From the NCBI GenBank assembly GCA_947497245.1, contig CANMFO010000001.1, positions 310,001 to 374,000 of the forward strand: a stretch of DNA of 64,000 nt. Reading direction: 5' to 3'. Of this stretch, positions 1 through 64,000 are shown piece by piece. The first letter of the stretch is position 1; each line of letters starts with the position of its first letter. The position numbers and the translations under genes are program-made. The DNA is from an uncultured Flavobacteriaceae bacterium (GTDB lineage: Bacteria > Bacteroidota > Bacteroidia > Flavobacteriales > Flavobacteriaceae). The notes under the pieces are model-generated. The model saw only the letters and a program-made list of their open reading frames with translations. It was not told where the DNA came from and did not search any database.

Positions 1-1109
1 ACATAGACCATATTGGCATAGGGGTCGGTCAGGGTGAATTTTTTGGTTTCCACAAACTCGGTCCGATCTACAATATGGTTCAAGCCGACAATAGTGTAGA
101 AACGGTCGTTGAAGTTGTACTTGTTGTATATGTCCACCACGTAGTTCCTGGCTTCAAAAGTTCCCGGAAAAGCGCTCTTGCTCTCCGAGTCATAGTTGCT
201 ATGGGCCGCGTTTAACAGGATACTGCCTTTGGAATATTTGAATTGGGATGCCAATCCAACGCGCTCTTGTTTGCTGAGGAATTCATAAGGGACGTCCATA
301 AGCCCAAAGGATTCGTCAAATTGGGTCCGTACCTTCGTTTGGTTGCCATAGATATCGATATGGAACGCTTCGGAGATTTGAAATCCCAATTTAAGGTCGG
401 TACTGATGTTGGAAAAATCATCTTTTTCGTTTTCAGGGGTTACGATTGCCGATAAACCATCCGCGTAGCTGTTCGAAACTCCTATCAAATACGCAAACTT
501 GTTCAATGTACCGCCGATTCGGGCACTGTTCGATGATCGGGAAAGGTTATAATTCTGGTCCGCTGCCGTTTGGTTGGTCCCTACACTCGACTCCAGGTGC
601 AGTGCAATTTTTTTGCTTGCCGCCTTTTTGGTGGTAATGTTGATTACCGCTGTGGCCGCATTGGTGCCGTAAAGGGTACTGGCTGCCCCTTTGATGATTT
701 CGATCGATTCCACGTTCGCCGTGGAGAGCAATCTAAGGTCGTATTCGGAAGAAAAGGACGAAGGGTCGGAAACGCGAGCGCCATCGATGACCACCAATAC
801 CTGGCGGCCCCTGCCCCCACGGGCATAAACACCAAGAACCGAACCTGCCCTGCCCCGGCTTCCCGATATTTCCAAACCGCTGAAGGAATTGATGATTTGG
901 GCTATGGACTTTCCTTGGCCCCTGGTCAACACTTCCGGGCCGATCTTGATGACCGTTTTGCCCGAGTTTTCCCTTTTCAGTGCAAAACGGGAATCACTAA
1001 CCACGACCTCGTCCAATTGCTGCATATTGATGGAATCGTTTTGCTGCTGGGCAGATGCGCCCGTGCATACCAATAGGGCAGCACAGAGGCCGAAAAAGCT
1101 TTTGTTCAT
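1..1109 (-). CDS. btuB: BtuB-like TonB-dependent cobalamin receptor (partial, C-terminus beyond window)
   Basis: About 369 codons are visible, starting at the ATG complementary to 1107-1109 and running off the left edge. The N-terminus (MNKSFFGLCAALLV...) is a signal peptide ending near SAQQQ. It is followed by a TonB-box-like stretch (LDEVVV) and a plug domain with GQGKSIAQIINSFSG, SGSRGRAGSVLGVYARG, and VLVVIDGARVSDPSS leading to VESIEIIKGAASTLYG, all typical of the BtuB/Cir/FepA outer-membrane receptor class. These proteins bind a ligand at the cell surface and import it with TonB energy. The cobalamin riboswitch directly upstream on the same strand makes vitamin B12 or another corrinoid the likely substrate. 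The ligand assignment rests on the riboswitch; the family assignment rests on the protein. Confidence 0.85.
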   Translation of the reverse strand, partial: MNKSFFGLCAALLVCTGASAQQQNDSINMQQLDEVVVSDSRFALKRENSGKTVIKIGPEVLTRGQGKSIAQIINSFSGLEISGSRGRAGSVLGVYARGGRGRQVLVVIDGARVSDPSSFSSEYDLRLLSTANVESIEIIKGAASTLYGTNAATAVINITTKKAASKKIALHLESSVGTNQTAADQNYNLSRSSNSARIGGTLNKFAYLIGVSNSYADGLSAIVTPENEKDDFSNISTDLKLGFQISEAFHIDIYGNQTKVRTQFDESFGLMDVPYEFLSKQERVGLASQFKYSKGSILLNAAHSNYDSESKSAFPGTFEARNYVVDIYNKYNFNDRFYTIVGLNHIVDRTEFVETKKFTLTDPYANMVY

Positions 1110-1191
1110 TACGTTTAATTCAATAAACGGGAGAATAGTATGTCTGTCCCCATACGTAAACCTTTATCCCGAAAGTTTAACAATGATGTTT

Positions 1192-1372
1192 GAATTCGGC
1201 AGGTCTCCTGACTTGCGTACTGCCATCGACCTTCCCGCTTGCGCAGTGGTTTTGAAGAAAATGGCAGCCCCTACTCCGTACTGAAAAAAAATCAGCACCG
1301 GTTCGGTACAGCTTACAGTTGCGGGAACAGTTCCAGATTTTCACTGGATTCCCTTTTAATCCCACCATCCAA
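1192..1372 (-). promoter_or_regulatory. Cobalamin riboswitch
   Basis: Read on the minus strand, the block contains the B12 box AGTCAGGAGACCTGCC near 1197-1215. Upstream of it are the conserved core pieces GGGAATCCAGTGAAAATCTGG, AACTGTTCCCGCAACTGTAAG (each interrupted here for display only) and the distal GCAAGCGGGAAGG segment. These are the hallmark segments of the AdoCbl riboswitch. It lies 83 bp upstream of the BtuB-like receptor start, as expected for B12-repressed corrinoid uptake. Exact ends are estimated from the conserved core. Confidence 0.93.
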
Positions 1373-1400
1373 AAAAAACGGTGGAAACCATAATTCGATC

Positions 1401-1408
1401 CAAAAGTA
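1401..1408 (-). promoter_or_regulatory. Probable -7 element for the riboswitch/btuB transcript
   Basis: On the minus strand this reads TACTTTTG, an exact match to the Bacteroidota -7 consensus TAnnTTTG. It sits about 30 bp upstream of the riboswitch core. No good -33 TTG is present at 19-20 bp; a GTG occurs at an 18-bp spacing. Confidence 0.5.
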
Positions 1409-1493
1409 GTTCATTAATTCAACTTTCACATCCCCTCTTTGGTTTATTTTTAAAATGATAAATATTGACCTCTCATAATAATCCGTATAGTGC

Positions 1494-1532
1494 CAAAAAA
1501 AACGGCTTGGAGCAGTATCCAAGCCGTTTTTT
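1494..1532. terminator. Bidirectional terminator hairpin
   Basis: The perfect stem AACGGCTTGG / CCAAGCCGTT is flanked by an A-run on the left and a T-run on the right, with an 8-nt loop. It lies 18 bp past the S41 protease stop and so terminates that minus-strand gene. Confidence 0.85.
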
Positions 1533-1549
1533 ATGAAATGTTCCCTGGC

Positions 1550-3043
1550 CTACTTAAAGTTGAAATTCAACGGTTTGTCCAGAATCATATTATCTTTCAA
1601 GGGCGTGAACATTTTGGAGCTTGTCATGACCTCGGCAGGAATTCCCACGCTAAAGTCAATTTTGGCCGTGCTACCTGTTATTTCCTGAATTGCCCTGGCC
1701 AGAAGGGGTTCGTTCTGATCTCCCAGTACGCCTAGATTGGCCAAATCTTCCTGCAATTCGATGTCCGGGGCCAATCCTGAGGTGTAATCAAAAAAGCCAT
1801 CGGCATTCTCGTTTCTTCCCACTAAGGGTTGAATGGCCCATTTGTTGTCCGGATTGATGTTGCTTTCCCTTTCAGGGTTGTATATCCAAGGGCCAAAATT
1901 ACTTTGCGGATCATCTACCATGGTAATGGAAAACTCATTTTTACCACGGGTGGTCTCTCCGATTTGGACAACGTCTATATAAGGGGCAAGGCCGTTGATG
2001 ACCAATTCACTGGCCGAGGCGGAACTACCGGTGGCGAGCACATATACCTTGGTGAGGTTTAGCGTATTGATGGCAGTTCCATCACCGGTTTTGTCGGCAA
2101 AATAGTCCACCAACTGTTCATCGGTCAATTGCGTTTGGATTTTGGAGTTCCATCGTTGCTTTAAAAACAGATTGTTGGTGTTGGTCCCATGGATCATGCT
2201 GGAAAGCAAACGGGCCGAGTTCACCGAACCTCCCGGGTTATAGCGAAGGTCGAGGACCAGATCGGTTACCCCTCCGGCCACAAAACGGCCAAAGGCGGCA
2301 TTGAGGTCCTCATCGAATTCATTGGTAAAGCCATTGTACACCAAATACCCTATTTTTTGCCCTCCTATTTCAAATATCTTGTCCAAAAAAACTGGATTTT
2401 CGACCAGGTTGGGCATCTTGGTCAACGCCACTTCCTCCCCATTGGGGCTGATGACGTTATCGGATATGGTAGCCATATTCAAGGTATAACTATCATTTTC
2501 CCCGAATAAGAGAGCAATATAATTGCTGGTGTTCAGCGTCTGCCCGTTGACCCCTGTGAACAGATCTCCACGACCGATATCCTTGGTGGCCGCATCCGAA
2601 CCTGGGACGATGTACCGTACATACCCGAAAAGATCATCGCTATCGGAAAAGCGCACTACGCCGAACTCCATGCCATTGCTTTTGGATATACCGGCCAACG
2701 ATTGGGTAAATTCTTTAAAATCATCGGAATAGGTACTGAAACGGTCTTCCCCGAACTTTAAGTGGTCATCGAAAAATTTCCCGGGGTCGGCCTCCGAGGC
2801 CAAAAACTCGGTGTAGGCTTTGGAACCTTCCGCAGTATTGGGGAACTTGTCATCGGAAAGGTTGGGTACGTCCGCCTGCCAAAAATACCAGAAATTCATG
2901 GCGCTCCACATAAAGTCCTGAACATCAACATTTGCGTTTGGGTCCGGGTCGACCTTCGTTCCCGGATTCAGGCCATCATCGTCTTTTTTGCAGCTGGTGA
3001 GTAAAAATCCAATTGCCAGAAACAACGCAAAATACTTTTTCAT
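1550..3043 (-). CDS. S41 family peptidase (C-terminal-processing-protease type), lipoprotein
   Basis: 497 aa. The N-terminus has a lipobox (LLTSC, Cys18), so the protein is probably anchored in the periplasm or outer membrane. A PDZ-like region lies around residues 105-200 and the S41 protease core around 225-400. The core contains VLDLRYNPGG near 263-272, then TGSSASASE with the probable nucleophile Ser341, and GETTRGK with the general-base Lys near 368, as in tail-specific proteases. It stands alone, with its own terminator downstream. Family assignment is strong; the substrate is unknown. S41 lipoproteins of this size are common in flavobacteria and are distinct from the longer Prc/Tsp. 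Confidence 0.9.
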   Translation of the reverse strand: MKKYFALFLAIGFLLTSCKKDDDGLNPGTKVDPDPNANVDVQDFMWSAMNFWYFWQADVPNLSDDKFPNTAEGSKAYTEFLASEADPGKFFDDHLKFGEDRFSTYSDDFKEFTQSLAGISKSNGMEFGVVRFSDSDDLFGYVRYIVPGSDAATKDIGRGDLFTGVNGQTLNTSNYIALLFGENDSYTLNMATISDNVISPNGEEVALTKMPNLVENPVFLDKIFEIGGQKIGYLVYNGFTNEFDEDLNAAFGRFVAGGVTDLVLDLRYNPGGSVNSARLLSSMIHGTNTNNLFLKQRWNSKIQTQLTDEQLVDYFADKTGDGTAINTLNLTKVYVLATGSSASASELVINGLAPYIDVVQIGETTRGKNEFSITMVDDPQSNFGPWIYNPERESNINPDNKWAIQPLVGRNENADGFFDYTSGLAPDIELQEDLANLGVLGDQNEPLLARAIQEITGSTAKIDFSVGIPAEVMTSSKMFTPLKDNMILDKPLNFNFK

Positions 3044-3350
3044 TCTTTTTTTTTTAGGGGTTTTTTTAATCTACGGAATACCGGCGGAAATAGTTGTCCT
3101 CCATACCCAAGATTCGAACCATACGACCTGTTATTCGATGAATAACAATCCAAAACACAAAAACCCTACCAATTTAGGACCGTTCATCCGGTTTTCCGCA
3201 TTCCGTCGGGAATTATTACGGTATCTTAGTAAAACAAGGACCAAATTACTTACATAATAAGGAATAAAAAATTATTTGTAACAAATTTCGACATACATCG
3301 TCTTCCTAATGTAAACCACTTATTGTGGTCCATACAACAACCCAACCGCA
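3044..3350. other. Intergenic region between divergent genes, no gene seen
   Basis: 307 bp between the S41 protease and the ECF sigma gene. It holds poly-T/poly-A tracts beside the protease start and AT-rich sequence before the sigma gene. Promoters for both genes should lie here, but I found no exact TAnnTTTG with a correctly spaced TTG. Confidence 0.6.
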
Positions 3351-3860
3351 ATGCAACAGTCAGAATTTTTGAACGTGGTAATGCCCTTTAAGGACAAGTT
3401 GTACCGACTGGCGAAGCGCCTTTTGATATCTTCGGAAGAAGCGGAGGACGCGACACAGGAAATACTGATGAAACTATGGTCTAAAAATGAAGTCATGGGG
3501 TCTTACAAAAACGTGGAGGCATTTGCCATGACGATGACGAAGAACTTTTGCTTGGATCGCCTGAAATCGAAACAGGCCACCAACATGAAATTGGTGCACA
3601 GCAACTATGCGGAGGAAAATTCAGGACTGCAAAAGCAGATCGAGGCCAAAGACAGCGTCCATTGGGTGCAGAAGATCATGGAGGAGTTACCGGAACAGCA
3701 GAAATTGGTACTGCAGCTAAGGGATGTGGAGGAATACGATTTTGACGAGATTGCCGAAATGCTGGACATGCAACCGACGGCCGTCCGAGTGGCCCTGTCA
3801 AGGGCAAGAAAATTGGTCAGGGAAAAATTAGTACAAAAACATAGTCATGGAATTGGATAA
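3351..3860 (+). CDS. ECF-type RNA polymerase sigma factor
   Basis: 169 aa. Region 2 spans about residues 8-75 (FKDKLYRLAKRLL, EEAEDATQEILMKLWS, then AFAMTMTKNFCLDRLK). Region 4 spans about 105-160 (LPEQQKLVLQLRDVEEYDFDEIAEML with the recognition helix in TAVRVALSRARKLVREKL). It redirects RNA polymerase to a specific promoter set. The next gene starts inside its last codons (14-bp overlap), an arrangement typical of sigma/anti-sigma pairs. Three DUF4252 genes follow on the same strand, so they are the obvious candidate regulon or regulators. The start ATG at 3351 is the first in frame. Confidence 0.93.
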   Translation: MQQSEFLNVVMPFKDKLYRLAKRLLISSEEAEDATQEILMKLWSKNEVMGSYKNVEAFAMTMTKNFCLDRLKSKQATNMKLVHSNYAEENSGLQKQIEAKDSVHWVQKIMEELPEQQKLVLQLRDVEEYDFDEIAEMLDMQPTAVRVALSRARKLVREKLVQKHSHGIG

Positions 3861-4266
3861 TATCGAAAAATTATTGGAAAAGTATTTTGACGCCACCACT
3901 ACGGTTGCCGAAGAAGAAACCCTGAAAAGGTATTTTGCCCAGGAAAGTGTAGCAACACATCTAGAGCAATATGCCCCCATGTTTCAGTATTTTTCCAACG
4001 CCAGGGAAGAACGGTTCACGAAACAGGTTCCACTAAAACCCAGAAAAAACTACTATAAGTGGATTTCCGTAGCAGCAGTGGCAGTTCTAGTGTTTGGCAT
4101 TTATTTTGGCAATGCGTACAAGGAGCGGAAAGATGCAGAATTTGCCTATCAGGAAACAAAAAAGGCAATGGAGCTTCTGGCCGAAAATTTTAGCAAAGGC
4201 ACTGAAAAAGTGGCCTATTTAAACCAGTTTGAGGAAACAAAACAAAAAATTTACAACAACGATTAA
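3847..4266 (+). CDS. Small single-pass membrane protein, possible anti-sigma factor
   Basis: 139 aa, overlapping the sigma gene by 14 bp. Residues 1-70 are acidic and helical (MELDNIEKLLEKYFDATTTV...), a single membrane segment lies at about 72-90, and a charged helical tail of about 50 residues follows. The N-terminal pattern, a short helical 'LLEKYFDGTTT-EEE..L..YF' type stretch, is common in proteins encoded next to Bacteroidota ECF sigma factors. There is no zinc-binding HxxxCxxC motif. Sigma binding is inferred from position, overlap and topology only. Confidence 0.7.
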   Translation: MELDNIEKLLEKYFDATTTVAEEETLKRYFAQESVATHLEQYAPMFQYFSNAREERFTKQVPLKPRKNYYKWISVAAVAVLVFGIYFGNAYKERKDAEFAYQETKKAMELLAENFSKGTEKVAYLNQFEETKQKIYNND

Positions 4267-4267
4267 A

Positions 4268-4825
4268 ATGACAAGGATGAAAAAGATAATAATAGCCGTA
4301 GCAATGGCGGCCCTGCCCATCATGGGATTTTCCCAATCGATCTTTGATAAGTACGAGGATCTGGATAATGTGAGCGCTGTGGTCGTGAACAAGAGCATGT
4401 TCAATTTACTGAGCAAGATCAATGTGGAAGTGGATGATGTGGAGGCACAGGAATATATGGATATGGCCCAAAGCCTTAACGGTCTTAAAGTATTCATTAC
4501 AGAGGATGCCAAGATTTCCGCCGATATGAAGGGCACGGTCAATACCTATCTCAAATCTTCAAAAATGGAAGAGCTGATGCGGGTAAAGGACAAGGATGCC
4601 AATGTGAAATTCTATATCCGCGAGGGCAAGGACGAGGACCATGTGAGCGAACTGCTGATGTTCGTTACCGGAATGAAAAATGTGGATGTCGACGTCAATG
4701 GAAGAAAATTCGAAACGGTACTTTTATCGTTGACGGGGGATATCGATCTGAACAAAATCGGTTCCCTGACCAAGAAAATGAATCTTCCCGAGGAACTGAA
4801 CAAGGCGGGAAAGAAAGGGAACTAA
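4268..4825 (+). CDS. DUF4252 domain-containing exported protein (copy 1)
   Basis: About 185 aa. A signal peptide ends near GFSQ. The mature protein has SIFDKYEDLDNVSAVVVNKSMF near the start, then LNGLKVFITED, KMEELMRVKDKDANVKFYI and LSLTGDIDLNKIGSLT, the pattern I associate with DUF4252. The function of the family is unknown. An in-frame start exists at 4229, but it would place 13 charged residues before the signal peptide and lie inside the previous gene, so ATG 4268 (or 4277) fits better. The neighbour at 4932 is a close paralogue. Probably periplasmic or outer-membrane associated. Confidence 0.85.
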   Translation: MTRMKKIIIAVAMAALPIMGFSQSIFDKYEDLDNVSAVVVNKSMFNLLSKINVEVDDVEAQEYMDMAQSLNGLKVFITEDAKISADMKGTVNTYLKSSKMEELMRVKDKDANVKFYIREGKDEDHVSELLMFVTGMKNVDVDVNGRKFETVLLSLTGDIDLNKIGSLTKKMNLPEELNKAGKKGN

Positions 4826-4849
4826 GGCCCGGAAATCGAGATCAAACCT

Positions 4850-4892
4850 GCAGTGGTAGCGGTCAAAGGTTTTGCCGTGCCGCGACCACTGC
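4850..4892 (+). terminator. Intercistronic hairpin between the two DUF4252 paralogues
   Basis: GCAGTGGT (4850-4857) pairs with ACCACTGC (4885-4892), and after one mismatch four more G-C pairs extend the stem (4859-4862 with 4880-4883). AT-rich sequence follows, but there is no clean T-run. It may be a partial terminator or a processing/stabilising element that sets the relative expression of the flanking genes. Confidence 0.6.
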
Positions 4893-4931
4893 AAATTTTA
4901 AACACTATTCATCAATCAAAAAACAATCATC

Positions 4932-5477
4932 ATGAAAAAAGTAATCGCAGTATTTTTAACCGCCATCGTCCCGGTATTGGGTTTTTCCCAATCTATTTTT
5001 GACAAATACGAGGACATGGACAATGTGGGGTCCGTAATCATCAACAAAGGCCTGATCAAGCTAGTGGGTTCCCTCGAAGTTGACCACGGGGATCCAGATG
5101 CCAAGGATTTCATAGAAGCGGCCAGGGGCATAGATGGCATAAAGGTATTTATTACGGAGGACAAAGGGGTTTCAGCCGATATGAGCACCACGGTGCGCAA
5201 GTATCTAAAATCGTCCTCCCTGGAGGAACTGATGCGGGTAAAGGACAAGGATACCCATGTTAAGTTTTACATTAAGAGCGGAAAAAGCGACAGCCATGTC
5301 ACCGAGTTGTTGATGTTCGTATCCGGACTCAGCGATCGGGATATCGGGGCGCATGGAAGAAATCTTGAAACGGTCCTGGTTTCCCTAACGGGAGACATCG
5401 ATCTGAACAAAATAAGTTCCCTTACAAAAAGGATGCACCTTCCAAAAGAGCTGGACAAAGCCGGAAATAGGGAGTAG
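4932..5477 (+). CDS. DUF4252 domain-containing exported protein (copy 2)
   Basis: 181 aa with a signal peptide (MKKVIAVFLTAIVPVLGFSQ). It shares long stretches with copy 1, including SIFDKYEDMDNVGSVIINKG, a KVFITEDKGVSADM block, LEELMRVKDKDTHVKFYI, and VSLTGDIDLNKISSLTKRM. The two are therefore a recent tandem duplication within the ECF sigma cluster. The C-terminus ends in LDKAGNRE where copy 1 ends LNKAGKKGN. Function unknown; probably periplasmic. Confidence 0.85.
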   Translation: MKKVIAVFLTAIVPVLGFSQSIFDKYEDMDNVGSVIINKGLIKLVGSLEVDHGDPDAKDFIEAARGIDGIKVFITEDKGVSADMSTTVRKYLKSSSLEELMRVKDKDTHVKFYIKSGKSDSHVTELLMFVSGLSDRDIGAHGRNLETVLVSLTGDIDLNKISSLTKRMHLPKELDKAGNRE

Positions 5478-5528
5478 CGGTAATCAATGAACAGTTGCCT
5501 TGAAAAGGCATTCATTTAAACAAGATAT

Positions 5529-6068
5529 ATGAGAACAATAAAATCAATGTTGGCCCTGGTACTTTTACTGGGGCTGGCGGCTTGCTCTTCCACACAGAGC
5601 TTACAGGAGTATTATGTAGACAGCGCGGAAAACCCGAACTTTTTATCGGTGGACCTTCCGGTCAGCCTGCTCAATTTGGAAAAGGCCGATCTGACCAATG
5701 AGGAAAGGGAAGCTCTGGAATCGTTGCGGAAACTGAACGTGTTGGCCTTTAAAAAGAGCGGCTCGAACGAATCGGCGTTCAAAGAGGAAAAGACCAAGGT
5801 AAAGGCAATCTTGAGGAACGATAAGTTCACCGAGCTCATGAAAGTGAATACCCAATATGGGAAGGCCACCATTCGCTACCTGGGCGATGAGGATGCCATT
5901 GACGAGGTAGTGATCTATGGCGACAGCGATGACAAGGGCTTTATGTTGGTGCGGGTGTTGGGAGACGATATGAACCCTGCCCATTTGGTACAGTTCATAA
6001 AAGCGGTTGAAAAATCGGATTATGATGGAGAAGGCCTTGGTCAAATAGGGGACTTCCTGAAAGGGTAG
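5529..6068 (+). CDS. DUF4252-like lipoprotein (third member of cluster)
   Basis: 179 aa. It has a lipoprotein signal, LLLGLAACSS, with the lipid-carrying Cys near residue 19. The mature part has the DUF4252-like order: an N-terminal SLLNLEKADLT segment, the LNVLAFKKSG strand, KFTELMKVNTQYGKATIRYL, and a final AHLVQFIKAVEKSD helix. It is much more diverged than copies 1 and 2. It lies 51 bp downstream of copy 2, in the same orientation, and the cluster ends at a strong terminator 25 bp further on. Membrane anchoring distinguishes it from the two soluble-looking copies. Confidence 0.8.
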   Translation: MRTIKSMLALVLLLGLAACSSTQSLQEYYVDSAENPNFLSVDLPVSLLNLEKADLTNEEREALESLRKLNVLAFKKSGSNESAFKEEKTKVKAILRNDKFTELMKVNTQYGKATIRYLGDEDAIDEVVIYGDSDDKGFMLVRVLGDDMNPAHLVQFIKAVEKSDYDGEGLGQIGDFLKG

Positions 6069-6092
6069 CCCTGTTTGACCGCCCATCATTTC

Positions 6093-6131
6093 AGACCCCG
6101 TTCGGGCACTATAAGTGTCCGAACGGGGTCT
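6093..6131 (+). terminator. Strong terminator closing the sigma/DUF4252 cluster
   Basis: An 18-bp stem, AGACCCCGTTCGGGCACT (6093-6110) with AGTGTCCGAACGGGGTCT (6114-6131), contains one G-T pair and a 3-nt loop. The following T-run is short (CTTG). Confidence 0.8.
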
Positions 6132-6230
6132 CTTGTTGGTTTCGGTCCGTGATTTCGTTAGCTCCCTTTCTGAGATTTTTAACCAGTAAATCTGTATATT
6201 CGTACCATACACTAACTAAATATTTGTACG

Positions 6231-7040
6231 ATGGAAAAACTATCCTTTGAACCCATTATGGGCTATGTGGAAGCTTACGGTGTCCCATTTCTAAAAGCAA
6301 TTTTAATTTACCTTATCGGTTCTTGGATCATCAAGAAGCTGATCAAGGTGCTGAACAAGGTAATGACGACCAGACAATATGATATTTCGCTACAGAAATT
6401 TCTCGTCAACCTGGTTACCTGGGGTCTTAAGATCTTCCTGATCATTACCGTGATCTCCACTCTGGGCGTGGAGACCACAAGTTTGGCCGCGGTGATCGCG
6501 GCGGCCGGTTTGGCGGTAGGTCTTGCCCTGCAAGGCTCTCTTTCCAACTTTGCCGGTGGGGTCCTCCTGATCATTTTTAAGCCTTATAAGATCGGGGATT
6601 TGATCGAGGCACAAGGCATTCTTGGCGAAGTGAAGGAGATTGAGATTTTCACGACCAAATTGGTCACTCCCGAAAATAAACTAGCCATTGTGCCGAATGG
6701 TGCCATGGCCAATGGAAATATCATCAACTATACCGAAGAAGGACAGATGCGGGTAGATACGACCATAGGGATAGGTTATGGGGAAGATATCAAAAAGGCC
6801 AAGGAAGTATTGATGGAGGTACTGACCTCCAACCCGCAAGTGCTACAGGAGCCGGCACCCTCTGTCAATGTATCGGAACTGGCAGATAGTTCGGTGAATT
6901 TTGCCGTACGCCCTTTCTGCAGGCCCGAACATTACTGGGACGTCTACTTTGCTACCCTGGAAAATTGCAAATTGGCCCTGGACAACGCGGGGATCGAGAT
7001 TCCTTACCCACATCAAGTGGAAATTAAAAAACAAGGGTAA
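6231..7040 (+). CDS. Small-conductance mechanosensitive channel (MscS family)
   Basis: 269 aa, close to the length of E. coli MscS. There are three membrane segments in the first 110 residues. The third is the Gly/Ala-rich pore helix (AAVIAAAGLAVGLALQGSL) followed by the kinked SNFAGGVLLIIF helix. The cytoplasmic beta domain follows (YKIGDLIEAQGILGEVKEIEIFTTKL, then VPNGAMANGNIINYT) and then the alpha/beta vestibule. It opens under membrane tension to release osmolytes on hypo-osmotic shock. It is a single gene with its own terminator, convergent to purB. Confidence 0.96.
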   Translation: MEKLSFEPIMGYVEAYGVPFLKAILIYLIGSWIIKKLIKVLNKVMTTRQYDISLQKFLVNLVTWGLKIFLIITVISTLGVETTSLAAVIAAAGLAVGLALQGSLSNFAGGVLLIIFKPYKIGDLIEAQGILGEVKEIEIFTTKLVTPENKLAIVPNGAMANGNIINYTEEGQMRVDTTIGIGYGEDIKKAKEVLMEVLTSNPQVLQEPAPSVNVSELADSSVNFAVRPFCRPEHYWDVYFATLENCKLALDNAGIEIPYPHQVEIKKQG

Positions 7041-7059
7041 TACCCTATTCAAAATTTGG

Positions 7060-7088
7060 AAAAAAGGCCGTTTTAACGGTCTTTTTTA
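7060..7088. terminator. Terminator between MscS and purB
   Basis: AAAAAAGGCCGTT and AACGGTCTTTTTT form a stem with one G-T pair, flanked by A and T runs. It can serve both convergent genes. Confidence 0.85.
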
Positions 7089-7133
7089 CTTGCTGCCAGG
7101 TCAGTTGCCTTAAAAGGGTTCTGCCCTGCATTC

Positions 7134-8477
7134 CTAAATGCCCGTATAGTTGCTGGGTGTAATCTGTTTCAACTCCTGTTTGATGGCCTCGGAAACGTCC
7201 AAAGTGTCTATGAAGCTTGCAATCGACCCCTGGTCGATGCTGTTGTTGGTGCGGGTGAGCCCTTTTAGGGCCTCATAGGGGTTTGGATAGCCCTCACGTC
7301 TGAGAATGGTCTGTATGGCCTCTGCCACAACGGCCCAATTTTGTTCCAGGTCTTCCTCGAACTTCGTCCGGTTGAGCAGGAGTTTGTCCAATCCCTTTAA
7401 GGTCGATTGAAAGGCGATAACCGTATGGGCAAAGGGCACCCCGACGTTTCGCAGCACGGTACTGTCGGTTAGATCGCGCTGCAGTCTGGACACCGGCAGT
7501 TTGGCGGACAAATGCTCAAAAAGCGCATTGGCGATGCCCAGATTGCCCTCTGAATTCTCGAAATCTATTGGGTTTACCTTATGGGGCATGGCCGATGATC
7601 CCACTTCGCCCTTTTTTATCTTTTGCTTAAAATAATCCATGGATACATAGGTCCAGAAATCCCTATCCAGATCAAGCAGGATCGTATTGATGCGCTTCAG
7701 GGTGTCGAATAGGGCGGCCATATGATCGTAGTGCTCCACCTGTGTGGTGGGGAAGGAGTGGTGAAGGCCCAATTTTTCCTGTACGAAATTTTGTCCGAAA
7801 TTTTTCCAATCGGTTTCCGGATAGGCCACCTGATGTGCATTGTAGTTTCCGGTGGCACCTCCAAATTTAGCGGCACTCGGAATATCGTTCAATAGGTTAA
7901 ACTGTTCCTTTAAGCGTTCCACGAATACCTCGATTTCCTTGCCCAAACGGGTTGGGGAGGCCGGTTGGCCATGGGTTCTTGCGAGCATGGGGACCGTGGC
8001 CCATTCTGAGGCCAGTTCCTTTAGTTTGTCCAATACCTTAAAATACTGCGGAACGTATACCTCGTTCAAGGCCTCTTTTATGGAAAGCGGAATGGCGGTG
8101 TTGTTGATGTCCTGGGAGGTCAGCCCGAAATGGATGAATTCCTTGAACGCACCAAGGTCCAGTGCATCAAACTTATCCTTTATGTAATATTCAACCGCCT
8201 TGACATCATGGTTGGTGGTTTTTTCTATCAGCTTGATGGCCTGGGCCCCATCGGCGCCAAAATCCACATATATTGCCCGGAGCGCATCAAATTTGGCCGG
8301 GTCGAAAGAAGCCAATTGGGGCAATGGAATTTCACAGAGCGCAATAAAGTACTCAATTTCTACCCTGACCCGATATTTGATCAAGGCCTCCTCCGAAAAA
8401 TAAGCGGCCAAGTTCTCGGTCTTACTTCTGTACCGTCCATCTATAGGGGAAATCGCGTTCAAATGGTTTAGTGACAT
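7134..8477 (-). CDS. purB: Adenylosuccinate lyase
   Basis: 447 aa. It belongs to the fumarase/aspartase superfamily: THGQPASPTRLGKE carries the catalytic His region, and the signature loop GSSAMPHKVNPIDFEN carries the catalytic Ser. N-terminal LNAISPIDGRY is typical of the E. coli-type PurB. It cleaves SAICAR to AICAR and adenylosuccinate to AMP in purine synthesis. ATG at 8477. A -7 element lies about 33 bp upstream. The GTG-start gene at 8624-9184 precedes it on the same strand. Confidence 0.97.
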   Translation of the reverse strand: MSLNHLNAISPIDGRYRSKTENLAAYFSEEALIKYRVRVEIEYFIALCEIPLPQLASFDPAKFDALRAIYVDFGADGAQAIKLIEKTTNHDVKAVEYYIKDKFDALDLGAFKEFIHFGLTSQDINNTAIPLSIKEALNEVYVPQYFKVLDKLKELASEWATVPMLARTHGQPASPTRLGKEIEVFVERLKEQFNLLNDIPSAAKFGGATGNYNAHQVAYPETDWKNFGQNFVQEKLGLHHSFPTTQVEHYDHMAALFDTLKRINTILLDLDRDFWTYVSMDYFKQKIKKGEVGSSAMPHKVNPIDFENSEGNLGIANALFEHLSAKLPVSRLQRDLTDSTVLRNVGVPFAHTVIAFQSTLKGLDKLLLNRTKFEEDLEQNWAVVAEAIQTILRREGYPNPYEALKGLTRTNNSIDQGSIASFIDTLDVSEAIKQELKQITPSNYTGI

Positions 8478-8509
8478 GCTCTTGCTGTTGGTGGCTGTTT
8501 TGAAAGGTG

Positions 8510-8517
8510 CAAAGATA
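8510..8517 (-). promoter_or_regulatory. Probable -7 element for purB
   Basis: On the minus strand this reads TATCTTTG, matching TAnnTTTG, 33 bp before the purB ATG. No TTG occurs at the usual -33 distance. Confidence 0.45.
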
Positions 8518-8623
8518 CTTATATGCGGGGGAGTTTAAAAGTTTATGGTTTATTAGTTTGCCGCTTTGTTTTAAGGGTTGGGCCGTTTAAATGACGGTAA
8601 GGTGCCATACTGGTGGGGTACGA

Positions 8624-9184
8624 TCACTTTAACTTGGCCAAGGTCATCCTTGCCCTTGCCTTGTACGCGGCACTTCCGGCGGCATAGTTTTGTTCCAATA
8701 TTAGCCGGAGTTCGGAGTGTACCCAGTCGAATTTTTGTCCCAGGAGCAAAAGACAAGTCATGGAATAGGCTTTGGCGGCTACTTTTTGGTCGCTTATCAA
8801 CCAATCGAAACAGGCCGTGGTAATCTGCTCCAAATGCCGTGGTGTCAGTACTTTTTGTGTATTGTTCCCTGTTCTGGAAAAATACGATTTGATCAGGTAC
8901 TCACATATTTTGGCCATGGGCCTCACCGAGGAATCAAGATGCACCGACCCCAGTTTTGAAGTAAAACCATCCAGGAATGGGAACAGGTAATCGAGATTTT
9001 CCTTTGCAGTGAACTCCAGAACCCAACAGGCCCGGCTGGAAATGGGATCATCCACCGTAAAAGCAATCGCCATTAGGGGATCGATAAGTTTGGGATTGTC
9101 CAATACCAAACAGGCCATTTCAAAGCGTTTTTGTCTTGAGTGGTCTACATAATTTAAAGATTTGTATAGTTCGGCCTTATCCAC
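8624..9184 (-). CDS. HEAT-like helical protein of unknown function upstream of purB
   Basis: 186 aa from a GTG start. An in-frame stop lies 12 bp upstream, and the next ATG would cost 22 residues, so GTG at 9184 is preferred. The whole chain is predicted helical, with repeating blocks such as RQKRFEMACLVLDNPKLIDPLM, SSRACWVLEFTAKENLDYL and AAKAYSMTCLLLLGQK, reminiscent of HEAT/armadillo repeats. No signal peptide or catalytic motif is visible. Similar proteins beside purB are sometimes labelled adenylosuccinate lyase, but it has none of that enzyme's motifs. It may be co-transcribed with purB, with a 146-bp gap. Confidence 0.75.
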   Translation of the reverse strand: MDKAELYKSLNYVDHSRQKRFEMACLVLDNPKLIDPLMAIAFTVDDPISSRACWVLEFTAKENLDYLFPFLDGFTSKLGSVHLDSSVRPMAKICEYLIKSYFSRTGNNTQKVLTPRHLEQITTACFDWLISDQKVAAKAYSMTCLLLLGQKFDWVHSELRLILEQNYAAGSAAYKARARMTLAKLK

Positions 9185-9196
9185 AAAAATCGTAAT

Positions 9197-9222
9197 TTAG
9201 TACAAGCTCCAAATTAGTACAA
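9197..9222. repeat. Two direct repeats TTAGTACAA in a 37-bp divergent spacer
   Basis: TTAGTACAA occurs at 9197-9205 and 9214-9222, 17 bp apart, between the divergent starts at 9184 and 9222. With flanks, 11 of 12 bases match. The second copy overlaps the A of the ATG of the haem-binding protein. Possible shared operator or ribosome-start context. Confidence 0.5.
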
Positions 9223-9695
9223 TGAAACTATTTAAAAAAATTGCTTTGTCCCTTTTGGTAATTTTGGTCGCCATGCAGTTTTACCGACCGGAAAAGAATA
9301 GGGCCCAGGGCGACTACACCGCCGCCTTCCTCGTGGAGACCAATCCTGCCCAAGAAGTTGGGGAAGTCTTGAAACAAAGCTGCTACGATTGCCATAGCAA
9401 CAATACCAACTATCCATGGTACAACAATGTGGCACCGATCTCCTATTGGCTGGCGGCCCACATAAAGGACGGCAAAAAACATCTGAATTTTTCGGATTGG
9501 GCAAACTTTACTGCCAAGAAGAAGGACCATAAACTGGAAGAACTCATTGAAATGGTCGAAGGGGGAGCCATGCCCTTGAAGGAATATACCTGGACCCATG
9601 AAGAGGCCCGGCTGACGGAAGGACAGCGGAAAGCGATCATCGAATGGGCCAAACGGACTAGGGCGCTTTACGAATTAGAGCTTCAACCAGAGTAG
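9222..9695 (+). CDS. Haem-binding domain protein with one CxxCH site
   Basis: 157 aa. An uncleaved-looking signal or membrane anchor covers residues 5-20. The covalent haem site CYDCH is at residues 54-58 and is followed by SNNTNYPWYNNVAPISYW, the pattern of the 'haem_bd' family of short periplasmic cytochrome-like proteins. A distal Met candidate lies in GGAMPLKEY near 115. It probably carries electrons or haem in the periplasm; the partner is unknown. Its last 38 bp overlap the convergent sirtuin gene. Confidence 0.88.
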   Translation: MKLFKKIALSLLVILVAMQFYRPEKNRAQGDYTAAFLVETNPAQEVGEVLKQSCYDCHSNNTNYPWYNNVAPISYWLAAHIKDGKKHLNFSDWANFTAKKKDHKLEELIEMVEGGAMPLKEYTWTHEEARLTEGQRKAIIEWAKRTRALYELELQPE

Positions 9696-10353
9696 GTACC
9701 CCGGATGCCGCGGTTTCGGGAATGATCGTCAAATTTTCAAAATCAGTTTTGGACACGCTCGGTTTGGGATCTATGAAGTAGATGGGTGCATCGCCATTTG
9801 CATAGTTGACCAATCCGGCCGCCGGGTACACCTGCATGGAGGTACCAATGATGATCACCACCCCTGCCATTTGAACCTCCAGGGCGGCCTTTTCCAGTAG
9901 TGGGACCATTTCCCCGAACCAAACAATATGGGGACGCAGTTGATGGCCCTCTGGGCACAATGTCCCGAGATTTAAGTCGGTCGTCCAATCCAGTACCGTA
10001 CCCTCATTGCCCGAACTACGTACTTTAAGAAGTTCACCATGCAAATGTACCACCGACGAACTGCCTGCCCTTTCATGGAGGTCGTCCACATTTTGGGTAA
10101 TGATGGTGACATCAAAAAACCTTTCCAGCTTCGCCAGTGCCACATGGGCCGCGTTCGGACGTACCTTCAGCAGTTGCCTTCTTCGCTGGTTGTAAAAATC
10201 CAACACCAGTTCTGGATTTTTGGCAAAGCCCTCTGGAGAAGCAACCTCCATGACATCGTGACCTTCCCAGAGCCCGTTGGCATCCCGAAAGGTATTGATA
10301 CCGCTTTCGGCACTCACGCCCGCTCCCGTCAATACGGCTATTTTTTTCTTCAT
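9658..10353 (-). CDS. cobB: Sirtuin-type NAD-dependent protein deacylase
   Basis: 231 aa. NAD-binding GAGVSAESGI is at 10-19, TQNVDDLHERAG at about 86-97, the catalytic His105 in VVHLHGEL, and IIIGTSMQVYPA in the second Rossmann half. The YxxR motif (Tyr54-Arg57) is that of class III sirtuins, which prefer succinyl- or malonyl-lysine. Only one cysteine (about residue 133) is present, so the usual four-Cys zinc site is not intact. NAD is consumed, giving O-acyl-ADP-ribose and nicotinamide. Start ATG at 10353. Confidence 0.93.
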   Translation of the reverse strand: MKKKIAVLTGAGVSAESGINTFRDANGLWEGHDVMEVASPEGFAKNPELVLDFYNQRRRQLLKVRPNAAHVALAKLERFFDVTIITQNVDDLHERAGSSSVVHLHGELLKVRSSGNEGTVLDWTTDLNLGTLCPEGHQLRPHIVWFGEMVPLLEKAALEVQMAGVVIIIGTSMQVYPAAGLVNYANGDAPIYFIDPKPSVSKTDFENLTIIPETAASGVPTLVEALIRKAP

Positions 10354-10400
10354 TTCCCCACAATTTCCGTTAAAAATATACTTTTTATTACTTTAGATTT

Positions 10401-11057
10401 ATGGAAGACCAGAATCTTTTGGCCTATTTGGAAGATTTCATCACCCCCGAGCGAAGAAATCGGTTCCTTGAAGTATTGGAACAACGCACCAAATACCTTA
10501 CCGTGGCCATTGAAGATGTTTTTCAAATGCACAATACCAGTGCCGTGGTGCGGAGCTGTGAAGTTTTTGGCGTTCAGGAGATGCACGTAATTGAAGGCCG
10601 GTTCGGAAAACGATTGGACAAGAACATTGCCATGGGCGCCCAACAATGGGTGGACATCCATCGCTATGAAGACGCTTCCGATTGTGTTGCCCAATTAAAG
10701 GGGCAAGGCTACAACATCATTGCGACCACACCGCACAACGATTCCTGTTTGTTGGATGATTTTGTGATTGATGGAAAGACCGCCCTTTTTTTTGGCACCG
10801 AAAAAGAAGGCCTTAGTCGGGAGGTAATGCAGCGGGCCGACGGGTTTTTAAAGATTCCCATGGCCGGTTTTACCGAAAGTCTCAACATTTCGGTATCGGC
10901 GGCTATCATATTGCAGGATCTGACCGCCAAGCTCCGCAGGTCCAGCTTGTCCTGGTCGTTGAATGGACGGGAAAAACTGGAGAAAAGGCTGGACTGGACC
11001 AAAAAATCGATAAAGAACGTGGATGATGTTTTGGTTCGATTTTATGCTTCAAACTGA
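10401..11057 (+). CDS. SpoU/TrmH-family RNA 2'-O-methyltransferase
   Basis: 218 aa. The SPOUT trefoil-knot motifs are present: NTSAVVRSCEVFGVQEMHVIE (motif 1) near 45-65, FGTEKEGLS (motif 2) near 135, and GFTESLNISVSAAIIL (motif 3) near 158-173. Length and the N-terminal RRNRFLEVLEQRTKYLTVAIEDV block match TrmH, which methylates G18 of tRNA using SAM; the exact target is inferred. It is a single gene between the divergent sirtuin and the SRPBCC gene. Confidence 0.93.
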   Translation: MEDQNLLAYLEDFITPERRNRFLEVLEQRTKYLTVAIEDVFQMHNTSAVVRSCEVFGVQEMHVIEGRFGKRLDKNIAMGAQQWVDIHRYEDASDCVAQLKGQGYNIIATTPHNDSCLLDDFVIDGKTALFFGTEKEGLSREVMQRADGFLKIPMAGFTESLNISVSAAIILQDLTAKLRRSSLSWSLNGREKLEKRLDWTKKSIKNVDDVLVRFYASN

Positions 11058-11096
11058 TTTATTTAGTATATTTAAACATAACCAATTGATAAACAA

Positions 11097-11630
11097 ATGA
11101 CTATACTACTTTACATTCTGTTGGGGATTGTCGGCCTGATCATTGTATTGGCCATTATTGCCCCTAAAAGCTATGACGTTTCAAGGTCCACAGTGATTTC
11201 AAGGCCGAAATCGGAAGTTTTTGACTATCTGCGGTCTTTGCAAAAAATGGACGAGTGGTCTCCATGGGCGAAAAAAGATCCCAATATGGAGAAGAAGTTT
11301 ACCGGAATCGAAGGGGAAGTTGGTTCCATGAGCTATTGGAACGGCAATAAGGAAGTCGGAGAGGGCGAGCAGGAAATCAAGAACATTATTGATGGAACAA
11401 GAATTGAATCGGAACTTCGCTTTCTGAAACCTTGGAAGTCTACCTCGGATTGCTATATGGACGTTGATGATGAAGGCGACGGGAAAACGAAAGTGACCTG
11501 GGGCTTCTCTGGAAAGAACAAATTTCCCATGAGCATTTTTGCGCTTTTTATGAGCATGGACAAAATGGTTGGAAAGGATTTTGAGGAGGGAATGCAAAAC
11601 CTGAAATCGGTTCTGGAGAGCGACCAGTAG
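11097..11630 (+). CDS. SRPBCC (START/Bet v1-like) family protein with N-terminal membrane segment
   Basis: 177 aa. Residues 2-22 form a hydrophobic anchor (ILLYILLGIVGLIIVLAII). The rest matches the polyketide-cyclase/SRPBCC fold: SRSTVISRPKSEVFDYLRSLQKMDEWSPW, then GEVGSMSYWNGNKEVGEGEQEI, and a long C-terminal helix MVGKDFEEGMQNLKSVLE. The fold encloses a hydrophobic ligand cavity, and the ligand is unknown. It lies 39 bp downstream of the methyltransferase in the same orientation and may be co-transcribed. Confidence 0.88.
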   Translation: MTILLYILLGIVGLIIVLAIIAPKSYDVSRSTVISRPKSEVFDYLRSLQKMDEWSPWAKKDPNMEKKFTGIEGEVGSMSYWNGNKEVGEGEQEIKNIIDGTRIESELRFLKPWKSTSDCYMDVDDEGDGKTKVTWGFSGKNKFPMSIFALFMSMDKMVGKDFEEGMQNLKSVLESDQ

Positions 11631-11694
11631 GCACATTTTCTTTTTTTGGTGGTATTGAACTGAATTTTCACCATTTGATATTAATACTTTGGAT

Positions 11695-12072
11695 ATGGAA
11701 CACAATATGGTAGGATGGTTTGAAATCCCCGTGACCGATATGGAACGGGCAAAGCAATTCTATGAAACGGTTTTTGACATCTCGATCTCCGTGCACGATC
11801 TCGGGGGCTTCCAGATGGGGTGGTTTCCCGCGGCCCACGATAAGAATGGTGCGACCGGTTCCCTGGTAAAGCATGAAATGTACAAGCCCAGTGCAACGGC
11901 CGGCCCGCTGCTCTATTTTTCCTGTGCGGATTTGGACACGGAGTTGGGTAGGGTGGAAGCTTCCGGGGGCACCGTACTTCGTCCCAAAAGCGAAATTGGG
12001 GATGGCCATGGCTTTATGGCCCTGTTAACGGACACGGAGGGGAATCGGATCGCCCTGCACTCGCAAAAGTAA
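11695..12072 (+). CDS. VOC (glyoxalase/bleomycin-resistance) family protein
   Basis: 125 aa from ATG 11695; an upstream TTG at 11689 is a poorer choice. One pair of beta-alpha-beta-beta-beta modules is visible: WFEIPVTDMERAKQFYETVFD at the N-terminus, and FSCADLDTELGRVEASGGTV followed by GHGFMALLTDTEGNRIALHS at the C-terminus. This matches the 'YybH/PhnB-like' short VOC enzymes that bind a metal through paired His/Glu residues. The substrate is unknown. Its stop codon directly abuts the stop of the convergent amylase. Confidence 0.88.
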   Translation: MEHNMVGWFEIPVTDMERAKQFYETVFDISISVHDLGGFQMGWFPAAHDKNGATGSLVKHEMYKPSATAGPLLYFSCADLDTELGRVEASGGTVLRPKSEIGDGHGFMALLTDTEGNRIALHSQK

Positions 12073-13773
12073 CTAGGGCAGGGACTGCAGTTCCAGCAGG
12101 GCAATATCGAATTCGTTGTCCAGCAACACCTTTCCGTTTTTGACTTCTACCTGGGTATTGGAATACCGATCGAACAACTTGGTGCCATCACCGAAGAATC
12201 CTTTGACCCAAAGCGACTTTTTTCCTTTGGGCAGTTCGAGGCCAACTACGACCTTGTCCTTATAATCCCCATTGATATAGGTTCTGCTAAAGACATAGGG
12301 TTTCTTGGCCAGACGCTTGTGCTTTCCGGCCCCAATGGCGGGATGATCGTTTCGGAACCGTCCCAATTTTTGCCAATGCGCGTTGATTTTTTGGGTTTGG
12401 GGAAGGCTGTCCAGTTCGTTCCAGTTCATGTACGATCGTAAGGTAGCGTCCCCTTGGGTGCCCGCAATGGTCAAACTTCGGGCCGTCTCGTCCCCGTAAT
12501 AGATTTGTGAAGCCCCGGGGGTAAGTAGCAGTACATTGGCAGTTTTGATGGGCTTTTTGCGATCCTTGTCATAAGGCTGTCCATCATCGTGGGAGCTAAG
12601 ATAATTTACAACACTTTTGCTCTTCAATTTGGTATGCAGTAGCGTATTGTATTTACTGAAAATTTTGTCGTATGGTTTATGGGCATCCTGTTTCAGCTCA
12701 AAATTGATCAAACTTTTGAAACCGTGGTCAAAATAGTCCACCTTTTTGTCCCCAAAATCATATTCCCGACCCTTGGAAATCCCATAATTGTATACTTCTC
12801 CGACCATATAGAAACGGTTATCGTCCAAGACGTCATCGGGGTTCCTTTTTTTCCAGGTGTCAAACGCGTGGGAAGCTTCCTTGAAAAGCTCCGACCATGC
12901 CTTTTCATCCGCATGCTTTACCGTGTCTACCCTAAAACCATCAATACCCAGGTCGTTGACATAGTCGGCCAACCATTTGATGATATAAAAACGGGGAGCC
13001 CTAGGGTATCCGGTACGTTCAAAAAACAGCTGCAATTCATCAAGTTCGTTGCTCAACCGCCCTTCTTCCTTCCATTTCGCCAACAAGGGGTCGGGCAACT
13101 CCACCGCCTGATCGGATTCTGTCAAAATATCAGGGAGGTTGTCCACCAAAGTACAGGCCGTGGTGTTTTCGTAGGTGGTGAACTGGCAGGTCGGATCGGT
13201 TCGTACCCACTCCGCGGGCCATACGGGATCCCTATCGGTTACCGGCCCTGTGTGGTTCAATACAACATCCATCAAAACCCGTATGCCGTGGTCATGTGCG
13301 GCCTTCACCATGGATTCCAAATCTTTTTTAGTGCCAAAATTGGGGTCCAGTGCGGTCCAATCCTTTGCCCAATATCCGTGGTAACCGTAAGTATTGCCCG
13401 TGCTTTCATCGGTAGCCCCATGGATCTGTTCCACGACCGGGGTGAACCAGATGGCGTTTACCCCCAGGTCGGAAAAATAACCCGAATTGATTTTTTGTGT
13501 AATGCCCTCGATGTCGCCGCCCATAAAGCCCCGTAACACCCCGGTGGAATCGTTGCGCTCAAAATTGAGATCGTTTTTGGGATTTCCATTGTGAAAACGG
13601 TCGGTCAGCAAGAAGTAGATATTTGCTCCCTCCCATACAAAAGGTGCCTTTTTTTTCACTTTTTTGGGCAGGGAATCCGTCACCGCCAAAGGTTGCCTTG
13701 TGGGTTCTTTATTTTCCTGTTTGCAGGCGAACACTAAAAACAATATGGCAAGGGCGATGAAAGTCTTTGTCAT
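12073..13773 (-). CDS. GH13 alpha-amylase family lipoprotein
   Basis: 566 aa with a lipobox (LVFAC, Cys near 17). The GH13 barrel shows DVVLNHTG (region I), GFRVDTVKH with the Asp nucleophile (region II), MVGEVYNYG with the Glu acid/base (region III), and LSSHDDGQP (region IV). A small beta domain at the C-terminus (VVVGLELPKGKKSLWVKG...) ends the protein. It hydrolyses alpha-1,4-glucans, probably at the cell envelope. No SusCD genes are adjacent, so it is a solitary amylase here. Confidence 0.95.
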   Translation of the reverse strand: MTKTFIALAILFLVFACKQENKEPTRQPLAVTDSLPKKVKKKAPFVWEGANIYFLLTDRFHNGNPKNDLNFERNDSTGVLRGFMGGDIEGITQKINSGYFSDLGVNAIWFTPVVEQIHGATDESTGNTYGYHGYWAKDWTALDPNFGTKKDLESMVKAAHDHGIRVLMDVVLNHTGPVTDRDPVWPAEWVRTDPTCQFTTYENTTACTLVDNLPDILTESDQAVELPDPLLAKWKEEGRLSNELDELQLFFERTGYPRAPRFYIIKWLADYVNDLGIDGFRVDTVKHADEKAWSELFKEASHAFDTWKKRNPDDVLDDNRFYMVGEVYNYGISKGREYDFGDKKVDYFDHGFKSLINFELKQDAHKPYDKIFSKYNTLLHTKLKSKSVVNYLSSHDDGQPYDKDRKKPIKTANVLLLTPGASQIYYGDETARSLTIAGTQGDATLRSYMNWNELDSLPQTQKINAHWQKLGRFRNDHPAIGAGKHKRLAKKPYVFSRTYINGDYKDKVVVGLELPKGKKSLWVKGFFGDGTKLFDRYSNTQVEVKNGKVLLDNEFDIALLELQSLP

Positions 13774-13867
13774 AGATCAAGGCTTTATGCAATCTTGGGG
13801 AGAACATGCAGTCCACATGTTCGGATATTTTGCCTAAAGCTATAAAATGATAGGGGAAATAGAAAAT

Positions 13868-14647
13868 TTATTTTTTGCGGTTCAATACCTTAAATTCCTC
13901 ATAGCAACTGCTTATGGCATCCAGTATTTGAAGATCATTGGCCGTGGTGATAAACGATTTGGAATAGTTGCAGTTATTGAGGATATCCTGGATATCCAAT
14001 TTTTCTACCTGGAGCAGCTCCTGGAGAATCTCCCTATCGAACTTTCCGGCCAATAGATTCCGTATTTCATCGTCCTCTTTCATTTTCCGCAACTTGCGCA
14101 TTTGGTTGGGCTGTTTTCCGAACAGATTGCGCAATAGATCGGCAGGGTTGAGAATGGCCCCCAATACCTTGGTCACCGCGCTCGGGTTTTTGTTTCCGCC
14201 CTCATAGCCCACGGAAAGCCCCGAAATACTGTATTGATATGCGTTGTTGACGGGCAGGTTCTTCACGTCGATTTCAAGGTATCCGGTGAGTTGGTATGGG
14301 GTAACGATCACTTCTTCCAACGCATAGGCAAGTTCGGTAAGGGCAATTTTGGTGTCCTTGAACTTGAACATGTCATTGGTCACCCTGACCTTTTGCGGCT
14401 TGAAGCCCAGATAGGAAAAATAAAGGGTATCGTTGACGGAGGCGGCAATGGAAAAGGTCCCTTCCTCATTGGTAATGGTGCCTACCACTTCATTCAGGTT
14501 GATTACATGGACGCTCTCCAATGGCTCATTCGTCTGTGCATTGATGACCATGGCCTTGATCTCTTTGGTCTCCACCGTGTCTTCCGATTCTTGGCCCTGG
14601 GCGGTCAATGCAAGAAGTGGGAAAACCCATGCGATGTACTTTGTCAT
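13868..14647 (-). CDS. Carboxypeptidase-like regulatory-domain protein, exported
   Basis: 259 aa from ATG 14647, which starts the signal peptide MTKYIAWVFPLLALTAQG; an in-frame ATG 39 bp upstream would disrupt it. Residues 25-115 are a CarboxypepD_reg-like beta sandwich (IKAMVINAQTNEPLESVHVINLNEVVGTITNEEGTFSI... YFSYLGFKPQKVRV), the same module as at the N-terminus of SusC-type receptors. The remaining 140 residues are helical and basic with no known motif. There is no beta-barrel, so it is not a receptor. Function unknown. Confidence 0.82.
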   Translation of the reverse strand: MTKYIAWVFPLLALTAQGQESEDTVETKEIKAMVINAQTNEPLESVHVINLNEVVGTITNEEGTFSIAASVNDTLYFSYLGFKPQKVRVTNDMFKFKDTKIALTELAYALEEVIVTPYQLTGYLEIDVKNLPVNNAYQYSISGLSVGYEGGNKNPSAVTKVLGAILNPADLLRNLFGKQPNQMRKLRKMKEDDEIRNLLAGKFDREILQELLQVEKLDIQDILNNCNYSKSFITTANDLQILDAISSCYEEFKVLNRKK

Positions 14648-14684
14648 GCTCAAATTATACGGTATAAAAGTACTAAACATAACC

Positions 14685-14710
14685 AAAAAATACGCCGGAG
14701 CGTATTTTTT
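14685..14710. terminator. Terminator after the DEAD-box helicase
   Basis: Perfect 11-bp stem AAAAAATACGC / GCGTATTTTTT with a 4-nt loop, 33 bp past the helicase stop on the minus strand. It is followed by a T-run on both strands. Confidence 0.88.
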
Positions 14711-14742
14711 AATTTAGAATTAACATTGTTTGGAGATGGGGC

Positions 14743-16503
14743 CTAAAAGAAATCACTTCTTCTCTTGCTCCTTCTTTTTCCCGAATCCTTCGGACTGTTC
14801 TTTGCAAAATTCCTGTCCCGTCTTCCCGTACGGTCCTTGTCCCTTCTTCTTCCCTTGTCCCTTCCACCGCGCTTTCCACTGCTTCCACCGGGGCTTTTGG
14901 AGACCTCCACGTTGACAAACCTGCCGTCAACCTTGAATTCGGTAAAGGTGTTCAGTATTTGATCGGTGACCGCAGCTTCTGAATTGAAGAACGAAAAACT
15001 ATCCTTGACATCCACCCTGAAAATGTCTTCCCTGCCCAGGGAGGCGGTATCCCGGATAAAATCTTTCAATGACATCCAGTCGTACCCATCCTTTTCACCA
15101 ACATTGATGAAGTACCGCACCGATCCGTTGCCTGACATGCTCCCCTTTTCCCTCTTACGATTATCGCGGTCACGGGAGTCGACCGTGTTCAGGTCTTTGG
15201 TCTTGTTGTAATAATTGGAAAACCGGGTGAACTCCACCGACACGATCTTTTGGATCAATTCGTCGCGGTCTATGCCCTGTAGTACATCGTTGACCGCGGG
15301 GAGATAGCCTTCCACGTCCTTCGCGATCTCGGTATCCTTGATCTTGTTGGCCAAATGGTAGAGCTGTATCTCGCAGATTTCAGGTCCGGTCGGGATTTTT
15401 TTGTTGATGAACTGCTGTTTTATTTTTTTCTCTATGGCCTGTATCTTTCGCATCTCACTGCGCGTAACGATGACCATGGAGATGCCCGACTTGCCTGCCC
15501 TTCCCGTACGTCCACTGCGATGGGTATAGGTTTCGATCTCGTCCGGGAGCTGGTAGTTGATCACATGGGTGATGTCATCGACATCGATTCCCCGGGCGGC
15601 AACATCGGTAGCGACCAACATCTGTATTTGCTTTTTTCGAAAGGCGTTCATGACCAGGTCGCGCTGATTTTGACTAAGGTCCCCGTGGAGCGCACCGGCA
15701 TTGTAGCCATCTTCGATAAGATTTTCAGCAACCTTTTGCGTATCCCGCTTTGTTCTGCAGAACACCACCGAAAAAATATCGGGATGGGCGTCGGCCAATC
15801 GCTTGAGGGCCGGATAGCGATCGCGGCCACCCACAACATAGTATTCGTGCTGCACCGTCGTGGCCCCGGAATTTTTTGTGCCCACGGTAATCTCTTGCGG
15901 GCTGTGCATGAACTTCTTGGCAATGGTGGCCACCTCTTTGGGCATGGTAGCGGAGAACAGCCAGGTGGATTTCTCCTTGGGGGTGTTGGAAAGGATGTCC
16001 TTAATATCCTCGTAAAAACCCATGTTGAGCATTTCATCGGCTTCGTCAAGAATGCAATAGTCGATCTTTGAAATGTCGACCAGGCCCCTGCCGATCATAT
16101 CCTTCATACGGCCGGGGGTGGCCACTACGATCTGCGCGCCCCTTTTGATCTGTCTGGACTGTTCGGTAATGCTGGCACCACCATAAATGGCGACGACATT
16201 GACACCTTTTTCGTATTTGGCATACGCCTGGATTTCGTTGGTGATCTGTAAGCAGAGCTCCCGCGTCGGGGATAAGATCAACCCTTGGGTGGTTCTACTG
16301 GCACTTTCGATTTTTTGGATAAGTGGAAAACCAAAGGCCGCGGTTTTTCCGGTTCCCGTTTGTGCGAGCGCCACGAGATCGATCTCACCTTGCAATAAAA
16401 TGGGGATTGCTTTTTCCTGTACTTCGGATGGGGTTTCAAAACCCATGTCGGCAACAGCATCCAAAAGGGATTGCTGAAGCCCCAATGCTTCAAATTTTGT
16501 CAT
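14743..16503 (-). CDS. DEAD-box RNA helicase with DbpA-type RNA-binding domain and basic tail
   Basis: 586 aa. Q motif in the first 35 residues, Walker A AQTGTGKTA near 47-55, DEAD near 154, SAT near 185, ATDVAARGIDV near 298, HRSGRTGRAGKSG near 327. Residues of about 475-545 form a DbpA/CsdA-like RNA-binding domain (YFINVGEKDGYDWMSLKDFI). The last 40 residues are very rich in Arg, Lys and Gly, typical of nonspecific RNA contacts. It probably acts in ribosome assembly or mRNA unwinding, like CsdA/DeaD. Transcribed alone, with its own terminator. Confidence 0.96.
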   Translation of the reverse strand: MTKFEALGLQQSLLDAVADMGFETPSEVQEKAIPILLQGEIDLVALAQTGTGKTAAFGFPLIQKIESASRTTQGLILSPTRELCLQITNEIQAYAKYEKGVNVVAIYGGASITEQSRQIKRGAQIVVATPGRMKDMIGRGLVDISKIDYCILDEADEMLNMGFYEDIKDILSNTPKEKSTWLFSATMPKEVATIAKKFMHSPQEITVGTKNSGATTVQHEYYVVGGRDRYPALKRLADAHPDIFSVVFCRTKRDTQKVAENLIEDGYNAGALHGDLSQNQRDLVMNAFRKKQIQMLVATDVAARGIDVDDITHVINYQLPDEIETYTHRSGRTGRAGKSGISMVIVTRSEMRKIQAIEKKIKQQFINKKIPTGPEICEIQLYHLANKIKDTEIAKDVEGYLPAVNDVLQGIDRDELIQKIVSVEFTRFSNYYNKTKDLNTVDSRDRDNRKREKGSMSGNGSVRYFINVGEKDGYDWMSLKDFIRDTASLGREDIFRVDVKDSFSFFNSEAAVTDQILNTFTEFKVDGRFVNVEVSKSPGGSSGKRGGRDKGRRRDKDRTGRRDRNFAKNSPKDSGKRRSKRRSDFF

Positions 16504-16663
16504 AATGTGGTTTACGTTAATCGCAAATATGTGTGTTGCATAGAGCGATTATCTGATAACCCATTGGACTCCGCGCAACACCTGCCATACCGGCGGCATT
16601 TTATTCGAGCGGCAAAGATAGTGTTATTTATTTACATTGTTGGATTGGGAATCCATCACGGGT

Positions 16664-17308
16664 TCATGGGGCAAGAATGTAACCGCTTGTGGACAACACG
16701 ATTCCCACGGTACCAAAGAGGATCATGAACCAAATAAAAGATCGTTGTAGTTTTGGATTGTCGTAAATAATGATACAAACGGCACCAAGGACGATACTGA
16801 TTTGAAAGAAAAGTAGGCCCATATCGAACTTTTTGGTGGCGTTGTCATATTCATCGGCAAGTTTTTGCCATTCGTTTACACCCACAATTTTACCCATTTC
16901 CCCATCAAGATCTTGCGCCCATTGCGCTTTCGGAATGTTGGAGGAACCTATCAGTATTTCCGTTTTTTCCAGGCCGTACTTTCGTATTTTTTGCTTGATG
17001 CCCTCCATTTTGTTGGATACAATGGATTTTTTGTCCTCCGGGATCATTCCCGTACTCAGCAAGGTCTGAAGGTAATTGAGTTCCCCTTCCTTCAAACTCT
17101 GTTTGATGCTCTTGGATTGGTACCAACTTGAATAATTGACCACCTTGTTGTGGGCGATCATCATTTCTTCCTCCAACTCACCGTTCACCAATTGGGAAAT
17201 GGCCATTAGGGCGGCAAAAACTGCAATGAGCACACCCCCTATCGCTTCGGCTTTTTCCGAAGCCACGGATACTTGGATGGTATCACCCTTTTTTTGGTTT
17301 GGAAGCAT
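16664..17308 (-). CDS. DUF4337-like membrane protein
   Basis: 214 aa. There is one membrane segment near residues 24-42 (IGGVLIAVFAALMAISQLV), a long charged helical middle (NYSSWYQSKSIKQSLKEGEL...), and two further segments near 165-210. Two features point to DUF4337: the EKAEAIGGVLIAVFAALMAISQLVNG start and the SSWYQSKSIKQ block. The function of that family is unknown. The start ATG shares one base with the rdgB stop (TAATG), so translation is probably coupled. Confidence 0.72.
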   Translation of the reverse strand: MLPNQKKGDTIQVSVASEKAEAIGGVLIAVFAALMAISQLVNGELEEEMMIAHNKVVNYSSWYQSKSIKQSLKEGELNYLQTLLSTGMIPEDKKSIVSNKMEGIKQKIRKYGLEKTEILIGSSNIPKAQWAQDLDGEMGKIVGVNEWQKLADEYDNATKKFDMGLLFFQISIVLGAVCIIIYDNPKLQRSFIWFMILFGTVGIVLSTSGYILAP

Positions 17309-17886
17309 TATGTTTTTGTTTTTAAGTACTGGACGAGCTGTTCTATTGCCTTTCCCCTATGGCTTATTTTGTTTTTGGCCCCAATGGGCAATTCGGCAAA
17401 GGTCTCGAGATGGCCATCGGGCCTGAAAATGGGATCATAGCCAAATCCCCCCTTGCCTGCTTGTCGCAAAGTGATTTCGCCTTGCACCGTACCCTCAAAA
17501 AATTGACAACCATTGTTTAAGTGGAGGGCAATTATGGTCTTGAACTTTGCGGAACGGTCGGTTCGGCCCTTCAATTCGAACAGAAGCTTTTCCATATTGG
17601 CATCCGCACTTTTCCGGTCTCCGGCATAGCGGGCAGAACGTACTCCGGGCGCACCGTTGAGGGCATCTACCAAAAGCCCCGTGTCATCGGCAAAACAGGG
17701 TAGGTTGTAGTTCTTGGCCACATAATCGGCTTTTAGACGTGCATTCTCTTCCAAAGTGTTTCCAGTTTCCGGAATATCTTCCATACAGCCAATATCGGTG
17801 AGCGATACCAAATGGATATGGGCCGGAAGCAATTTTTGTACTTCGTTGAATTTATTTTGGTTGTGTGTGGCAAAAATGAGCTGCAT
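17308..17886 (-). CDS. rdgB: Non-canonical purine NTP pyrophosphatase (RdgB/HAM1)
   Basis: 192 aa from ATG 17886 (MQLIFATHNQNKFNEV). An open frame continues 60 codons upstream, but that part is out of family and runs antisense to the next gene. Motifs: FATHNQNK substrate loop, FADDTGLLVDALNGAPGVRSARYAG, and GYDPIF near 148. It hydrolyses ITP, XTP and dITP to monophosphates, keeping inosine and xanthosine out of nucleic acids. It overlaps the downstream DUF4337 gene by one base. Confidence 0.96.
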   Translation of the reverse strand: MQLIFATHNQNKFNEVQKLLPAHIHLVSLTDIGCMEDIPETGNTLEENARLKADYVAKNYNLPCFADDTGLLVDALNGAPGVRSARYAGDRKSADANMEKLLFELKGRTDRSAKFKTIIALHLNNGCQFFEGTVQGEITLRQAGKGGFGYDPIFRPDGHLETFAELPIGAKNKISHRGKAIEQLVQYLKTKT

Positions 17887-17912
17887 GCCGGCAAAAATAC
17901 TAATTTTATGGG

Positions 17913-18365
17913 ATGAGGTTAAAAGTTCCACCAGCGCTTGTCTTTCTCGTTTTTGGAGGCTTGATGTTTGTTCTTGATCGTTTTTTGCCTTTTGGCAACT
18001 TCGATTTCTTTGGACGCGGCCATTTGGTGAAGGGATTGTTGTTTTTATCCGTTGGCATTGGCGCAATTTCCTTGTTTCACTTTTTCAGGGCGGGGACCTC
18101 GGTTGATCCAACACTTCCTTCAAGAACATCGACCCTGGTGACCAATGGGCTTTATGGTTTTTCCAGAAACCCAATGTACCTGGCTTTGCTACTTATTTTA
18201 CTGGCTTGGGGGATTTGGTTGGGAAATGCCTTCAACACCCTTTTGGCGGCAGGGTTTGTGGCGTATATGAACCGTTTTCAGATCATTCCGGAGGAGGAGG
18301 CACTGACCAAGCTGTTCGGTAAGGAATATCTGCGGTATTGCATGAATGTTCGAAGGTGGTTTTAA
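17913..18365 (+). CDS. Isoprenylcysteine carboxyl methyltransferase-like membrane protein (PEMT/ICMT fold)
   Basis: 150 aa with about four membrane helices. The signature TNGLYGFSRNPMYLALLLILLAWG near residues 76-99 and the C-terminal EEEALTKLFGKEYLRYCMNVRRWF are conserved in the phospholipid-methyltransferase/ICMT-like group. It probably methylates a small or lipid substrate with SAM at the membrane. It is divergent from rdgB with only 26 bp between starts, and it ends 31 bp before the phased palindromes that precede satD. Confidence 0.9.
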   Translation: MRLKVPPALVFLVFGGLMFVLDRFLPFGNFDFFGRGHLVKGLLFLSVGIGAISLFHFFRAGTSVDPTLPSRTSTLVTNGLYGFSRNPMYLALLLILLAWGIWLGNAFNTLLAAGFVAYMNRFQIIPEEEALTKLFGKEYLRYCMNVRRWF

Positions 18366-18367
18366 GG

Positions 18368-18472
18368 TAGCAGCGGTTTGGCTTATAAGGGTATTTTATT
18401 AGCTTTTTGACTTATATTCTAAAATATTAGCATTTTAGCTTATATTTTTATATATTAGCGTTTTAGCTTATA
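18368..18472 (+). repeat. Array of phased 20-bp imperfect palindromes upstream of satD
   Basis: Three copies start at 18397, 18425 and 18453, exactly 28 bp apart. The consensus is TATTAGC-nTTTTn-(G/A)CTTATA; the arms TATTAGC and GCTTATA are near-complements (one mismatch). A degenerate fourth copy (GC..TTTG-GCTTATA) ends at 18387. The last copy ends 2 bp before the satD ATG at 18475. Phased dyads immediately upstream of a gene encoding an HTH protein are a classic operator layout. Autoregulation by SatD is the simplest reading. Confidence 0.8.
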
Positions 18473-18474
18473 GT

Positions 18475-19089
18475 ATGCAGATAGCGATAATAACCGGGGA
18501 TATCATAAATTCTGAGGGCCACGAGTCATCCGAGTGGTTGGGCGTGCTAAAGGCATACCTATCAAAATTGGGGGAATCACCGACCCATTGGGAAATATAT
18601 CGTGGTGACGAATTTCAGCTTAGAGTCCCTTTGGAACAGGCTCTGGAAGTGGCCATCCACATCAAGGCCCTTATGAAATCGATAAAAGGTCTGGATGTTC
18701 GCATGGGCATCGGTATTGGCGAGGTAACTTTTGTAGGTCGGGGGGTCAGCGAGTCAAACGGCCCGGCCTATCAGCGTTCAGGTAGGACCTTTGAATCCTT
18801 AAAAGAGGAAAAGCTCAACCTGACCATTGCCACCGGAGATGCGGTTTACGACCGTACAGTGAACCTTATTTTAAAATTGGCCCTAGGCTTTATGGATGAT
18901 TGGAGCACCGTTTCCGCCGAAATTGTGGCCCTGGCACTTGAAGATCGAACAGCGTCCCAGCAAGAGACCGCAAAAAAATTGGGTATTCAACAATCCGCAG
19001 TCAGCCAACGCCAAAAAAGGGCACGTTTGGATCTAGTGTTCGAACTGCTGTCCTATTATGCCGAAACCGTTAAAAAAGTTGCCCCATGA
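18475..19089 (+). CDS. SatD family protein: palm/cyclase-like N-terminus plus C-terminal HTH
   Basis: 204 aa. I recognise the SatD family from the N-terminus (MQIAIITGDIINSEG) and from the DUF3307 partner. Asp9, the GDEF tetrapeptide at 44-47, and VRMGIGIGEV at 75-84 are arranged like the metal-binding Asp residues and downstream strand of class III cyclases and GGDEF domains. Residues 161-186 (SQQETAKKLGIQQSAVSQRQ...) are a helix-turn-helix. No catalysis is proven and SatD function is unestablished. Its ATG lies 2 bp after the third palindrome. The stop overlaps the DUF3307 start by 4 bp (ATGA), so the two are translationally coupled. Confidence 0.82.
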   Translation: MQIAIITGDIINSEGHESSEWLGVLKAYLSKLGESPTHWEIYRGDEFQLRVPLEQALEVAIHIKALMKSIKGLDVRMGIGIGEVTFVGRGVSESNGPAYQRSGRTFESLKEEKLNLTIATGDAVYDRTVNLILKLALGFMDDWSTVSAEIVALALEDRTASQQETAKKLGIQQSAVSQRQKRARLDLVFELLSYYAETVKKVAP

Positions 19090-19784
19090 TCTTTTTCCTA
19101 AAACTTTTATTGGCACATCTTATCGGGGATTTCCTCTTGCAGCCCCACAAATGGGTACTCCACAAAGAGGCCCATAAAGTAAGATCAAAATACCTCTATT
19201 ACCACATGCTGATCCACTTCGCGGTCACAATGGTATTGTTGTGGGACTTGTCGTACTGGGGAGTGGCCTTGATCATTGCCTTTTCCCATTACCTTATCGA
19301 TCTGGCCAAATTATACGCAAACCCTTTGTTCAAAATAAAGGCTGTCCCATTTTTTATAGATCAAGCGGCACACCTGGCCGTATTGTACGTTTGTGCCTAT
19401 TATGGAAACCTTTGCGAACAAACCTCCGATTTATTGGAACAAATGGATTGGGCCTTGGTCACTGCCACGGTTTTTGTGACCTTTCCGGCCGCGATCATCA
19501 TGGGCAAATTACTGGAAGGGATGTCAGGTCAAATCGAATTGGATCACGAATCACTGCCCAATGCCGGTAAATATATCGGCATCATCGAACGGTTATTTGT
19601 TCTGGTGTTCATTATCTTGGGTAGGTGGGAGGCCATTGGTCTATTGATAACCGCGAAATCGGTCTTTCGGTTCAACGACCTAAAGGACAGCAACAACCGG
19701 AAGCTCACGGAATATATTCTGATCGGAACCCTTATGAGCTTTGGGATGGCGATCATTACCGGAATAATTTATGCCCATCTGTAA
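19086..19784 (+). CDS. DUF3307 polytopic membrane protein, SatD partner
   Basis: 232 aa, six or seven membrane helices. The DUF3307 signature is at the N-terminus (LAHLIGDFLLQPHKWVLHKEAHK with His/Asp/Gln near a helix), then SHYLIDLAKLYANP and FFIDQAAHLAVL. The recurring in-membrane His and Asp residues (LIGDF, YLIDL, FIDQAAH) could bind a metal or lipid headgroup. The start overlaps satD by 4 bp. The family is usually encoded next to SatD. Function unknown; a membrane effector or sensor for SatD is inference. Confidence 0.88.
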   Translation: MIFFLKLLLAHLIGDFLLQPHKWVLHKEAHKVRSKYLYYHMLIHFAVTMVLLWDLSYWGVALIIAFSHYLIDLAKLYANPLFKIKAVPFFIDQAAHLAVLYVCAYYGNLCEQTSDLLEQMDWALVTATVFVTFPAAIIMGKLLEGMSGQIELDHESLPNAGKYIGIIERLFVLVFIILGRWEAIGLLITAKSVFRFNDLKDSNNRKLTEYILIGTLMSFGMAIITGIIYAHL

Positions 19785-19785
19785 A

Positions 19786-20967
19786 ATGAAAAAGACAATT
19801 CTCGTCCTGATCGGTATCGGTATGTTGTCCTGTGCGGATAAGAACACTGAAGCAAAGCCCTTAAAAGCCGAAGTGGCCCTTGCCGAACGATGGTCGAAGG
19901 AAAGGGCATGGGCCTGGTACGACAAACAACCTTGGTTGGTGGGCGCGAATTTTAATCCGAGCACATCGATCAACCAATTGGAGTTTTGGCAAGCCGATAC
20001 CTTTGATCCCGAAACCATAGACCGGGAGTTGCAATGGTCGGCCGAACTGGGCATGAACCTACATAGGGTCTATTTGCACAACCTGCTTTGGAAACAGGAT
20101 TCCATAGGATTTTTAAATAGATTGGATCAATATCTCGGGCTGGCGGATAAGCACCGGATCAAAACCATGTTCGTGCTCCTGGACGATGTTTGGCATCCCG
20201 TGCCCAAGCTGGGAAAACAACCCGAACCTACGCCCCATGTGCACAATTCAGGTTGGGTACAGGCACCGGGAGCTGAGATCTTGGGCGATCTGTCGAGGCA
20301 CGGAGAACTGGAAGGGTACATCAAAGGGGTTTTAAGACACTTTTCGGAAGATGATAGGGTTTTGGTATGGGACGTTTACAACGAACCCGACAACGTTGCC
20401 GGACAACCGGGCAGGCGTAACCTGGAGATAAAGGACAAGCACAAATATTCCCTTGCACTCCTAAAGAAGGTCATGCGCTGGTCCAGGGAGATAGATCCCA
20501 AACAGCCGTTGACCGCGGGCATCTGGAGGGGAAACATAGATCATTGGGGAACATTGGACAGTCTGCCTGCTTTGGACCGGTATATGATCGAGAGCTCCGA
20601 TGTGATATCATTCCATGCCTATGATGGGGATATGGATCAGGTAAGAAAAAAAATCAGCTTGTTGAAGAACTTTGAAAGACCCCTGTTATGCACGGAATAC
20701 GTGGCCAGGGGAACGGGCAATACCTTCGAAGCGGTCATGCCCATTTTCAAAGAGCACAGAATTGCAGCGATCAATTGGGGCTTTGTTTCTGGAAAGAGCA
20801 ATACCATTTATCCCTGGAAAAGTTGGGACTCCACCTTTACCGCGGAACCCAAGGTTTGGCACCACGATGTTTTAAGGCAGGACGGTTCGCCCTTTTCGGA
20901 GGATGAGGTTATATTCATCAAGACCATGACAGGCGGAAAAACTGAACTTCGTGCACGGAACCCGTAA
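19786..20967 (+). CDS. Cellulase-like (clan GH-A) glycosidase, lipoprotein
   Basis: 393 aa from ATG 19786, one base after the DUF3307 stop. Lipobox LSC at residue 16. It is a TIM-barrel glycosidase: LGMNLHRVYLHNLLW early, acid/base Glu200 in VWDVYNEPDN (the GH-A 'NEP' motif) and the probable nucleophile Glu304 in LLCTEYVARG. In-between HAYDGDM fits strand 6. The polysaccharide substrate is not evident; mannan, beta-glucan or xylan are possible. The lack of spacing to DUF3307 suggests one operon with satD. Confidence 0.88.
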   Translation: MKKTILVLIGIGMLSCADKNTEAKPLKAEVALAERWSKERAWAWYDKQPWLVGANFNPSTSINQLEFWQADTFDPETIDRELQWSAELGMNLHRVYLHNLLWKQDSIGFLNRLDQYLGLADKHRIKTMFVLLDDVWHPVPKLGKQPEPTPHVHNSGWVQAPGAEILGDLSRHGELEGYIKGVLRHFSEDDRVLVWDVYNEPDNVAGQPGRRNLEIKDKHKYSLALLKKVMRWSREIDPKQPLTAGIWRGNIDHWGTLDSLPALDRYMIESSDVISFHAYDGDMDQVRKKISLLKNFERPLLCTEYVARGTGNTFEAVMPIFKEHRIAAINWGFVSGKSNTIYPWKSWDSTFTAEPKVWHHDVLRQDGSPFSEDEVIFIKTMTGGKTELRARNP

Positions 20968-21188
20968 GGGTGGCGGTAGGACAAAGGCTTTCTCCCAGGC
21001 CGGGGCACGTTTTAAGGAGAAAGGCCCGGATCCCGGATACCCTCCATTATGGAATTGGCAACGGAAGGACCCAAAAAAAATTAAATTCACATAAAAACCG
21101 GTCCTCGATCTCCCTCGGACAACTTTTGACAAGATTCCCCCATATCGGACGGAATTAATCTTTATTTTTACAGCTTAATTTTTTAAAC

Positions 21189-23081
21189 ATGGTAGAGGTG
21201 GGCAGGAAGTACGTTTTCGATTTTGACAGTACCTTGACCAGGGTGGAGGCCCTGGATGTTCTGGCTGAAATGACCCTAGAGGGAAAATCAAACAGGCAGG
21301 AGATTGTCGACCAGATTCAAAAAATCACCAATTTGGGCATCGATGGGGACATCTCCTTTACCGAATCTTTGGAACGGCGGATCAAACTGTTGAACGCCAA
21401 CAAATCGGACCTTAAGGGACTGGTGGCCGAACTGCGCCAGAAAATATCAAAGTCCATTGAATCGAATAAGGAGTTCTTTGAAAAATTTTCAGATGATATC
21501 TATGTGATTTCCTGCGGGTTCAAAGAGTTCATCGACCCTATTGTCGAGGAGTACAACATACCCTCGGAGCGGGTCTACGCCAACACCTTCAAGTTTGACG
21601 GCCAGGGCAATATCATAGGTTTCGACGAAGACAACGTCCTGTCTTCCCACAACGGCAAAATCGAATGTTTGAAGCAGTTGGATCTGGACGGGGAAGTACA
21701 GGTCATCGGGGACGGATATAGCGATTATGTAATGCGCGAGGCGGGGATTGCCGATAAGTTCTTTGCGTATACGGAGAACGTACACCGCGAAAAGGCCGCT
21801 GACAATGCGGACCATGTGACCCCGAACTTGGATGAATTTTTGTTTGTGAACGATTTGCCGCGGAACATCTCCTATCCCAAGAACAGGATTAAGATTCTAT
21901 TGTTGGAAAATGTGCATCCTGCGGCTTTTGACAACCTTTCGGAGGATGGTTTTTCGGTAGAGTTGGTCACCCACAGTCTTCCCGAAGAAGAACTGATAGA
22001 AAAGATAAGGGGGGTGCATGTTCTGGGAATCCGTTCCAAGACCCAGGTCACCCAAAAGGTACTGGATGCCGCCAATAAACTGTTGGTAGTCGGCGCTTTT
22101 TGCATTGGCACCACCCAGATCGATCTGGAGTGCTGCAAAGGGAAGGGCATCGTTGTGTTCAATGCTCCGTACAGCAATACGCGGTCGGTCGTGGAGTTGG
22201 CCATTGGGGAAATCATTATGCTTATGAGGAGCGTATTCCCCAGAAGCACCGAAATCCACAACGGGCAATGGCAAAAAACCGCTGCGGGAAGCCGGGAAGT
22301 GCGTGGGAAAAACTTGGGAATTGTGGGCTATGGCAACATCGGCAAGCAGTTGTCGGTATTGGCAGAGGCTATTGGCATGCGCGTATACTATTACGATGTG
22401 GACGATAAATTGGCCCTCGGAAATGCCATCAAATGCAACACTCTGGAAAACCTGCTGAATGTTTCGGATGTGGTCACCTTGCATATCGATGACAACAAAG
22501 CGAACAAAAATTTTATTGGGGAACGTGAAATAGCCCAAATGCGCGACGGCGCCATGCTGATCAATCTCTCCAGGGGGTTTGTAGTGGATATTGGTGCACT
22601 GTCGAACGCCCTTAAGACCGGGAAGATCGCTGGCGCGGCGGTAGATGTATATCCAGAAGAACCGGGGAGCAACGGCACCTTCGAAAGCGAACTCCAGGGG
22701 TTGCCAAATGTGATCTTAACACCGCATGTTGGTGGTAGTACTGAAGAAGCACAGCGCAATATCGCCGATTTTGTACCCAACAAGATCATGGATTATATCA
22801 ATTCGGGCAATACTGTGGATGCGGTCAATTTCCCCAACATCCGATTGCCCAAGCAAAAGAACGCCCATCGTTTTCTTCACATCCATAAGAACGTTCCGGG
22901 AATCATGGCCAAGATCAACGAGGTGTTGGCCAAGTTCGAAATGAATATCTCCGGACAGTACCTATCTACCGATAGTGAGGTGGGCTACGTAATTACGGAT
23001 TTGGACAAAGAATACAACAAAGATGTTATCAAAGCCCTGAAGAAAGTAGATCACACTATTAAATTCCGGGTGCTGTATTAA
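21189..23081 (+). CDS. serA: Fused HAD phosphatase / D-3-phosphoglycerate dehydrogenase / ACT protein
   Basis: 630 aa. Residues 1-225 are a SerB/MtnX-like HAD phosphatase: DFDST at 11-15, ISCGF near 107, GDGYSD at 174-179. Residues of about 235-540 are a D-2-hydroxyacid dehydrogenase with the NAD loop GYGNIG at 380-385, NLSRG, EEP and TPHVGGSTEEA catalytic segments. About 555-630 is an ACT domain. It starts serine synthesis by oxidising 3-phosphoglycerate; the phosphatase half could perform the last step on phosphoserine. The ACT domain suggests feedback by serine. Long SerA proteins of this layout occur in flavobacteria. Confidence 0.94.
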   Translation: MVEVGRKYVFDFDSTLTRVEALDVLAEMTLEGKSNRQEIVDQIQKITNLGIDGDISFTESLERRIKLLNANKSDLKGLVAELRQKISKSIESNKEFFEKFSDDIYVISCGFKEFIDPIVEEYNIPSERVYANTFKFDGQGNIIGFDEDNVLSSHNGKIECLKQLDLDGEVQVIGDGYSDYVMREAGIADKFFAYTENVHREKAADNADHVTPNLDEFLFVNDLPRNISYPKNRIKILLLENVHPAAFDNLSEDGFSVELVTHSLPEEELIEKIRGVHVLGIRSKTQVTQKVLDAANKLLVVGAFCIGTTQIDLECCKGKGIVVFNAPYSNTRSVVELAIGEIIMLMRSVFPRSTEIHNGQWQKTAAGSREVRGKNLGIVGYGNIGKQLSVLAEAIGMRVYYYDVDDKLALGNAIKCNTLENLLNVSDVVTLHIDDNKANKNFIGEREIAQMRDGAMLINLSRGFVVDIGALSNALKTGKIAGAAVDVYPEEPGSNGTFESELQGLPNVILTPHVGGSTEEAQRNIADFVPNKIMDYINSGNTVDAVNFPNIRLPKQKNAHRFLHIHKNVPGIMAKINEVLAKFEMNISGQYLSTDSEVGYVITDLDKEYNKDVIKALKKVDHTIKFRVLY

Positions 23082-23137
23082 AGGGGTCCTTGGCCGTTCC
23101 GCCAGGTGTGGATGTCATTTGGGACAGACCGTGGCAC

Positions 23138-23611
23138 CTACCCATGGTGATAGGGTTCATTCTTCAAAATGGTCAGGGCCCGATAAAGTTGTTCCACCAT
23201 GAACAAACGTACCATTTGATGGGAAAAGGTCATTTTTGACAGGCTCATTTTTCCCTGGGCCCGCTGATAAACCGCAGGGCTGAACCCATAGGGGCCGCCA
23301 ATGGCAAACACCAATTGTTTGATGCCCGAATTCATCCTTTTTTGCAGTTCTTCCGAAAAATCCACAGAGGAATACTGTTTTCCGCCCTCGTCCAAAACCA
23401 CAAGGACATCCGTACCGTTCAACTTTTTCAGGAGCCCTGCTCCCTCCTTTTCTTTTTGTTGTTTTTCGGAAAGATTCTTTGCATTTTTGATATCCGGTAC
23501 GATTTCCAACTCGAACTTGATATAATGTTTCAGTCTGTTTTGGTATGCCAAGACCAGCTGGTGCAGCTGCTGACTGTCCGTTTTCCCTATAGCGATCAGT
23601 TTAATGGTCAT
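23138..23611 (-). CDS. rlmH: 23S rRNA (pseudouridine1915-N3)-methyltransferase RlmH
   Basis: 157 aa from ATG 23611 (MTIKLIAIGKTD); an open frame extends 41 codons further upstream but is not part of the family. SPOUT knot motifs: VLDEGGKQYSSVDFSEEL, FAIGGPYGFSPAVYQRA, and LSKMTFSHQMVRLFMVEQLYRA at the C-terminus. It methylates pseudouridine 1915 in helix 69 of 23S rRNA. A perfect TTG-N19-TACATTTG promoter ends only 4 bp upstream of the start, so the mRNA may be leaderless or nearly so. Confidence 0.97.
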   Translation of the reverse strand: MTIKLIAIGKTDSQQLHQLVLAYQNRLKHYIKFELEIVPDIKNAKNLSEKQQKEKEGAGLLKKLNGTDVLVVLDEGGKQYSSVDFSEELQKRMNSGIKQLVFAIGGPYGFSPAVYQRAQGKMSLSKMTFSHQMVRLFMVEQLYRALTILKNEPYHHG

Positions 23612-23615
23612 AGCG

Positions 23616-23645
23616 CAAATGTAATGGGCAAATTTCATATTCCAA
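23616..23645 (-). promoter_or_regulatory. Bacteroidota-type promoter for rlmH
   Basis: On the minus strand, TTG (23643-23645), a 19-bp spacer, then TACATTTG (23616-23623): an exact match to TTG-N19-TAnnTTTG. Transcription would start at or within a few bases of the rlmH ATG (23609-23611). Confidence 0.65.
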
Positions 23646-23732
23646 ACATCGAATCCCATTTTCCAAAGCTTAAATTCAAAACGCAATACCATCAAACATT
23701 TTAGTATTTTAGCGCAGTTCAAACCAGAACCC

Positions 23733-24590
23733 ATGATTTCAAAGGAACAGTTTCAACACGAAATAGAGGGTATCATTAAAAATGCCATCCGGGAGGATGT
23801 TGGGGACGGCGACCATAGCTCCTTGGCTTGTATTCCGAACGACGCCCATGGCAAGGCAAAGTTATTGGTCAAGGACGAGGGCATCCTTGCAGGGATCGAA
23901 TTTGCAAAGCAGGTATTTGCTTATGTAGATTCAAAATTGGAGGTTGAGGAGTTGATGGGCGATGGGTCGGAAGTCCGCTATGGCGATATTGCCTTTTACG
24001 TTTCGGGGCGCTCCCAGAGCATTCTGAAATCGGAGCGTTTGGTGTTGAACGCCATGCAGCGAATGAGCGCGATAGCAAGCAAAACAAGGTCGTACGTGAA
24101 ATTGTTGGAGGGCACCGCCACAAAGATATTGGATACCCGTAAGACCACTCCGGGGATACGTGCCCTTGAAAAATGGGCCGTTAAAATTGGGGGCGGAGAG
24201 AATCATCGTTTTGCCCTTTTCGACATGATCATGCTCAAGGACAACCATATCGATTTCGCGGGAGGCATAACCAAAGCGATCGCCAAGACCCAACGATATC
24301 TTTCGGAATCCGGGCGGGATTTGAAAATCATCGTTGAGGCACGAAACTTGGAGGAGGTCGGGGAAATCCTAAAATCAGATGGGGTGTACCAGATCCTTCT
24401 CGACAATTTTGATTATACAGAAACGAAAAAAGCGGTGCAATTGATCGGGGACAGGTGTTTGACAGAATCGTCGGGCAACATTAATGAAGAGACGTTAAGG
24501 AACTATGCCGAATGTGGGGTCGACTATATCTCCGCGGGGGCCTTGACCCATTCGGTCTACAATATGGACCTTAGCCTAAAAGCCGTTTAG
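23733..24590 (+). CDS. nadC: Nicotinate-nucleotide pyrophosphorylase (carboxylating)
   Basis: 285 aa. The type II phosphoribosyltransferase motifs are present: EDVGDGDHSSLA, ERLVLNAMQRMSAIAS, LDTRKTTPGIRALEKWAV, GGGENHRFALFDMIMLKDNH, and the C-terminal ESSGNI...YISAGALTHS. It converts quinolinate and PRPP to nicotinate mononucleotide in de novo NAD synthesis. Divergent from rlmH, and its stop directly abuts the ATG of the BrkB gene. nadC-BrkB-DUF2147-priA is a tight same-strand run. Confidence 0.97.
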   Translation: MISKEQFQHEIEGIIKNAIREDVGDGDHSSLACIPNDAHGKAKLLVKDEGILAGIEFAKQVFAYVDSKLEVEELMGDGSEVRYGDIAFYVSGRSQSILKSERLVLNAMQRMSAIASKTRSYVKLLEGTATKILDTRKTTPGIRALEKWAVKIGGGENHRFALFDMIMLKDNHIDFAGGITKAIAKTQRYLSESGRDLKIIVEARNLEEVGEILKSDGVYQILLDNFDYTETKKAVQLIGDRCLTESSGNINEETLRNYAECGVDYISAGALTHSVYNMDLSLKAV

Positions 24591-25571
24591 ATGTCCATCG
24601 AAATAGAAAAAAAGCTCGAGAAAATTCCCGTGGTCAATTGGTTGGTGCGCTTGTTGAAGACCATTCGGCTGCCGGGATTTGAAGGTCTTTCAGCATATGA
24701 TCTGAGTGAGATGTATATTCGGGGAATTGTAGAGGGGGCCCTATCGACCCGGGCAAGTTCCATTGCCTTTAGTCTGTTCATGGCCTTGTTTCCACTGTTG
24801 ATCTTTATGGTAACTTTGGTACCCTTCCTGGTTTCCTACATCAGTCTGGGAAACGCCAATTTCGATGCGGAGTTCCTGTCTTTTTTGGAATCCTTTTTGC
24901 CCAATGCGACAGGGGACTATTTCGGCCAGATATTCCAACAGATCAAAGATCAAAAACGCGGGGGATTGCTCTCATCATCATTTGTGATTTCCATTTTCTT
25001 GATGGCCAACGGTGTGAATGCCATTTTTGGGGGCTTCGAGAACTCCTACCACGTAAACCTGACCAGAAATTTTTTCAGGCAGTATCTATATGCACTGATG
25101 GTTGGATTGATATTGTCGATCTTGATCATCGTTGGTTTTGTCGTCTACGTGTATTTTGAGGTCTATGTACTGACCTATTTGAGCGAGTTTGCGGCCAGGA
25201 CCGGTGGTTATGTGCTTGGGGAAGGGGATATCCTGGGGGTGCAGATCGCCAAATTCCTCTTTTTTATCCTACTGTCGTACCTAACTACCGCAATTCTGTA
25301 TTATTTTGGAACGGCCGAGGGGAAGCAGGCCCGGTTCTTTTCGGCAGGGGCCCTGATGACCACCCTGCTGTTTTTGCTGACCTCGTATCTCTTTGGGGTA
25401 TATGTTGAAAAGTTTGCACGCTATAACGAGTTGTACGGTGCCTTGGGCGGATTATTGATTTTAATGGTCTATATCTGGTTAAATTCCAATATATTGCTGC
25501 TGGGCTTTGAACTGAATGCGTCCCTGAATTGGCTCAGAAAAAATTACAGGAAGGATGATGATAAGAAATAG
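24591..25571 (+). CDS. YihY/BrkB family membrane protein
   Basis: 326 aa with six membrane helices. Features: ARASSIAFSLFMALFPLLIFMVTLVP at residues 55-82, FVISIFLMANGVNAIFGGFENSYHV at 125-150, and the C-terminal GALGGLLILMVYIWLNSNILLLGFELNA that is the family signature. Once described as RNase BN or a serum-resistance factor, its role is not settled; transport is likely. ATG directly follows the nadC stop; the last 17 bp overlap the DUF2147 gene. Confidence 0.95.
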   Translation: MSIEIEKKLEKIPVVNWLVRLLKTIRLPGFEGLSAYDLSEMYIRGIVEGALSTRASSIAFSLFMALFPLLIFMVTLVPFLVSYISLGNANFDAEFLSFLESFLPNATGDYFGQIFQQIKDQKRGGLLSSSFVISIFLMANGVNAIFGGFENSYHVNLTRNFFRQYLYALMVGLILSILIIVGFVVYVYFEVYVLTYLSEFAARTGGYVLGEGDILGVQIAKFLFFILLSYLTTAILYYFGTAEGKQARFFSAGALMTTLLFLLTSYLFGVYVEKFARYNELYGALGGLLILMVYIWLNSNILLLGFELNASLNWLRKNYRKDDDKK

Positions 25572-25995
25572 GGTGCTACTGGTCGCATTGGCCATGTTGG
25601 TCTTCTCCATGGGATATGGCCAGAGCATTTTCGGAAAATGGAAGACCATAGACGACCGCACGGGAAACCCCAAGGCCATCATCGATATCTACGAAAAGGA
25701 CGGACTGATGTATGGACATGTCGTCCAAATCTTGGAGAAAGGAAAGGAAAACTCCCTCTGCACCAAGTGCGATGGTGAGCTAAAGGATAAGCCCGTATTG
25801 GGGATGACGATCATAGAGGCGGCAAAAGAAACTTCCAAGGGCGTCTACAAGGGCAAAAAACTCTTTGATCCGGAGCAGGCGATGACCTTTCGATGTAAGA
25901 TCTGGCTGAACCCGGACAATCCCAACGAACTTAAGGTGCGCGGCTATCTGGCCTTTCTTTACCGCACCCAGACCTGGCTGCGCCTCGAAGGATAG
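25555..25995 (+). CDS. DUF2147 domain-containing exported protein
   Basis: 146 aa with a signal peptide (MMIRNRVLLVALAMLVFSMGYGQ). DUF2147 pattern: IFGKWKTIDDRTGNPKAIIDIYEKDG, CTKCDGELKDKPVLGMTII (a CxxC pair near 64-67), GKKLFDPEQAMTFRCKIWL, and ELKVRGYLAFLYRTQTW. The beta-rich fold may bind a small ligand; the function is unknown. It overlaps the end of the BrkB gene. ATG codons at 25555 and 25558 are both possible starts. Confidence 0.9.
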   Translation: MMIRNRVLLVALAMLVFSMGYGQSIFGKWKTIDDRTGNPKAIIDIYEKDGLMYGHVVQILEKGKENSLCTKCDGELKDKPVLGMTIIEAAKETSKGVYKGKKLFDPEQAMTFRCKIWLNPDNPNELKVRGYLAFLYRTQTWLRLEG

Positions 25996-26007
25996 AAGTT
26001 GAACGGT

Positions 26008-28464
26008 ATGCAGTATTTTATCGATGTCATCCTGCCCATTCCCCTGGAGAAGTTGTTTACCTATTCGGTTTCTTCCGAAGTGGCCCAATTTCTCAGCCCC
26101 GGTATGCGCGTTGCCGTTCCTTTTGGGAGATCAAAAATATACACGGCCCTGGTCTCAAGGATACATTCCACCGCCCCCGCAGTGTACGATGCGAAGGAGA
26201 TCCATCAGATTTTGGATGAGCATCCCATCGTCAATGAGATTCAGCTACAACATTGGCAATGGGTCGCGGACTATTATATGTGTACACTGGGAGAAGTGCT
26301 CCGGTCGGCCCTTCCCAGCGCTTTTTTGTTGGAAAGCGAAACGCTTATCTTAAAAAAACCGAATGCCGAACCGGATGAGATGAACCTAAGGGACGATGAA
26401 TTTCTTGTCTTCGAGGCCCTGCAACATCAAGCGGTATTGCGTGTGCAGGAAGTGGCCGCCATTGTGGATAGAAAGAATGCCCTCCCTGTTTTGAACAGCC
26501 TGTTGGGGAAGGGAATCATAGTACTGAAGGAAGAAATACAGGAACGGTATAGACCAAAACTGGTCCGGTACCTTCAATTGGGAACGGACTATCGAACGGA
26601 ACCGCAATTGGAGGCCTTGCTTCAATCCCTTACACGGGCACCCAAGCAGAGCCAGGTGGTACTGGCGTTGTTCCAATTGCAGGCGACCAGCAAAAAGCCG
26701 ATCAAGGTCGTGGAAGTCGAACAAGCGAGCGGTGGCTCTAAAGCCGTTATACGATCTCTAGTGGACAAGGGGATTTTGGAGGAATATTTTATTCGGACCG
26801 ATAGGGTGAATTATGAGGGGAACCCGGAAGGCCAACACTTGAAAGCGTTGACCGAACACCAAAAAAACGCCTTACATGATATAGATAAAAGCTTTGACAA
26901 TGACAAAGTTACCTTATTGCACGGCGTTACCTCGTCCGGAAAGACAGAGGTCTATGTCAAACTGATCGAACGTTGCTTGGAAACGGGAAAACAGGCCCTG
27001 TACCTGCTGCCGGAGATCGCCCTCACCACCCAACTGATCTCACGGCTACAGGACTTTTTTGGCGAGAGGGTCTCGGTGTACCACTCCAAGTACAACATAC
27101 AGGAAAGGATAGAGGTTTGGAACAATGTTTTGGCAAAAAAAAACAAGGCACAGATCGTGATAGGGGCCAGGTCTTCGCTGTTTTTGCCCTTTTCCGATCT
27201 GGGGACGATCATTGTGGACGAGGAGCACGAGGGCTCATTCAAGCAATTTGACCCTGCCCCGCGATATCATGCCCGGGATGCCGCGATAGTTTTGGGAAAT
27301 CTTCATGGGGCCAATGTTCTACTGGGGTCGGCGACACCGAGCGTGGAAACATTCCACAATGTCCAGATCGGCAAGTACGGTTACGCGAAGATCGATCGCC
27401 GCTATGGGAACGTGCTCCTGCCCGAAATGGAATTGGTAGACCTTAAGGAACAGACGCGGAAACGTCGGATGAAAGGTCATTTTTCGGAACGATTGATGGA
27501 GGAGATAACAGAGGCATTGGACGCTAGGGAACAGGTTATCCTCTTCCAAAATCGCAGGGGCTATGCGCCCATTGTAGAATGTACTACCTGCGGTCATTCG
27601 CCGCAATGCCCGAATTGTGATGTGAGCCTTACCTATCATCAATTCAAAAAGCAATTGAGGTGCCATTATTGCGGCCATCACATGGCTTTGCAAGAAAGTT
27701 GCCAGGCATGTGGAAGTGCTACTTTGGACACCAAGGGTTTCGGGACCGAACAAGTGGAAAAAGAACTGGAAACCTTGTTTCCGGAGGCCAAGGTCCGACG
27801 TATGGACTTGGATACCACCCGGGGAAAACACAGTTATGAAAAAATAATTACCGCCTTTGAACAGCAGGAGATGGACATTCTGGTCGGCACCCAAATGCTC
27901 ACCAAGGGCCTGGACTTTAGAAATGTCAGCCTCGTGGGAATCATGAATGCCGATGCCCTGTTGAATTTTCCGGACTACAGAGCGCACGAACGCTGTTTTC
28001 AATTGATTACCCAAGTGGCCGGGAGGGCCGGTCGTACAAAAAAAAGAGGAAAGGTGATCATCCAGAGTTATAATCCTTACCACCAGATTTTAAAGCAGGT
28101 GTCCACAAGCGATTACATGGGCATGTACGGCGAGCAATTGTACGAAAGGGAGCAGTACAAATACCCTCCTGCGAACCGGATCATCAAGATCACCTTTAAG
28201 CACAAAGAATACAATCGGTTGAACGAAGCTTCGGAATGGTTTGCCCTGGGGCTGCGCAATGTGCTCGGAGGAAATGTACTGGGACCGGAATACCCACCGG
28301 TGGCGCGTATACGAAATCAATACCTAAAAAACGTGATCGTTAAGATAGCTCCCCAACAATCCCTTGCCAACATTAAAAAGGGCATTAAAAGGATTGAAAG
28401 ATCGTTCAACGCGATTTCGCAATATCGCAGTGTGCGGGTCATCTACAATGTGGACCATATTTAG
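26008..28464 (+). CDS. priA: Primosomal protein N', replication-restart helicase PriA
   Basis: 818 aa from ATG 26008; an upstream TTG at 25999 adds three residues and is less likely. N-terminal 3'-OH-binding domain, then helicase motifs GVTSSGKTEVY (Walker A), VDEEHEGSFK (DEEH box) and VGTQMLTKGLDF. Eight zinc-binding cysteines cluster in CTTCGHSPQCPNC and CHYCGH...CQACG between about 525 and 575. It unwinds stalled forks and reloads DnaB. Last gene of the nadC run, followed by a bidirectional terminator. Confidence 0.97.
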   Translation: MQYFIDVILPIPLEKLFTYSVSSEVAQFLSPGMRVAVPFGRSKIYTALVSRIHSTAPAVYDAKEIHQILDEHPIVNEIQLQHWQWVADYYMCTLGEVLRSALPSAFLLESETLILKKPNAEPDEMNLRDDEFLVFEALQHQAVLRVQEVAAIVDRKNALPVLNSLLGKGIIVLKEEIQERYRPKLVRYLQLGTDYRTEPQLEALLQSLTRAPKQSQVVLALFQLQATSKKPIKVVEVEQASGGSKAVIRSLVDKGILEEYFIRTDRVNYEGNPEGQHLKALTEHQKNALHDIDKSFDNDKVTLLHGVTSSGKTEVYVKLIERCLETGKQALYLLPEIALTTQLISRLQDFFGERVSVYHSKYNIQERIEVWNNVLAKKNKAQIVIGARSSLFLPFSDLGTIIVDEEHEGSFKQFDPAPRYHARDAAIVLGNLHGANVLLGSATPSVETFHNVQIGKYGYAKIDRRYGNVLLPEMELVDLKEQTRKRRMKGHFSERLMEEITEALDAREQVILFQNRRGYAPIVECTTCGHSPQCPNCDVSLTYHQFKKQLRCHYCGHHMALQESCQACGSATLDTKGFGTEQVEKELETLFPEAKVRRMDLDTTRGKHSYEKIITAFEQQEMDILVGTQMLTKGLDFRNVSLVGIMNADALLNFPDYRAHERCFQLITQVAGRAGRTKKRGKVIIQSYNPYHQILKQVSTSDYMGMYGEQLYEREQYKYPPANRIIKITFKHKEYNRLNEASEWFALGLRNVLGGNVLGPEYPPVARIRNQYLKNVIVKIAPQQSLANIKKGIKRIERSFNAISQYRSVRVIYNVDHI

Positions 28465-28479
28465 GAAAAAGAACAAAAA

Positions 28480-28509
28480 AACCACCATATCAGTTTTGAT
28501 ATAGTGGTT
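28480..28509. terminator. Bidirectional terminator between priA and the LytTR regulator
   Basis: AACCACCATATCA pairs with TGATATAGTGGTT (one mismatch) around a 4-nt loop, with an A-run before it. It separates the convergent priA and regulator genes. Confidence 0.8.
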
Positions 28510-28531
28510 CGTTATACTGTTATTGGCGGTC

Positions 28532-29224
28532 TTAGACGTTACTCAGCGCTTCGGCGAGCTCGGTCTTTTTGTTCCTGCTCAATGGAATGGATCGTCCGCT
28601 TACCTCAACATTTTTACTGTTGAACTTCTCGATTTTTTCCAAGTTCACGATATAGGATTTATGTATCCTTAAAAACTTCTCTTCCGGCAATTGTTTTTCG
28701 AAAGATTTCATTGTTGATAAAATTACGATATTGGCCTCATCGGTTACCAATTTAATGTAATCTCCGAGCGCTTCGATCCATTTGATATCGTTAAGGATCA
28801 CCTTTCGCTTCTTCAGATTGCTTTTAACGAAGATATGCTCCTCATCCTCGTTTACCTTGTGCATTTGTTCATATTTGGCCACAGCGCGCCGAACCGATGC
28901 ATCAAACCGTGCCATAGTAATGGGTTTGTGCAAATAATCCGTTACGTCATAGTCAAAAGCTTTTAGGGCGTAATCCGGCTTTCCGGTAATCAAAATTACC
29001 TGAGGACTGTTTTCTAGGGACTCTAACAGGTCGAATCCACTAATGATCGGCATTTCAACATCCAGAAAAATTAAATCGATTTCATTGTTTTTGATACCGT
29101 TCTTGGCTTCGATCGCATTACTGTACTCTGCCACCATAGCAAGATTTGGGTGGTTGTTGACGAGCTTCGCGACCGCCATTCGCTGCATGGACGAATCGTC
29201 TACGATAATACTTCTTAATTTCAT
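28532..29224 (-). CDS. LytTR-family response regulator
   Basis: 230 aa. The receiver domain spans residues 1-120 with Asp9/Asp10, the phosphoacceptor Asp55 (IFLDVEMP), Thr80 (ITGKPDYALKAF) and Lys102 (YLHKPI). The LytTR DNA-binding domain spans about 135-230 (IFVKSNLKKRKVILNDIKWIEALGDYIKLVT, FLRIHKSYIVNLEKIEKF). It activates target promoters upon phosphorylation. No histidine kinase is adjacent, so the partner kinase lies elsewhere. Start ATG at 29224. Confidence 0.95.
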   Translation of the reverse strand: MKLRSIIVDDSSMQRMAVAKLVNNHPNLAMVAEYSNAIEAKNGIKNNEIDLIFLDVEMPIISGFDLLESLENSPQVILITGKPDYALKAFDYDVTDYLHKPITMARFDASVRRAVAKYEQMHKVNEDEEHIFVKSNLKKRKVILNDIKWIEALGDYIKLVTDEANIVILSTMKSFEKQLPEEKFLRIHKSYIVNLEKIEKFNSKNVEVSGRSIPLSRNKKTELAEALSNV

Positions 29225-29459
29225 AAAAGGGTTGATTTGTGGGGTTAAATCATCGACAAATTACCGAAAAAACACGTTCAACTGCAACAAAAGATGTAAA
29301 CATTGCGTGAAATCCTGTATGATTGACAATGACCATAGGTTTAGATTTAGGTTAAGTTCGATTTTATGATTACTTGAAGCTATAACGAAGAAATTCTCGT
29401 TTTCTTGTGAATAGTCGCAAATATTCTTACTTTTGCCGTCCTAAAAACAAAATTTATAT
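29225..29459. other. Divergent intergenic region, LytTR regulator / rpsF
   Basis: 235 bp. It contains the rpsF promoter at its right end and presumably the regulator promoter at its left. I see no other gene. Confidence 0.5.
29405..29435 (+). promoter_or_regulatory. Bacteroidota-type promoter for rpsF-rpsR-rplI
   Basis: TTG (29405-29407), a 20-bp spacer, then TACTTTTG (29428-29435), matching TTG-N19/20-TAnnTTTG. The rpsF ATG follows 25 bp downstream. Confidence 0.7.
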
Positions 29460-29798
29460 ATGAACCATTACGAAACTGTTTTCATCTTGAATCCCGTTCT
29501 ATCTGATGTCCAGATAGAGGAAACAGTTAAGAAATTTGAGAATTTCTTAATTAAGAATGGAGCCAAAATGGTCTCCAAGGAAAATTGGGGCCTAAAGAAA
29601 TTGGCGTATCCCATCCAACACAAAAAAAGTGGTTTTTACCATTTGTTCGAATTTGCCGGTCCCGGCGAAGTTGTTGCTCCCTACGAGCAGGAATTTCGAA
29701 GGGACGAGCGCGTTATGCGCTTTTTAACGGTCAAATTGGATAAGCACGCCGTCGCGTGGGCAGAAAAAAGAAGAACAAGGTTAAAAGCTAAAGTGTAA
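29460..29798 (+). CDS. rpsF: 30S ribosomal protein S6
   Basis: 112 aa. N-terminal [12 protein letters not shown] is the S6 signature, and [20 protein letters not shown] is the central conserved block. The protein binds S18 in the platform of the 30S subunit. First gene of the classic rpsF-rpsR-rplI operon, 3 bp before rpsR. The C-terminal Arg/Lys-rich tail is normal for the phylum. Confidence 0.98.
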
Positions 29799-29801
29799 GG
29801 T

Positions 29802-30098
29802 ATGTCAACAATTGAGCAACAAGCAAAAGGAAAGAAAGATGGGGAAATCAGGTATTTGACCCCACTGAACATTGAGACCAATACCAAAAAGAAGTACTGT
29901 CGTTTTAAAAAGTCCGGCATTAAATATGTCGATTACAAAGACGCGGATTTCTTGATCAAGTTGGTAAACGAGCAGGGAAAGCTTCTTCCCAGAAGACTTA
30001 CCGGAACCTCCCTAAAATATCAAAGAAAAGTGGCACAGGCCGTAAAAAGGGCCCGTCACTTGGCACTAATGCCCTATGTTGGTGATTTATTAAAATAA
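29802..30098 (+). CDS. rpsR: 30S ribosomal protein S18
   Basis: 98 aa, longer than E. coli S18 because of an N-terminal extension of about 20 residues ([21 protein letters not shown]). The core is [52 protein letters not shown]. No zinc ribbon is present. It lies between rpsF and rplI, as expected. Confidence 0.98.
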
Positions 30099-30111
30099 AG
30101 GAAAAGGAACC

Positions 30112-30561
30112 ATGGAACTAATATTAAAACAGGACGTAGAGCATTTGGGTTTTAAAGATGATGTCGTGAACGTAAAGAACGGTTATGGCAGAAACTACCT
30201 CATCCCACGGGGCATGGCCACTATGGCGACTCCCTCGGCCAAAAAAGTTTTGGAAGAGAATTTGAGACAACGGGCCCACAAGGAAAAGACCATTGTGGAT
30301 GCCGCCACCAAAAGCGCGAACGCCATCAAGGAATTGGAGATTAAGATCGCCGCAAAAACCGGCGCCGGTGACAAATTGTTCGGTTCGGTAACCACCATTG
30401 ACCTGGCCGCCGCCCTTCAGAAGGCAGGGCATGAGGTCGATAAAAAGTTTATCAGTATCAAGGGAGGCAGTGTTAAACGCCTCGGACCCTATGACGCACA
30501 GATCAGACTTCACAGGGAAGTAGTAGTTGATCTAGGTTTTGAAGTGGTTGCCGAGAAGTAA
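30112..30561 (+). CDS. rplI: 50S ribosomal protein L9
   Basis: 149 aa. The N-terminal MELILKQDVEHLGFKDDVVNVKNGYGRNYLIPRG block is the L9 signature, followed by the long central helix and the globular C-terminal domain. It binds 23S rRNA at the L1 stalk base. Last gene of the operon, with a terminator 26 bp downstream. Confidence 0.98.
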   Translation: MELILKQDVEHLGFKDDVVNVKNGYGRNYLIPRGMATMATPSAKKVLEENLRQRAHKEKTIVDAATKSANAIKELEIKIAAKTGAGDKLFGSVTTIDLAAALQKAGHEVDKKFISIKGGSVKRLGPYDAQIRLHREVVVDLGFEVVAEK

Positions 30562-30586
30562 CAGATCGACAAATTGTGAACAAGTT

Positions 30587-30619
30587 AAAGAGGCTGCCCC
30601 TATGGGACAGTCTCTTTTT
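30587..30619 (+). terminator. Terminator after rplI
   Basis: AAAGAGGCTGCCCC pairs with GGGACAGTCTCTTT (one mismatch, one G-T pair) and runs into TTTTT. Confidence 0.88.
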
Positions 30620-30630
30620 AATTTTACAGT

Positions 30631-31101
30631 ATGAAATACACACGCCTCACAAGGCAACAACAGGAAGAACTCCACCAAGAATTCATCAACTTTTTGGCCA
30701 CCCAATCGATTACCGCTGAAGAATGGCAAAAGCTGAAAGCCGAAAAACCCGAAGTTGCGGAAGAAGAACTGGATGTGTTCAGCGATTTGATATGGGAAGG
30801 CGTGCTCTCGAACGTGGCCTATTTGGAAAACATTTCCGCACAGCACATGCACCTTTTTTATTGTGCGGAAAAGGAAATGAAGTTGATTTCGGTAAAGGTA
30901 ATGAACCCGGATATCGACCTTATGACCAAGGTGGGGTTCAATTGGTTCAAGAAGAACTGGCAGTCCGATTTCGTAGAGTACCTTACCGCATCCAAAGCCT
31001 ATACCAAGGACAAAAATCAAGATAAGTTCGGGTTGATCCGACAAGGGGCCGTGATCACCAAGGGCGATTTGTACCAATGGTTTGAAAAAGTGATTGGATA
31101 A
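30631..31101 (+). CDS. Conserved protein of unknown function (DUF6495-like)
   Basis: 156 aa, soluble, acidic-helical N-terminal half (RQQQEELHQEFINFLATQSITAEEW, EELDVFSDLIWEGVLSNV), beta-rich middle with HMHLFYCAEKEMKLISVKV, and C-terminal GAVITKGDLYQWFEKVIG. I recall this type directly after rplI in flavobacteria under DUF6495, but the family name is from memory and less certain. No catalytic motif is recognisable. It sits between the rplI terminator and hisS, about 90 bp before the hisS ATG. Confidence 0.7.
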   Translation: MKYTRLTRQQQEELHQEFINFLATQSITAEEWQKLKAEKPEVAEEELDVFSDLIWEGVLSNVAYLENISAQHMHLFYCAEKEMKLISVKVMNPDIDLMTKVGFNWFKKNWQSDFVEYLTASKAYTKDKNQDKFGLIRQGAVITKGDLYQWFEKVIG

Positions 31102-31187
31102 GTCGATATTTGTGCGAGCTTAATAAAACAAGAGTTTCTAATATTCCCCTGAGCGCAGATGAAGGGATATGTGATACGTATATCAAA

Positions 31188-32564
31188 ATGGCACAAAAAC
31201 CGAGCATACCCAAGGGCACCCGCGATTTCTCCCCCGCCGAGGTCCTGAAACGGAACTACATTTTCGACCTGGTCAAAAGGCAATTTCAGACCTTTGGTTT
31301 TCAGCCGATAGAAACCCCATCATTCGAAAACTCCGAGACCCTGATGGGGAAATACGGGGACGAAGGGGACCGTTTGATCTTTAAAATATTGAATTCGGGG
31401 GATTTTATCAGCAAGGTCGATGATGTTACCTACAGCTCCAAAAAATCCAGTTCGCTAACACCGAAGATTTCGGAGAAGGCCCTGCGCTACGATCTTACCG
31501 TACCCTTTGCACGCTATGTGGTGATGCACCAGAACGAGATCGATTTTCCCTTTAAGCGCTATCAGATCCAACCGGTTTGGCGTGCGGATCGGCCCCAAAA
31601 GGGCCGTTTCAGGGAGTTTTATCAATGTGATGCCGATGTGGTGGGCGCGAATTCCCTCTTGCAGGAGGTGGAACTGCTGCAATTGTACGATGCCGTTTTT
31701 ACCGATTTGAAATTGACCGGGACCACCATCAAGATCAACAATCGCAAAATATTGGCGGGTATCGCGGAGGTCATTGGGGCGAAGCACCAATTGGTCGATT
31801 TCACCGTGGCCTTGGACAAGCTGGATAAAATTGGGGAGGAAGGGGTAAAAAGGGAAATGCGGGAAAAGGGCATTTCCGAGAAGGCCATGGAATTGGCCGG
31901 TCCATTGTTTTCCCTTTCAGGAACCAACCTACAACAACTCGATGCCCTGCGGTCGCTCTTGTCCGGATCGGAACAGGGGGGCAAAGGGGTCCAAGAACTG
32001 GAATTTATCGTAAAAACGGTGGAGGAACTGGGACTGCAATCCGCCCAGCTTACCATCGATGTGACCCTTGCCAGAGGGCTAAACTATTACACCGGGGCCA
32101 TTTTTGAGGTGGCCGCCCCGGAAGGGGTGCAAATGGGCTCCATTGGGGGAGGGGGCCGCTATGATGATCTTACGGGAATCTTTGGTCTCAAGGATGTGAG
32201 CGGAGTCGGCATCTCCTTTGGATTGGATCGCATTTATCTGGTTTTGGAAGAGCTGGGATACTTCCCTGAGGCACTGGAGCGGTCATTGGACGTACTTTGC
32301 CTCAATTTTGGGGAAGCGGAAGCCTTGGTGGCCCTGCGATTGCTAGGGAAGCTCCGAAAGGCCGGCTTGAAGGCGGACCTATACCCTTCCAAATCAAAAA
32401 TACAGAAGCAACTGAAATATGCCAACAACCGGAACGTGCCCTATGTGATCTTGATCGGGGAAGAGGAATTGGCCAATGGTTCTTTTGTGGTGAAGAACAT
32501 GCTGGAAGGCACTCAAAAAGAGTATGCAATGGACCAACTCGAGGATTTTATTGCCCTATGGTAG
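31188..32564 (+). CDS. hisS: Histidyl-tRNA synthetase
   Basis: 458 aa from ATG 31188 (MAQKPSIPKGTRDFSP). A GTG 78 bp upstream is in frame but adds an unrelated N-terminus. Class II motifs: GTRDFSP, RYDLTVPFARYV (motif 2 region), QPVWRADRPQKGRFREFYQCDADV, LARGLNYYTG (His-specific loop) and GGGGRYDDLTG. C-terminal anticodon-binding domain from about 365. It charges tRNA-His. The end overlaps the convergent Nudix gene by 9 bp. Confidence 0.98.
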   Translation: MAQKPSIPKGTRDFSPAEVLKRNYIFDLVKRQFQTFGFQPIETPSFENSETLMGKYGDEGDRLIFKILNSGDFISKVDDVTYSSKKSSSLTPKISEKALRYDLTVPFARYVVMHQNEIDFPFKRYQIQPVWRADRPQKGRFREFYQCDADVVGANSLLQEVELLQLYDAVFTDLKLTGTTIKINNRKILAGIAEVIGAKHQLVDFTVALDKLDKIGEEGVKREMREKGISEKAMELAGPLFSLSGTNLQQLDALRSLLSGSEQGGKGVQELEFIVKTVEELGLQSAQLTIDVTLARGLNYYTGAIFEVAAPEGVQMGSIGGGGRYDDLTGIFGLKDVSGVGISFGLDRIYLVLEELGYFPEALERSLDVLCLNFGEAEALVALRLLGKLRKAGLKADLYPSKSKIQKQLKYANNRNVPYVILIGEEELANGSFVVKNMLEGTQKEYAMDQLEDFIALW

Positions 32565-33104
32565 CCGTTCCCGAACGGCTTTGATTACCGTTTCATGGTA
32601 AGAAAGGTCGTATGGGACAAACTTCTTCTGGTTTGCCGTCCGGATATCCTCGGAAAACTGCGCCAGTGCTATCAAGGTCAATGCCTCCACCTCGCTTTCC
32701 TGTTTTATCAAGTCGGACAAGGGGACCTTCAATTCACACAAAAAAGTATGATGGAATTCGCAATCGATCAATTGGTCGTGGTGCCTATGAAACGATTTAA
32801 AGGTTCCGATTTTCTCCAAGTCCCCGATATCGATGTTGAGTCCAATTTCTTCGGCAACTTCGCGAACAGCGGAAATCGCGATGTCTTCCCCAGCACCCAC
32901 ATGCCCGGCCACGGACACATCCCAAAGTAGGGGATGGGTATCCTTGTTTTTTGCCCTTTGCTGAATGAGCAACTTTCCCTCCCTGGTATAGAGCCATACG
33001 TGAATCGTGGGGTGCCACAGCCCTTTGCGATGCGCTTGGGACTTCATAGCGGTCGTACCGGTAGGCTTTCCCTCGGAATCCAATATATCCAACAATTCAT
33101 CCAT
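32556..33104 (-). CDS. Nudix hydrolase (isopentenyl-diphosphate-isomerase-like subgroup)
   Basis: 182 aa. The Nudix box GHVGAGEDIAISAVREVAEEIGL at about residues 67-89 fits Gx5Ex7REUxEExGU exactly. HRKGLWHPTIHVWLY near the N-terminus and the LLWDVSVAGHV run resemble IPP-isomerase-like Nudix proteins. It probably cleaves a nucleoside- or other diphosphate linkage; the substrate is not readable from sequence. Start ATG at 33104. Confidence 0.93.
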   Translation of the reverse strand: MDELLDILDSEGKPTGTTAMKSQAHRKGLWHPTIHVWLYTREGKLLIQQRAKNKDTHPLLWDVSVAGHVGAGEDIAISAVREVAEEIGLNIDIGDLEKIGTFKSFHRHHDQLIDCEFHHTFLCELKVPLSDLIKQESEVEALTLIALAQFSEDIRTANQKKFVPYDLSYHETVIKAVRERLP

Positions 33105-33164
33105 ATCGATATCCTTTCAATAAGAGCACGTCCCCCATTCGTCCCCAGCAATGGCATGGGAGGC

Positions 33165-34253
33165 CTATTCAAAATAACTGAAGGTTTCCCCGGGCTCAAT
33201 GGTCAACAACGTTTCATAGATCAGACGGATCACGTTCTCCACATCATCGCGGTGCACGGTTTCCACGGTCGTATGCATATAGCGCAGCGGTAGGGAAATC
33301 AATGCGGAGGCCACCCCGCCGTTGCTATAGGCAAAAGCGTCGGTATCCGTACCTGTAGATCGGGAGGCCGCCATGCGTTGAAAGGGTATTTTTTTGGCCT
33401 CCGCCGTTTCAATAATGCGTTCCCGTAGCTTGTTCTGAACCGCAGGGGCATATGAGATTACCGGACCGGCGCCGATCTCTGTATGGCCCTGGGTCTTTTT
33501 GTTGATCATCGGGGTGGTCGTGTCGTGGCACACATCGGTCACGATCGCAACATTCGGGCCAATGGTCTGGGTGATCATTTCGGCGCCCCGCAGTCCGATT
33601 TCTTCCTGGACCGCATTGGTAATGTACAGTCCGAAGGGCAATTTCTTTTTGTTCTGGTGCAACAGGCGCGCCACTTCGGCGATCATGAACCCCCCGGCGC
33701 GGTTGTCGATGGCACGGCAAACGAATTTGTTCCCGTTCAAAATTTGAAATTCATCGGGATAGGTGATGACACATCCTACATGGACACCCATTTTCAGCAC
33801 CTCCGCCTTGTCCTTAGCCCCGATATCGATGCATATGTTGTCGAGCTTGGGCGGCTCTTCCTTGGCACGGTTCCTGGTGTGAATGGCGGGCCATCCGAAA
33901 ATACCTTTTACCACTCCTTTTTTAGTATGGATGTTCACCCATTTCGAAGGGGCGATCTGGTGATCACTTCCCCCATTTCGAATCACGTACAGCAGACCTT
34001 CATCGGTAATATAGTTCACGTACCAGGAGATTTCGTCCGAATGTCCTTCAATGACCACCTTGTAATCGGCTTCCGGATTGATGACCCCCACGGCACTGCC
34101 GTAGGTATCCGTAATAAAGGTGTCCACATAAGGTTTTAAGTAGTCCATCCATATTTTTTGCCCCTCCCATTCATAACCTGTGGGAGCGGCATTGTTCAAG
34201 TATTTTTCGAAAAAATCGAGGGATTTTTTGGTAAGGATCTTCTTCTCGGCCAT
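33165..34253 (-). CDS. M42 family aminopeptidase
   Basis: 362 aa. Dinuclear-metal ligands are visible: EGHSDEISW (His, Asp), RAIDNRAGG (bridging Asp), VQEEIGLRGAE (Glu pair), VTDVCHD (Asp) and a C-terminal RYMHTTVETVH (His). The PTGYEWEGQKIW N-terminus is typical. Such tetrahedral dodecameric enzymes trim peptides in the cytoplasm; older labels call them cellulases or endoglucanases, which is incorrect. It is divergent from the DUF4294 gene. Confidence 0.95.
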   Translation of the reverse strand: MAEKKILTKKSLDFFEKYLNNAAPTGYEWEGQKIWMDYLKPYVDTFITDTYGSAVGVINPEADYKVVIEGHSDEISWYVNYITDEGLLYVIRNGGSDHQIAPSKWVNIHTKKGVVKGIFGWPAIHTRNRAKEEPPKLDNICIDIGAKDKAEVLKMGVHVGCVITYPDEFQILNGNKFVCRAIDNRAGGFMIAEVARLLHQNKKKLPFGLYITNAVQEEIGLRGAEMITQTIGPNVAIVTDVCHDTTTPMINKKTQGHTEIGAGPVISYAPAVQNKLRERIIETAEAKKIPFQRMAASRSTGTDTDAFAYSNGGVASALISLPLRYMHTTVETVHRDDVENVIRLIYETLLTIEPGETFSYFE

Positions 34254-34323
34254 TTATCAGGGTTTTAGGTACAAACTTAGCAATATTCACTAATCTTTAA
34301 TAATAAGCCTTGCGATTAATCGT

Positions 34324-34331
34324 TAATTTTG
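34324..34331 (+). promoter_or_regulatory. Possible -7 element for the DUF4294 gene
   Basis: TAATTTTG, matching TAnnTTTG, 16 bp before the ATG at 34348. No TTG at the standard spacing. Confidence 0.4.
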
Positions 34332-34347
34332 GCAGGGCATTTGCTTT

Positions 34348-35040
34348 ATGTACATTATGAAAAGAGAATTGCTATTCGGTTTCTGTATGCTGTTCGGGTT
34401 CGTGGTACGGTCCCAGGTTGAGGAGCAAGCTATGGATTCGGTCGCGGAGAAGATGATCATTGTTGAGGGCGATTCCATTTTCAAGAGCTCCATAGCGCTG
34501 AACGAGGTCTATGTTTTTGGAAAACTGGAATTCCCCGATTACCAATCCAAGCTCAGGTACTATATCCTACGTAGAAAGACCATTAAGGTATACCCGTATG
34601 CCAAGTTGGCCGCGGAACGCTTGGTGGAATTGAACGACAGCATCTCGAAAATCACGAAACGCCGTCATCGCAAAAGATACACCAAGAAGGTACAGAAGTA
34701 TATCGAGGATGAATTTTCCGCCGAGCTCAAGAAACTTACCCGTACCGAAGGACAGATATTGGTAAAGCTCATCCACAGGCAAACGGGTACAACTGCCTTT
34801 GATCTAGTCAAGGAACTGCGCAGTGGATGGAGGGCCTTTTGGTACAATACCACCGCGAAGATGTTCGATATCCGGCTCAAAAAGGAATTCCACCCAGATA
34901 CCGTCCATGAGGACTACCTTATAGAGGATATTTTGCAACGGGCCTTTGCAATAGACCGCCTTCAGCGACAAGAATCCGTTTTGGACTATGATTACGCCAC
35001 CCTGGTCGATAAATGGAGCCCCGGTAAAAAAACGAATTGA
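34348..35040 (+). CDS. DUF4294 exported protein
   Basis: 230 aa. Signal peptide in the first 22 residues (MKRELLFGFCMLFGFVVRSQ from an internal ATG at 34357, also a possible start). The mature part has LNEVYVFGKLEFPDYQSKLRYYILRRKTIKVYPYAKLAAERL, LTRTEGQILVKLIHRQTGTTAFDLVKEL and RSGWRAFWYNTTAKMFDIRLKKEFHP. This regular pattern fits DUF4294, a Bacteroidota family without known function. It is divergent from the M42 peptidase. Confidence 0.88.
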   Translation: MYIMKRELLFGFCMLFGFVVRSQVEEQAMDSVAEKMIIVEGDSIFKSSIALNEVYVFGKLEFPDYQSKLRYYILRRKTIKVYPYAKLAAERLVELNDSISKITKRRHRKRYTKKVQKYIEDEFSAELKKLTRTEGQILVKLIHRQTGTTAFDLVKELRSGWRAFWYNTTAKMFDIRLKKEFHPDTVHEDYLIEDILQRAFAIDRLQRQESVLDYDYATLVDKWSPGKKTN

Positions 35041-35047
35041 TCTCGAT

Positions 35048-35278
35048 TTAGGAACTTTTCTTACCAAACACCGCATCCACGATAATCTTGATACTTCGGA
35101 AACCCATGCCCACAGCGGCGATGGCCAGGATAAATCCGAGAATCAACACCGGCAAATACAGCGGGTGCTCCTCATTTTTGAAGGCTTCATAGATGGTGAA
35201 CGGTGCCGTGAACATCAGGGCCACGGTATAGCCCAAAGACTTAATTCCCTTTAAAAGCAGCTCTTTGTTTGTCTTCAT
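35048..35278 (-). CDS. Small two-helix membrane protein (DUF6095-like)
   Basis: 76 aa from ATG 35278 (MKTNKELLLKGIK). Two membrane segments: residues of about 14-32 (LGYTVALMFTAPFTIYEAF) and 43-65 (LPVLILGFILAIAAVGMGF). The family name is from memory; the function is unknown. It is convergent to the DUF4294 gene with 7 bp between the stops, and divergent from glycerate kinase. Confidence 0.75.
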   Translation of the reverse strand: MKTNKELLLKGIKSLGYTVALMFTAPFTIYEAFKNEEHPLYLPVLILGFILAIAAVGMGFRSIKIIVDAVFGKKSS

Positions 35279-35365
35279 TCCCGATTTGTACTTCCAATTT
35301 TTCAAAAGTAGGGATTAAGCCCTATATTTCGATAAACTAATCCTGTATAAATACTTTTCATTCCC

Positions 35366-36493
35366 ATGCGTGTACTATTGGTTCCGGACAAGTTCAAAGG
35401 TTCCCTATCCGCCGACGGGGTAATGGCGGCTCTGGGCAGCGGCATAAAACAAGTTTATCCCAAATCGGAAATCCACACGGTCCTAGCTTCCGATGGCGGT
35501 GATGGTTTTTTGGGGGCGGTTGCCAAGCAGCTTCCCACCGAGAAGGTATCCGTTGCTACCGTAGACCCCCTTGGAAGGGCCATTTCAACATTTTATTTAT
35601 GGGATGTCGAACAGCCAACGGCATATATCGAATTGGCCAGTGCTTCGGGACTTGAACTTCTGGAGGGGGCCGAACGCAGTGCGCTCAGGACGTCTACCCT
35701 GGGAACGGGGATACTGTTGAAGGATGCCCTGTCCAAAGGCGCGGAGTCCGTGTACGTGGGTTTGGGGGGGAGTGCTACCAATGATGCCGGAACGGGCATT
35801 GCAGCAGCTCTGGGGTATCGTTTTTTGGATGCAGCTGGTGTGGAGCTCGAGCCGACCGGGGAAAACCTGGTCAAGATCGCCACTATCGAAAATGGAGGTA
35901 TCGAGCCCCATATCGATGAAGCCTCGATATATGCGGTAAACGATGTGGACAACCCCCTTTTTGGTAAGACCGGGGCGGCCCATATATACGGAGGGCAAAA
36001 AGGGGCCGATGAAGCCGAGATCGAAATTTTGGACGCCGGTTTGAAGCATTTGGATAAGGTGGTCAAGGACCAATTGGGCAAGGATTTAGCGGAGGTCCCA
36101 GGCTCCGGGGCCGCAGGGGGTACCGCCTATGGATTGCAGGCCTTCTTACATGCGGAATACATCGCGGGGACCGATTTTGTTCTTGGGTTGGCGAACGTGG
36201 ATACGCTCCTGCGGCAACACCCATACGATTATATTATTACGGGAGAAGGAAAGTTCGATGAACAGACCTTGAACGGGAAACTGATCAAGGGGGTAGTGGA
36301 CCTCGGGAGAAAGTTTGATGTTCCGGTCATTGCGATATGTGGAAAGTTGGCATTGGCTGAGGACGTTTGGAAGAATATGGGCCTCGAGGAGGTCCTGGAG
36401 ATCCACGATTCAAGTATGCCCATTGCCTATAGTATGGAAAACGCCTCCAGCCTCATACAAAGTACCATGGAGGCCTACTTGCGGTCTGTATGA
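35366..36493 (+). CDS. Glycerate 2-kinase (GlxK/GarK family)
   Basis: 375 aa. Family signatures: VPDKFKGSLSADGV at the N-terminus, ASDGGDGFLGAV, YVGLGGSATNDAGTGIAAALGY, GAAGGTAYGLQAFL and ITGEGKFDEQTLNGKLIKGV. It phosphorylates D-glycerate to 2-phosphoglycerate, linking glyoxylate/serine catabolism to glycolysis. No glyoxylate genes are adjacent, so it is a lone gene here. Convergent to the DUF4249 gene. Confidence 0.96.
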   Translation: MRVLLVPDKFKGSLSADGVMAALGSGIKQVYPKSEIHTVLASDGGDGFLGAVAKQLPTEKVSVATVDPLGRAISTFYLWDVEQPTAYIELASASGLELLEGAERSALRTSTLGTGILLKDALSKGAESVYVGLGGSATNDAGTGIAAALGYRFLDAAGVELEPTGENLVKIATIENGGIEPHIDEASIYAVNDVDNPLFGKTGAAHIYGGQKGADEAEIEILDAGLKHLDKVVKDQLGKDLAEVPGSGAAGGTAYGLQAFLHAEYIAGTDFVLGLANVDTLLRQHPYDYIITGEGKFDEQTLNGKLIKGVVDLGRKFDVPVIAICGKLALAEDVWKNMGLEEVLEIHDSSMPIAYSMENASSLIQSTMEAYLRSV

Positions 36494-36507
36494 CCTGGCC
36501 TATTCGG

Positions 36508-37317
36508 CTATTCAATAAAAATGGTGCTTTTAAAGGTCTCGCAGACCGCGAAATATCCCAACGCAAAGTTTTCCGGATTGGCGGTGTTGACAAAATTGCC
36601 CTTTACCGTTGCAGCGGGCGTTTGAAAGGGCCCCTGGGACCCGCTATCGGCCTGGACGATCACTTGGTTCATATAATTGAAGAAGGCCTGGTCTATCCCT
36701 AGTAGGCTAATTTCCACTTCCATGCCTGGCTCCACCCCGTCATCGTAGAAGTAGGAAAACTCGAAACGTTGTCCTGGGTAAAATTCATCTTCCGTCACAA
36801 GGTATTCGTTGAAATCAAAATCGAAAAGATAAAAGTCGTCCCTTCCATCGGCATCGATGAAGGAAACCACGACTTCGGTCTCGTCCCCCCCAAAAAGATT
36901 GCCCTCGCCCTGTGAAAGCGATTCTATGGGAACCGATGGGACAAATTGTGTTTGGGCCGTATAGGTCTGCCCCCCATGTACGACGGTCAGGACCAGGTTT
37001 CCCTCCAGCAGGAACGCGGTATCGAATGTGTTTCCGTAGATACCGGTACCTGTGGATGCTTCCCGCAGTATTATTGTCGTATCGGTAGCTTCGTTCCATA
37101 GGGTTGCCCCATCCAATTGGGCGGGTTGCAACTCCCCGAAAAAGGAAGCGCTCAAATGGGCACTCAGTTGAAAGTTGGTCGTGGGTCGGGAAATGTCATC
37201 TATGCGGGTTACCGCGTCCAGCACCAATCTTGGGCTATCGGTTGGAACCTCCACTTCGACGACGTCCTCACACGCAATTATCGCTAAGAAAATGGTTAAA
37301 AATCGAATTCCTCTCAT
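36508..37317 (-). CDS. DUF4249 lipoprotein, partner of the adjacent TonB receptor
   Basis: 269 aa. Lipobox near AIIAC (Cys16). The body is beta-rich with DUF4249 features: EVEVPTDSPRLVLDAVTRID, LVLTVVHGGQTYTAQTQFVPSVPIESL and a C-terminal NFALGYFAVCETFKSTIF. It starts 3 bp after the receptor stop, so the two form one operon. DUF4249 proteins often accompany TonB receptors of the carboxypeptidase-plug type and may act as surface ligand-binding lids, analogous to SusD; this is inference. Confidence 0.9.
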   Translation of the reverse strand: MRGIRFLTIFLAIIACEDVVEVEVPTDSPRLVLDAVTRIDDISRPTTNFQLSAHLSASFFGELQPAQLDGATLWNEATDTTIILREASTGTGIYGNTFDTAFLLEGNLVLTVVHGGQTYTAQTQFVPSVPIESLSQGEGNLFGGDETEVVVSFIDADGRDDFYLFDFDFNEYLVTEDEFYPGQRFEFSYFYDDGVEPGMEVEISLLGIDQAFFNYMNQVIVQADSGSQGPFQTPAATVKGNFVNTANPENFALGYFAVCETFKSTIFIE

Positions 37318-37320
37318 CGC

Positions 37321-39696
37321 CTAGAATTTAAAATTATACGTCACTGCGGGGACGATTCCGAAAATGGAAGTCCGTATGGCCTCGTTGGCGCCCGTATCCT
37401 GGTTTCGCCTAAAATTAATGGAAGCGGCATTTTTCCTATTGTACAGATTATAAACGCTAAAAACCCATTCCCCTTTCCACTTTTTGCCTTTGTTTTTCCG
37501 GGGAGTCATCGTTGCCGAAACATCCATTCTGTGATAGGCCGGCAAGCGTTCTGTATTTCGAAGGCCATAATAGGGAATGGTAAGGCCTTGAAATTCAAAT
37601 TGCCCTATGGGATAGTTGGTGGGCTGTCCAGTCTGGAAGACAAAATTCGTGTTGAAACTCCATTTTTCATTAAGGTCGTAACTTCCAAAGAAGGAGATGT
37701 CATGGGGCTTGTCGTAGGGGGTGTTGTACCATTCCCCTGAATTGATTCCCGTTTCCACATCGGAACGTCCGGGGGTCCGCTGTTCCGATTTAGACAAGGT
37801 ATAGGCCAACCAGCCCTGGAACCTACCTTTGTTTTTGCGCAACAGCAGTTCCAAACCATAGGCCCTTGCCTCCCCGTTCAAGATCACCTGTTCAATTGCG
37901 TCATTGGCGATCAGGTTGGCCCCGTCGATATAGTCGATTCGGTTCTGGATATCTTTTCGGAACACCTCGGTTTCCAGGGTATATTCACCGTCCTTGAAAT
38001 TTTTAAAGAAACCAAGGGCATATTGGTCCAACAACTGGGGTTCCACATAGGGACCACTTGGGGTCCAAACATCCAGTGGAGTGGGGGAGCTCGTGTTCGA
38101 TAACAAGTGCAAGTACTGGGCCAGTCGGGTATAGCTCGCTTTTAAGGAACTGCTTCCATTGAAGGTATAGGCAAGTGATATTCTGGGTTCCAAGTTGTTG
38201 AAGGTAGCTAGACTCTCGCTTCTTCGCGGACGATCTGTCCCAATGGGCACGGCTTCCCGATAAATGCGCAGGGCGGGGTCAAAGTCCACGGAGCTATCGT
38301 TGGAATAGCGGTTGATTTCGTCCTGACCCAGGCGTATAAAATTACTGAACCGGAGACCATACCCCAAGTTCAGGTTTTCGGTAATATCGTGCTCCACATC
38401 AATGTAGGCGGCAAACTCATTGGCGTATTTTTGGATCAGTTGATCTTCAAGAATCCCAGAATCGGCATTACTGGGCTCTATTTTTCCGGGATTGAACTGG
38501 TAATAAATATCGTTGATGCCGTAATTGATCTGTAGTTTGTCATTGAAATAGTGCTTCAGGTCATATTTTATATTGAAATTTTGGATGCCCGAATTCCAGT
38601 CGAAACCTACAAAGTCAAGTTTCAGCCCATAGTAATAATCAGAATAGATCAATGACAGGTTGGAAAACAACTTATCGGAAAACAGATGATTCCAGCGAAA
38701 ATTCCCCACCGCATTCCCGTAGGTGTTCACAAAACTGTCGCTGATACCGAACACGTCCCTGCCAAAATACCCGGATAAAAAGACGCTGTTGCTATCGTTG
38801 ACCTTAAAATTGATCTTAGTGTTCAGGTCAAAGAAATAGGCCGTATTGTCCTGGTCAAAAAGCGGAAGGAACAGATGGGCGTACGACCCCCTGCCACCGA
38901 TCAAAAAGGCGGCCTTGTCCTTGATGATGGGTCCTTCGGCAAGCAGGCGGCTGGCAACGGCACCGATTCCCCCGTTCATATGGAATTCCTTGCTGTTGCC
39001 CTCTTTCTGAAAAATATCGAGGACCGAGGAGACCCGTCCCCCGAAGCGCGCTGGGATACCACCCTTGTACAACTTGATGTCCTTTATGGCGTCGGGGTTG
39101 AATACCGAGAAGAACCCGAACAAATGGGAGGAATTGAAAATGGTCGCCTCGTCCAACAAAATCAGGTTTTGATCGACGGCCCCGCCCCGGACATTAAACC
39201 CTGAAGCTCCCTCACCCGCATTAGTAACCCCGGGCAGCAATAAAATGGACTTGATAACATCGGCTTCACCAAGAATGACAGGAATTTTTTTGATGGTTTC
39301 CACGGATAGGGCATTGACACTCATCTGTGGTGTACGGATATCCATTTTTTCAATGTCCTCGGTCACAACTACCTCGTTCAGCTGTTCGGCCTCCTCGACC
39401 ATCTTAAAGTTGATCTTCTCGTTTTTGCTCAGGTCAATTTCCTGAAGGATGTCGGCAAAACCCAAATAACTGACCAGTACCTTATAATTGCCTTCCGGCA
39501 GGGTGATGGAATAGAACCCATATTCGTTGGTGGTGACCCCCGTCCTCAATTCGGGGACCGCTACAGTGACCCCGATCAAGGTCTCGTTGCTAGAGGCTTC
39601 CGAAATGGTTCCGCTCAACGTAAACTTATGTTGTGAAAAGGAAAAATAGGCGCAGTTTAAACATAGAAAAAGAAGGAGTTTTTTGGATAGGGCCAT
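37321..39696 (-). CDS. TonB-dependent receptor with CarboxypepD_reg-like N-terminal domain
   Basis: 791 aa. After the signal peptide, a CarboxypepD_reg domain spans about 25-110 (KFTLSGTISEASSNETLIGVTVAVPELRTGVTTNEYGFYSI). The plug follows (EADVIKSILLLPGVTNAGEGASGFNVRGGAVDQNLILLDEATIF near 143-187), then a 22-strand barrel ending in a terminal aromatic pattern. Unlike SusC there is no SusD next to it, but a DUF4249 lipoprotein follows. The transported substrate is unknown. Confidence 0.95.
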   Translation of the reverse strand: MALSKKLLLFLCLNCAYFSFSQHKFTLSGTISEASSNETLIGVTVAVPELRTGVTTNEYGFYSITLPEGNYKVLVSYLGFADILQEIDLSKNEKINFKMVEEAEQLNEVVVTEDIEKMDIRTPQMSVNALSVETIKKIPVILGEADVIKSILLLPGVTNAGEGASGFNVRGGAVDQNLILLDEATIFNSSHLFGFFSVFNPDAIKDIKLYKGGIPARFGGRVSSVLDIFQKEGNSKEFHMNGGIGAVASRLLAEGPIIKDKAAFLIGGRGSYAHLFLPLFDQDNTAYFFDLNTKINFKVNDSNSVFLSGYFGRDVFGISDSFVNTYGNAVGNFRWNHLFSDKLFSNLSLIYSDYYYGLKLDFVGFDWNSGIQNFNIKYDLKHYFNDKLQINYGINDIYYQFNPGKIEPSNADSGILEDQLIQKYANEFAAYIDVEHDITENLNLGYGLRFSNFIRLGQDEINRYSNDSSVDFDPALRIYREAVPIGTDRPRRSESLATFNNLEPRISLAYTFNGSSSLKASYTRLAQYLHLLSNTSSPTPLDVWTPSGPYVEPQLLDQYALGFFKNFKDGEYTLETEVFRKDIQNRIDYIDGANLIANDAIEQVILNGEARAYGLELLLRKNKGRFQGWLAYTLSKSEQRTPGRSDVETGINSGEWYNTPYDKPHDISFFGSYDLNEKWSFNTNFVFQTGQPTNYPIGQFEFQGLTIPYYGLRNTERLPAYHRMDVSATMTPRKNKGKKWKGEWVFSVYNLYNRKNAASINFRRNQDTGANEAIRTSIFGIVPAVTYNFKF

Positions 39697-39872
39697 TCAC
39701 AATTTTTTATAAAAATAGTTAGCAATGCCTAGGGGGCGAAAAAGCTTAACAATTATTTGGGAAACCAAGGGAGATACCCAAAACCCTGAAATTTCCCAGC
39801 TCTTTTTTTAAGACGGCCAAAAGCGGAAAAAGTTACTGGCATACCCTTAAAAATTGGGGAATGGGCATAAAA

Positions 39873-39899
39873 AAGCCCTTGTTCATAAGATAAGGGCTT
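39873..39899 (-). terminator. Terminator after isocitrate dehydrogenase
   Basis: AAGCCCTT (39873-39880) pairs with AAGGGCTT (39892-39899); on the minus strand it is followed by a T-run. It lies 15 bp past the icd stop. Confidence 0.82.
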
Positions 39900-39914
39900 C
39901 TTGCAGACGTAGGA

Positions 39915-42143
<2,229 letters not shown>

Positions 42144-42163
42144 TCATTTTGTTTAAAGCGGAG

Positions 42164-42171
42164 CAAATATA
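42164..42171 (-). promoter_or_regulatory. Possible -7 element for icd
   Basis: Minus-strand TATATTTG, 30 bp before the icd ATG. No TTG at the usual distance. Confidence 0.45.
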
Positions 42172-42282
42172 CAATTTAAAAGGGCAAAAAATAGGCAGAA
42201 GATTAACTTTAGCGAGGTATTTGATGGGCGTGGCCCAACTCCTTTTCGGATGGGTGACAGATAGAAGGGATATAATACAACA

Positions 42283-42320
42283 AAAGCCATATCATTGTAC
42301 GGATACATTGATATGGCTTT
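42283..42320. other. Isolated 12-bp perfect hairpin
   Basis: AAAGCCATATCA (42283-42294) pairs perfectly with TGATATGGCTTT (42309-42320) around a 14-nt loop, flanked by short A and T runs. It has the form of a terminator, yet no gene ends here. Confidence 0.6.
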
Positions 42321-42769
42321 CTTGAAATAGCTAGCGAACTGTTTGTTTCGCCCAGAGGCAAAACGGCAACCATTGATTGCATCCGCATCACTACCTCCAC
42401 GTTCAAAATACTTTTGTCCTCAATTATCAAACCAAGCAACAAATATGTATTTCTTCCCGCTGCTCCAATGTTTTGTCACCAATTGGAGAACCGAAATCCC
42501 CCAAAAAGCACAATGCCATTCACAAAGATCGTTGTAAAAGCTTCGGCCTTTACTTCTTTGCTCGTTTTTTCCTTTTATGTCGCCATAAGAAAGAACAACT
42601 AAAACAACAGTATAAATTACGTGAACTTTATAGTGACTCCAATTTGTTCTTCGACAGAACTCCTCTTAATCACACCTCAATATATGATTTAATACGGCAA
42701 GGTCCAAAATATTTAACATATTTAAAATCAACATCTTGTAAACCATGGATGTTAACAATTGTTCATAAA

Positions 42770-42797
42770 AAAACGCCCTGATCTTTCAGGGCGTTTT
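42770..42797 (-). terminator. Terminator after rplS
   Basis: Perfect 12-bp stem AAAACGCCCTGA / TCAGGGCGTTTT with a 4-nt loop, 21 bp past the rplS stop; a T-run follows on the minus strand. Confidence 0.9.
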
Positions 42798-42817
42798 CAA
42801 TACGATGCCGTTCTTGT

Positions 42818-43168
42818 TTACGAACGTATTTCTTTGATCCTGGCCTTTTTGCCCGTAAGTTCCCTGAAGTAGAAGATACGTGCCCTACGGACCTTACCTT
42901 TTTTGTTGATCTCAATTTTCTGCAAAGCCGGCATATTGACCGGAAAAATTCGCTCTACCCCGACCGTACCGGACATTTTACGAATGGTAAAGGTCTCGGT
43001 CGAGCCACTGCCCTTTCTTTGGATGACCACACCCTTGAAGTACTGGGTCCGCGTTTTTTCACCTTCCTTAATTTCGTAATAAACGGTAATGGTGTCCCCA
43101 GATGAGAATTTTGGAAATTCCTTTTTGGCTACAAACTCGCTTTCTACAAAATTGATTAATGATTCCAT
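42818..43168 (-). CDS. rplS: 50S ribosomal protein L19
   Basis: 116 aa. Conserved L19 blocks: FPKFSSGDTITVYYEIKEGEKTRTQYFKGVVIQRKGSGSTETFTIRK and GVERIFPVNMPALQKIEINKKGKVRRARIFYFRELTGKKARIKE. It sits at the 30S-50S interface. trmD lies just upstream on the same strand, but a perfect promoter in the 140-bp gap suggests rplS also has its own transcript. Confidence 0.98.
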   Translation of the reverse strand: MESLINFVESEFVAKKEFPKFSSGDTITVYYEIKEGEKTRTQYFKGVVIQRKGSGSTETFTIRKMSGTVGVERIFPVNMPALQKIEINKKGKVRRARIFYFRELTGKKARIKEIRS

Positions 43169-43236
43169 GACTTATTTTTATAGTGATGTCAGGACCAACG
43201 TTCACGATTTTCGTCAGAGGTTGATTTAACAGGTTG

Positions 43237-43266
43237 CAAAAATAATCCATAAATCATAACCGGCAA
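43237..43266 (-). promoter_or_regulatory. Bacteroidota-type promoter for rplS
   Basis: On the minus strand TTG (43264-43266), a 19-bp spacer, and TATTTTTG (43237-43244), an exact TTG-N19-TAnnTTTG match, in the trmD-rplS gap. The rplS ATG follows about 69 bp downstream. Confidence 0.72.
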
Positions 43267-43308
43267 GCTATTTTCATACTTTTTTGGGAAGGGGAGGGGA
43301 TGTTCGGC

Positions 43309-43983
43309 CTATTCCAGAAGATCGGGCCTTAATTTTTCCGTTCGGGCAAGGGCCTGTGCCTCACGCCATTCCTCGATTTTCCCAAAATGACCGCTTAACA
43401 ATACCTCGGGTACTTTTAGTCCCTTGTATTCCGCAGGCCGGGTATAGACCGGCGGCGCCAAAAGGTTATCCTGGAAACTGTCGGTCAGGGCCGAGGTCTC
43501 GTTGTTGAGCACGCCCGGAATCAATCGAATGACCGCGTCACAAAGGATGGCCGCACCCAGTTCCCCTCCGGATAGCACATAATCGCCAACTGAAATTTCC
43601 TTGGTAATGTGAATGTCGCGCACTCTTTGGTCTACCCCTTTGTAGTGCCCACATAAGATCATAAGGTTGCCATGGAGCGACAGGGCATTGGCCATTTTTT
43701 GGTCCAAGGTCTTCCCGTCCGGGGTCATATATATCACCTCATCGTATTTCCTTTCGGACTTCAGTTGGCCGATACATTTGTCTATGGGCTCTATCATCAA
43801 GACCATTCCCGCGCCCCCGCCAAATTGATAGTCGTCCACCTGCTTATAGCTGCTGTCGGTATAGTCCCTTAAATTGTGAAGATGCACGGATACGACCTCC
43901 TTTTCTATGGCACGCTTCAAAATGGAGGCTTCGAACGGACTTCTCAAAAGTTCGGGCAACACGGTGATGATATCGATTCGCAT
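43309..43983 (-). CDS. trmD: tRNA (guanine37-N1)-methyltransferase
   Basis: 224 aa from ATG 43983 ([13 protein letters not shown]); an in-frame start 48 bp upstream adds an unrelated leader. SPOUT motifs: [62 protein letters not shown], and [27 protein letters not shown]. It makes m1G37, which prevents +1 frameshifting. It lies upstream of rplS, as in many bacteria, but without rpsP and rimM here. Confidence 0.97.
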
Positions 43984-44158
43984 GGAAAAGGTCTTAAGCG
44001 CTTTTAGGCGGTTCAAAAATAGTGAAAACAATGCACATCCCTGTGCCGTCCCAAGCCGGAACTGTCGTCCACAACATATTCGACAGACACCGAAAAAGGG
44101 TGTGGCCTGGGAAAAGTTTTCCCTATTTCAATAATGGTGGTCAACATTGGGATAAAAA

Positions 44159-44180
44159 AAAAGCCCCTTCCGGAGCTTTT
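44159..44180 (-). terminator. Terminator after the coiled-coil membrane protein
   Basis: AAAAGCCCC pairs with GGAGCTTTT (one mismatch) around TTCC, then an eight-base T-run on the minus strand, immediately after the stop codon. Confidence 0.75.
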
Positions 44181-44182
44181 GG

Positions 44183-44806
44183 TCATTTTGATTTTTTGTA
44201 CTTATTGATTTCGTCCTGGAGTTGCCGGCTGATCTTCTGTTCCCTTTCCAAGGCGCGTCTTCTGTGATCTTCATATTCGACCTCCAGTTCCGACAGGTTG
44301 GTCTTCGCCTCCTGGGTCAGAATATTACTCTTCCTGAATTTGTAGATAAAGAAGAGCAACGTGAGCAAAAGGGCACATATTACGGTCCATAAAATGAAAT
44401 TATAAGTGGCCTTGGACACCAGAACGCCCAAAAACGACATACTGTCCTTTTCTTCGGTTACCGAAGTGAGGTTATTGGTTGTCTCATCCAGTTTTTTGTT
44501 CAAGGACGAGATGGTGGATTCGTGACCCGCTATAGCGGCCTGTAGTTCCGTTTCTTTTTTACTGTAAACTTCCAAGGTATCGAGCACGTTCTGTCTCAAT
44601 TTGTCCAAATGGATCGCGCGGACCACTTCGTACCGTCTACCCTCGGCTCTGTAGTTTCCCGATTTCTTGGTGATGAAGTTGAACTGGCTGTCTATGGATC
44701 CTTTATCCAACGACAGTTCCGGTGCGTTTCCGGCTTGCTCCTGTGCGAACTGCAGGTTGTAGGTCAATAAGGCAATGGCAATGGTCAGTATTCTTAAGCC
44801 TTTCAT
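44183..44806 (-). CDS. Exported/membrane coiled-coil protein of unknown function
   Basis: 207 aa from ATG 44806, which begins a signal peptide (MKGLRILTIAIALLTYNLQFAQ). Residues of about 60-130 form a coiled coil (KLRQNVLDTLEVYSKKETELQAAI... LNKKLDETTNNLTSVTEEKDS). A membrane helix follows near 145-165 (TYNFILWTVICALLLTLLFFIYKF), and then a second charged helix to the C-terminus. Homologues next to trmD are sometimes labelled tRNA methyltransferase, but there is no such motif. Function unknown. Confidence 0.8.
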   Translation of the reverse strand: MKGLRILTIAIALLTYNLQFAQEQAGNAPELSLDKGSIDSQFNFITKKSGNYRAEGRRYEVVRAIHLDKLRQNVLDTLEVYSKKETELQAAIAGHESTISSLNKKLDETTNNLTSVTEEKDSMSFLGVLVSKATYNFILWTVICALLLTLLFFIYKFRKSNILTQEAKTNLSELEVEYEDHRRRALEREQKISRQLQDEINKYKKSK

Positions 44807-44965
44807 TATTAAAATAGTTCTAGTATTAGTAAATAAATATGATTCTAAAGGGGCATTCAAAAGTACTTCAATATTATTAATTAAGAAAAAAAAACCCCAA
44901 TAAGGTGGTTTGATGTAAGAAAAGCACCCTAAAACACCAAATTTTGGCCAAGGTCCATGGAGCGG

Positions 44966-46414
44966 CTAGTAATAGGTGAAGCGCCTTACCTTGGCAATGT
45001 ACTTTGCCAATCTGATGACCTGGTGCGAATATCCATATTCGTTGTCATACCATATATAGAGCACGATATTCTTTCCATTGGCCGAAACGATGGTCGCCGT
45101 ACTGTCATAAATGGAGGGTGCGGAGGTGCCCACGATATCAGTGGATACAATTTCCTTGCTCAACGAATATTTTATCTGTTCCACCAAATCGCCTTCCAGG
45201 GCATATTTTTTTAGAATGGTGTTCACCCCGTCCACCGAGGTCTTGTTCTTGATCTCGAGGTTAAGGACTGCCAGGGAGCCATTGGGTACCGGAACCCTGA
45301 TGGCGTTTGAGGTCAACTTTCCCCGAAGTCCCGGCAGCGCCTCCGTAACGGCTTTACCGGCTCCGGTCTCCGTAATGACCATATTGAGCGCAGCCGCCCT
45401 TCCCCTTCGGTATTTCCCGTGCATATTGTCCATCAGGTTTTGGTCATTGGTATAGGCGTGTATGGTTTCTAAATGTCCCTTGGCTATGCCCAAAGAATCA
45501 TCAATGACCTTTAGAATTGGGGTAATTGCATTGGTGGTGCAGGAGGCAGCGGAATAAATTTTGGTCGTGTCGGGATTGTGATCCGTATGGTTGACCCCGT
45601 GCACGATATTGGGAACCCCTTTCCCCGGGGCGGTGAGTAGTACCCTGGAAATCCCTTTTGCCTTGAAGTGCCTTCCCAGCTGGGTTTTGTTCCTGAACGC
45701 ACCGGTATTGTCTATCAATAGGGCATCTGAAATACCAAACTTGGTATAATCGGGGTCTTCAGGGCCCTGAGCGCTCAGAAGGTACACCGTGGTGCCGTTG
45801 ATTACCAAGGCCTTGTTCTTGATGTCCGTGTTGACCGTGCCCATAAACTTTCCGTGTATGGAGTCGGCCCGTAGTAAATTGGCCCTTTTCTCCAGTATAT
45901 CGGAGGTGACCGGTCCGCGGGTGACGATGGCCCTCAGCCGAAGCTGATTTCCCTTGCCGGTCTTGGCCATCAGTTCCCTTGCCACCAACCGGCCTATTCT
46001 GCCAAAACCGAATAGGACCACATTTTTGGGATGTATTTCCTCGCTCTTGTTGGCCCCCTTCAATTTATCCAGGACAAAACCCTTTACATCGGTATAGCCC
46101 TTGTCATCGGAATGGTATTCATAGGTCAGCTTGCCGATATCCAATTTGGAAGGAGGTAGGGGGATGTCGTTGATGGCCCGAAGAATTTCTACAGAATCGA
46201 ATATGGAAATCGGTTTTTGCACAAACTGTCCGGCGTATTGGTGCAGATTGATGATGTCGCTCACGTTTTTGTCGATGACCTGATTTTTAAACAGGACCAC
46301 CTCGATGGATTTGTCATACCATAGGTCGCTGGTGATTTTAATGAATTCAGTGGTCGCTTTCCTTCGGTCTGCCTGAAAGGCCAACTCTTTTTCGTAAGCA
46401 CTGGTATCTGACAT
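44966..46414 (-). CDS. gap: Glyceraldehyde-3-phosphate dehydrogenase with N-terminal extension
   Basis: 482 aa from ATG 46414. The classical core starts near residue 130 with the NAD loop FGFGRIGR (GxGxxG at 136-141). The catalytic Cys292 lies in SAASCTTNAITP, followed by the HAYTNDQNLMD His region and RVPVPNGSLAVLNLEI. The first 125 residues are an extra helical domain (AYEKELAFQADRRKATTEFIKITSDLWYDKSIEVVLF) not found in the standard 335-residue enzyme. It oxidises or regenerates G3P in glycolysis/gluconeogenesis. The extension is seen in some Bacteroidota paralogues. Confidence 0.93.
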   Translation of the reverse strand: MSDTSAYEKELAFQADRRKATTEFIKITSDLWYDKSIEVVLFKNQVIDKNVSDIINLHQYAGQFVQKPISIFDSVEILRAINDIPLPPSKLDIGKLTYEYHSDDKGYTDVKGFVLDKLKGANKSEEIHPKNVVLFGFGRIGRLVARELMAKTGKGNQLRLRAIVTRGPVTSDILEKRANLLRADSIHGKFMGTVNTDIKNKALVINGTTVYLLSAQGPEDPDYTKFGISDALLIDNTGAFRNKTQLGRHFKAKGISRVLLTAPGKGVPNIVHGVNHTDHNPDTTKIYSAASCTTNAITPILKVIDDSLGIAKGHLETIHAYTNDQNLMDNMHGKYRRGRAAALNMVITETGAGKAVTEALPGLRGKLTSNAIRVPVPNGSLAVLNLEIKNKTSVDGVNTILKKYALEGDLVEQIKYSLSKEIVSTDIVGTSAPSIYDSTATIVSANGKNIVLYIWYDNEYGYSHQVIRLAKYIAKVRRFTYY

Positions 46415-46437
46415 GGGTGACGGTTTTGTTGTTGTGG

Positions 46438-46445
46438 CAAAATTA
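46438..46445 (-). promoter_or_regulatory. Possible -7 element for gap
   Basis: Minus-strand TAATTTTG, 24 bp before the ATG at 46414. No TTG at the usual distance. Confidence 0.45.
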
Positions 46446-46485
46446 TCGAATTCAAATCTTTTTGTTAGAACTTTCACAAACAAAA

Positions 46486-46505
46486 ACGCCCCCATTCGGG
46501 GGCGT
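46486..46505 (-). terminator. Terminator after the HtrA protease
   Basis: Perfect 8-bp stem ACGCCCCC / GGGGGCGT with a 4-nt loop; on the minus strand it runs into TTTTTG. It lies 21 bp past the protease stop and separates it from gap. Confidence 0.88.
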
Positions 46506-46526
46506 CTTGTTCAAAAATATTGTAGT

Positions 46527-47924
46527 CTATTGGAAAATCAACCGCTCGCGCTCCCCATTCTCGTTGAGCATGGTAATACTGGTCTTTCCACGTGTGGAAA
46601 TACCCCCGAACAGTGCCTTGGCATCTTGAACGTTGTCAATTTCCTGGTCATCAACAGAAAGGAGCACCTTGCCCTGTAGTCCATAGCCACGGTAACTTTC
46701 GGGCACTTCCACAATTTTGACGCCCTTTTTTGTCTTAAACTTCTTTTGATCTTTTTTGGTAAGGTTCTTAACGGTCAACCCCATGACTGGCAGATCAACG
46801 CGTTGGAGCTCGGTTAAGGTGACGGGTACCGTTAGCTGTCCGCCATCCCTTTCCACGGTAACCTGGACCTCGTCCCCGGGTCTTTTGGTGGAAAGGTACC
46901 CGGAGAGATCGGGAAATTTCTTGACCGGCAAATTGTCTACCATCTTGATGACATCCCCTTCCTGCAGTCCGGCAATTTCGGCTCCCGACTCCTCTTCCAC
47001 AGAACTGATGTAGACCCCCTCAATTTCATTGAAGCCCTTTTCTATGGCATATCGGGTATTTCTGTTTCCCGCGCTGATGCCTAAAATACCTTTGAGCACA
47101 TTGCCATATTCCATGATGTCCTCGACGACTTTTTTGGCAATGTTGCTCGGAACCGCAAAGGAATAGCCCACGTAGGAACCGGTCTGTGAGGTGATGGCCG
47201 TGTTGATCCCCACAAGATCTCCATTGGTGTTCACTAGGGCACCACCACTGTTCCCCGGGTTTACGGCCGCATCGGTTTGGATGAACGATTGCCTGGTGCC
47301 CAGATCGCGTGCCTTGGCACTAACGATTCCCGCGGTAACCGTGGAGGTCAGGTCAAAAGGATTGCCGACCGCCAGGACCCATTCACCAATTTTGGTATTG
47401 TCGGAATCCCCAAAGGCCAGATAGGGAAGATTTTCGTCCGCATCTATTTTCAAAAGGGCGATATCACTGACGGGATCGGTTCCCACCAATTCAGCTTCAT
47501 AGGTTTTATTGTTGTTCAGGGTAATCTGCAACTGGCTTGCTTTGGCCACTACATGGTTGTTGGTGACGATATAGCCATCGGAGGAAATGATAACTCCGGA
47601 ACCTGCTCCCACCTTGGGGCGTTGATTTCCCCCGGACCCGTAAATGAAATCGAGAATGCTCCTCGAGCCGGCGGAAGAACTCAGACTAAGATTTTTCACG
47701 TGCACCACCGCGTTCACCGTATTCTCGGCCGCAACGGTAAAGTCCACCTCATTGATACCCGAACCTTTGAAGGAAGTAGGGGTGTAACTGGTCTGGAAAA
47801 CGCGCTGTCCATCCTCGTTGGTAACAACGGTGTAGTTGGTTTCTTCAATAAAGAATTTGTAGGCCCCCAAAGTAATTGCCCCAGCAAATATGGAAACCAA
47901 TAGTAGACTGCCAAATTTTTTCAT
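46527..47924 (-). CDS. HtrA/DegP-type periplasmic serine protease
   Basis: 465 aa. Signal/anchor segment 7-25. Protease domain with the catalytic His in YIVTNNHVV, Asp in DIALLKID and Ser in NPGNSGGAL. Two PDZ domains follow (about 265-360 and 375-460; GVYISSVEEESGAEIAGLQEGDVI in the first). It degrades or refolds damaged envelope proteins. A 6-bp inverted repeat lies about 20 bp upstream of its start. Divergent from dapF. Confidence 0.95.
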   Translation of the reverse strand: MKKFGSLLLVSIFAGAITLGAYKFFIEETNYTVVTNEDGQRVFQTSYTPTSFKGSGINEVDFTVAAENTVNAVVHVKNLSLSSSAGSRSILDFIYGSGGNQRPKVGAGSGVIISSDGYIVTNNHVVAKASQLQITLNNNKTYEAELVGTDPVSDIALLKIDADENLPYLAFGDSDNTKIGEWVLAVGNPFDLTSTVTAGIVSAKARDLGTRQSFIQTDAAVNPGNSGGALVNTNGDLVGINTAITSQTGSYVGYSFAVPSNIAKKVVEDIMEYGNVLKGILGISAGNRNTRYAIEKGFNEIEGVYISSVEEESGAEIAGLQEGDVIKMVDNLPVKKFPDLSGYLSTKRPGDEVQVTVERDGGQLTVPVTLTELQRVDLPVMGLTVKNLTKKDQKKFKTKKGVKIVEVPESYRGYGLQGKVLLSVDDQEIDNVQDAKALFGGISTRGKTSITMLNENGERERLIFQ

Positions 47925-47943
47925 AGATATTTTTGGAATTTGA

Positions 47944-47958
47944 TTTACGTAGCGTAAA
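47944..47958. promoter_or_regulatory. Inverted repeat upstream of the HtrA gene
   Basis: TTTACG-TAG-CGTAAA, a 6-bp dyad with a 3-bp spacer, 20 bp upstream of the htrA-type ATG and about 75 bp from the dapF -7 element. It could be an operator for either divergent gene. Confidence 0.4.
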
Positions 47959-48031
47959 ATTAACAGTTTTCGCTACTCCTTTTTTTAGTTTAACGACTTT
48001 TTAACGGCTAATTTTTCGTTAAATAAAGTCC

Positions 48032-48039
48032 TATCTTTG
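48032..48039 (+). promoter_or_regulatory. Probable -7 element for dapF
   Basis: TATCTTTG, matching TAnnTTTG, 16 bp before the dapF ATG. No clear TTG at -33. Confidence 0.5.
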
Positions 48040-48055
48040 TAGCTCAAAACGGATC

Positions 48056-48841
48056 ATGGCACACCAATTTTACAAATATCAGGGGACGGGGAACGACTTT
48101 GTCATGATGGACAACCGGAAGGGAACATTTCCCAAGGACAATTTTGGATTGGTGTCCTCCCTGTGTGATCGGCGGGTCGGTATCGGGGCGGACGGACTCA
48201 TTTTATTGGAGGAGGACGAGGAAACCGATTTCAGCATGGTCTACTACAATTCCGATGGCAATCCGGGCAGTATGTGTGGAAATGGCGGCCGTTGCTTGGT
48301 GGCTTTCGCAAAATACCTCGGTTTGATCGAAGATAAGACCGTGTTCCGGGCCGTGGATGGTCTCCATAGGGCCGAAATCGATGAACGTGACATTGTCAGC
48401 CTTCAGATGCAGGATGTCCTGGACCTGAAGCAAAGGCCCAACTATACCTTTTTGGATACCGGTTCGCCCCACCACGTACAATTGGTGAAACAATTGGGAG
48501 ATTTCGATGTAAAGAAGGAAGGGGCAAAACTCCGATACGGACTTTACGGTAAAAAGGGAAGCAATATCAATTTTGTGGAAGCCAATGGCTCCGACGGGTT
48601 TTATGTGCGCACCTATGAAAGAGGAGTGGAGGACGAGACGCTGTCGTGTGGAACGGGGGTCACCGCTGTGGCCCTGGCCATGCACAGTACACAAATGACC
48701 CAATCGAGCACCGTAACCTTGCACGCCGTCGGGGGCGACCTTCAAGTACGGTTTGAAAAAGATGCCGAAGGGTACAAAAACGTATGCCTCATCGGTCCCG
48801 CTAAACAGGTCTTTAAAGGAGAGGTCGAATGGAAAGGCTAG
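48056..48841 (+). CDS. dapF: Diaminopimelate epimerase
   Basis: 261 aa. It contains both active-site cysteine segments: GSMCGNGGRCLVAFAKY near residues 70-85 and ETLSCGTGVTAVALAM near 195-210; YQGTGNDFVMMDNR at the N-terminus is diagnostic. It interconverts LL- and meso-diaminopimelate for lysine and peptidoglycan. Its end overlaps the GNAT gene by 13 bp; with GNAT and mltG it forms an operon. Confidence 0.97.
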   Translation: MAHQFYKYQGTGNDFVMMDNRKGTFPKDNFGLVSSLCDRRVGIGADGLILLEEDEETDFSMVYYNSDGNPGSMCGNGGRCLVAFAKYLGLIEDKTVFRAVDGLHRAEIDERDIVSLQMQDVLDLKQRPNYTFLDTGSPHHVQLVKQLGDFDVKKEGAKLRYGLYGKKGSNINFVEANGSDGFYVRTYERGVEDETLSCGTGVTAVALAMHSTQMTQSSTVTLHAVGGDLQVRFEKDAEGYKNVCLIGPAKQVFKGEVEWKG

Positions 48842-49353
48842 AAGGGAAACATATTTATCTCAGGGCCTTGGAACCCGAAGACCTGGAGTTTCTGTACCAA
48901 CTGGAGAACGATTCCGCTATTTGGGAGATCAGTGGTACCGTAACTCCCTACTCCAAACATGTACTGCGCCAGTATCTGGAAAATGCGCATAGGGATATCT
49001 ATGAGGTGAAGCAACTGCGCTTGGCCATATGTCTGAACAACGATAGAGTTGTAGGGTTGATCGATCTATTCGATTTTGACCCCAAGAACCGAAGAGCAGG
49101 CCTTGGAATCGTTGTTTTGGAAGCTGCGCAACGCAACAAGGGAATAGGGGCGGAGTCGATAGGGCTGTTAGCCGATTACGCTTTTTCCACTCTCGATCTG
49201 AGACAGTTGTTCGCCAATGTGGGCTCGGATAACAAAACCAGTATCCATTTGTTCAAAAAAATGGGATTTGATGAAGTAGGGGTCAAAAAGGATTGGATTT
49301 TTTCCAAGGGGAAATTCAAAAATGAAATTCTGTTTCAAAAAATACATATTTAA
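48829..49353 (+). CDS. GNAT family N-acetyltransferase (RimJ/SpeG-like)
   Basis: 174 aa. N-terminal GKHIYLRALEPEDLEFLYQLEND and the acetyl-CoA loop LEAAQRNKGIGAESIGLLADYAF, with C-terminal NVGSDNKTSIHLFKKMGFDEVG. This matches the RimJ/SpeG/YjcK branch that acetylates protein termini, polyamines or cell-wall intermediates; the substrate is unknown. It starts inside dapF and its stop is followed directly by mltG, so it may act on a cell-wall precursor. Confidence 0.92.
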   Translation: MERLEGKHIYLRALEPEDLEFLYQLENDSAIWEISGTVTPYSKHVLRQYLENAHRDIYEVKQLRLAICLNNDRVVGLIDLFDFDPKNRRAGLGIVVLEAAQRNKGIGAESIGLLADYAFSTLDLRQLFANVGSDNKTSIHLFKKMGFDEVGVKKDWIFSKGKFKNEILFQKIHI

Positions 49354-50397
49354 ATGTACATCAAGAAAATTTTGCTGACCATTGTCGGCCTTGGACTTAT
49401 TGGGGGCGGTTGGTTCGCCTATATGGTATACAACGCCATTTTTTCGCCCAATACCCGGTTCGATTCGGATGAGACCGTGATCTATATTCCCACCGATGCC
49501 GATTTCAGCGATGTGAAGGCGTCTTTGGAGCCTTTGTTGAGGGACATGGGTACCTTTGAGCGGATTGCCAGGAGAAAGGGATATGCGTCCCAGGTCAAAG
49601 GGGGGAAATATGCCATACGAAAAGGGATGGGCAACAACGATATTATCAATTCGTTGCGAAGCAACAACATCCCGATCACACTCTCCTTCAACAATCAGGA
49701 AAGACTCGAAAATTTGGCAGGACGGGTCGCCCAGCAGATCGAACCCGACAGTAGCACCCTGCTAAAGGTGATGAAGGATGTCGATTTCCTGAAATCCAAG
49801 GGGATGGACGAGGCCAGCGAAATGGTGCTTTACCTGCCCAATAGCTACGAGTTTTTCTGGAATACCTCGGCCCAGGGGTTCCGCGATAGAATGCTAAAGG
49901 AGTATCAGCGTTTTTGGACCGAGGAACGGGTGGCAAAGGCAAGAGCACAGGGGCTCACCCCTTCCGAGGCGGTTACCCTGGCCTCGGTGGTGCACAAGGA
50001 GACCGCAAAAGTGGACGAGCGCCCCAGGGTGGCCGGACTCTACCTGAACAGGTTGAGAAAGAACATGCGGCTGCAAGCCGATCCAACCGTGATCTACGCC
50101 CTGAAAAAGCTCTCCGGCAATTTCGACACCATTATCAAAAGGGTCCTTTACAAAGATTTGGAACTCGACTCGCCCTACAATACCTACAAGTATGCAGGAT
50201 TGCCCCCTGGCCCTATTACCATGCCCGATATTTCGGCCATAGAGGCCGTTTTGAACCCGGAAAAGCACGATTACCTCTATTTTGTCGTAAACGTGGAAAA
50301 CTTCGGGTACCACAAATTTGCCAAGACCTTGGCGCAGCACAACCGAAATAAGGTGCAGTACATCCGCTGGATCAATTCAAAGCGGATCAATAGATAG
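49354..50397 (+). CDS. mltG: Endolytic murein transglycosylase MltG
   Basis: 347 aa. N-terminal membrane anchor (KKILLTIVGLGLIGGGWFAYMVYN), LysM-like region, then the catalytic YceG block EAVTLASVVHKETAKVDERPRVAGLYLNRLRKNMRLQADPTVIYAL near residues 208-253; Glu in VVHKE is the likely catalytic residue. C-terminal YNTYKYAGLPPGPI and EKHDYLYFVV are typical. It cuts nascent glycan strands. It starts on the base after the GNAT stop. Confidence 0.96.
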   Translation: MYIKKILLTIVGLGLIGGGWFAYMVYNAIFSPNTRFDSDETVIYIPTDADFSDVKASLEPLLRDMGTFERIARRKGYASQVKGGKYAIRKGMGNNDIINSLRSNNIPITLSFNNQERLENLAGRVAQQIEPDSSTLLKVMKDVDFLKSKGMDEASEMVLYLPNSYEFFWNTSAQGFRDRMLKEYQRFWTEERVAKARAQGLTPSEAVTLASVVHKETAKVDERPRVAGLYLNRLRKNMRLQADPTVIYALKKLSGNFDTIIKRVLYKDLELDSPYNTYKYAGLPPGPITMPDISAIEAVLNPEKHDYLYFVVNVENFGYHKFAKTLAQHNRNKVQYIRWINSKRINR

Positions 50398-50481
50398 GTA
50401 CCTCATCCGCATTTTAGCACATGTTAACTAAAATTGTATATTTTTAACGAATCCTTCCCATCCGCAGGCTAAAACCAAACG

Positions 50482-50489
50482 TATCTTTG
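50482..50489 (+). promoter_or_regulatory. Probable -7 element for the lysozyme-like gene
   Basis: TATCTTTG, matching TAnnTTTG, 57 bp before the ATG at 50546. No TTG at the usual distance. Confidence 0.45.
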
Positions 50490-50545
50490 TCGAGTGAAAT
50501 TTAAGCGGCCCCCTTGGGGTGGTAAGTCTTAAGAAAGTAGGGACT

Positions 50546-51175
50546 ATGAGAAGATGTTTCATCTATTTTTGTTCTCTTGTTATATTATTGGTCTTGATGA
50601 GCTTTGGGTTTAAGCAACCCGTGGTCAAAGTACCGGAAAGCCTCAAGGTAATCGACCCTGCGGAAGTTATATATCCGCAGAGAATGGCTGTTTTCGATGT
50701 AGCGCTGGTAACCCCGCCGTTTTTGGGAAGTTCCTATATCGGTTTTAAGGAAGCCCTGGCGTTCAAAGAGTCGCAGGGGAACTATTTCCGTATGAACACT
50801 TTGGGCTATTTGGGAAAATATCAATTTGGAATAGGCACACTGCAACTTATGGGAGTGTACAACGCGACCCGCTTTCTGAACGACCCGGTTTTGCAGGAAC
50901 GGGCCTTCTACACCAATATGGCCCGAAATAAGTGGATTCTTCGAAAGGACATCGAAAGATTTAGCGGGAAACGTATAAAAGGTGTTGAAATTACGGAATC
51001 GGGCATGCTGGCCGCTGCACATTTGGCCGGACCCGGAAACGTTAAGAAATACCTTCGATCCTGGGGCAAGGTGGATGTGACCGATGAATATGGCACGACC
51101 ATCGCCCAATATATCAGAAAATTTTCGGGATACGACCTATCCCATGTCGCCCCCAAGCGCAACCCCAAGGTATAG
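50546..51175 (+). CDS. Exported lysozyme-like / peptidoglycan-associated protein
   Basis: 209 aa from ATG 50546; an upstream in-frame GTG at 50519 would weaken the signal peptide (MRRCFIYFCSLVILLVLMSFG). The middle resembles a lysozyme-fold transglycosylase: FKEALAFKESQGNY with a Glu-Ser pair, TLGYLGKYQFGIGTLQLMGV, RNKWILRKDIERFSG and GMLAAAHLAGPGNVKKYL. The Glu in FKES would be catalytic. Homologues are often called LysM peptidoglycan-binding proteins, but no LysM repeat is seen. It follows mltG on the same strand. Confidence 0.82.
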   Translation: MRRCFIYFCSLVILLVLMSFGFKQPVVKVPESLKVIDPAEVIYPQRMAVFDVALVTPPFLGSSYIGFKEALAFKESQGNYFRMNTLGYLGKYQFGIGTLQLMGVYNATRFLNDPVLQERAFYTNMARNKWILRKDIERFSGKRIKGVEITESGMLAAAHLAGPGNVKKYLRSWGKVDVTDEYGTTIAQYIRKFSGYDLSHVAPKRNPKV

Positions 51176-51257
51176 TCCGCGCATCGCACGACCATGGGCA
51201 TTTTGGGCCACAATATCGTTCTCCCGTCACGGCGGGGGAATCAATTATGAAAATGGG

Positions 51258-51291
51258 GTAAGCCCTGGCCGTAGGGTCGGGGCTTGCTTTT
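51258..51291 (+). terminator. Terminator after the lysozyme-like gene
   Basis: GTAAGCCC (51258-51265) pairs with GGGCTTGC (51280-51287, one G-T pair) and runs into TTTTT. Confidence 0.7.
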
Positions 51292-51319
51292 TCCCGGTTC
51301 CGCGGGCGACGAAATAACC

Positions 51320-52042
51320 TTATCTGTAAATGATGAAAATCGTGGGCCTTTTATGGAGCTCCAAGGAGGTGTTTTTCCATTCCCCGACCGTTTTTGTCGC
51401 AATGTGTTCCGTGGCCAAGGTGATGTCGCTAGCGATACATAACAAGGTATTCGCAGAAAGTGTCTTCAGCAGCTCTGCAAACAACTTGTCATTTCTATAG
51501 GGTGTTTCGATGAATAGCTGGCTTTGGCCGAGCTCTTTCGAACGTTTCTCCAACTGTTTGATACTTTTCTTCCTTTCAACGGTATCGATCGGCAAATAGC
51601 CGTTGAACGCAAAATTTTGCCCGTTCAGTCCGCTGGCCATCAATGCCATAATGGTGGACGATGGTCCTACCAGCGGTACTACCTGTATGTGCTTTTCATG
51701 GGCCGCCCTGGCCACATCGGCTCCGGGGTCGGCGATTCCCGGACAGCCCGCCTCAGAAATGACACCGACATCATAGCCTTGCATGCAAGGTTCCAAAAAG
51801 GTGGGGATGCTCCCAGGTTCCGTGAATTTGTTCAAAAGATTGAGGTGTAGTTCGGGCTGTGATTTTCGTGGACTTATTTTTTTGATGAAGCGTCGGGCCG
51901 ACTTCTCGTTTTCCACAATGTAATGATCAATGTTTTCAATGGCCCTTTTGATAGAGATGGGCAAGACTTCCAAGGGTTCGTTGTCGCCCAAGGTAGTGGG
52001 AATCATGTACAACCTTCCCCTGTTGTTTGAGCTGTCGGTCAT
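51320..52042 (-). CDS. RsmI-like SAM-dependent methyltransferase (tetrapyrrole-methylase fold)
   Basis: 240 aa. N-terminal GRLYMIPTTLGDNEPLEVLPISIKRAI, GVISEAGCPGIADPGADVARAAHEKHIQVVPLVGPSSTIMALMASGLNGQNFAFNGYLP, and ETPYRNDKLFAELL are conserved in this family. The starting block differs from canonical RsmI (which has LYLVPTPIGNLEDIT), so it is a diverged paralogue; the rRNA target is uncertain. It abuts the LMW phosphatase gene (stop of one next to start of the other), same strand. Confidence 0.88.
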   Translation of the reverse strand: MTDSSNNRGRLYMIPTTLGDNEPLEVLPISIKRAIENIDHYIVENEKSARRFIKKISPRKSQPELHLNLLNKFTEPGSIPTFLEPCMQGYDVGVISEAGCPGIADPGADVARAAHEKHIQVVPLVGPSSTIMALMASGLNGQNFAFNGYLPIDTVERKKSIKQLEKRSKELGQSQLFIETPYRNDKLFAELLKTLSANTLLCIASDITLATEHIATKTVGEWKNTSLELHKRPTIFIIYR

Positions 52043-52504
52043 TTACTGGTCGTTTTGTAGTCGCTGGGCAATGGCTTCACAGGCCTGGTCTATGAACCGG
52101 TAAACCTGTTCAAACCCGTCCTCACCCCCATAATAGGGATCCGGGACTTCTTTCACCCCCAATTCCGTTTCTTCCAAAAGTAGTCCTACCTTCTTGATCT
52201 CGGCCTCGTTCTTGGCCAGGGCCACAATATCGCTATAATTGCTTTTGTCCATGGCATAGATGATATCGAAGGTCTCCAAATCCTTTGCATTCAGTTTTCT
52301 GCTGCGCTGATATCCGATATCGAGGCCATATTTTTGGGCAACGGCAACGCTCCGTTCGTCGGGCCTGTTCCCTACATGGTACCCCGCAGTGCCCGCCGAA
52401 TCGACCCATACCTTCTGGGGATCTACCTTGCTCTGTAGCAGGCCTTCCGCCAATGGCGACCTGCAGATGTTTCCGAGGCAGACCATTAAGACTTTAGTGA
52501 CCAT
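52043..52504 (-). CDS. Low-molecular-weight protein-tyrosine phosphatase
   Basis: 153 aa. The phosphate-binding loop is CLGNICRS at residues 9-16 (Cys9, Arg15). The general-acid Asp lies in VPDPYYGG near 118-125. It dephosphorylates tyrosine; in bacteria such enzymes usually act on capsule/tyrosine kinases or arsenate, neither of which is nearby. It lies between the methyltransferase and dnaA; the dnaA stop is 6 bp upstream. Confidence 0.95.
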   Translation of the reverse strand: MVTKVLMVCLGNICRSPLAEGLLQSKVDPQKVWVDSAGTAGYHVGNRPDERSVAVAQKYGLDIGYQRSRKLNAKDLETFDIIYAMDKSNYSDIVALAKNEAEIKKVGLLLEETELGVKEVPDPYYGGEDGFEQVYRFIDQACEAIAQRLQNDQ

Positions 52505-52510
52505 TAAGTT

Positions 52511-53935
52511 TTAGGAGAATTTCTTGGTCAGGTCGTCGATATACTTTCTAAACTGCTTGTCGGTCTCGGCCAGGTTGTCAACAGTCTTACAGGCATGCAA
52601 TACCGTGGCATGATCCCGTTTGCCTATTTGCGAACCAATGCTCGCTAGAGAGGCCTTGGTGAACTTTTTGGCAAAGAACATAGCCAGTTGACGCGCCTGT
52701 ACGATATGTCTTTTCCGCGTTTTGGACTGTAGCGTTGCCACGTCCATCTCGAAATAATCAGAGACTACCTTTTGTATATAGTCGATGGAAACTTCACGTT
52801 TGGTGTTCTTGACGAACTTTTCGACCACCTGCTGTGCCAATTCCAGGGTGACTTCCTTCTTGTTGAAAGACGATTGCGCAATAAGCGATATGATGGCACC
52901 TTCCAGTTCGCGGATATTGGTCTTAATGTGTTTGGCGACATAATCTACAATGTCGTCGGGCATTTCCACCCCATCCCGGTACAATTTGTTCTTTAAAATC
53001 GATATTCGGGTCTCGTAATCAGGGTTCTGCAATTCCGCAGACAATCCCCATTTGAAGCGCGACAACAGGCGTTGTTCGATATCCTGCATATCTACCGGGG
53101 CCTTATCCGAGGTAAGGATGACCTGTTTTCCATTTTGGTGCAAATGATTGAAAATATGGAAAAACACATCCTGCGTACCCGATTTCCCGGAAAGGAACTG
53201 CACATCATCGATGATCAACACATCGATAAGCTGATAAAAGTGGATGAAGTCGTTCCTTGTATTTTTCTTTACGGATTCAATGTATTGCTGGGTGAACTTT
53301 TCCGCAGAAATGTACAGTACGGTACGTTCGGGATATTTATCCTTGATTTCGACACCGATGGCATGTGCCAAATGGGTCTTTCCCAAACCTACACCGCCGA
53401 ACACCAATAAAGGGTTGAAGGAAGTGCCCCCGGGCTTGTTGGCAACGGCCATTCCGGCAGAACGGGCCAAACGGTTCGAATCCCCCTCCAGAAAATTGTC
53501 AAAATTGTAATTGGGGTTGAGTTGGGACTCTATCTTAATATTTCTGATGCCCGGGATCACAAAGGGATTTTTCAATTCCGGGTTTTTGGACTTGATGGGG
53601 ACATCCATTTCCTGGGGGGTCATGTTCCCTCTGTTGGAACTTGGGATTTTTTCGGTGAAAGGTTCCCGATTGCCATAGGTGTTTTCCATCTTGATGATGT
53701 ACACCAATTTTGCCGTCTCCCCCAGTTCTTTGGTCAGGGCCACTTTTAATAATTTTACATAGTGCTCCTCGAGCCACTCGTAGAAAAATTTACTGGGAAC
53801 TTGAATGCTTAGGGCGTTTTCGGAAAGCTTGACCGGCTTAATGGGCTCGAACCAAGTTTTGAATGCCTGCGGTTGGATATTATCATGGATAAAGACCAAA
53901 CAATTGTTCCATACGGAATTAGCAGTAACACTCAT
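52511..53935 (-). CDS. dnaA: Chromosomal replication initiator DnaA
   Basis: 474 aa. Domain I at 1-85 (VWNNCLVFIHDNIQPQAFKTWFEPI), AAA+ domain with GGVGLGKTHLA (Walker A) near 178-188, VLIIDDVQFLSGK (Walker B) near 240, and domain IV ending in GSQIGKRDHATVLHACKTV, the DnaA-box recognition motif. It opens oriC. I saw no TTATCCACA-type box in the 200 bp on either side. Start ATG at 53935. Confidence 0.98.
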   Translation of the reverse strand: MSVTANSVWNNCLVFIHDNIQPQAFKTWFEPIKPVKLSENALSIQVPSKFFYEWLEEHYVKLLKVALTKELGETAKLVYIIKMENTYGNREPFTEKIPSSNRGNMTPQEMDVPIKSKNPELKNPFVIPGIRNIKIESQLNPNYNFDNFLEGDSNRLARSAGMAVANKPGGTSFNPLLVFGGVGLGKTHLAHAIGVEIKDKYPERTVLYISAEKFTQQYIESVKKNTRNDFIHFYQLIDVLIIDDVQFLSGKSGTQDVFFHIFNHLHQNGKQVILTSDKAPVDMQDIEQRLLSRFKWGLSAELQNPDYETRISILKNKLYRDGVEMPDDIVDYVAKHIKTNIRELEGAIISLIAQSSFNKKEVTLELAQQVVEKFVKNTKREVSIDYIQKVVSDYFEMDVATLQSKTRKRHIVQARQLAMFFAKKFTKASLASIGSQIGKRDHATVLHACKTVDNLAETDKQFRKYIDDLTKKFS

Positions 53936-54143
53936 TCTTAAGTTCTCTTATTTTGTTGGTTAGTATTTTAACACCAGTAGGTCGAAATTAGGTCGGAGCG
54001 GACCTGTTTTCCAGAGTGGGACAAATATGTGAACAAAAAATCTAAAAAAAAAATGAAACACTATTGAATTTCCGCTTTTTTTTTACCATGTTCGGCAGTC
54101 ACTTGCAACACTTTTTAAATATATACTTTTTACTTTAAAAATC

Positions 54144-54542
54144 ATGGACTTTAACGAAATTTCTTTTCGGGTACGTTATGCCGAAACGGATCAAATGGGC
54201 GTGGTGTATCACGGGAATTATGCGCAATACTTGGAGATGGGAAGGGTGGAATGGTTACGCGGGCTCGGTATTTCTTACAAGAGCATGGAGGAAAGCGGTA
54301 TTATGCTTCCCGTAATTTCCTTAAGCGTGGATTTCAAAAAACCGGCCGTGTACGATGACGTTCTTCGGGTGGTCACCGTTCTAAAAAAGAGGCCCCTTGT
54401 CAAGATAGAATTTGACTATAAAATTTACAACGAAGCGGGCGAAATTTTGGCGGAGGCCAATACGGTTTTGGCCTTCATCGATATGAAGACGAAACGACCC
54501 ATCAAATGCCCGGATGAGGTACTTGAAAAGATCAAGACTTAG
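54144..54542 (+). CDS. Acyl-CoA thioesterase (YbgC/FadM-like hot-dog protein)
   Basis: 132 aa, single hot-dog domain. Family block: FRVRYAETDQMGVVYHGNYAQYLEMGRVEWLRGLGISYKSMEESG near residues 8-52 with the catalytic Asp in ETDQMG. It hydrolyses acyl-CoA thioesters in the cytosol; the chain length is unknown. Its 3' end overlaps the convergent IMPACT-family gene by 11 bp. Confidence 0.94.
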   Translation: MDFNEISFRVRYAETDQMGVVYHGNYAQYLEMGRVEWLRGLGISYKSMEESGIMLPVISLSVDFKKPAVYDDVLRVVTVLKKRPLVKIEFDYKIYNEAGEILAEANTVLAFIDMKTKRPIKCPDEVLEKIKT

Positions 54543-55158
54543 CTTGCTGTTTTTTCACTGCCTGCACACCAAATATCCCTTCAAAGGCAGCCGATAGTTT
54601 TGCGGCGTCTTTTTTTCTGCAGGAGACGACCAATTCGCATTCCAATTCCATTTTTTGGGAGACAATTTTCAATTGTCCTTGCTTTATAATGCGCATCACC
54701 CTGTCCATCTGCTGATATCCAAAAGAAACCGAAAAATGCTCCTCTAGGGTCTTGGTTACGATAGTTGCCGCTTCAAGAGCCATCTGAGCAGTGTTGCGAT
54801 AGGCATGGATCAATCCCCCCACACCTAGTTTGGTGCCCCCAAAAATACGTACCACGGCAACCATGACATTGGTCACTTGAAAGGACTGCAGCTGCCCGTA
54901 TATGGGCATTCCGGCAGAATTGTTGGGTTCGCCGTCATCATTTGCCCGATACCTGACGGGCGAGGTTCCCAACTGCCAGGCGAAACAGACATGATTTGCG
55001 GTAGGGTACTTTTTTCGCAATTGGGCAATAAAGGGCTTTACCTCGAACTCGTTCCCGATAGGAAAGACGTATCCGTAAAACTTGCTTTGCCGATCCTTGT
55101 ATAGCACGACTTCGGGCTGCTCGACAATGGTGCGGTATGTATCCGATTCCCTCTCCAT
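54532..55158 (-). CDS. IMPACT/YigZ family protein
   Basis: 208 aa from ATG 55158 (MERESDTYRTIVEQPEVV); a longer open frame upstream is antisense to the neighbour. UPF0029 domain: RQSKFYGYVFPIGNEFEVKPFIAQL, NHVCFAWQLG, RANDDGEPNNSAGMPIYGQL, and VMVAVVRIFGGTKLGVGGLIHAYRNTAQMAL. The C-terminal half carries the YigZ/EF-G V-like domain. It may bind ribosomes or regulate translation; this is unproven. ATG shares a base with the EamA stop. Confidence 0.94.
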   Translation of the reverse strand: MERESDTYRTIVEQPEVVLYKDRQSKFYGYVFPIGNEFEVKPFIAQLRKKYPTANHVCFAWQLGTSPVRYRANDDGEPNNSAGMPIYGQLQSFQVTNVMVAVVRIFGGTKLGVGGLIHAYRNTAQMALEAATIVTKTLEEHFSVSFGYQQMDRVMRIIKQGQLKIVSQKMELECELVVSCRKKDAAKLSAAFEGIFGVQAVKKQQAKS

Positions 55159-56024
55159 CAGAACAGGGCCACTAAAAGGATACTTATCACGGCCAGGGTG
55201 ATGCCTCCCCAATTTTTGAGGCTGATCTGCTCTCTGAACAGCACGATTCCCAATAGGGTAGAGCACATTACAACGGCAACATTGTTGATGGTAAAGACCT
55301 GTGCGCTGTTCAAATGATCGCCGTGGAGGGCCTTTAGTAAAAAAAAGACGGAAAAATAATTGGGGACGCCTAGGACAACTCCCCCCAAAACATTTCGAAG
55401 GTTAAGCTTTAGAGGGACTTTTATCGATTTCAAAAAGATGAAAACGATCCCCACTATGGCCGCGGACCCAAAGACCGTTGCCGAGAAAAGGGAAAATTCA
55501 CCCTCCTCGATATGGGTTTCTTGGAAGTATTTTAGGCTGGTGTCGATAAGGCCAGAACCCAAAAACACCAATGCGGGCAACAAGAGGAGGGAATTGCTCC
55601 GGAGCGAAACCGAATTTTGCTTTACCGAAACGAAATACACTGCCACCAAGGCCAGTAGTATCCCTAAAATCTTGATGTTTCCCAGTGTTTCCCCATACAT
55701 GAACACACCGAACAGCACGGGAATGACAAGCGACATTTTGGTGGCCACGGAGGTTACTGAAACACCTATTTTCTGGGCGGTGGCGGCCATTAGGTTGAAT
55801 ACGAGGATGAACAACGATCCCAAAGCAAAAGTGCCCAAAAACCATGGTTTTTCAGGAATTTCGGTAACCGCCAATTCCCGCCCGTACATAAAAAGCCCTA
55901 CTGTACAGGCGACCACATAGTTCGTGATGATCGCGTAAAGGGTGGTTATCCGATACTTGGGGAATAGCTTGAAAATGACAAAGATCAAACTGGAAAAAAG
56001 CACACTAAGGGCCAAGTACAACAT
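55158..56024 (-). CDS. EamA/DMT-superfamily transporter
   Basis: 288 aa from ATG 56024, ten membrane helices. Two EamA repeats: residues 1-135 (SSLIFVIFKLF... AATAQKIGVSVTSVATKMSLVIPVLFGVFMYGETLG) and 150-288 (...HLNSAQVFTINNVAVVMCSTLLGIVLFREQISLKNWGGI). The substrate is unknown; such carriers export metabolites or amino acids. It starts 3 bp after the HAD stop and its stop overlaps the IMPACT start, so ribD-HAD-EamA-IMPACT is a continuous run. Confidence 0.92.
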   Translation of the reverse strand: MLYLALSVLFSSLIFVIFKLFPKYRITTLYAIITNYVVACTVGLFMYGRELAVTEIPEKPWFLGTFALGSLFILVFNLMAATAQKIGVSVTSVATKMSLVIPVLFGVFMYGETLGNIKILGILLALVAVYFVSVKQNSVSLRSNSLLLLPALVFLGSGLIDTSLKYFQETHIEEGEFSLFSATVFGSAAIVGIVFIFLKSIKVPLKLNLRNVLGGVVLGVPNYFSVFFLLKALHGDHLNSAQVFTINNVAVVMCSTLLGIVLFREQISLKNWGGITLAVISILLVALF

Positions 56025-56026
56025 CC

Positions 56027-56632
56027 TTACAGCCGGTCTTTTAATTGTACGATGTCGTCTATGCCGACCTGCAGGTTCCAGCATTGGATACCCAGTTTTT
56101 GTGCCGCATCGGTATTTTCCTTGGTGTCGTCGACGAAAAAGGTCTCCTCGGCCTTCAAACCGTTTTGCTCGAGGACAAACCGATAGATTTCTGCATTGGG
56201 TTTCCTAAGGTGTATCTCATGGGAAAGGTAAAATTGTTCAAAACTATTTTTGAACCGCTTATATTTTTCCGAGCCCATCTTTTGCTCCACATGGGGAATA
56301 TGGAGGGCGTTGGTATTGCTCAACAGAAAAAGACGGTACTGGGCCCTTTTGGCCAGGTCTTCGATAAAATCCAAGCGGTAATCGGGGAAATCGAGCAACA
56401 TGGAATTCCAAATATGGGTAATTTCCAAAGGGGTGGCCTTGGGATATACGGTGGCCAAACTGGCCACAAATTCATCCGAAGAAATGGCACCTACCTCGTA
56501 ACTGTTGTTCAGGGCGAACATTTCCGGACCTAGATTTGGATTTCCTCCGAATTTTTCGATTTCCCGAAAAATGACCTTTTTGTCGAGATTGATAAAAATA
56601 TCACCGAAGTCAAAAATGATGTTTCTAAGCAT
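56027..56632 (-). CDS. HAD-family phosphatase (YihX-like)
   Basis: 201 aa. HAD motif I in FDFGDIFINLD (residues 7-17), with the nucleophile Asp8 and Gly10 in place of the second Asp, as in YihX-like members. Motif II in FLLSNTNALH near 103, motif III Lys near 140 and motif IV FVDDTKENTDAA near 173. Probably dephosphorylates a sugar phosphate or nucleotide. It overlaps ribD by 8 bp, suggesting coupled translation and perhaps a role near riboflavin synthesis. Confidence 0.93.
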   Translation of the reverse strand: MLRNIIFDFGDIFINLDKKVIFREIEKFGGNPNLGPEMFALNNSYEVGAISSDEFVASLATVYPKATPLEITHIWNSMLLDFPDYRLDFIEDLAKRAQYRLFLLSNTNALHIPHVEQKMGSEKYKRFKNSFEQFYLSHEIHLRKPNAEIYRFVLEQNGLKAEETFFVDDTKENTDAAQKLGIQCWNLQVGIDDIVQLKDRL

Positions 56633-57716
56633 TCCTATAAATTTTCAAAGTATCCGAACCTATTGTTTTGGAGGATATCGGGCTGCCGGGGAGCTCCGGT
56701 GCCGCTATCCCTGCGTTAAAGTAAGCGTTTCCGGTAAATACCCGGGCCTCATCCCAAAAGTTTTCATCAATAAAAGTTTGTAGGGTCCTGGCCCCGCCTT
56801 CGACCAGAACACTTGAAACCCGGTGTTCATGAAGTACTTGGCAAACTTGTGTCGCCAGGTTCCCGGAAAAATCGAGGGTTTCATATCCAATGCCCTTGAG
56901 GTAGGGGGTGGGGTCCGCAACTTGGGTCAAGACCAAGGTTTCGATACTGCCATCCAGCACATGGAAGGCCTTGTTGATTTTCAGACCTTTGTCCAAGATC
57001 ACCCGCAATGGGTCTTTTCCGGTCCAGTTTCGGACATTCAACTTGGGATTATCCTCCAAAACGGTATTGGTCCCTACCAAAATGGCCTGTTCCTCACTCC
57101 TCCACTGATGCACGAGTTGCCTGGAATAGGGGTTGCTGATCCAAAACGGTTTGGGGTCGATGTTTGGTTTTTTCCTTTCCGGGGCGATGAAACCGTCCAA
57201 AGTTTCGGCCCACTTGAGAATTACGTACGGTCTTTTTTGCTCTTGAAACAGCAAGAAACGTTTGTGGTGCTCTCGGCATTCCCCTTCCAAAAGCCCTATC
57301 TGTACCGAACATCCAGATTCCCTTAGTCTTTGTACCCCCTTGCCCGCCACCCGTTCATTGGGATCTAGACATCCGATGACCACCTTGGGAATTTGGTGCT
57401 CGATGATAAGGTCGGCACAAGGCGGGGTCTTTCCGAAATGGGAACAGGGTTCAAGGGTTACATATAGGGTAGCCTCCTTCAAAAGGCCTCTGTCCGGGAC
57501 CGAACGGATGGCATTCACTTCGGCATGTGGCCCGCCGTAGGGGCTAGTGAAGCCCTCACCGATGATTTTCCCATCGCGTACAATTACGGCCCCGACCATG
57601 GGGTTCGGGGCCGTGGTTCCCAGTCCGTTCAGGGCAATGGCAATACAACGCGACATGTATTTTTCTTCCCCCATTTGTCTGATGTCCCGCTGGTCGGAGG
57701 TAATCTGCATAACCAT
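56625..57716 (-). CDS. ribD: Bifunctional riboflavin deaminase/reductase
   Basis: 363 aa. N-terminal deaminase domain with GPHAEVNAI (zinc His/Glu) and LEPCSHFGKTPPCADLII (zinc Cys pair) at about 67-105; C-terminal reductase domain with FILKWAETLDGFIAPE... and VLVEGGARTLQTFID. It makes 5-amino-6-ribitylamino-uracil phosphate in riboflavin synthesis. ATG codons at 57716, 57710 and 57674 are all possible; the last starts nearest the family's usual N-terminus. ribD overlaps the HAD gene. Confidence 0.95.
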   Translation of the reverse strand: MVMQITSDQRDIRQMGEEKYMSRCIAIALNGLGTTAPNPMVGAVIVRDGKIIGEGFTSPYGGPHAEVNAIRSVPDRGLLKEATLYVTLEPCSHFGKTPPCADLIIEHQIPKVVIGCLDPNERVAGKGVQRLRESGCSVQIGLLEGECREHHKRFLLFQEQKRPYVILKWAETLDGFIAPERKKPNIDPKPFWISNPYSRQLVHQWRSEEQAILVGTNTVLEDNPKLNVRNWTGKDPLRVILDKGLKINKAFHVLDGSIETLVLTQVADPTPYLKGIGYETLDFSGNLATQVCQVLHEHRVSSVLVEGGARTLQTFIDENFWDEARVFTGNAYFNAGIAAPELPGSPISSKTIGSDTLKIYRNA

Positions 57717-57803
57717 GATTTAGTGCCCGTGAAGTTTTAACATGATATAGGTTTCCCGTATCTTCACCTCACAAAAATAGGACATTAATAACTATGGTGA
57801 TCT

Positions 57804-58298
57804 ATGGAAATGCGTTCGGTGATAATACGTGAGATCCGCCCAGGGGATAATGTCGAAGTAGCTGGGCTAATTCGTGTGGTATTGGTCGAAATGGGCGTTC
57901 CGAAGGTGGGTACGGCCTACGCCGATAAGGCACTCGACCAAATGTTCGAAAATTACGACCTGCCCCGGGCCACCTATTTCGTAGCAGAGGAAAATGGTAA
58001 GATTATCGGATGCGCTGGGATCGCCCAATTGGAAAATTATGAAGGCAATGTCTGTGAGCTTCAAAAAATGTATTTGGTGGAGGAGGCGAGAGGTTTGGGC
58101 TTAGGGACCAAAATGATGCAGGCCTGTCTGGAACGAGCTGGGGAACTGGGCTTCCAAAAAGTGTATCTGGAGACCATGCCCTACATGGAGACCGCCCAAA
58201 AACTGTACCTTAAAAACGGATTTGAATACATAGACGCGCCCATGGGAAATACCGGGCATTACTCGTGTCCGGTTTGGATGATCAAGGATATAGGGTAG
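57804..58298 (+). CDS. GNAT family N-acetyltransferase
   Basis: 164 aa. REIRPGDNVEVAGLIRVVLVEMG at the N-terminus, the acetyl-CoA loop ELQKMYLVEEARGLGLGTKMMQACLERAGELGF near residues 87-118, and LETMPYMETAQKLYLKNGFEYIDAPMGNTGHYSC at the C-terminus. It transfers acetyl to an unknown small molecule or protein amine. It lies 52 bp upstream of prmC on the same strand. Confidence 0.93.
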   Translation: MEMRSVIIREIRPGDNVEVAGLIRVVLVEMGVPKVGTAYADKALDQMFENYDLPRATYFVAEENGKIIGCAGIAQLENYEGNVCELQKMYLVEEARGLGLGTKMMQACLERAGELGFQKVYLETMPYMETAQKLYLKNGFEYIDAPMGNTGHYSCPVWMIKDIG

Positions 58299-58350
58299 GC
58301 CGGGCAACCAAATAAATGGAACTTTCTGCGAAACGACTAACCCCAAAAAC

Positions 58351-59220
58351 ATGTTACTACGCGAAATCAAGCGCATTTTCCACCACGAACTCGATACGAT
58401 CTATCCGCAGGAGGAAATTGATAGTCTCTTTTACATCCTGATGGACCACTACCTGGAGCTGGAACGTTTTGTTCTGGCCCTGCAGCCCAATGCCGTGGTT
58501 TCCAAGGAGCAGGAGCAACATTTGTTCGAAGCGCTGTCCGAATTGCGCTCCCTACGGCCTATCCAGTACATTTTGGGAAAGGAGGACTTTATGGATCTCG
58601 ATTTCCGGGTGAACGAACAGGTGCTCATCCCCAGACAGGAAACCGAAGAGTTGGTTCGATGGATCATTGGGGAATATCGGGCCGCCAAGGACGGGAGTAT
58701 CAAAATACTGGACATAGGCACTGGTAGCGGCTGTATCGCCATTTCCCTGGCCAAAAATTTGCCCGGCGCAGAGGTGCATGCCCTTGACGTATCGGAGGGG
58801 GCATTGGCCATAGCGCTGCAAAATGCCTTGGAAAACGGAGTGGACATTTCGTTTGTGCAAGCGGATATTTCCACTTGGGACGGACCGGGAACCCAGTTTG
58901 ACATCATTGTTTCCAACCCACCCTATGTTCGGGAATCGGAGAAAGGGACCATGCATCGTAACGTGTTGGACCACGAGCCCGGTCTGGCGCTGTTTGTCCC
59001 TGATGAAAGCCCCTTGATATTCTATGAGCATATTGCTCATTTTGCCGAAAGGAACCTAAAAGGGCAAGGTGTGCTTTACTTGGAAATAAATCAATATTTG
59101 GGAAAAGAGGCCAAAGTGCTTCTCGAAAACCATAATTTTTCAGAAATTGAACTTCGAAAAGATTTGTTCGGGAATGACCGGATGTTAAAAGGCAAAAAAG
59201 TTATGGCCCATGGAGGCTAA
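58351..59220 (+). CDS. prmC: Peptide chain release factor N5-glutamine methyltransferase
   Basis: 289 aa. N-terminal helical domain to about residue 85, then the SAM domain: ILDIGTGSGCIAISLAKNLPGAEVHALDVSEGALAIA near 118-155 and the catalytic NPPY in FDIIVSNPPYVRESEKG near 190. It methylates the Gln of the GGQ motif in RF1/RF2, which is required for efficient termination. The RidA gene starts 11 bp before its stop. Confidence 0.96.
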   Translation: MLLREIKRIFHHELDTIYPQEEIDSLFYILMDHYLELERFVLALQPNAVVSKEQEQHLFEALSELRSLRPIQYILGKEDFMDLDFRVNEQVLIPRQETEELVRWIIGEYRAAKDGSIKILDIGTGSGCIAISLAKNLPGAEVHALDVSEGALAIALQNALENGVDISFVQADISTWDGPGTQFDIIVSNPPYVRESEKGTMHRNVLDHEPGLALFVPDESPLIFYEHIAHFAERNLKGQGVLYLEINQYLGKEAKVLLENHNFSEIELRKDLFGNDRMLKGKKVMAHGG

Positions 59221-59625
59221 AAAGAACTACATTGTAGCGGGGAAAGGTCTGCCCAAGTGGAGCAACCCCATCAGCCATGCCGTCGTGGTCAACAATATGT
59301 GCTTCGTAAGTGGGCAGTTGGCGGTAGATCTCGAAGGCAATTATGTGGAGGGAACTGCCCGGGAGGAAGCCGAACTGGCATTCTCCAATTTTTTGGCCGG
59401 ACTGACCAATGCGGGTTTTGAAAAGGACGATGTGGTCTTTGTTGATATTGCCTTTGACGACCTTGCGGACCTTCCAGCGGTAAACCGGATTTTCATGGAA
59501 TTGTTTCCAGAAGGCAAAAGACCCGCAAGGACCATATATCAGGCGGAGGCCCTTCCTTTTGGCGGCAAGGTCAAAGTAACGGGGACCGCGGTAAAAACCC
59601 TTGATTTGCAAACCAGACAAAAAAA

Positions 59626-59629
<4 letters not shown>
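59210..59629 (+). CDS. RidA family (enamine/imine deaminase-like) protein
   Basis: 139 aa. The YjgF/RidA fold is visible in GKGLPKWSNPISHAVVVNNMCFVSGQLAVDLEGN, LAGLTNAGFEKDDVVFVDIAFDDLADLPAVNRIF, and GKRPARTIYQAEALPFGGKVKVTGTAV. It quenches reactive enamines from PLP enzymes; the standard substrate-contact Arg appears in KRPART. It overlaps prmC by 11 bp and its TGA overlaps the TTG start of the next gene. Confidence 0.9.
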
Positions 59630-62204
<2,575 letters not shown>

Positions 62205-62256
62205 AGAACAACAATGGAAAAACATATATCCTATCACTAACTTTTCAAATCAAATT

Positions 62257-63567
62257 ATGAGCAAAGCCGAATTGAACAAAGCCCTGAGTCCATTAATGCT
62301 ATGGGGCCTGGGTGTTGGATATGTTATTTCCGGAATGTATTTTGGATGGAATTTGGGTTTGGCCGAGGGCGGCACGTACGGACTGGCCATCGCCACCATT
62401 TTCATAATACTGATGTACGTTACCTTTACCTTCAGTTATACCGAAATGGCCTGCGCCATACCCAGGGCAGGTGGAGCGTTCGAATATGCCAACCGGGGGT
62501 TGGGCAAACATTTGGGATTTATAGGGGGAATTGCACAGAATATCGAATTCATATTTGCCCCACCGGCCATCGCTGCGGCGATTGGGGCATATCTTAACTT
62601 GTTGTACCCTACCATAGACCTGATGATCTTTGCCATTGGCGCCTATCTGATTTTTACGGTCATCAACATCCTAGGGGTAAAACTGGCAGCTTCCTTTGAA
62701 TTGGTGATCACTGTCCTCGCCGTGATCGAACTGCTGATTTTTGCCGGAGCCACGCTTCCCGAGTTTGAGCTAAGTAATTTGCAACTGAATCCCTTGCCCA
62801 ATGGATTTTCCGGAGTATTTGCCGCGATTCCGTTCGCTATCTGGTTCTTTTTGGCCATAGAAGGTGTAGCAAATGTGGCGGAAGAGGCCATAAATCCACA
62901 ACGGAGTATCTTGATCGGTTTTGGTTCGGCAATCTTTACCCTGGTGATACTGTGCGTTCTCACTTTTACCGCCGCGGTCGGTGTTGCCGGTTGGGAGGCG
63001 GTCGTATATCCCGAGGGGAGCACGGTGGCCTCCGACTCTCCGCTTCCCTTGGCGTTGTCGCATGTGGTGGACAGTGGACATTTTCTATATAAATTGCTGA
63101 TCGGAATTGGGTTGTTGGGGCTGATTGCCTCTTTTCATGGAATCATTTTGGCCGGGGGACGCGCGACATTTGAGTTTGGAAGAGTGGGCTATGCCCCCCG
63201 TTTCCTGGGTGTCGTGCAATCCAGATTTAAGACTCCCGCCAACGCTTTGATCATCAACACCATAATCGGAATTATCGCGCTGTTTACAGGTAAGACGGGG
63301 GAAATTATTACGATTGCCTGTTTTGGCGCATTGGCGCTCTATATTGTTTCCATGTTTTCCTTTTTCGCCCTGCGCAGAAAAGAACCCGATATGGAACGGC
63401 CATTTAAGGTGCCCCTGTTTCCCTTGTTTCCCTTGGTGGCCTTGGTCATCGCTTCGGTGGCATTTATTGCCATGAGCTACTACAATCCGGTACTGGCCCT
63501 GATCTTCTTCGGCATCGTCGGGGTTTCCTATCTGGGGTTCCTCCTCTTCTTGAATAAAAAAATGTGA
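62257..63567 (+). CDS. APC-superfamily permease (ethanolamine/amine permease-like)
   Basis: 436 aa, twelve membrane helices. Starts with LSPLMLWGLGVGYVISGMYFGWNLGLAEGG, and EMACAIPRAGGAFEYANRGLGKHLGFIGGIAQNIEF matches the ethanolamine permease (EutH-unrelated, Eat) branch of the APC family; EGVANVAEEAINPQRSIL is also typical. Followed 14 bp later by a glutamine-synthetase-like gene, which fits uptake of an amine for gamma-glutamylation. Substrate is inferred from relatives. Confidence 0.9.
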   Translation: MSKAELNKALSPLMLWGLGVGYVISGMYFGWNLGLAEGGTYGLAIATIFIILMYVTFTFSYTEMACAIPRAGGAFEYANRGLGKHLGFIGGIAQNIEFIFAPPAIAAAIGAYLNLLYPTIDLMIFAIGAYLIFTVINILGVKLAASFELVITVLAVIELLIFAGATLPEFELSNLQLNPLPNGFSGVFAAIPFAIWFFLAIEGVANVAEEAINPQRSILIGFGSAIFTLVILCVLTFTAAVGVAGWEAVVYPEGSTVASDSPLPLALSHVVDSGHFLYKLLIGIGLLGLIASFHGIILAGGRATFEFGRVGYAPRFLGVVQSRFKTPANALIINTIIGIIALFTGKTGEIITIACFGALALYIVSMFSFFALRRKEPDMERPFKVPLFPLFPLVALVIASVAFIAMSYYNPVLALIFFGIVGVSYLGFLLFLNKKM

Positions 63568-63581
63568 TAACTTAGGGCCTT

Positions 63582-64000
63582 ATGGACAAAAAAGAAATTA
63601 TAAAACGACTAAAAGAGATTGGGCACAACAAGGTAAAGGTGGCCATCGTGGACATTGACGGGGTATTGCGGGGCAAGTATATGCACCGGGACAAATTTAT
63701 TTCAGCCCTGGAAGGCGGATTTGGCTTCTGTTCGGTAGTGTTTGGCTGGGATATGGTGGATGCGGACTATGCCAATGGTATAAAGGTCACGGGTTGGCAT
63801 ACCGGCTATGGGGATGAAGAGGCCCGTATCGATCTGAATACCTTCAGGACCATTCCATGGGAAGGGGACAGCCCGTTTTTTTTGGCGGATTTTGGGAAGG
63901 AACAGGGCGAAGGCCTGGCCGTATGTCCAAGGAGTTTGTTGAGGAAGATCTTGGCGGAGGCCTTGGGCCAGGGATACACCCCCATGTTTTCCCAGGAATT
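63582..64000 (+). CDS. Glutamine synthetase-family enzyme (partial, 3' end beyond window)
   Basis: 139 codons visible. The N-terminus KVKVAIVDIDGVLRGKYMHRDKFISAL plus FCSVVFGWDMVDADY is typical of PuuA/GlnA3-type amine gamma-glutamyl ligases rather than ammonia-assimilating GlnA. The metal and ATP motifs are beyond the edge. Directly downstream of an amine-type permease, so the pair probably glutamylates an imported amine. Exact substrate unknown. Confidence 0.85.
   Translation, partial: MDKKEIIKRLKEIGHNKVKVAIVDIDGVLRGKYMHRDKFISALEGGFGFCSVVFGWDMVDADYANGIKVTGWHTGYGDEEARIDLNTFRTIPWEGDSPFFLADFGKEQGEGLAVCPRSLLRKILAEALGQGYTPMFSQE

Follow-up and report, generated by a model that had tools for sequence, protein, structure and literature searches.

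A conserved array of phased palindromes before satD-DUF3307, predicted to serve as operators for SatD itself

Lambda CI at OR1-3 and the regulators of toxin-antitoxin systems are autorepressors that act at tandem operators. To our knowledge, SatD and DUF3307 are both widespread protein families without known function. The array described here in front of satD is similar to the sites of lambda CI and of the toxin-antitoxin regulators in that several similar dyads lie over the regulator's own promoter and a partner gene is coupled to it. It differs from them in that a 28/29-bp step is kept across many lineages with three or more sites, and in that the DNA reader of SatD is fused to a palm domain.

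The portions of the SatD and DUF3307 literature covered here comprise gene lists, acid-tolerance annotation, essentiality, proteomics and an sRNA target table. In Streptococcus pyogenes satD is an accessory gene (178 of 249 genomes) and yet is reported as essential in the part of PMC11323703 covered, and the S. suis satD product is labelled 'DNA-binding protein' in one table of PMC12005413. Operators or autoregulation of satD were not mentioned in the covered parts of PMC11323703, PMC5786311, PMC10326533, PMC10210942 and PMC12005413, nor in those of PMC4886424, PMC2904730 and PMC12657218, and no recognition code for the SatD family was found in the SatD literature covered; the original S. mutans work lies outside this scope. 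As described in the covered part of PMC12657218, the OptS/OptE pair of Panoptes is comparable to satD-DUF3307 in that its operon consists of two genes, one for a small protein of palm fold and one for a membrane protein, whereas SatD carries a helix-turn-helix (HTH) and a predicted operator array, its partner is a DUF3307 rather than an S-2TM-beta protein, and a role of the pair in defence is putative.

The window, that is the whole stretch of DNA analysed, comprises 64,000 nucleotides from an uncultured Flavobacteriaceae bacterium. Its two proteins exceed the curated cut-offs of both families, SatD matching PF16264 at 39.8 bits (cut-off 29) and its partner PF11750 at 97 bits (cut-off 23). The first-pass annotation had described three imperfect 20-bp palindromes at 18397, 18425 and 18453 with a 28-bp step, a degenerate fourth copy upstream, a last palindrome stopping 2 bp short of the satD ATG, a SatD ending in an HTH and a satD stop overlapping the start of a DUF3307 membrane protein. 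All of these were seen again in the window sequence, where the C-terminus of SatD matches Sigma70_r4 (PF04545) at 24.7 bits over a cut-off of 24.1 and the overlap is 4 bp long (ATGA, 19086-19089). Dyads 1 to 3 are 20 bp each, built 7-6-7 and set at a step of exactly 28 bp, the degenerate dyad lies 29 bp upstream of dyad 1, and the satD ATG stands at 18475. The features are as follows.

18368-18387, + strand: degenerate fourth dyad, TAGCAGCGGTTTGGCTTATA, 5 of 7 arm pairs (pattern search with mismatches)
18397-18416, + strand: dyad 1, TATTAGCTTTTTGACTTATA, of the form TATTAGC-n6-GACTTATA, imperfect on the GACTTATA side (repeat, dyad and shuffle analysis)
18425-18444, + strand: dyad 2 of the operator array, TATTAGCATTTTAGCTTATA (repeat, dyad and shuffle analysis)
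18441-18448, + strand: possible -7 element, TATATTTT, 7 of 8 positions agreeing with TAnnTTTG (motif from general background, putative role)
18453-18472, + strand: dyad 3 of the operator array, TATTAGCGTTTTAGCTTATA, ending 2 bp before the ATG (repeat, dyad and shuffle analysis)
18475-19089, + strand: satD, 204 aa, palm domain (about residues 1-122) and sigma-4-like HTH (profiles, model)
18991-19020, + strand: predicted SatD recognition helix, residues 173-182, with the candidate specificity residues S174, A175 and Q178 (covariation, model)
19086-19784, + strand: gene of the DUF3307 membrane protein, 232 aa, overlapping the satD stop by 4 bp (profile)

Within the window the array was the top of 11 rows reported by Tandem Repeats Finder (period 28, score 103), and the dyad pattern with up to three mismatches had 11 matches, where 100 shuffles averaged 2.77 and never exceeded 8. 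The three-site dyad score was 44 at the array and 30 at the best other place, and the array score of the upstream region was matched by none of 60 shuffles, both sets of shuffles being dinucleotide-preserving. Sites beyond the satD array were almost absent from the genomes searched. Across all 5,250,409 bp of the genome, the only spaced dyad pair found with up to three mismatches was the one before satD, and the reversed control of this pattern had no match. Single dyads with at most one mismatch were restricted to the three of the array and two other places, and those with two mismatches represent background since their count (15 forward) falls below that of the reversed control (74). Exact TATCGG-type sites were looked for in six other genomes, five of which held three or four sites each, with 3/4, 3/3, 3/4, 3/3 and 2/3 of them inside one 28-bp-spaced cluster; the sixth (L062), which has a different half-site, held none.

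To determine how far the array is retained, SatD was searched in 249 genomes of the family and was present in 140, which together with 34 loci from named genomes made up 174 loci (L005-L178), the SatD start being available in 173. After removal of a fragment (L158), a truncated start (L068) and six identical proteins, 166 loci were kept. It had been stated beforehand that absence of the palindromes at orthologous loci would speak against the proposal; they are conserved, as three dyads at a 27-29 bp step outscored all 60 shuffles in 161 of the 166 satD upstream regions. In the remaining five the score was reached by 42 (L159), 8 (L057), 2 (L167), 1 (L032) and 1 (L116) of the 60 shuffles. In the last 150 bp before satD the pooled self-match at lag 28 was 49.3%, where dinucleotide shuffles gave 32.8% (z 45), lag 56 stood out as a further peak (z 28), and the lag-28 signal was absent at -400 to -250 (0.266 vs 0.272 at other lags). 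A site caller that starts from three sites and rewards TAT/ATA ends, and hence biases both the TAT shares and the three-site minimum in that direction, counted three sites in 89, four in 54, five in 18 and six in 4 of 165 arrays, and was also used for the held-out sites below; the 161/166 test carries no such reward. Spacings between dyads in these arrays were 28 bp (332), 29 bp (80) and 27 bp (20).

A few lineages depart from the common layout. The step is mostly 29 bp instead of 28 in the clades L160-L177 and L215-L220, and SatD has a 3-residue gap before the HTH in L160-L171. The SatD of L159, from a draft genome of 86% completeness, has E and N in place of two invariant aspartates and is accompanied by neither a DUF3307 gene nor an array.

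The half-sites are of the form TATNNNN, with T, A and T at positions 1-3 in 90, 93 and 95% under a caller that rewards TAT, and positions 4-7 vary between lineages on a constant array architecture. The types include TATTAGC/TATAAGC (as in the window), TATCGGC, TATCTGC, TATTCC, TATCAC, TATTACC, TATATGC and others, and a conserved array with changing letters is what one would expect of sites that are read in each lineage by its own regulator. We therefore looked at covariation between half-sites and SatD residues in 161 loci, with L057, L032, L116 and L167 excluded and L159 outside the protein alignment. Residue Q178 of the recognition helix had the top excess mutual information with half-site positions 4, 5 and 6, and position 7 covaried little. 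Shared descent was handled by 80 independent pairs taken from a tree of the N-terminal domain only. Here Q178 ranked first among 199 SatD columns, with p 1.9e-8 when A and T at position 4 were merged and 4.5e-6 when they were kept apart. E149, S174 and A175 came second, third and sixth, and the best of 231 DUF3307 columns reached p 1.4e-3 in the same test. E149 belongs to the first HTH helix and so lies outside the recognition helix.

The triplet at 174/175/178, which like the merging of A and T at position 4 was chosen post hoc, differed in 21 of the 26 pairs whose sites differ, but in only 6 of the 54 whose sites agree. The triplet of the window, SAQ, goes with WAG in 35/35 loci, SSE with CGG in 13/13, DAK with CC in 8/8, NAK with CC in 6/7, SNE with CTG in 10/14 and GNQ with WAG in 13/19, and the same holds for AAR, ATR and SNK with WAC (7/7) and for SNA, SNT and SNY with WTG (7/7); NAT is not clean, with three sites in four loci. 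Among distant pairs (N-terminal identity <0.45) the site was common to 109 of 115 with the same triplet and to 720 of 4955 others. One case of convergence is L043, which stands among proteins of the QSNIS type; its helix reads QSDIS, residue 178 is K and its sites are TATTCC as in the DAK clade. The code table learned on the 161 loci was tried on 72 further loci, 26 of them with a triplet in the table, and in this set, which contains a few training-family loci along with pairs of close relatives, it predicted 17 of 20 sites where at least 3 of 6 half-sites start with TAT and 17 of 26 without the TAT filter, as against 6 of 20 for a constant guess of WAG. The three misses among the 20 were L232 and L241 (for both of which the table entry came from one locus) and L233, and the six further ones were all six PAK loci.

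SatD as the binder and autoregulator, earlier put forward as inference, is supported by this coevolution of half-site and recognition helix, which was controlled against both the N-terminal-domain tree and the DUF3307 partner, and by the held-out prediction. The array is a conserved operator array that SatD is predicted to read. Binding of SatD to its own array, though a prediction from sequence, is strongly supported, and the predicted autoregulation of satD-DUF3307 by SatD is well supported.

The promoter of the operon bears on the sign of this regulation. TAnnTTTG is the -7 promoter motif of Bacteroidota, and 95 of 164 loci have it within the last 120 bp, where 20.8 were expected. Counted from a dyad start, its TA has offset 18 in 50 of these 95, where it coincides with the two final bases of the dyad, and offset 16 in 16 others. 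The full motif is absent from the last 120 bp in 69 of 164 loci including that of the window, where the candidate element TATATTTT sits at offset 16 from dyad 2, where L011 has the full motif. In 62 of 164 loci the end of the last dyad is 0-9 bp upstream of the ATG. A promoter motif at fixed phase to the dyads suits occlusion of RNA polymerase and hence autorepression, and SatD likely represses satD-DUF3307.

The N-terminal domain of SatD has a palm (RRM-like) fold, in which D9 and D45 are invariant in 165 of 165 aligned proteins, L159 with its E and N standing outside the alignment; by structural element of the model rather than by residue-level superposition, they are candidate counterparts of the two metal-binding acidic residues that the palm-fold nucleotidyl cyclase/GGDEF/Cas10 superfamily has where strand 1 ends and in the hairpin between strands 2 and 3. 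The GG[DE]EF motif of diguanylate cyclases was not found, the window SatD reading RGDEF and position 43 being R in 160 of 165. Compared with GTP cyclohydrolase III, Cas10/Cmr2, class III nucleotide cyclases and GGDEF domains, SatD is distinguished by RGD[SE]F and by the fused HTH, and its palm-fold likeness to these families is expressed in Foldseek TM-scores of only about 0.4. The best reading of SatD is a cyclase/GGDEF/Cas10-like palm fused to a sigma-4-like HTH.

A DUF3307 gene lies downstream of satD in 170 of 173 loci, the other three being L056 (contig end), L034 (where satD runs into another gene) and L159 (divergent SatD). Going by the nearest start, 145 of the 170 pairs have no gap and 78 have the 4-bp overlap of the window. 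The DUF3307 model, a helical protein, had no clear match among solved structures, and PADLOC (2023 database) had no match for the window pair. Panoptes and Pycsar combine a nucleotide synthase with its cognate nucleotide-gated membrane effector, of which the palm domain and the helical partner seen here would be at most candidate counterparts. The N-terminus of the window protein (residues 2-106, 19089-19403) resembles phrog_2470, a phage membrane protein family of the moron/host takeover class (E 1.3e-10), and tblastn gave no matching phage record. In one distant family (L195, L197, L202, L203, L208) the gene after satD resembles DUF3307 very weakly (about 15 bits), and several genomes of this family carry two PF16264 matches.

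PF16264 was present in 66 of 296 genomes drawn across the phylum. With a free search of periods 18-44, 46 of these 66 distant loci beat all 50 shuffles and 20 did not, the set including truncated or wrongly started genes (L183, L196, L240 and perhaps L188, L222 and L227) and one protein (L235) identical to that of L052; the winning periods were 29 (30 loci), 28 (15) and 27 (1). Among 11 plasmid-borne loci, namely all seven SatD hits and four further DUF3307 hits, an array was found in eight, so that arrays precede satD in three haloarchaea and on a 3.8-kb enterobacterial plasmid as well. Those of the Vibrio lentus (z 10.1) and Salinivibrio (z 6.8) plasmids have a 28-bp step and were reached by 0 of 100 shuffles, and two near-identical Pseudoalteromonas plasmid arrays, also at 28 bp, by 1 and 2 of 100. 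Natronosalvus has two perfect TACAACC-n6-GGTTGTA dyads at a 29-bp step, which the plain period test misses (20/100), and the near-identical Haloplanus and Halorientalis loci have GTTCGCC-n6-G[GC]CGAAC dyads at 29 bp. The array of E. coli plasmid pEC34A scored 22 against a maximum of 20 in 30 shuffles. No array was found before satD in Segatella (L246), Sphingomonas (L247) and P. fragi (L255). The Haloplanus SatD has S, T and E at 174/175/178 and C, G at half-site positions 4 and 5, as have the STE and NTE proteins of Bacteroidota, and this possible agreement with the Bacteroidota code, from few loci, is a lead.

Besides a short hypothetical protein, rop and mobA, the gene table of pEC34A (L252, 3770 bp) lists a gene resembling satD (hhalign probability 98.8%) and one for DUF3307 (99.4%). 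Apart from this pair, at 1792-3481, the mobilizable plasmid carries almost no cargo. The pair was matched by seven plasmid records, six from Klebsiella and one from Escherichia, that are 3770-4424 bp long, and megablast did not find it in 5,426 complete E. coli genomes. Such near-exclusive cargo on a small plasmid suggests a role in defence, addiction or maintenance. On a Sphingomonas insulae plasmid (L247, 84-4072) satD-DUF3307 adjoins a gene annotated as a Pycsar system effector family protein, and HTH and ImmA/IrrE peptidase genes lie upstream of the pair.

SatD is, very probably, a dedicated autoregulator of the satD-DUF3307 operon, binding the array before its own gene and acting as a repressor. 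What computation gives is the array and its conservation, the reading of the array by SatD, the scarcity of further sites in the genomes searched and, where the promoter motif is present, the fixed phase to it. We infer that SatD acts as dimers, cooperatively and as a repressor rather than an activator, under nucleotide control and with DUF3307 as the regulated output. SatD dimers would bind each 20-bp dyad through the C-terminal sigma-4-like HTH, and the fixed step of 28 bp (29 in other lineages) may fill the array cooperatively because it would bring neighbouring dimers into contact. As the array covers the promoter, bound SatD would shut out RNA polymerase, and this exclusion would fix the level of SatD and of the membrane protein coupled to it. 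The palm with its invariant aspartate pair most likely binds or turns over a nucleotide, which may tune the affinity for DNA. Several points go against this explanation. The array test was not passed by 5 of 166 loci, by 20 of 66 distant ones and by 3 of 11 on plasmids, and 69 of 164 loci lack the full -7 motif. E149 ranks second from outside the recognition helix, half-site position 7 covaries little, the triplets NAT and SNE are not clean, and the PAK loci were mispredicted. Further, 28 bp is a non-integer number of helical turns, and a sigma-4-like HTH would fit an activator as well. SatD might bind the array and activate its own operon by recruiting RNA polymerase through the HTH, or do both depending on the sites filled, given its match to sigma-70 region 4 and arrays of up to six sites reaching well upstream of the -7 motif; TAnnTTTG, where present, overlapping or abutting a dyad in constant phase (offset 18 or 16 in 66 of 95 loci) and the last dyad so near the ATG suit blocking instead, and we regard activation as improbable. 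That another regulator, or an RNA or DNA structure, accounts for the dyads with SatD as a mere neighbour is very improbable: the link of SatD to the array starts from position and its binding is predicted from sequence, but the site letters track residues of the SatD recognition helix above any DUF3307 column and the code table was right for 17 of 20 held-out loci. An array arisen by chance or as a low-complexity A+T-rich repeat, as the A+T-rich region and the common TAT/ATA ends might suggest, is contradicted by the dinucleotide-preserving shuffles and the conserved 28-bp step, and its probability is negligible.

Autorepression by SatD is compatible with, and not opposed to, a further reading in which the pair works in the manner of a toxin-antitoxin or defence system. 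Here SatD would restrain a harmful DUF3307 by repression and perhaps through a nucleotide or direct contact, and loss of SatD or of its ligand would free DUF3307. The overlapping two-gene operon with the regulator first, the cargo of pEC34A, the Pycsar-annotated neighbour in L247 and the likeness of a palm plus membrane protein to Panoptes (PMC12657218, part covered) are consistent with it. So would be satD of S. pyogenes, which is reported as essential though accessory in the covered part of PMC11323703, as an antitoxin could be, provided that this SatD works alike. Against it stand the lack of a PADLOC match for the window pair, the presence of SatD in 140 of 249 family genomes, as a housekeeping gene could have it, and L034, which retains satD without DUF3307. 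We consider this reading possible, if on the unlikely side.

Beyond what had been noted earlier, the letters of the array vary by lineage on a fixed architecture, SatD has a palm domain, and the circuit occurs in archaea and on plasmids. SatD is now a predicted sequence-specific autoregulator with named operators, specificity residues and a recognition table, and both the 7-6-7 dyad and its 28/29-bp spacing are seen again in haloarchaea, Gammaproteobacteria and Bacteroidota. It is a tentative and rather doubtful idea that SatD-DUF3307 is a module for signalling or defence, widespread in Bacteria and Archaea and in part carried by plasmids. In such a module SatD would be both a palm-fold messenger enzyme or sensor and a cooperative autorepressor with a code read from three residues, and DUF3307 a nucleotide-gated or SatD-restrained effector. 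A DNA-binding protein built on a Cas10/GGDEF/cyclase-like palm would tie the control of transcription to nucleotide binding or signalling.
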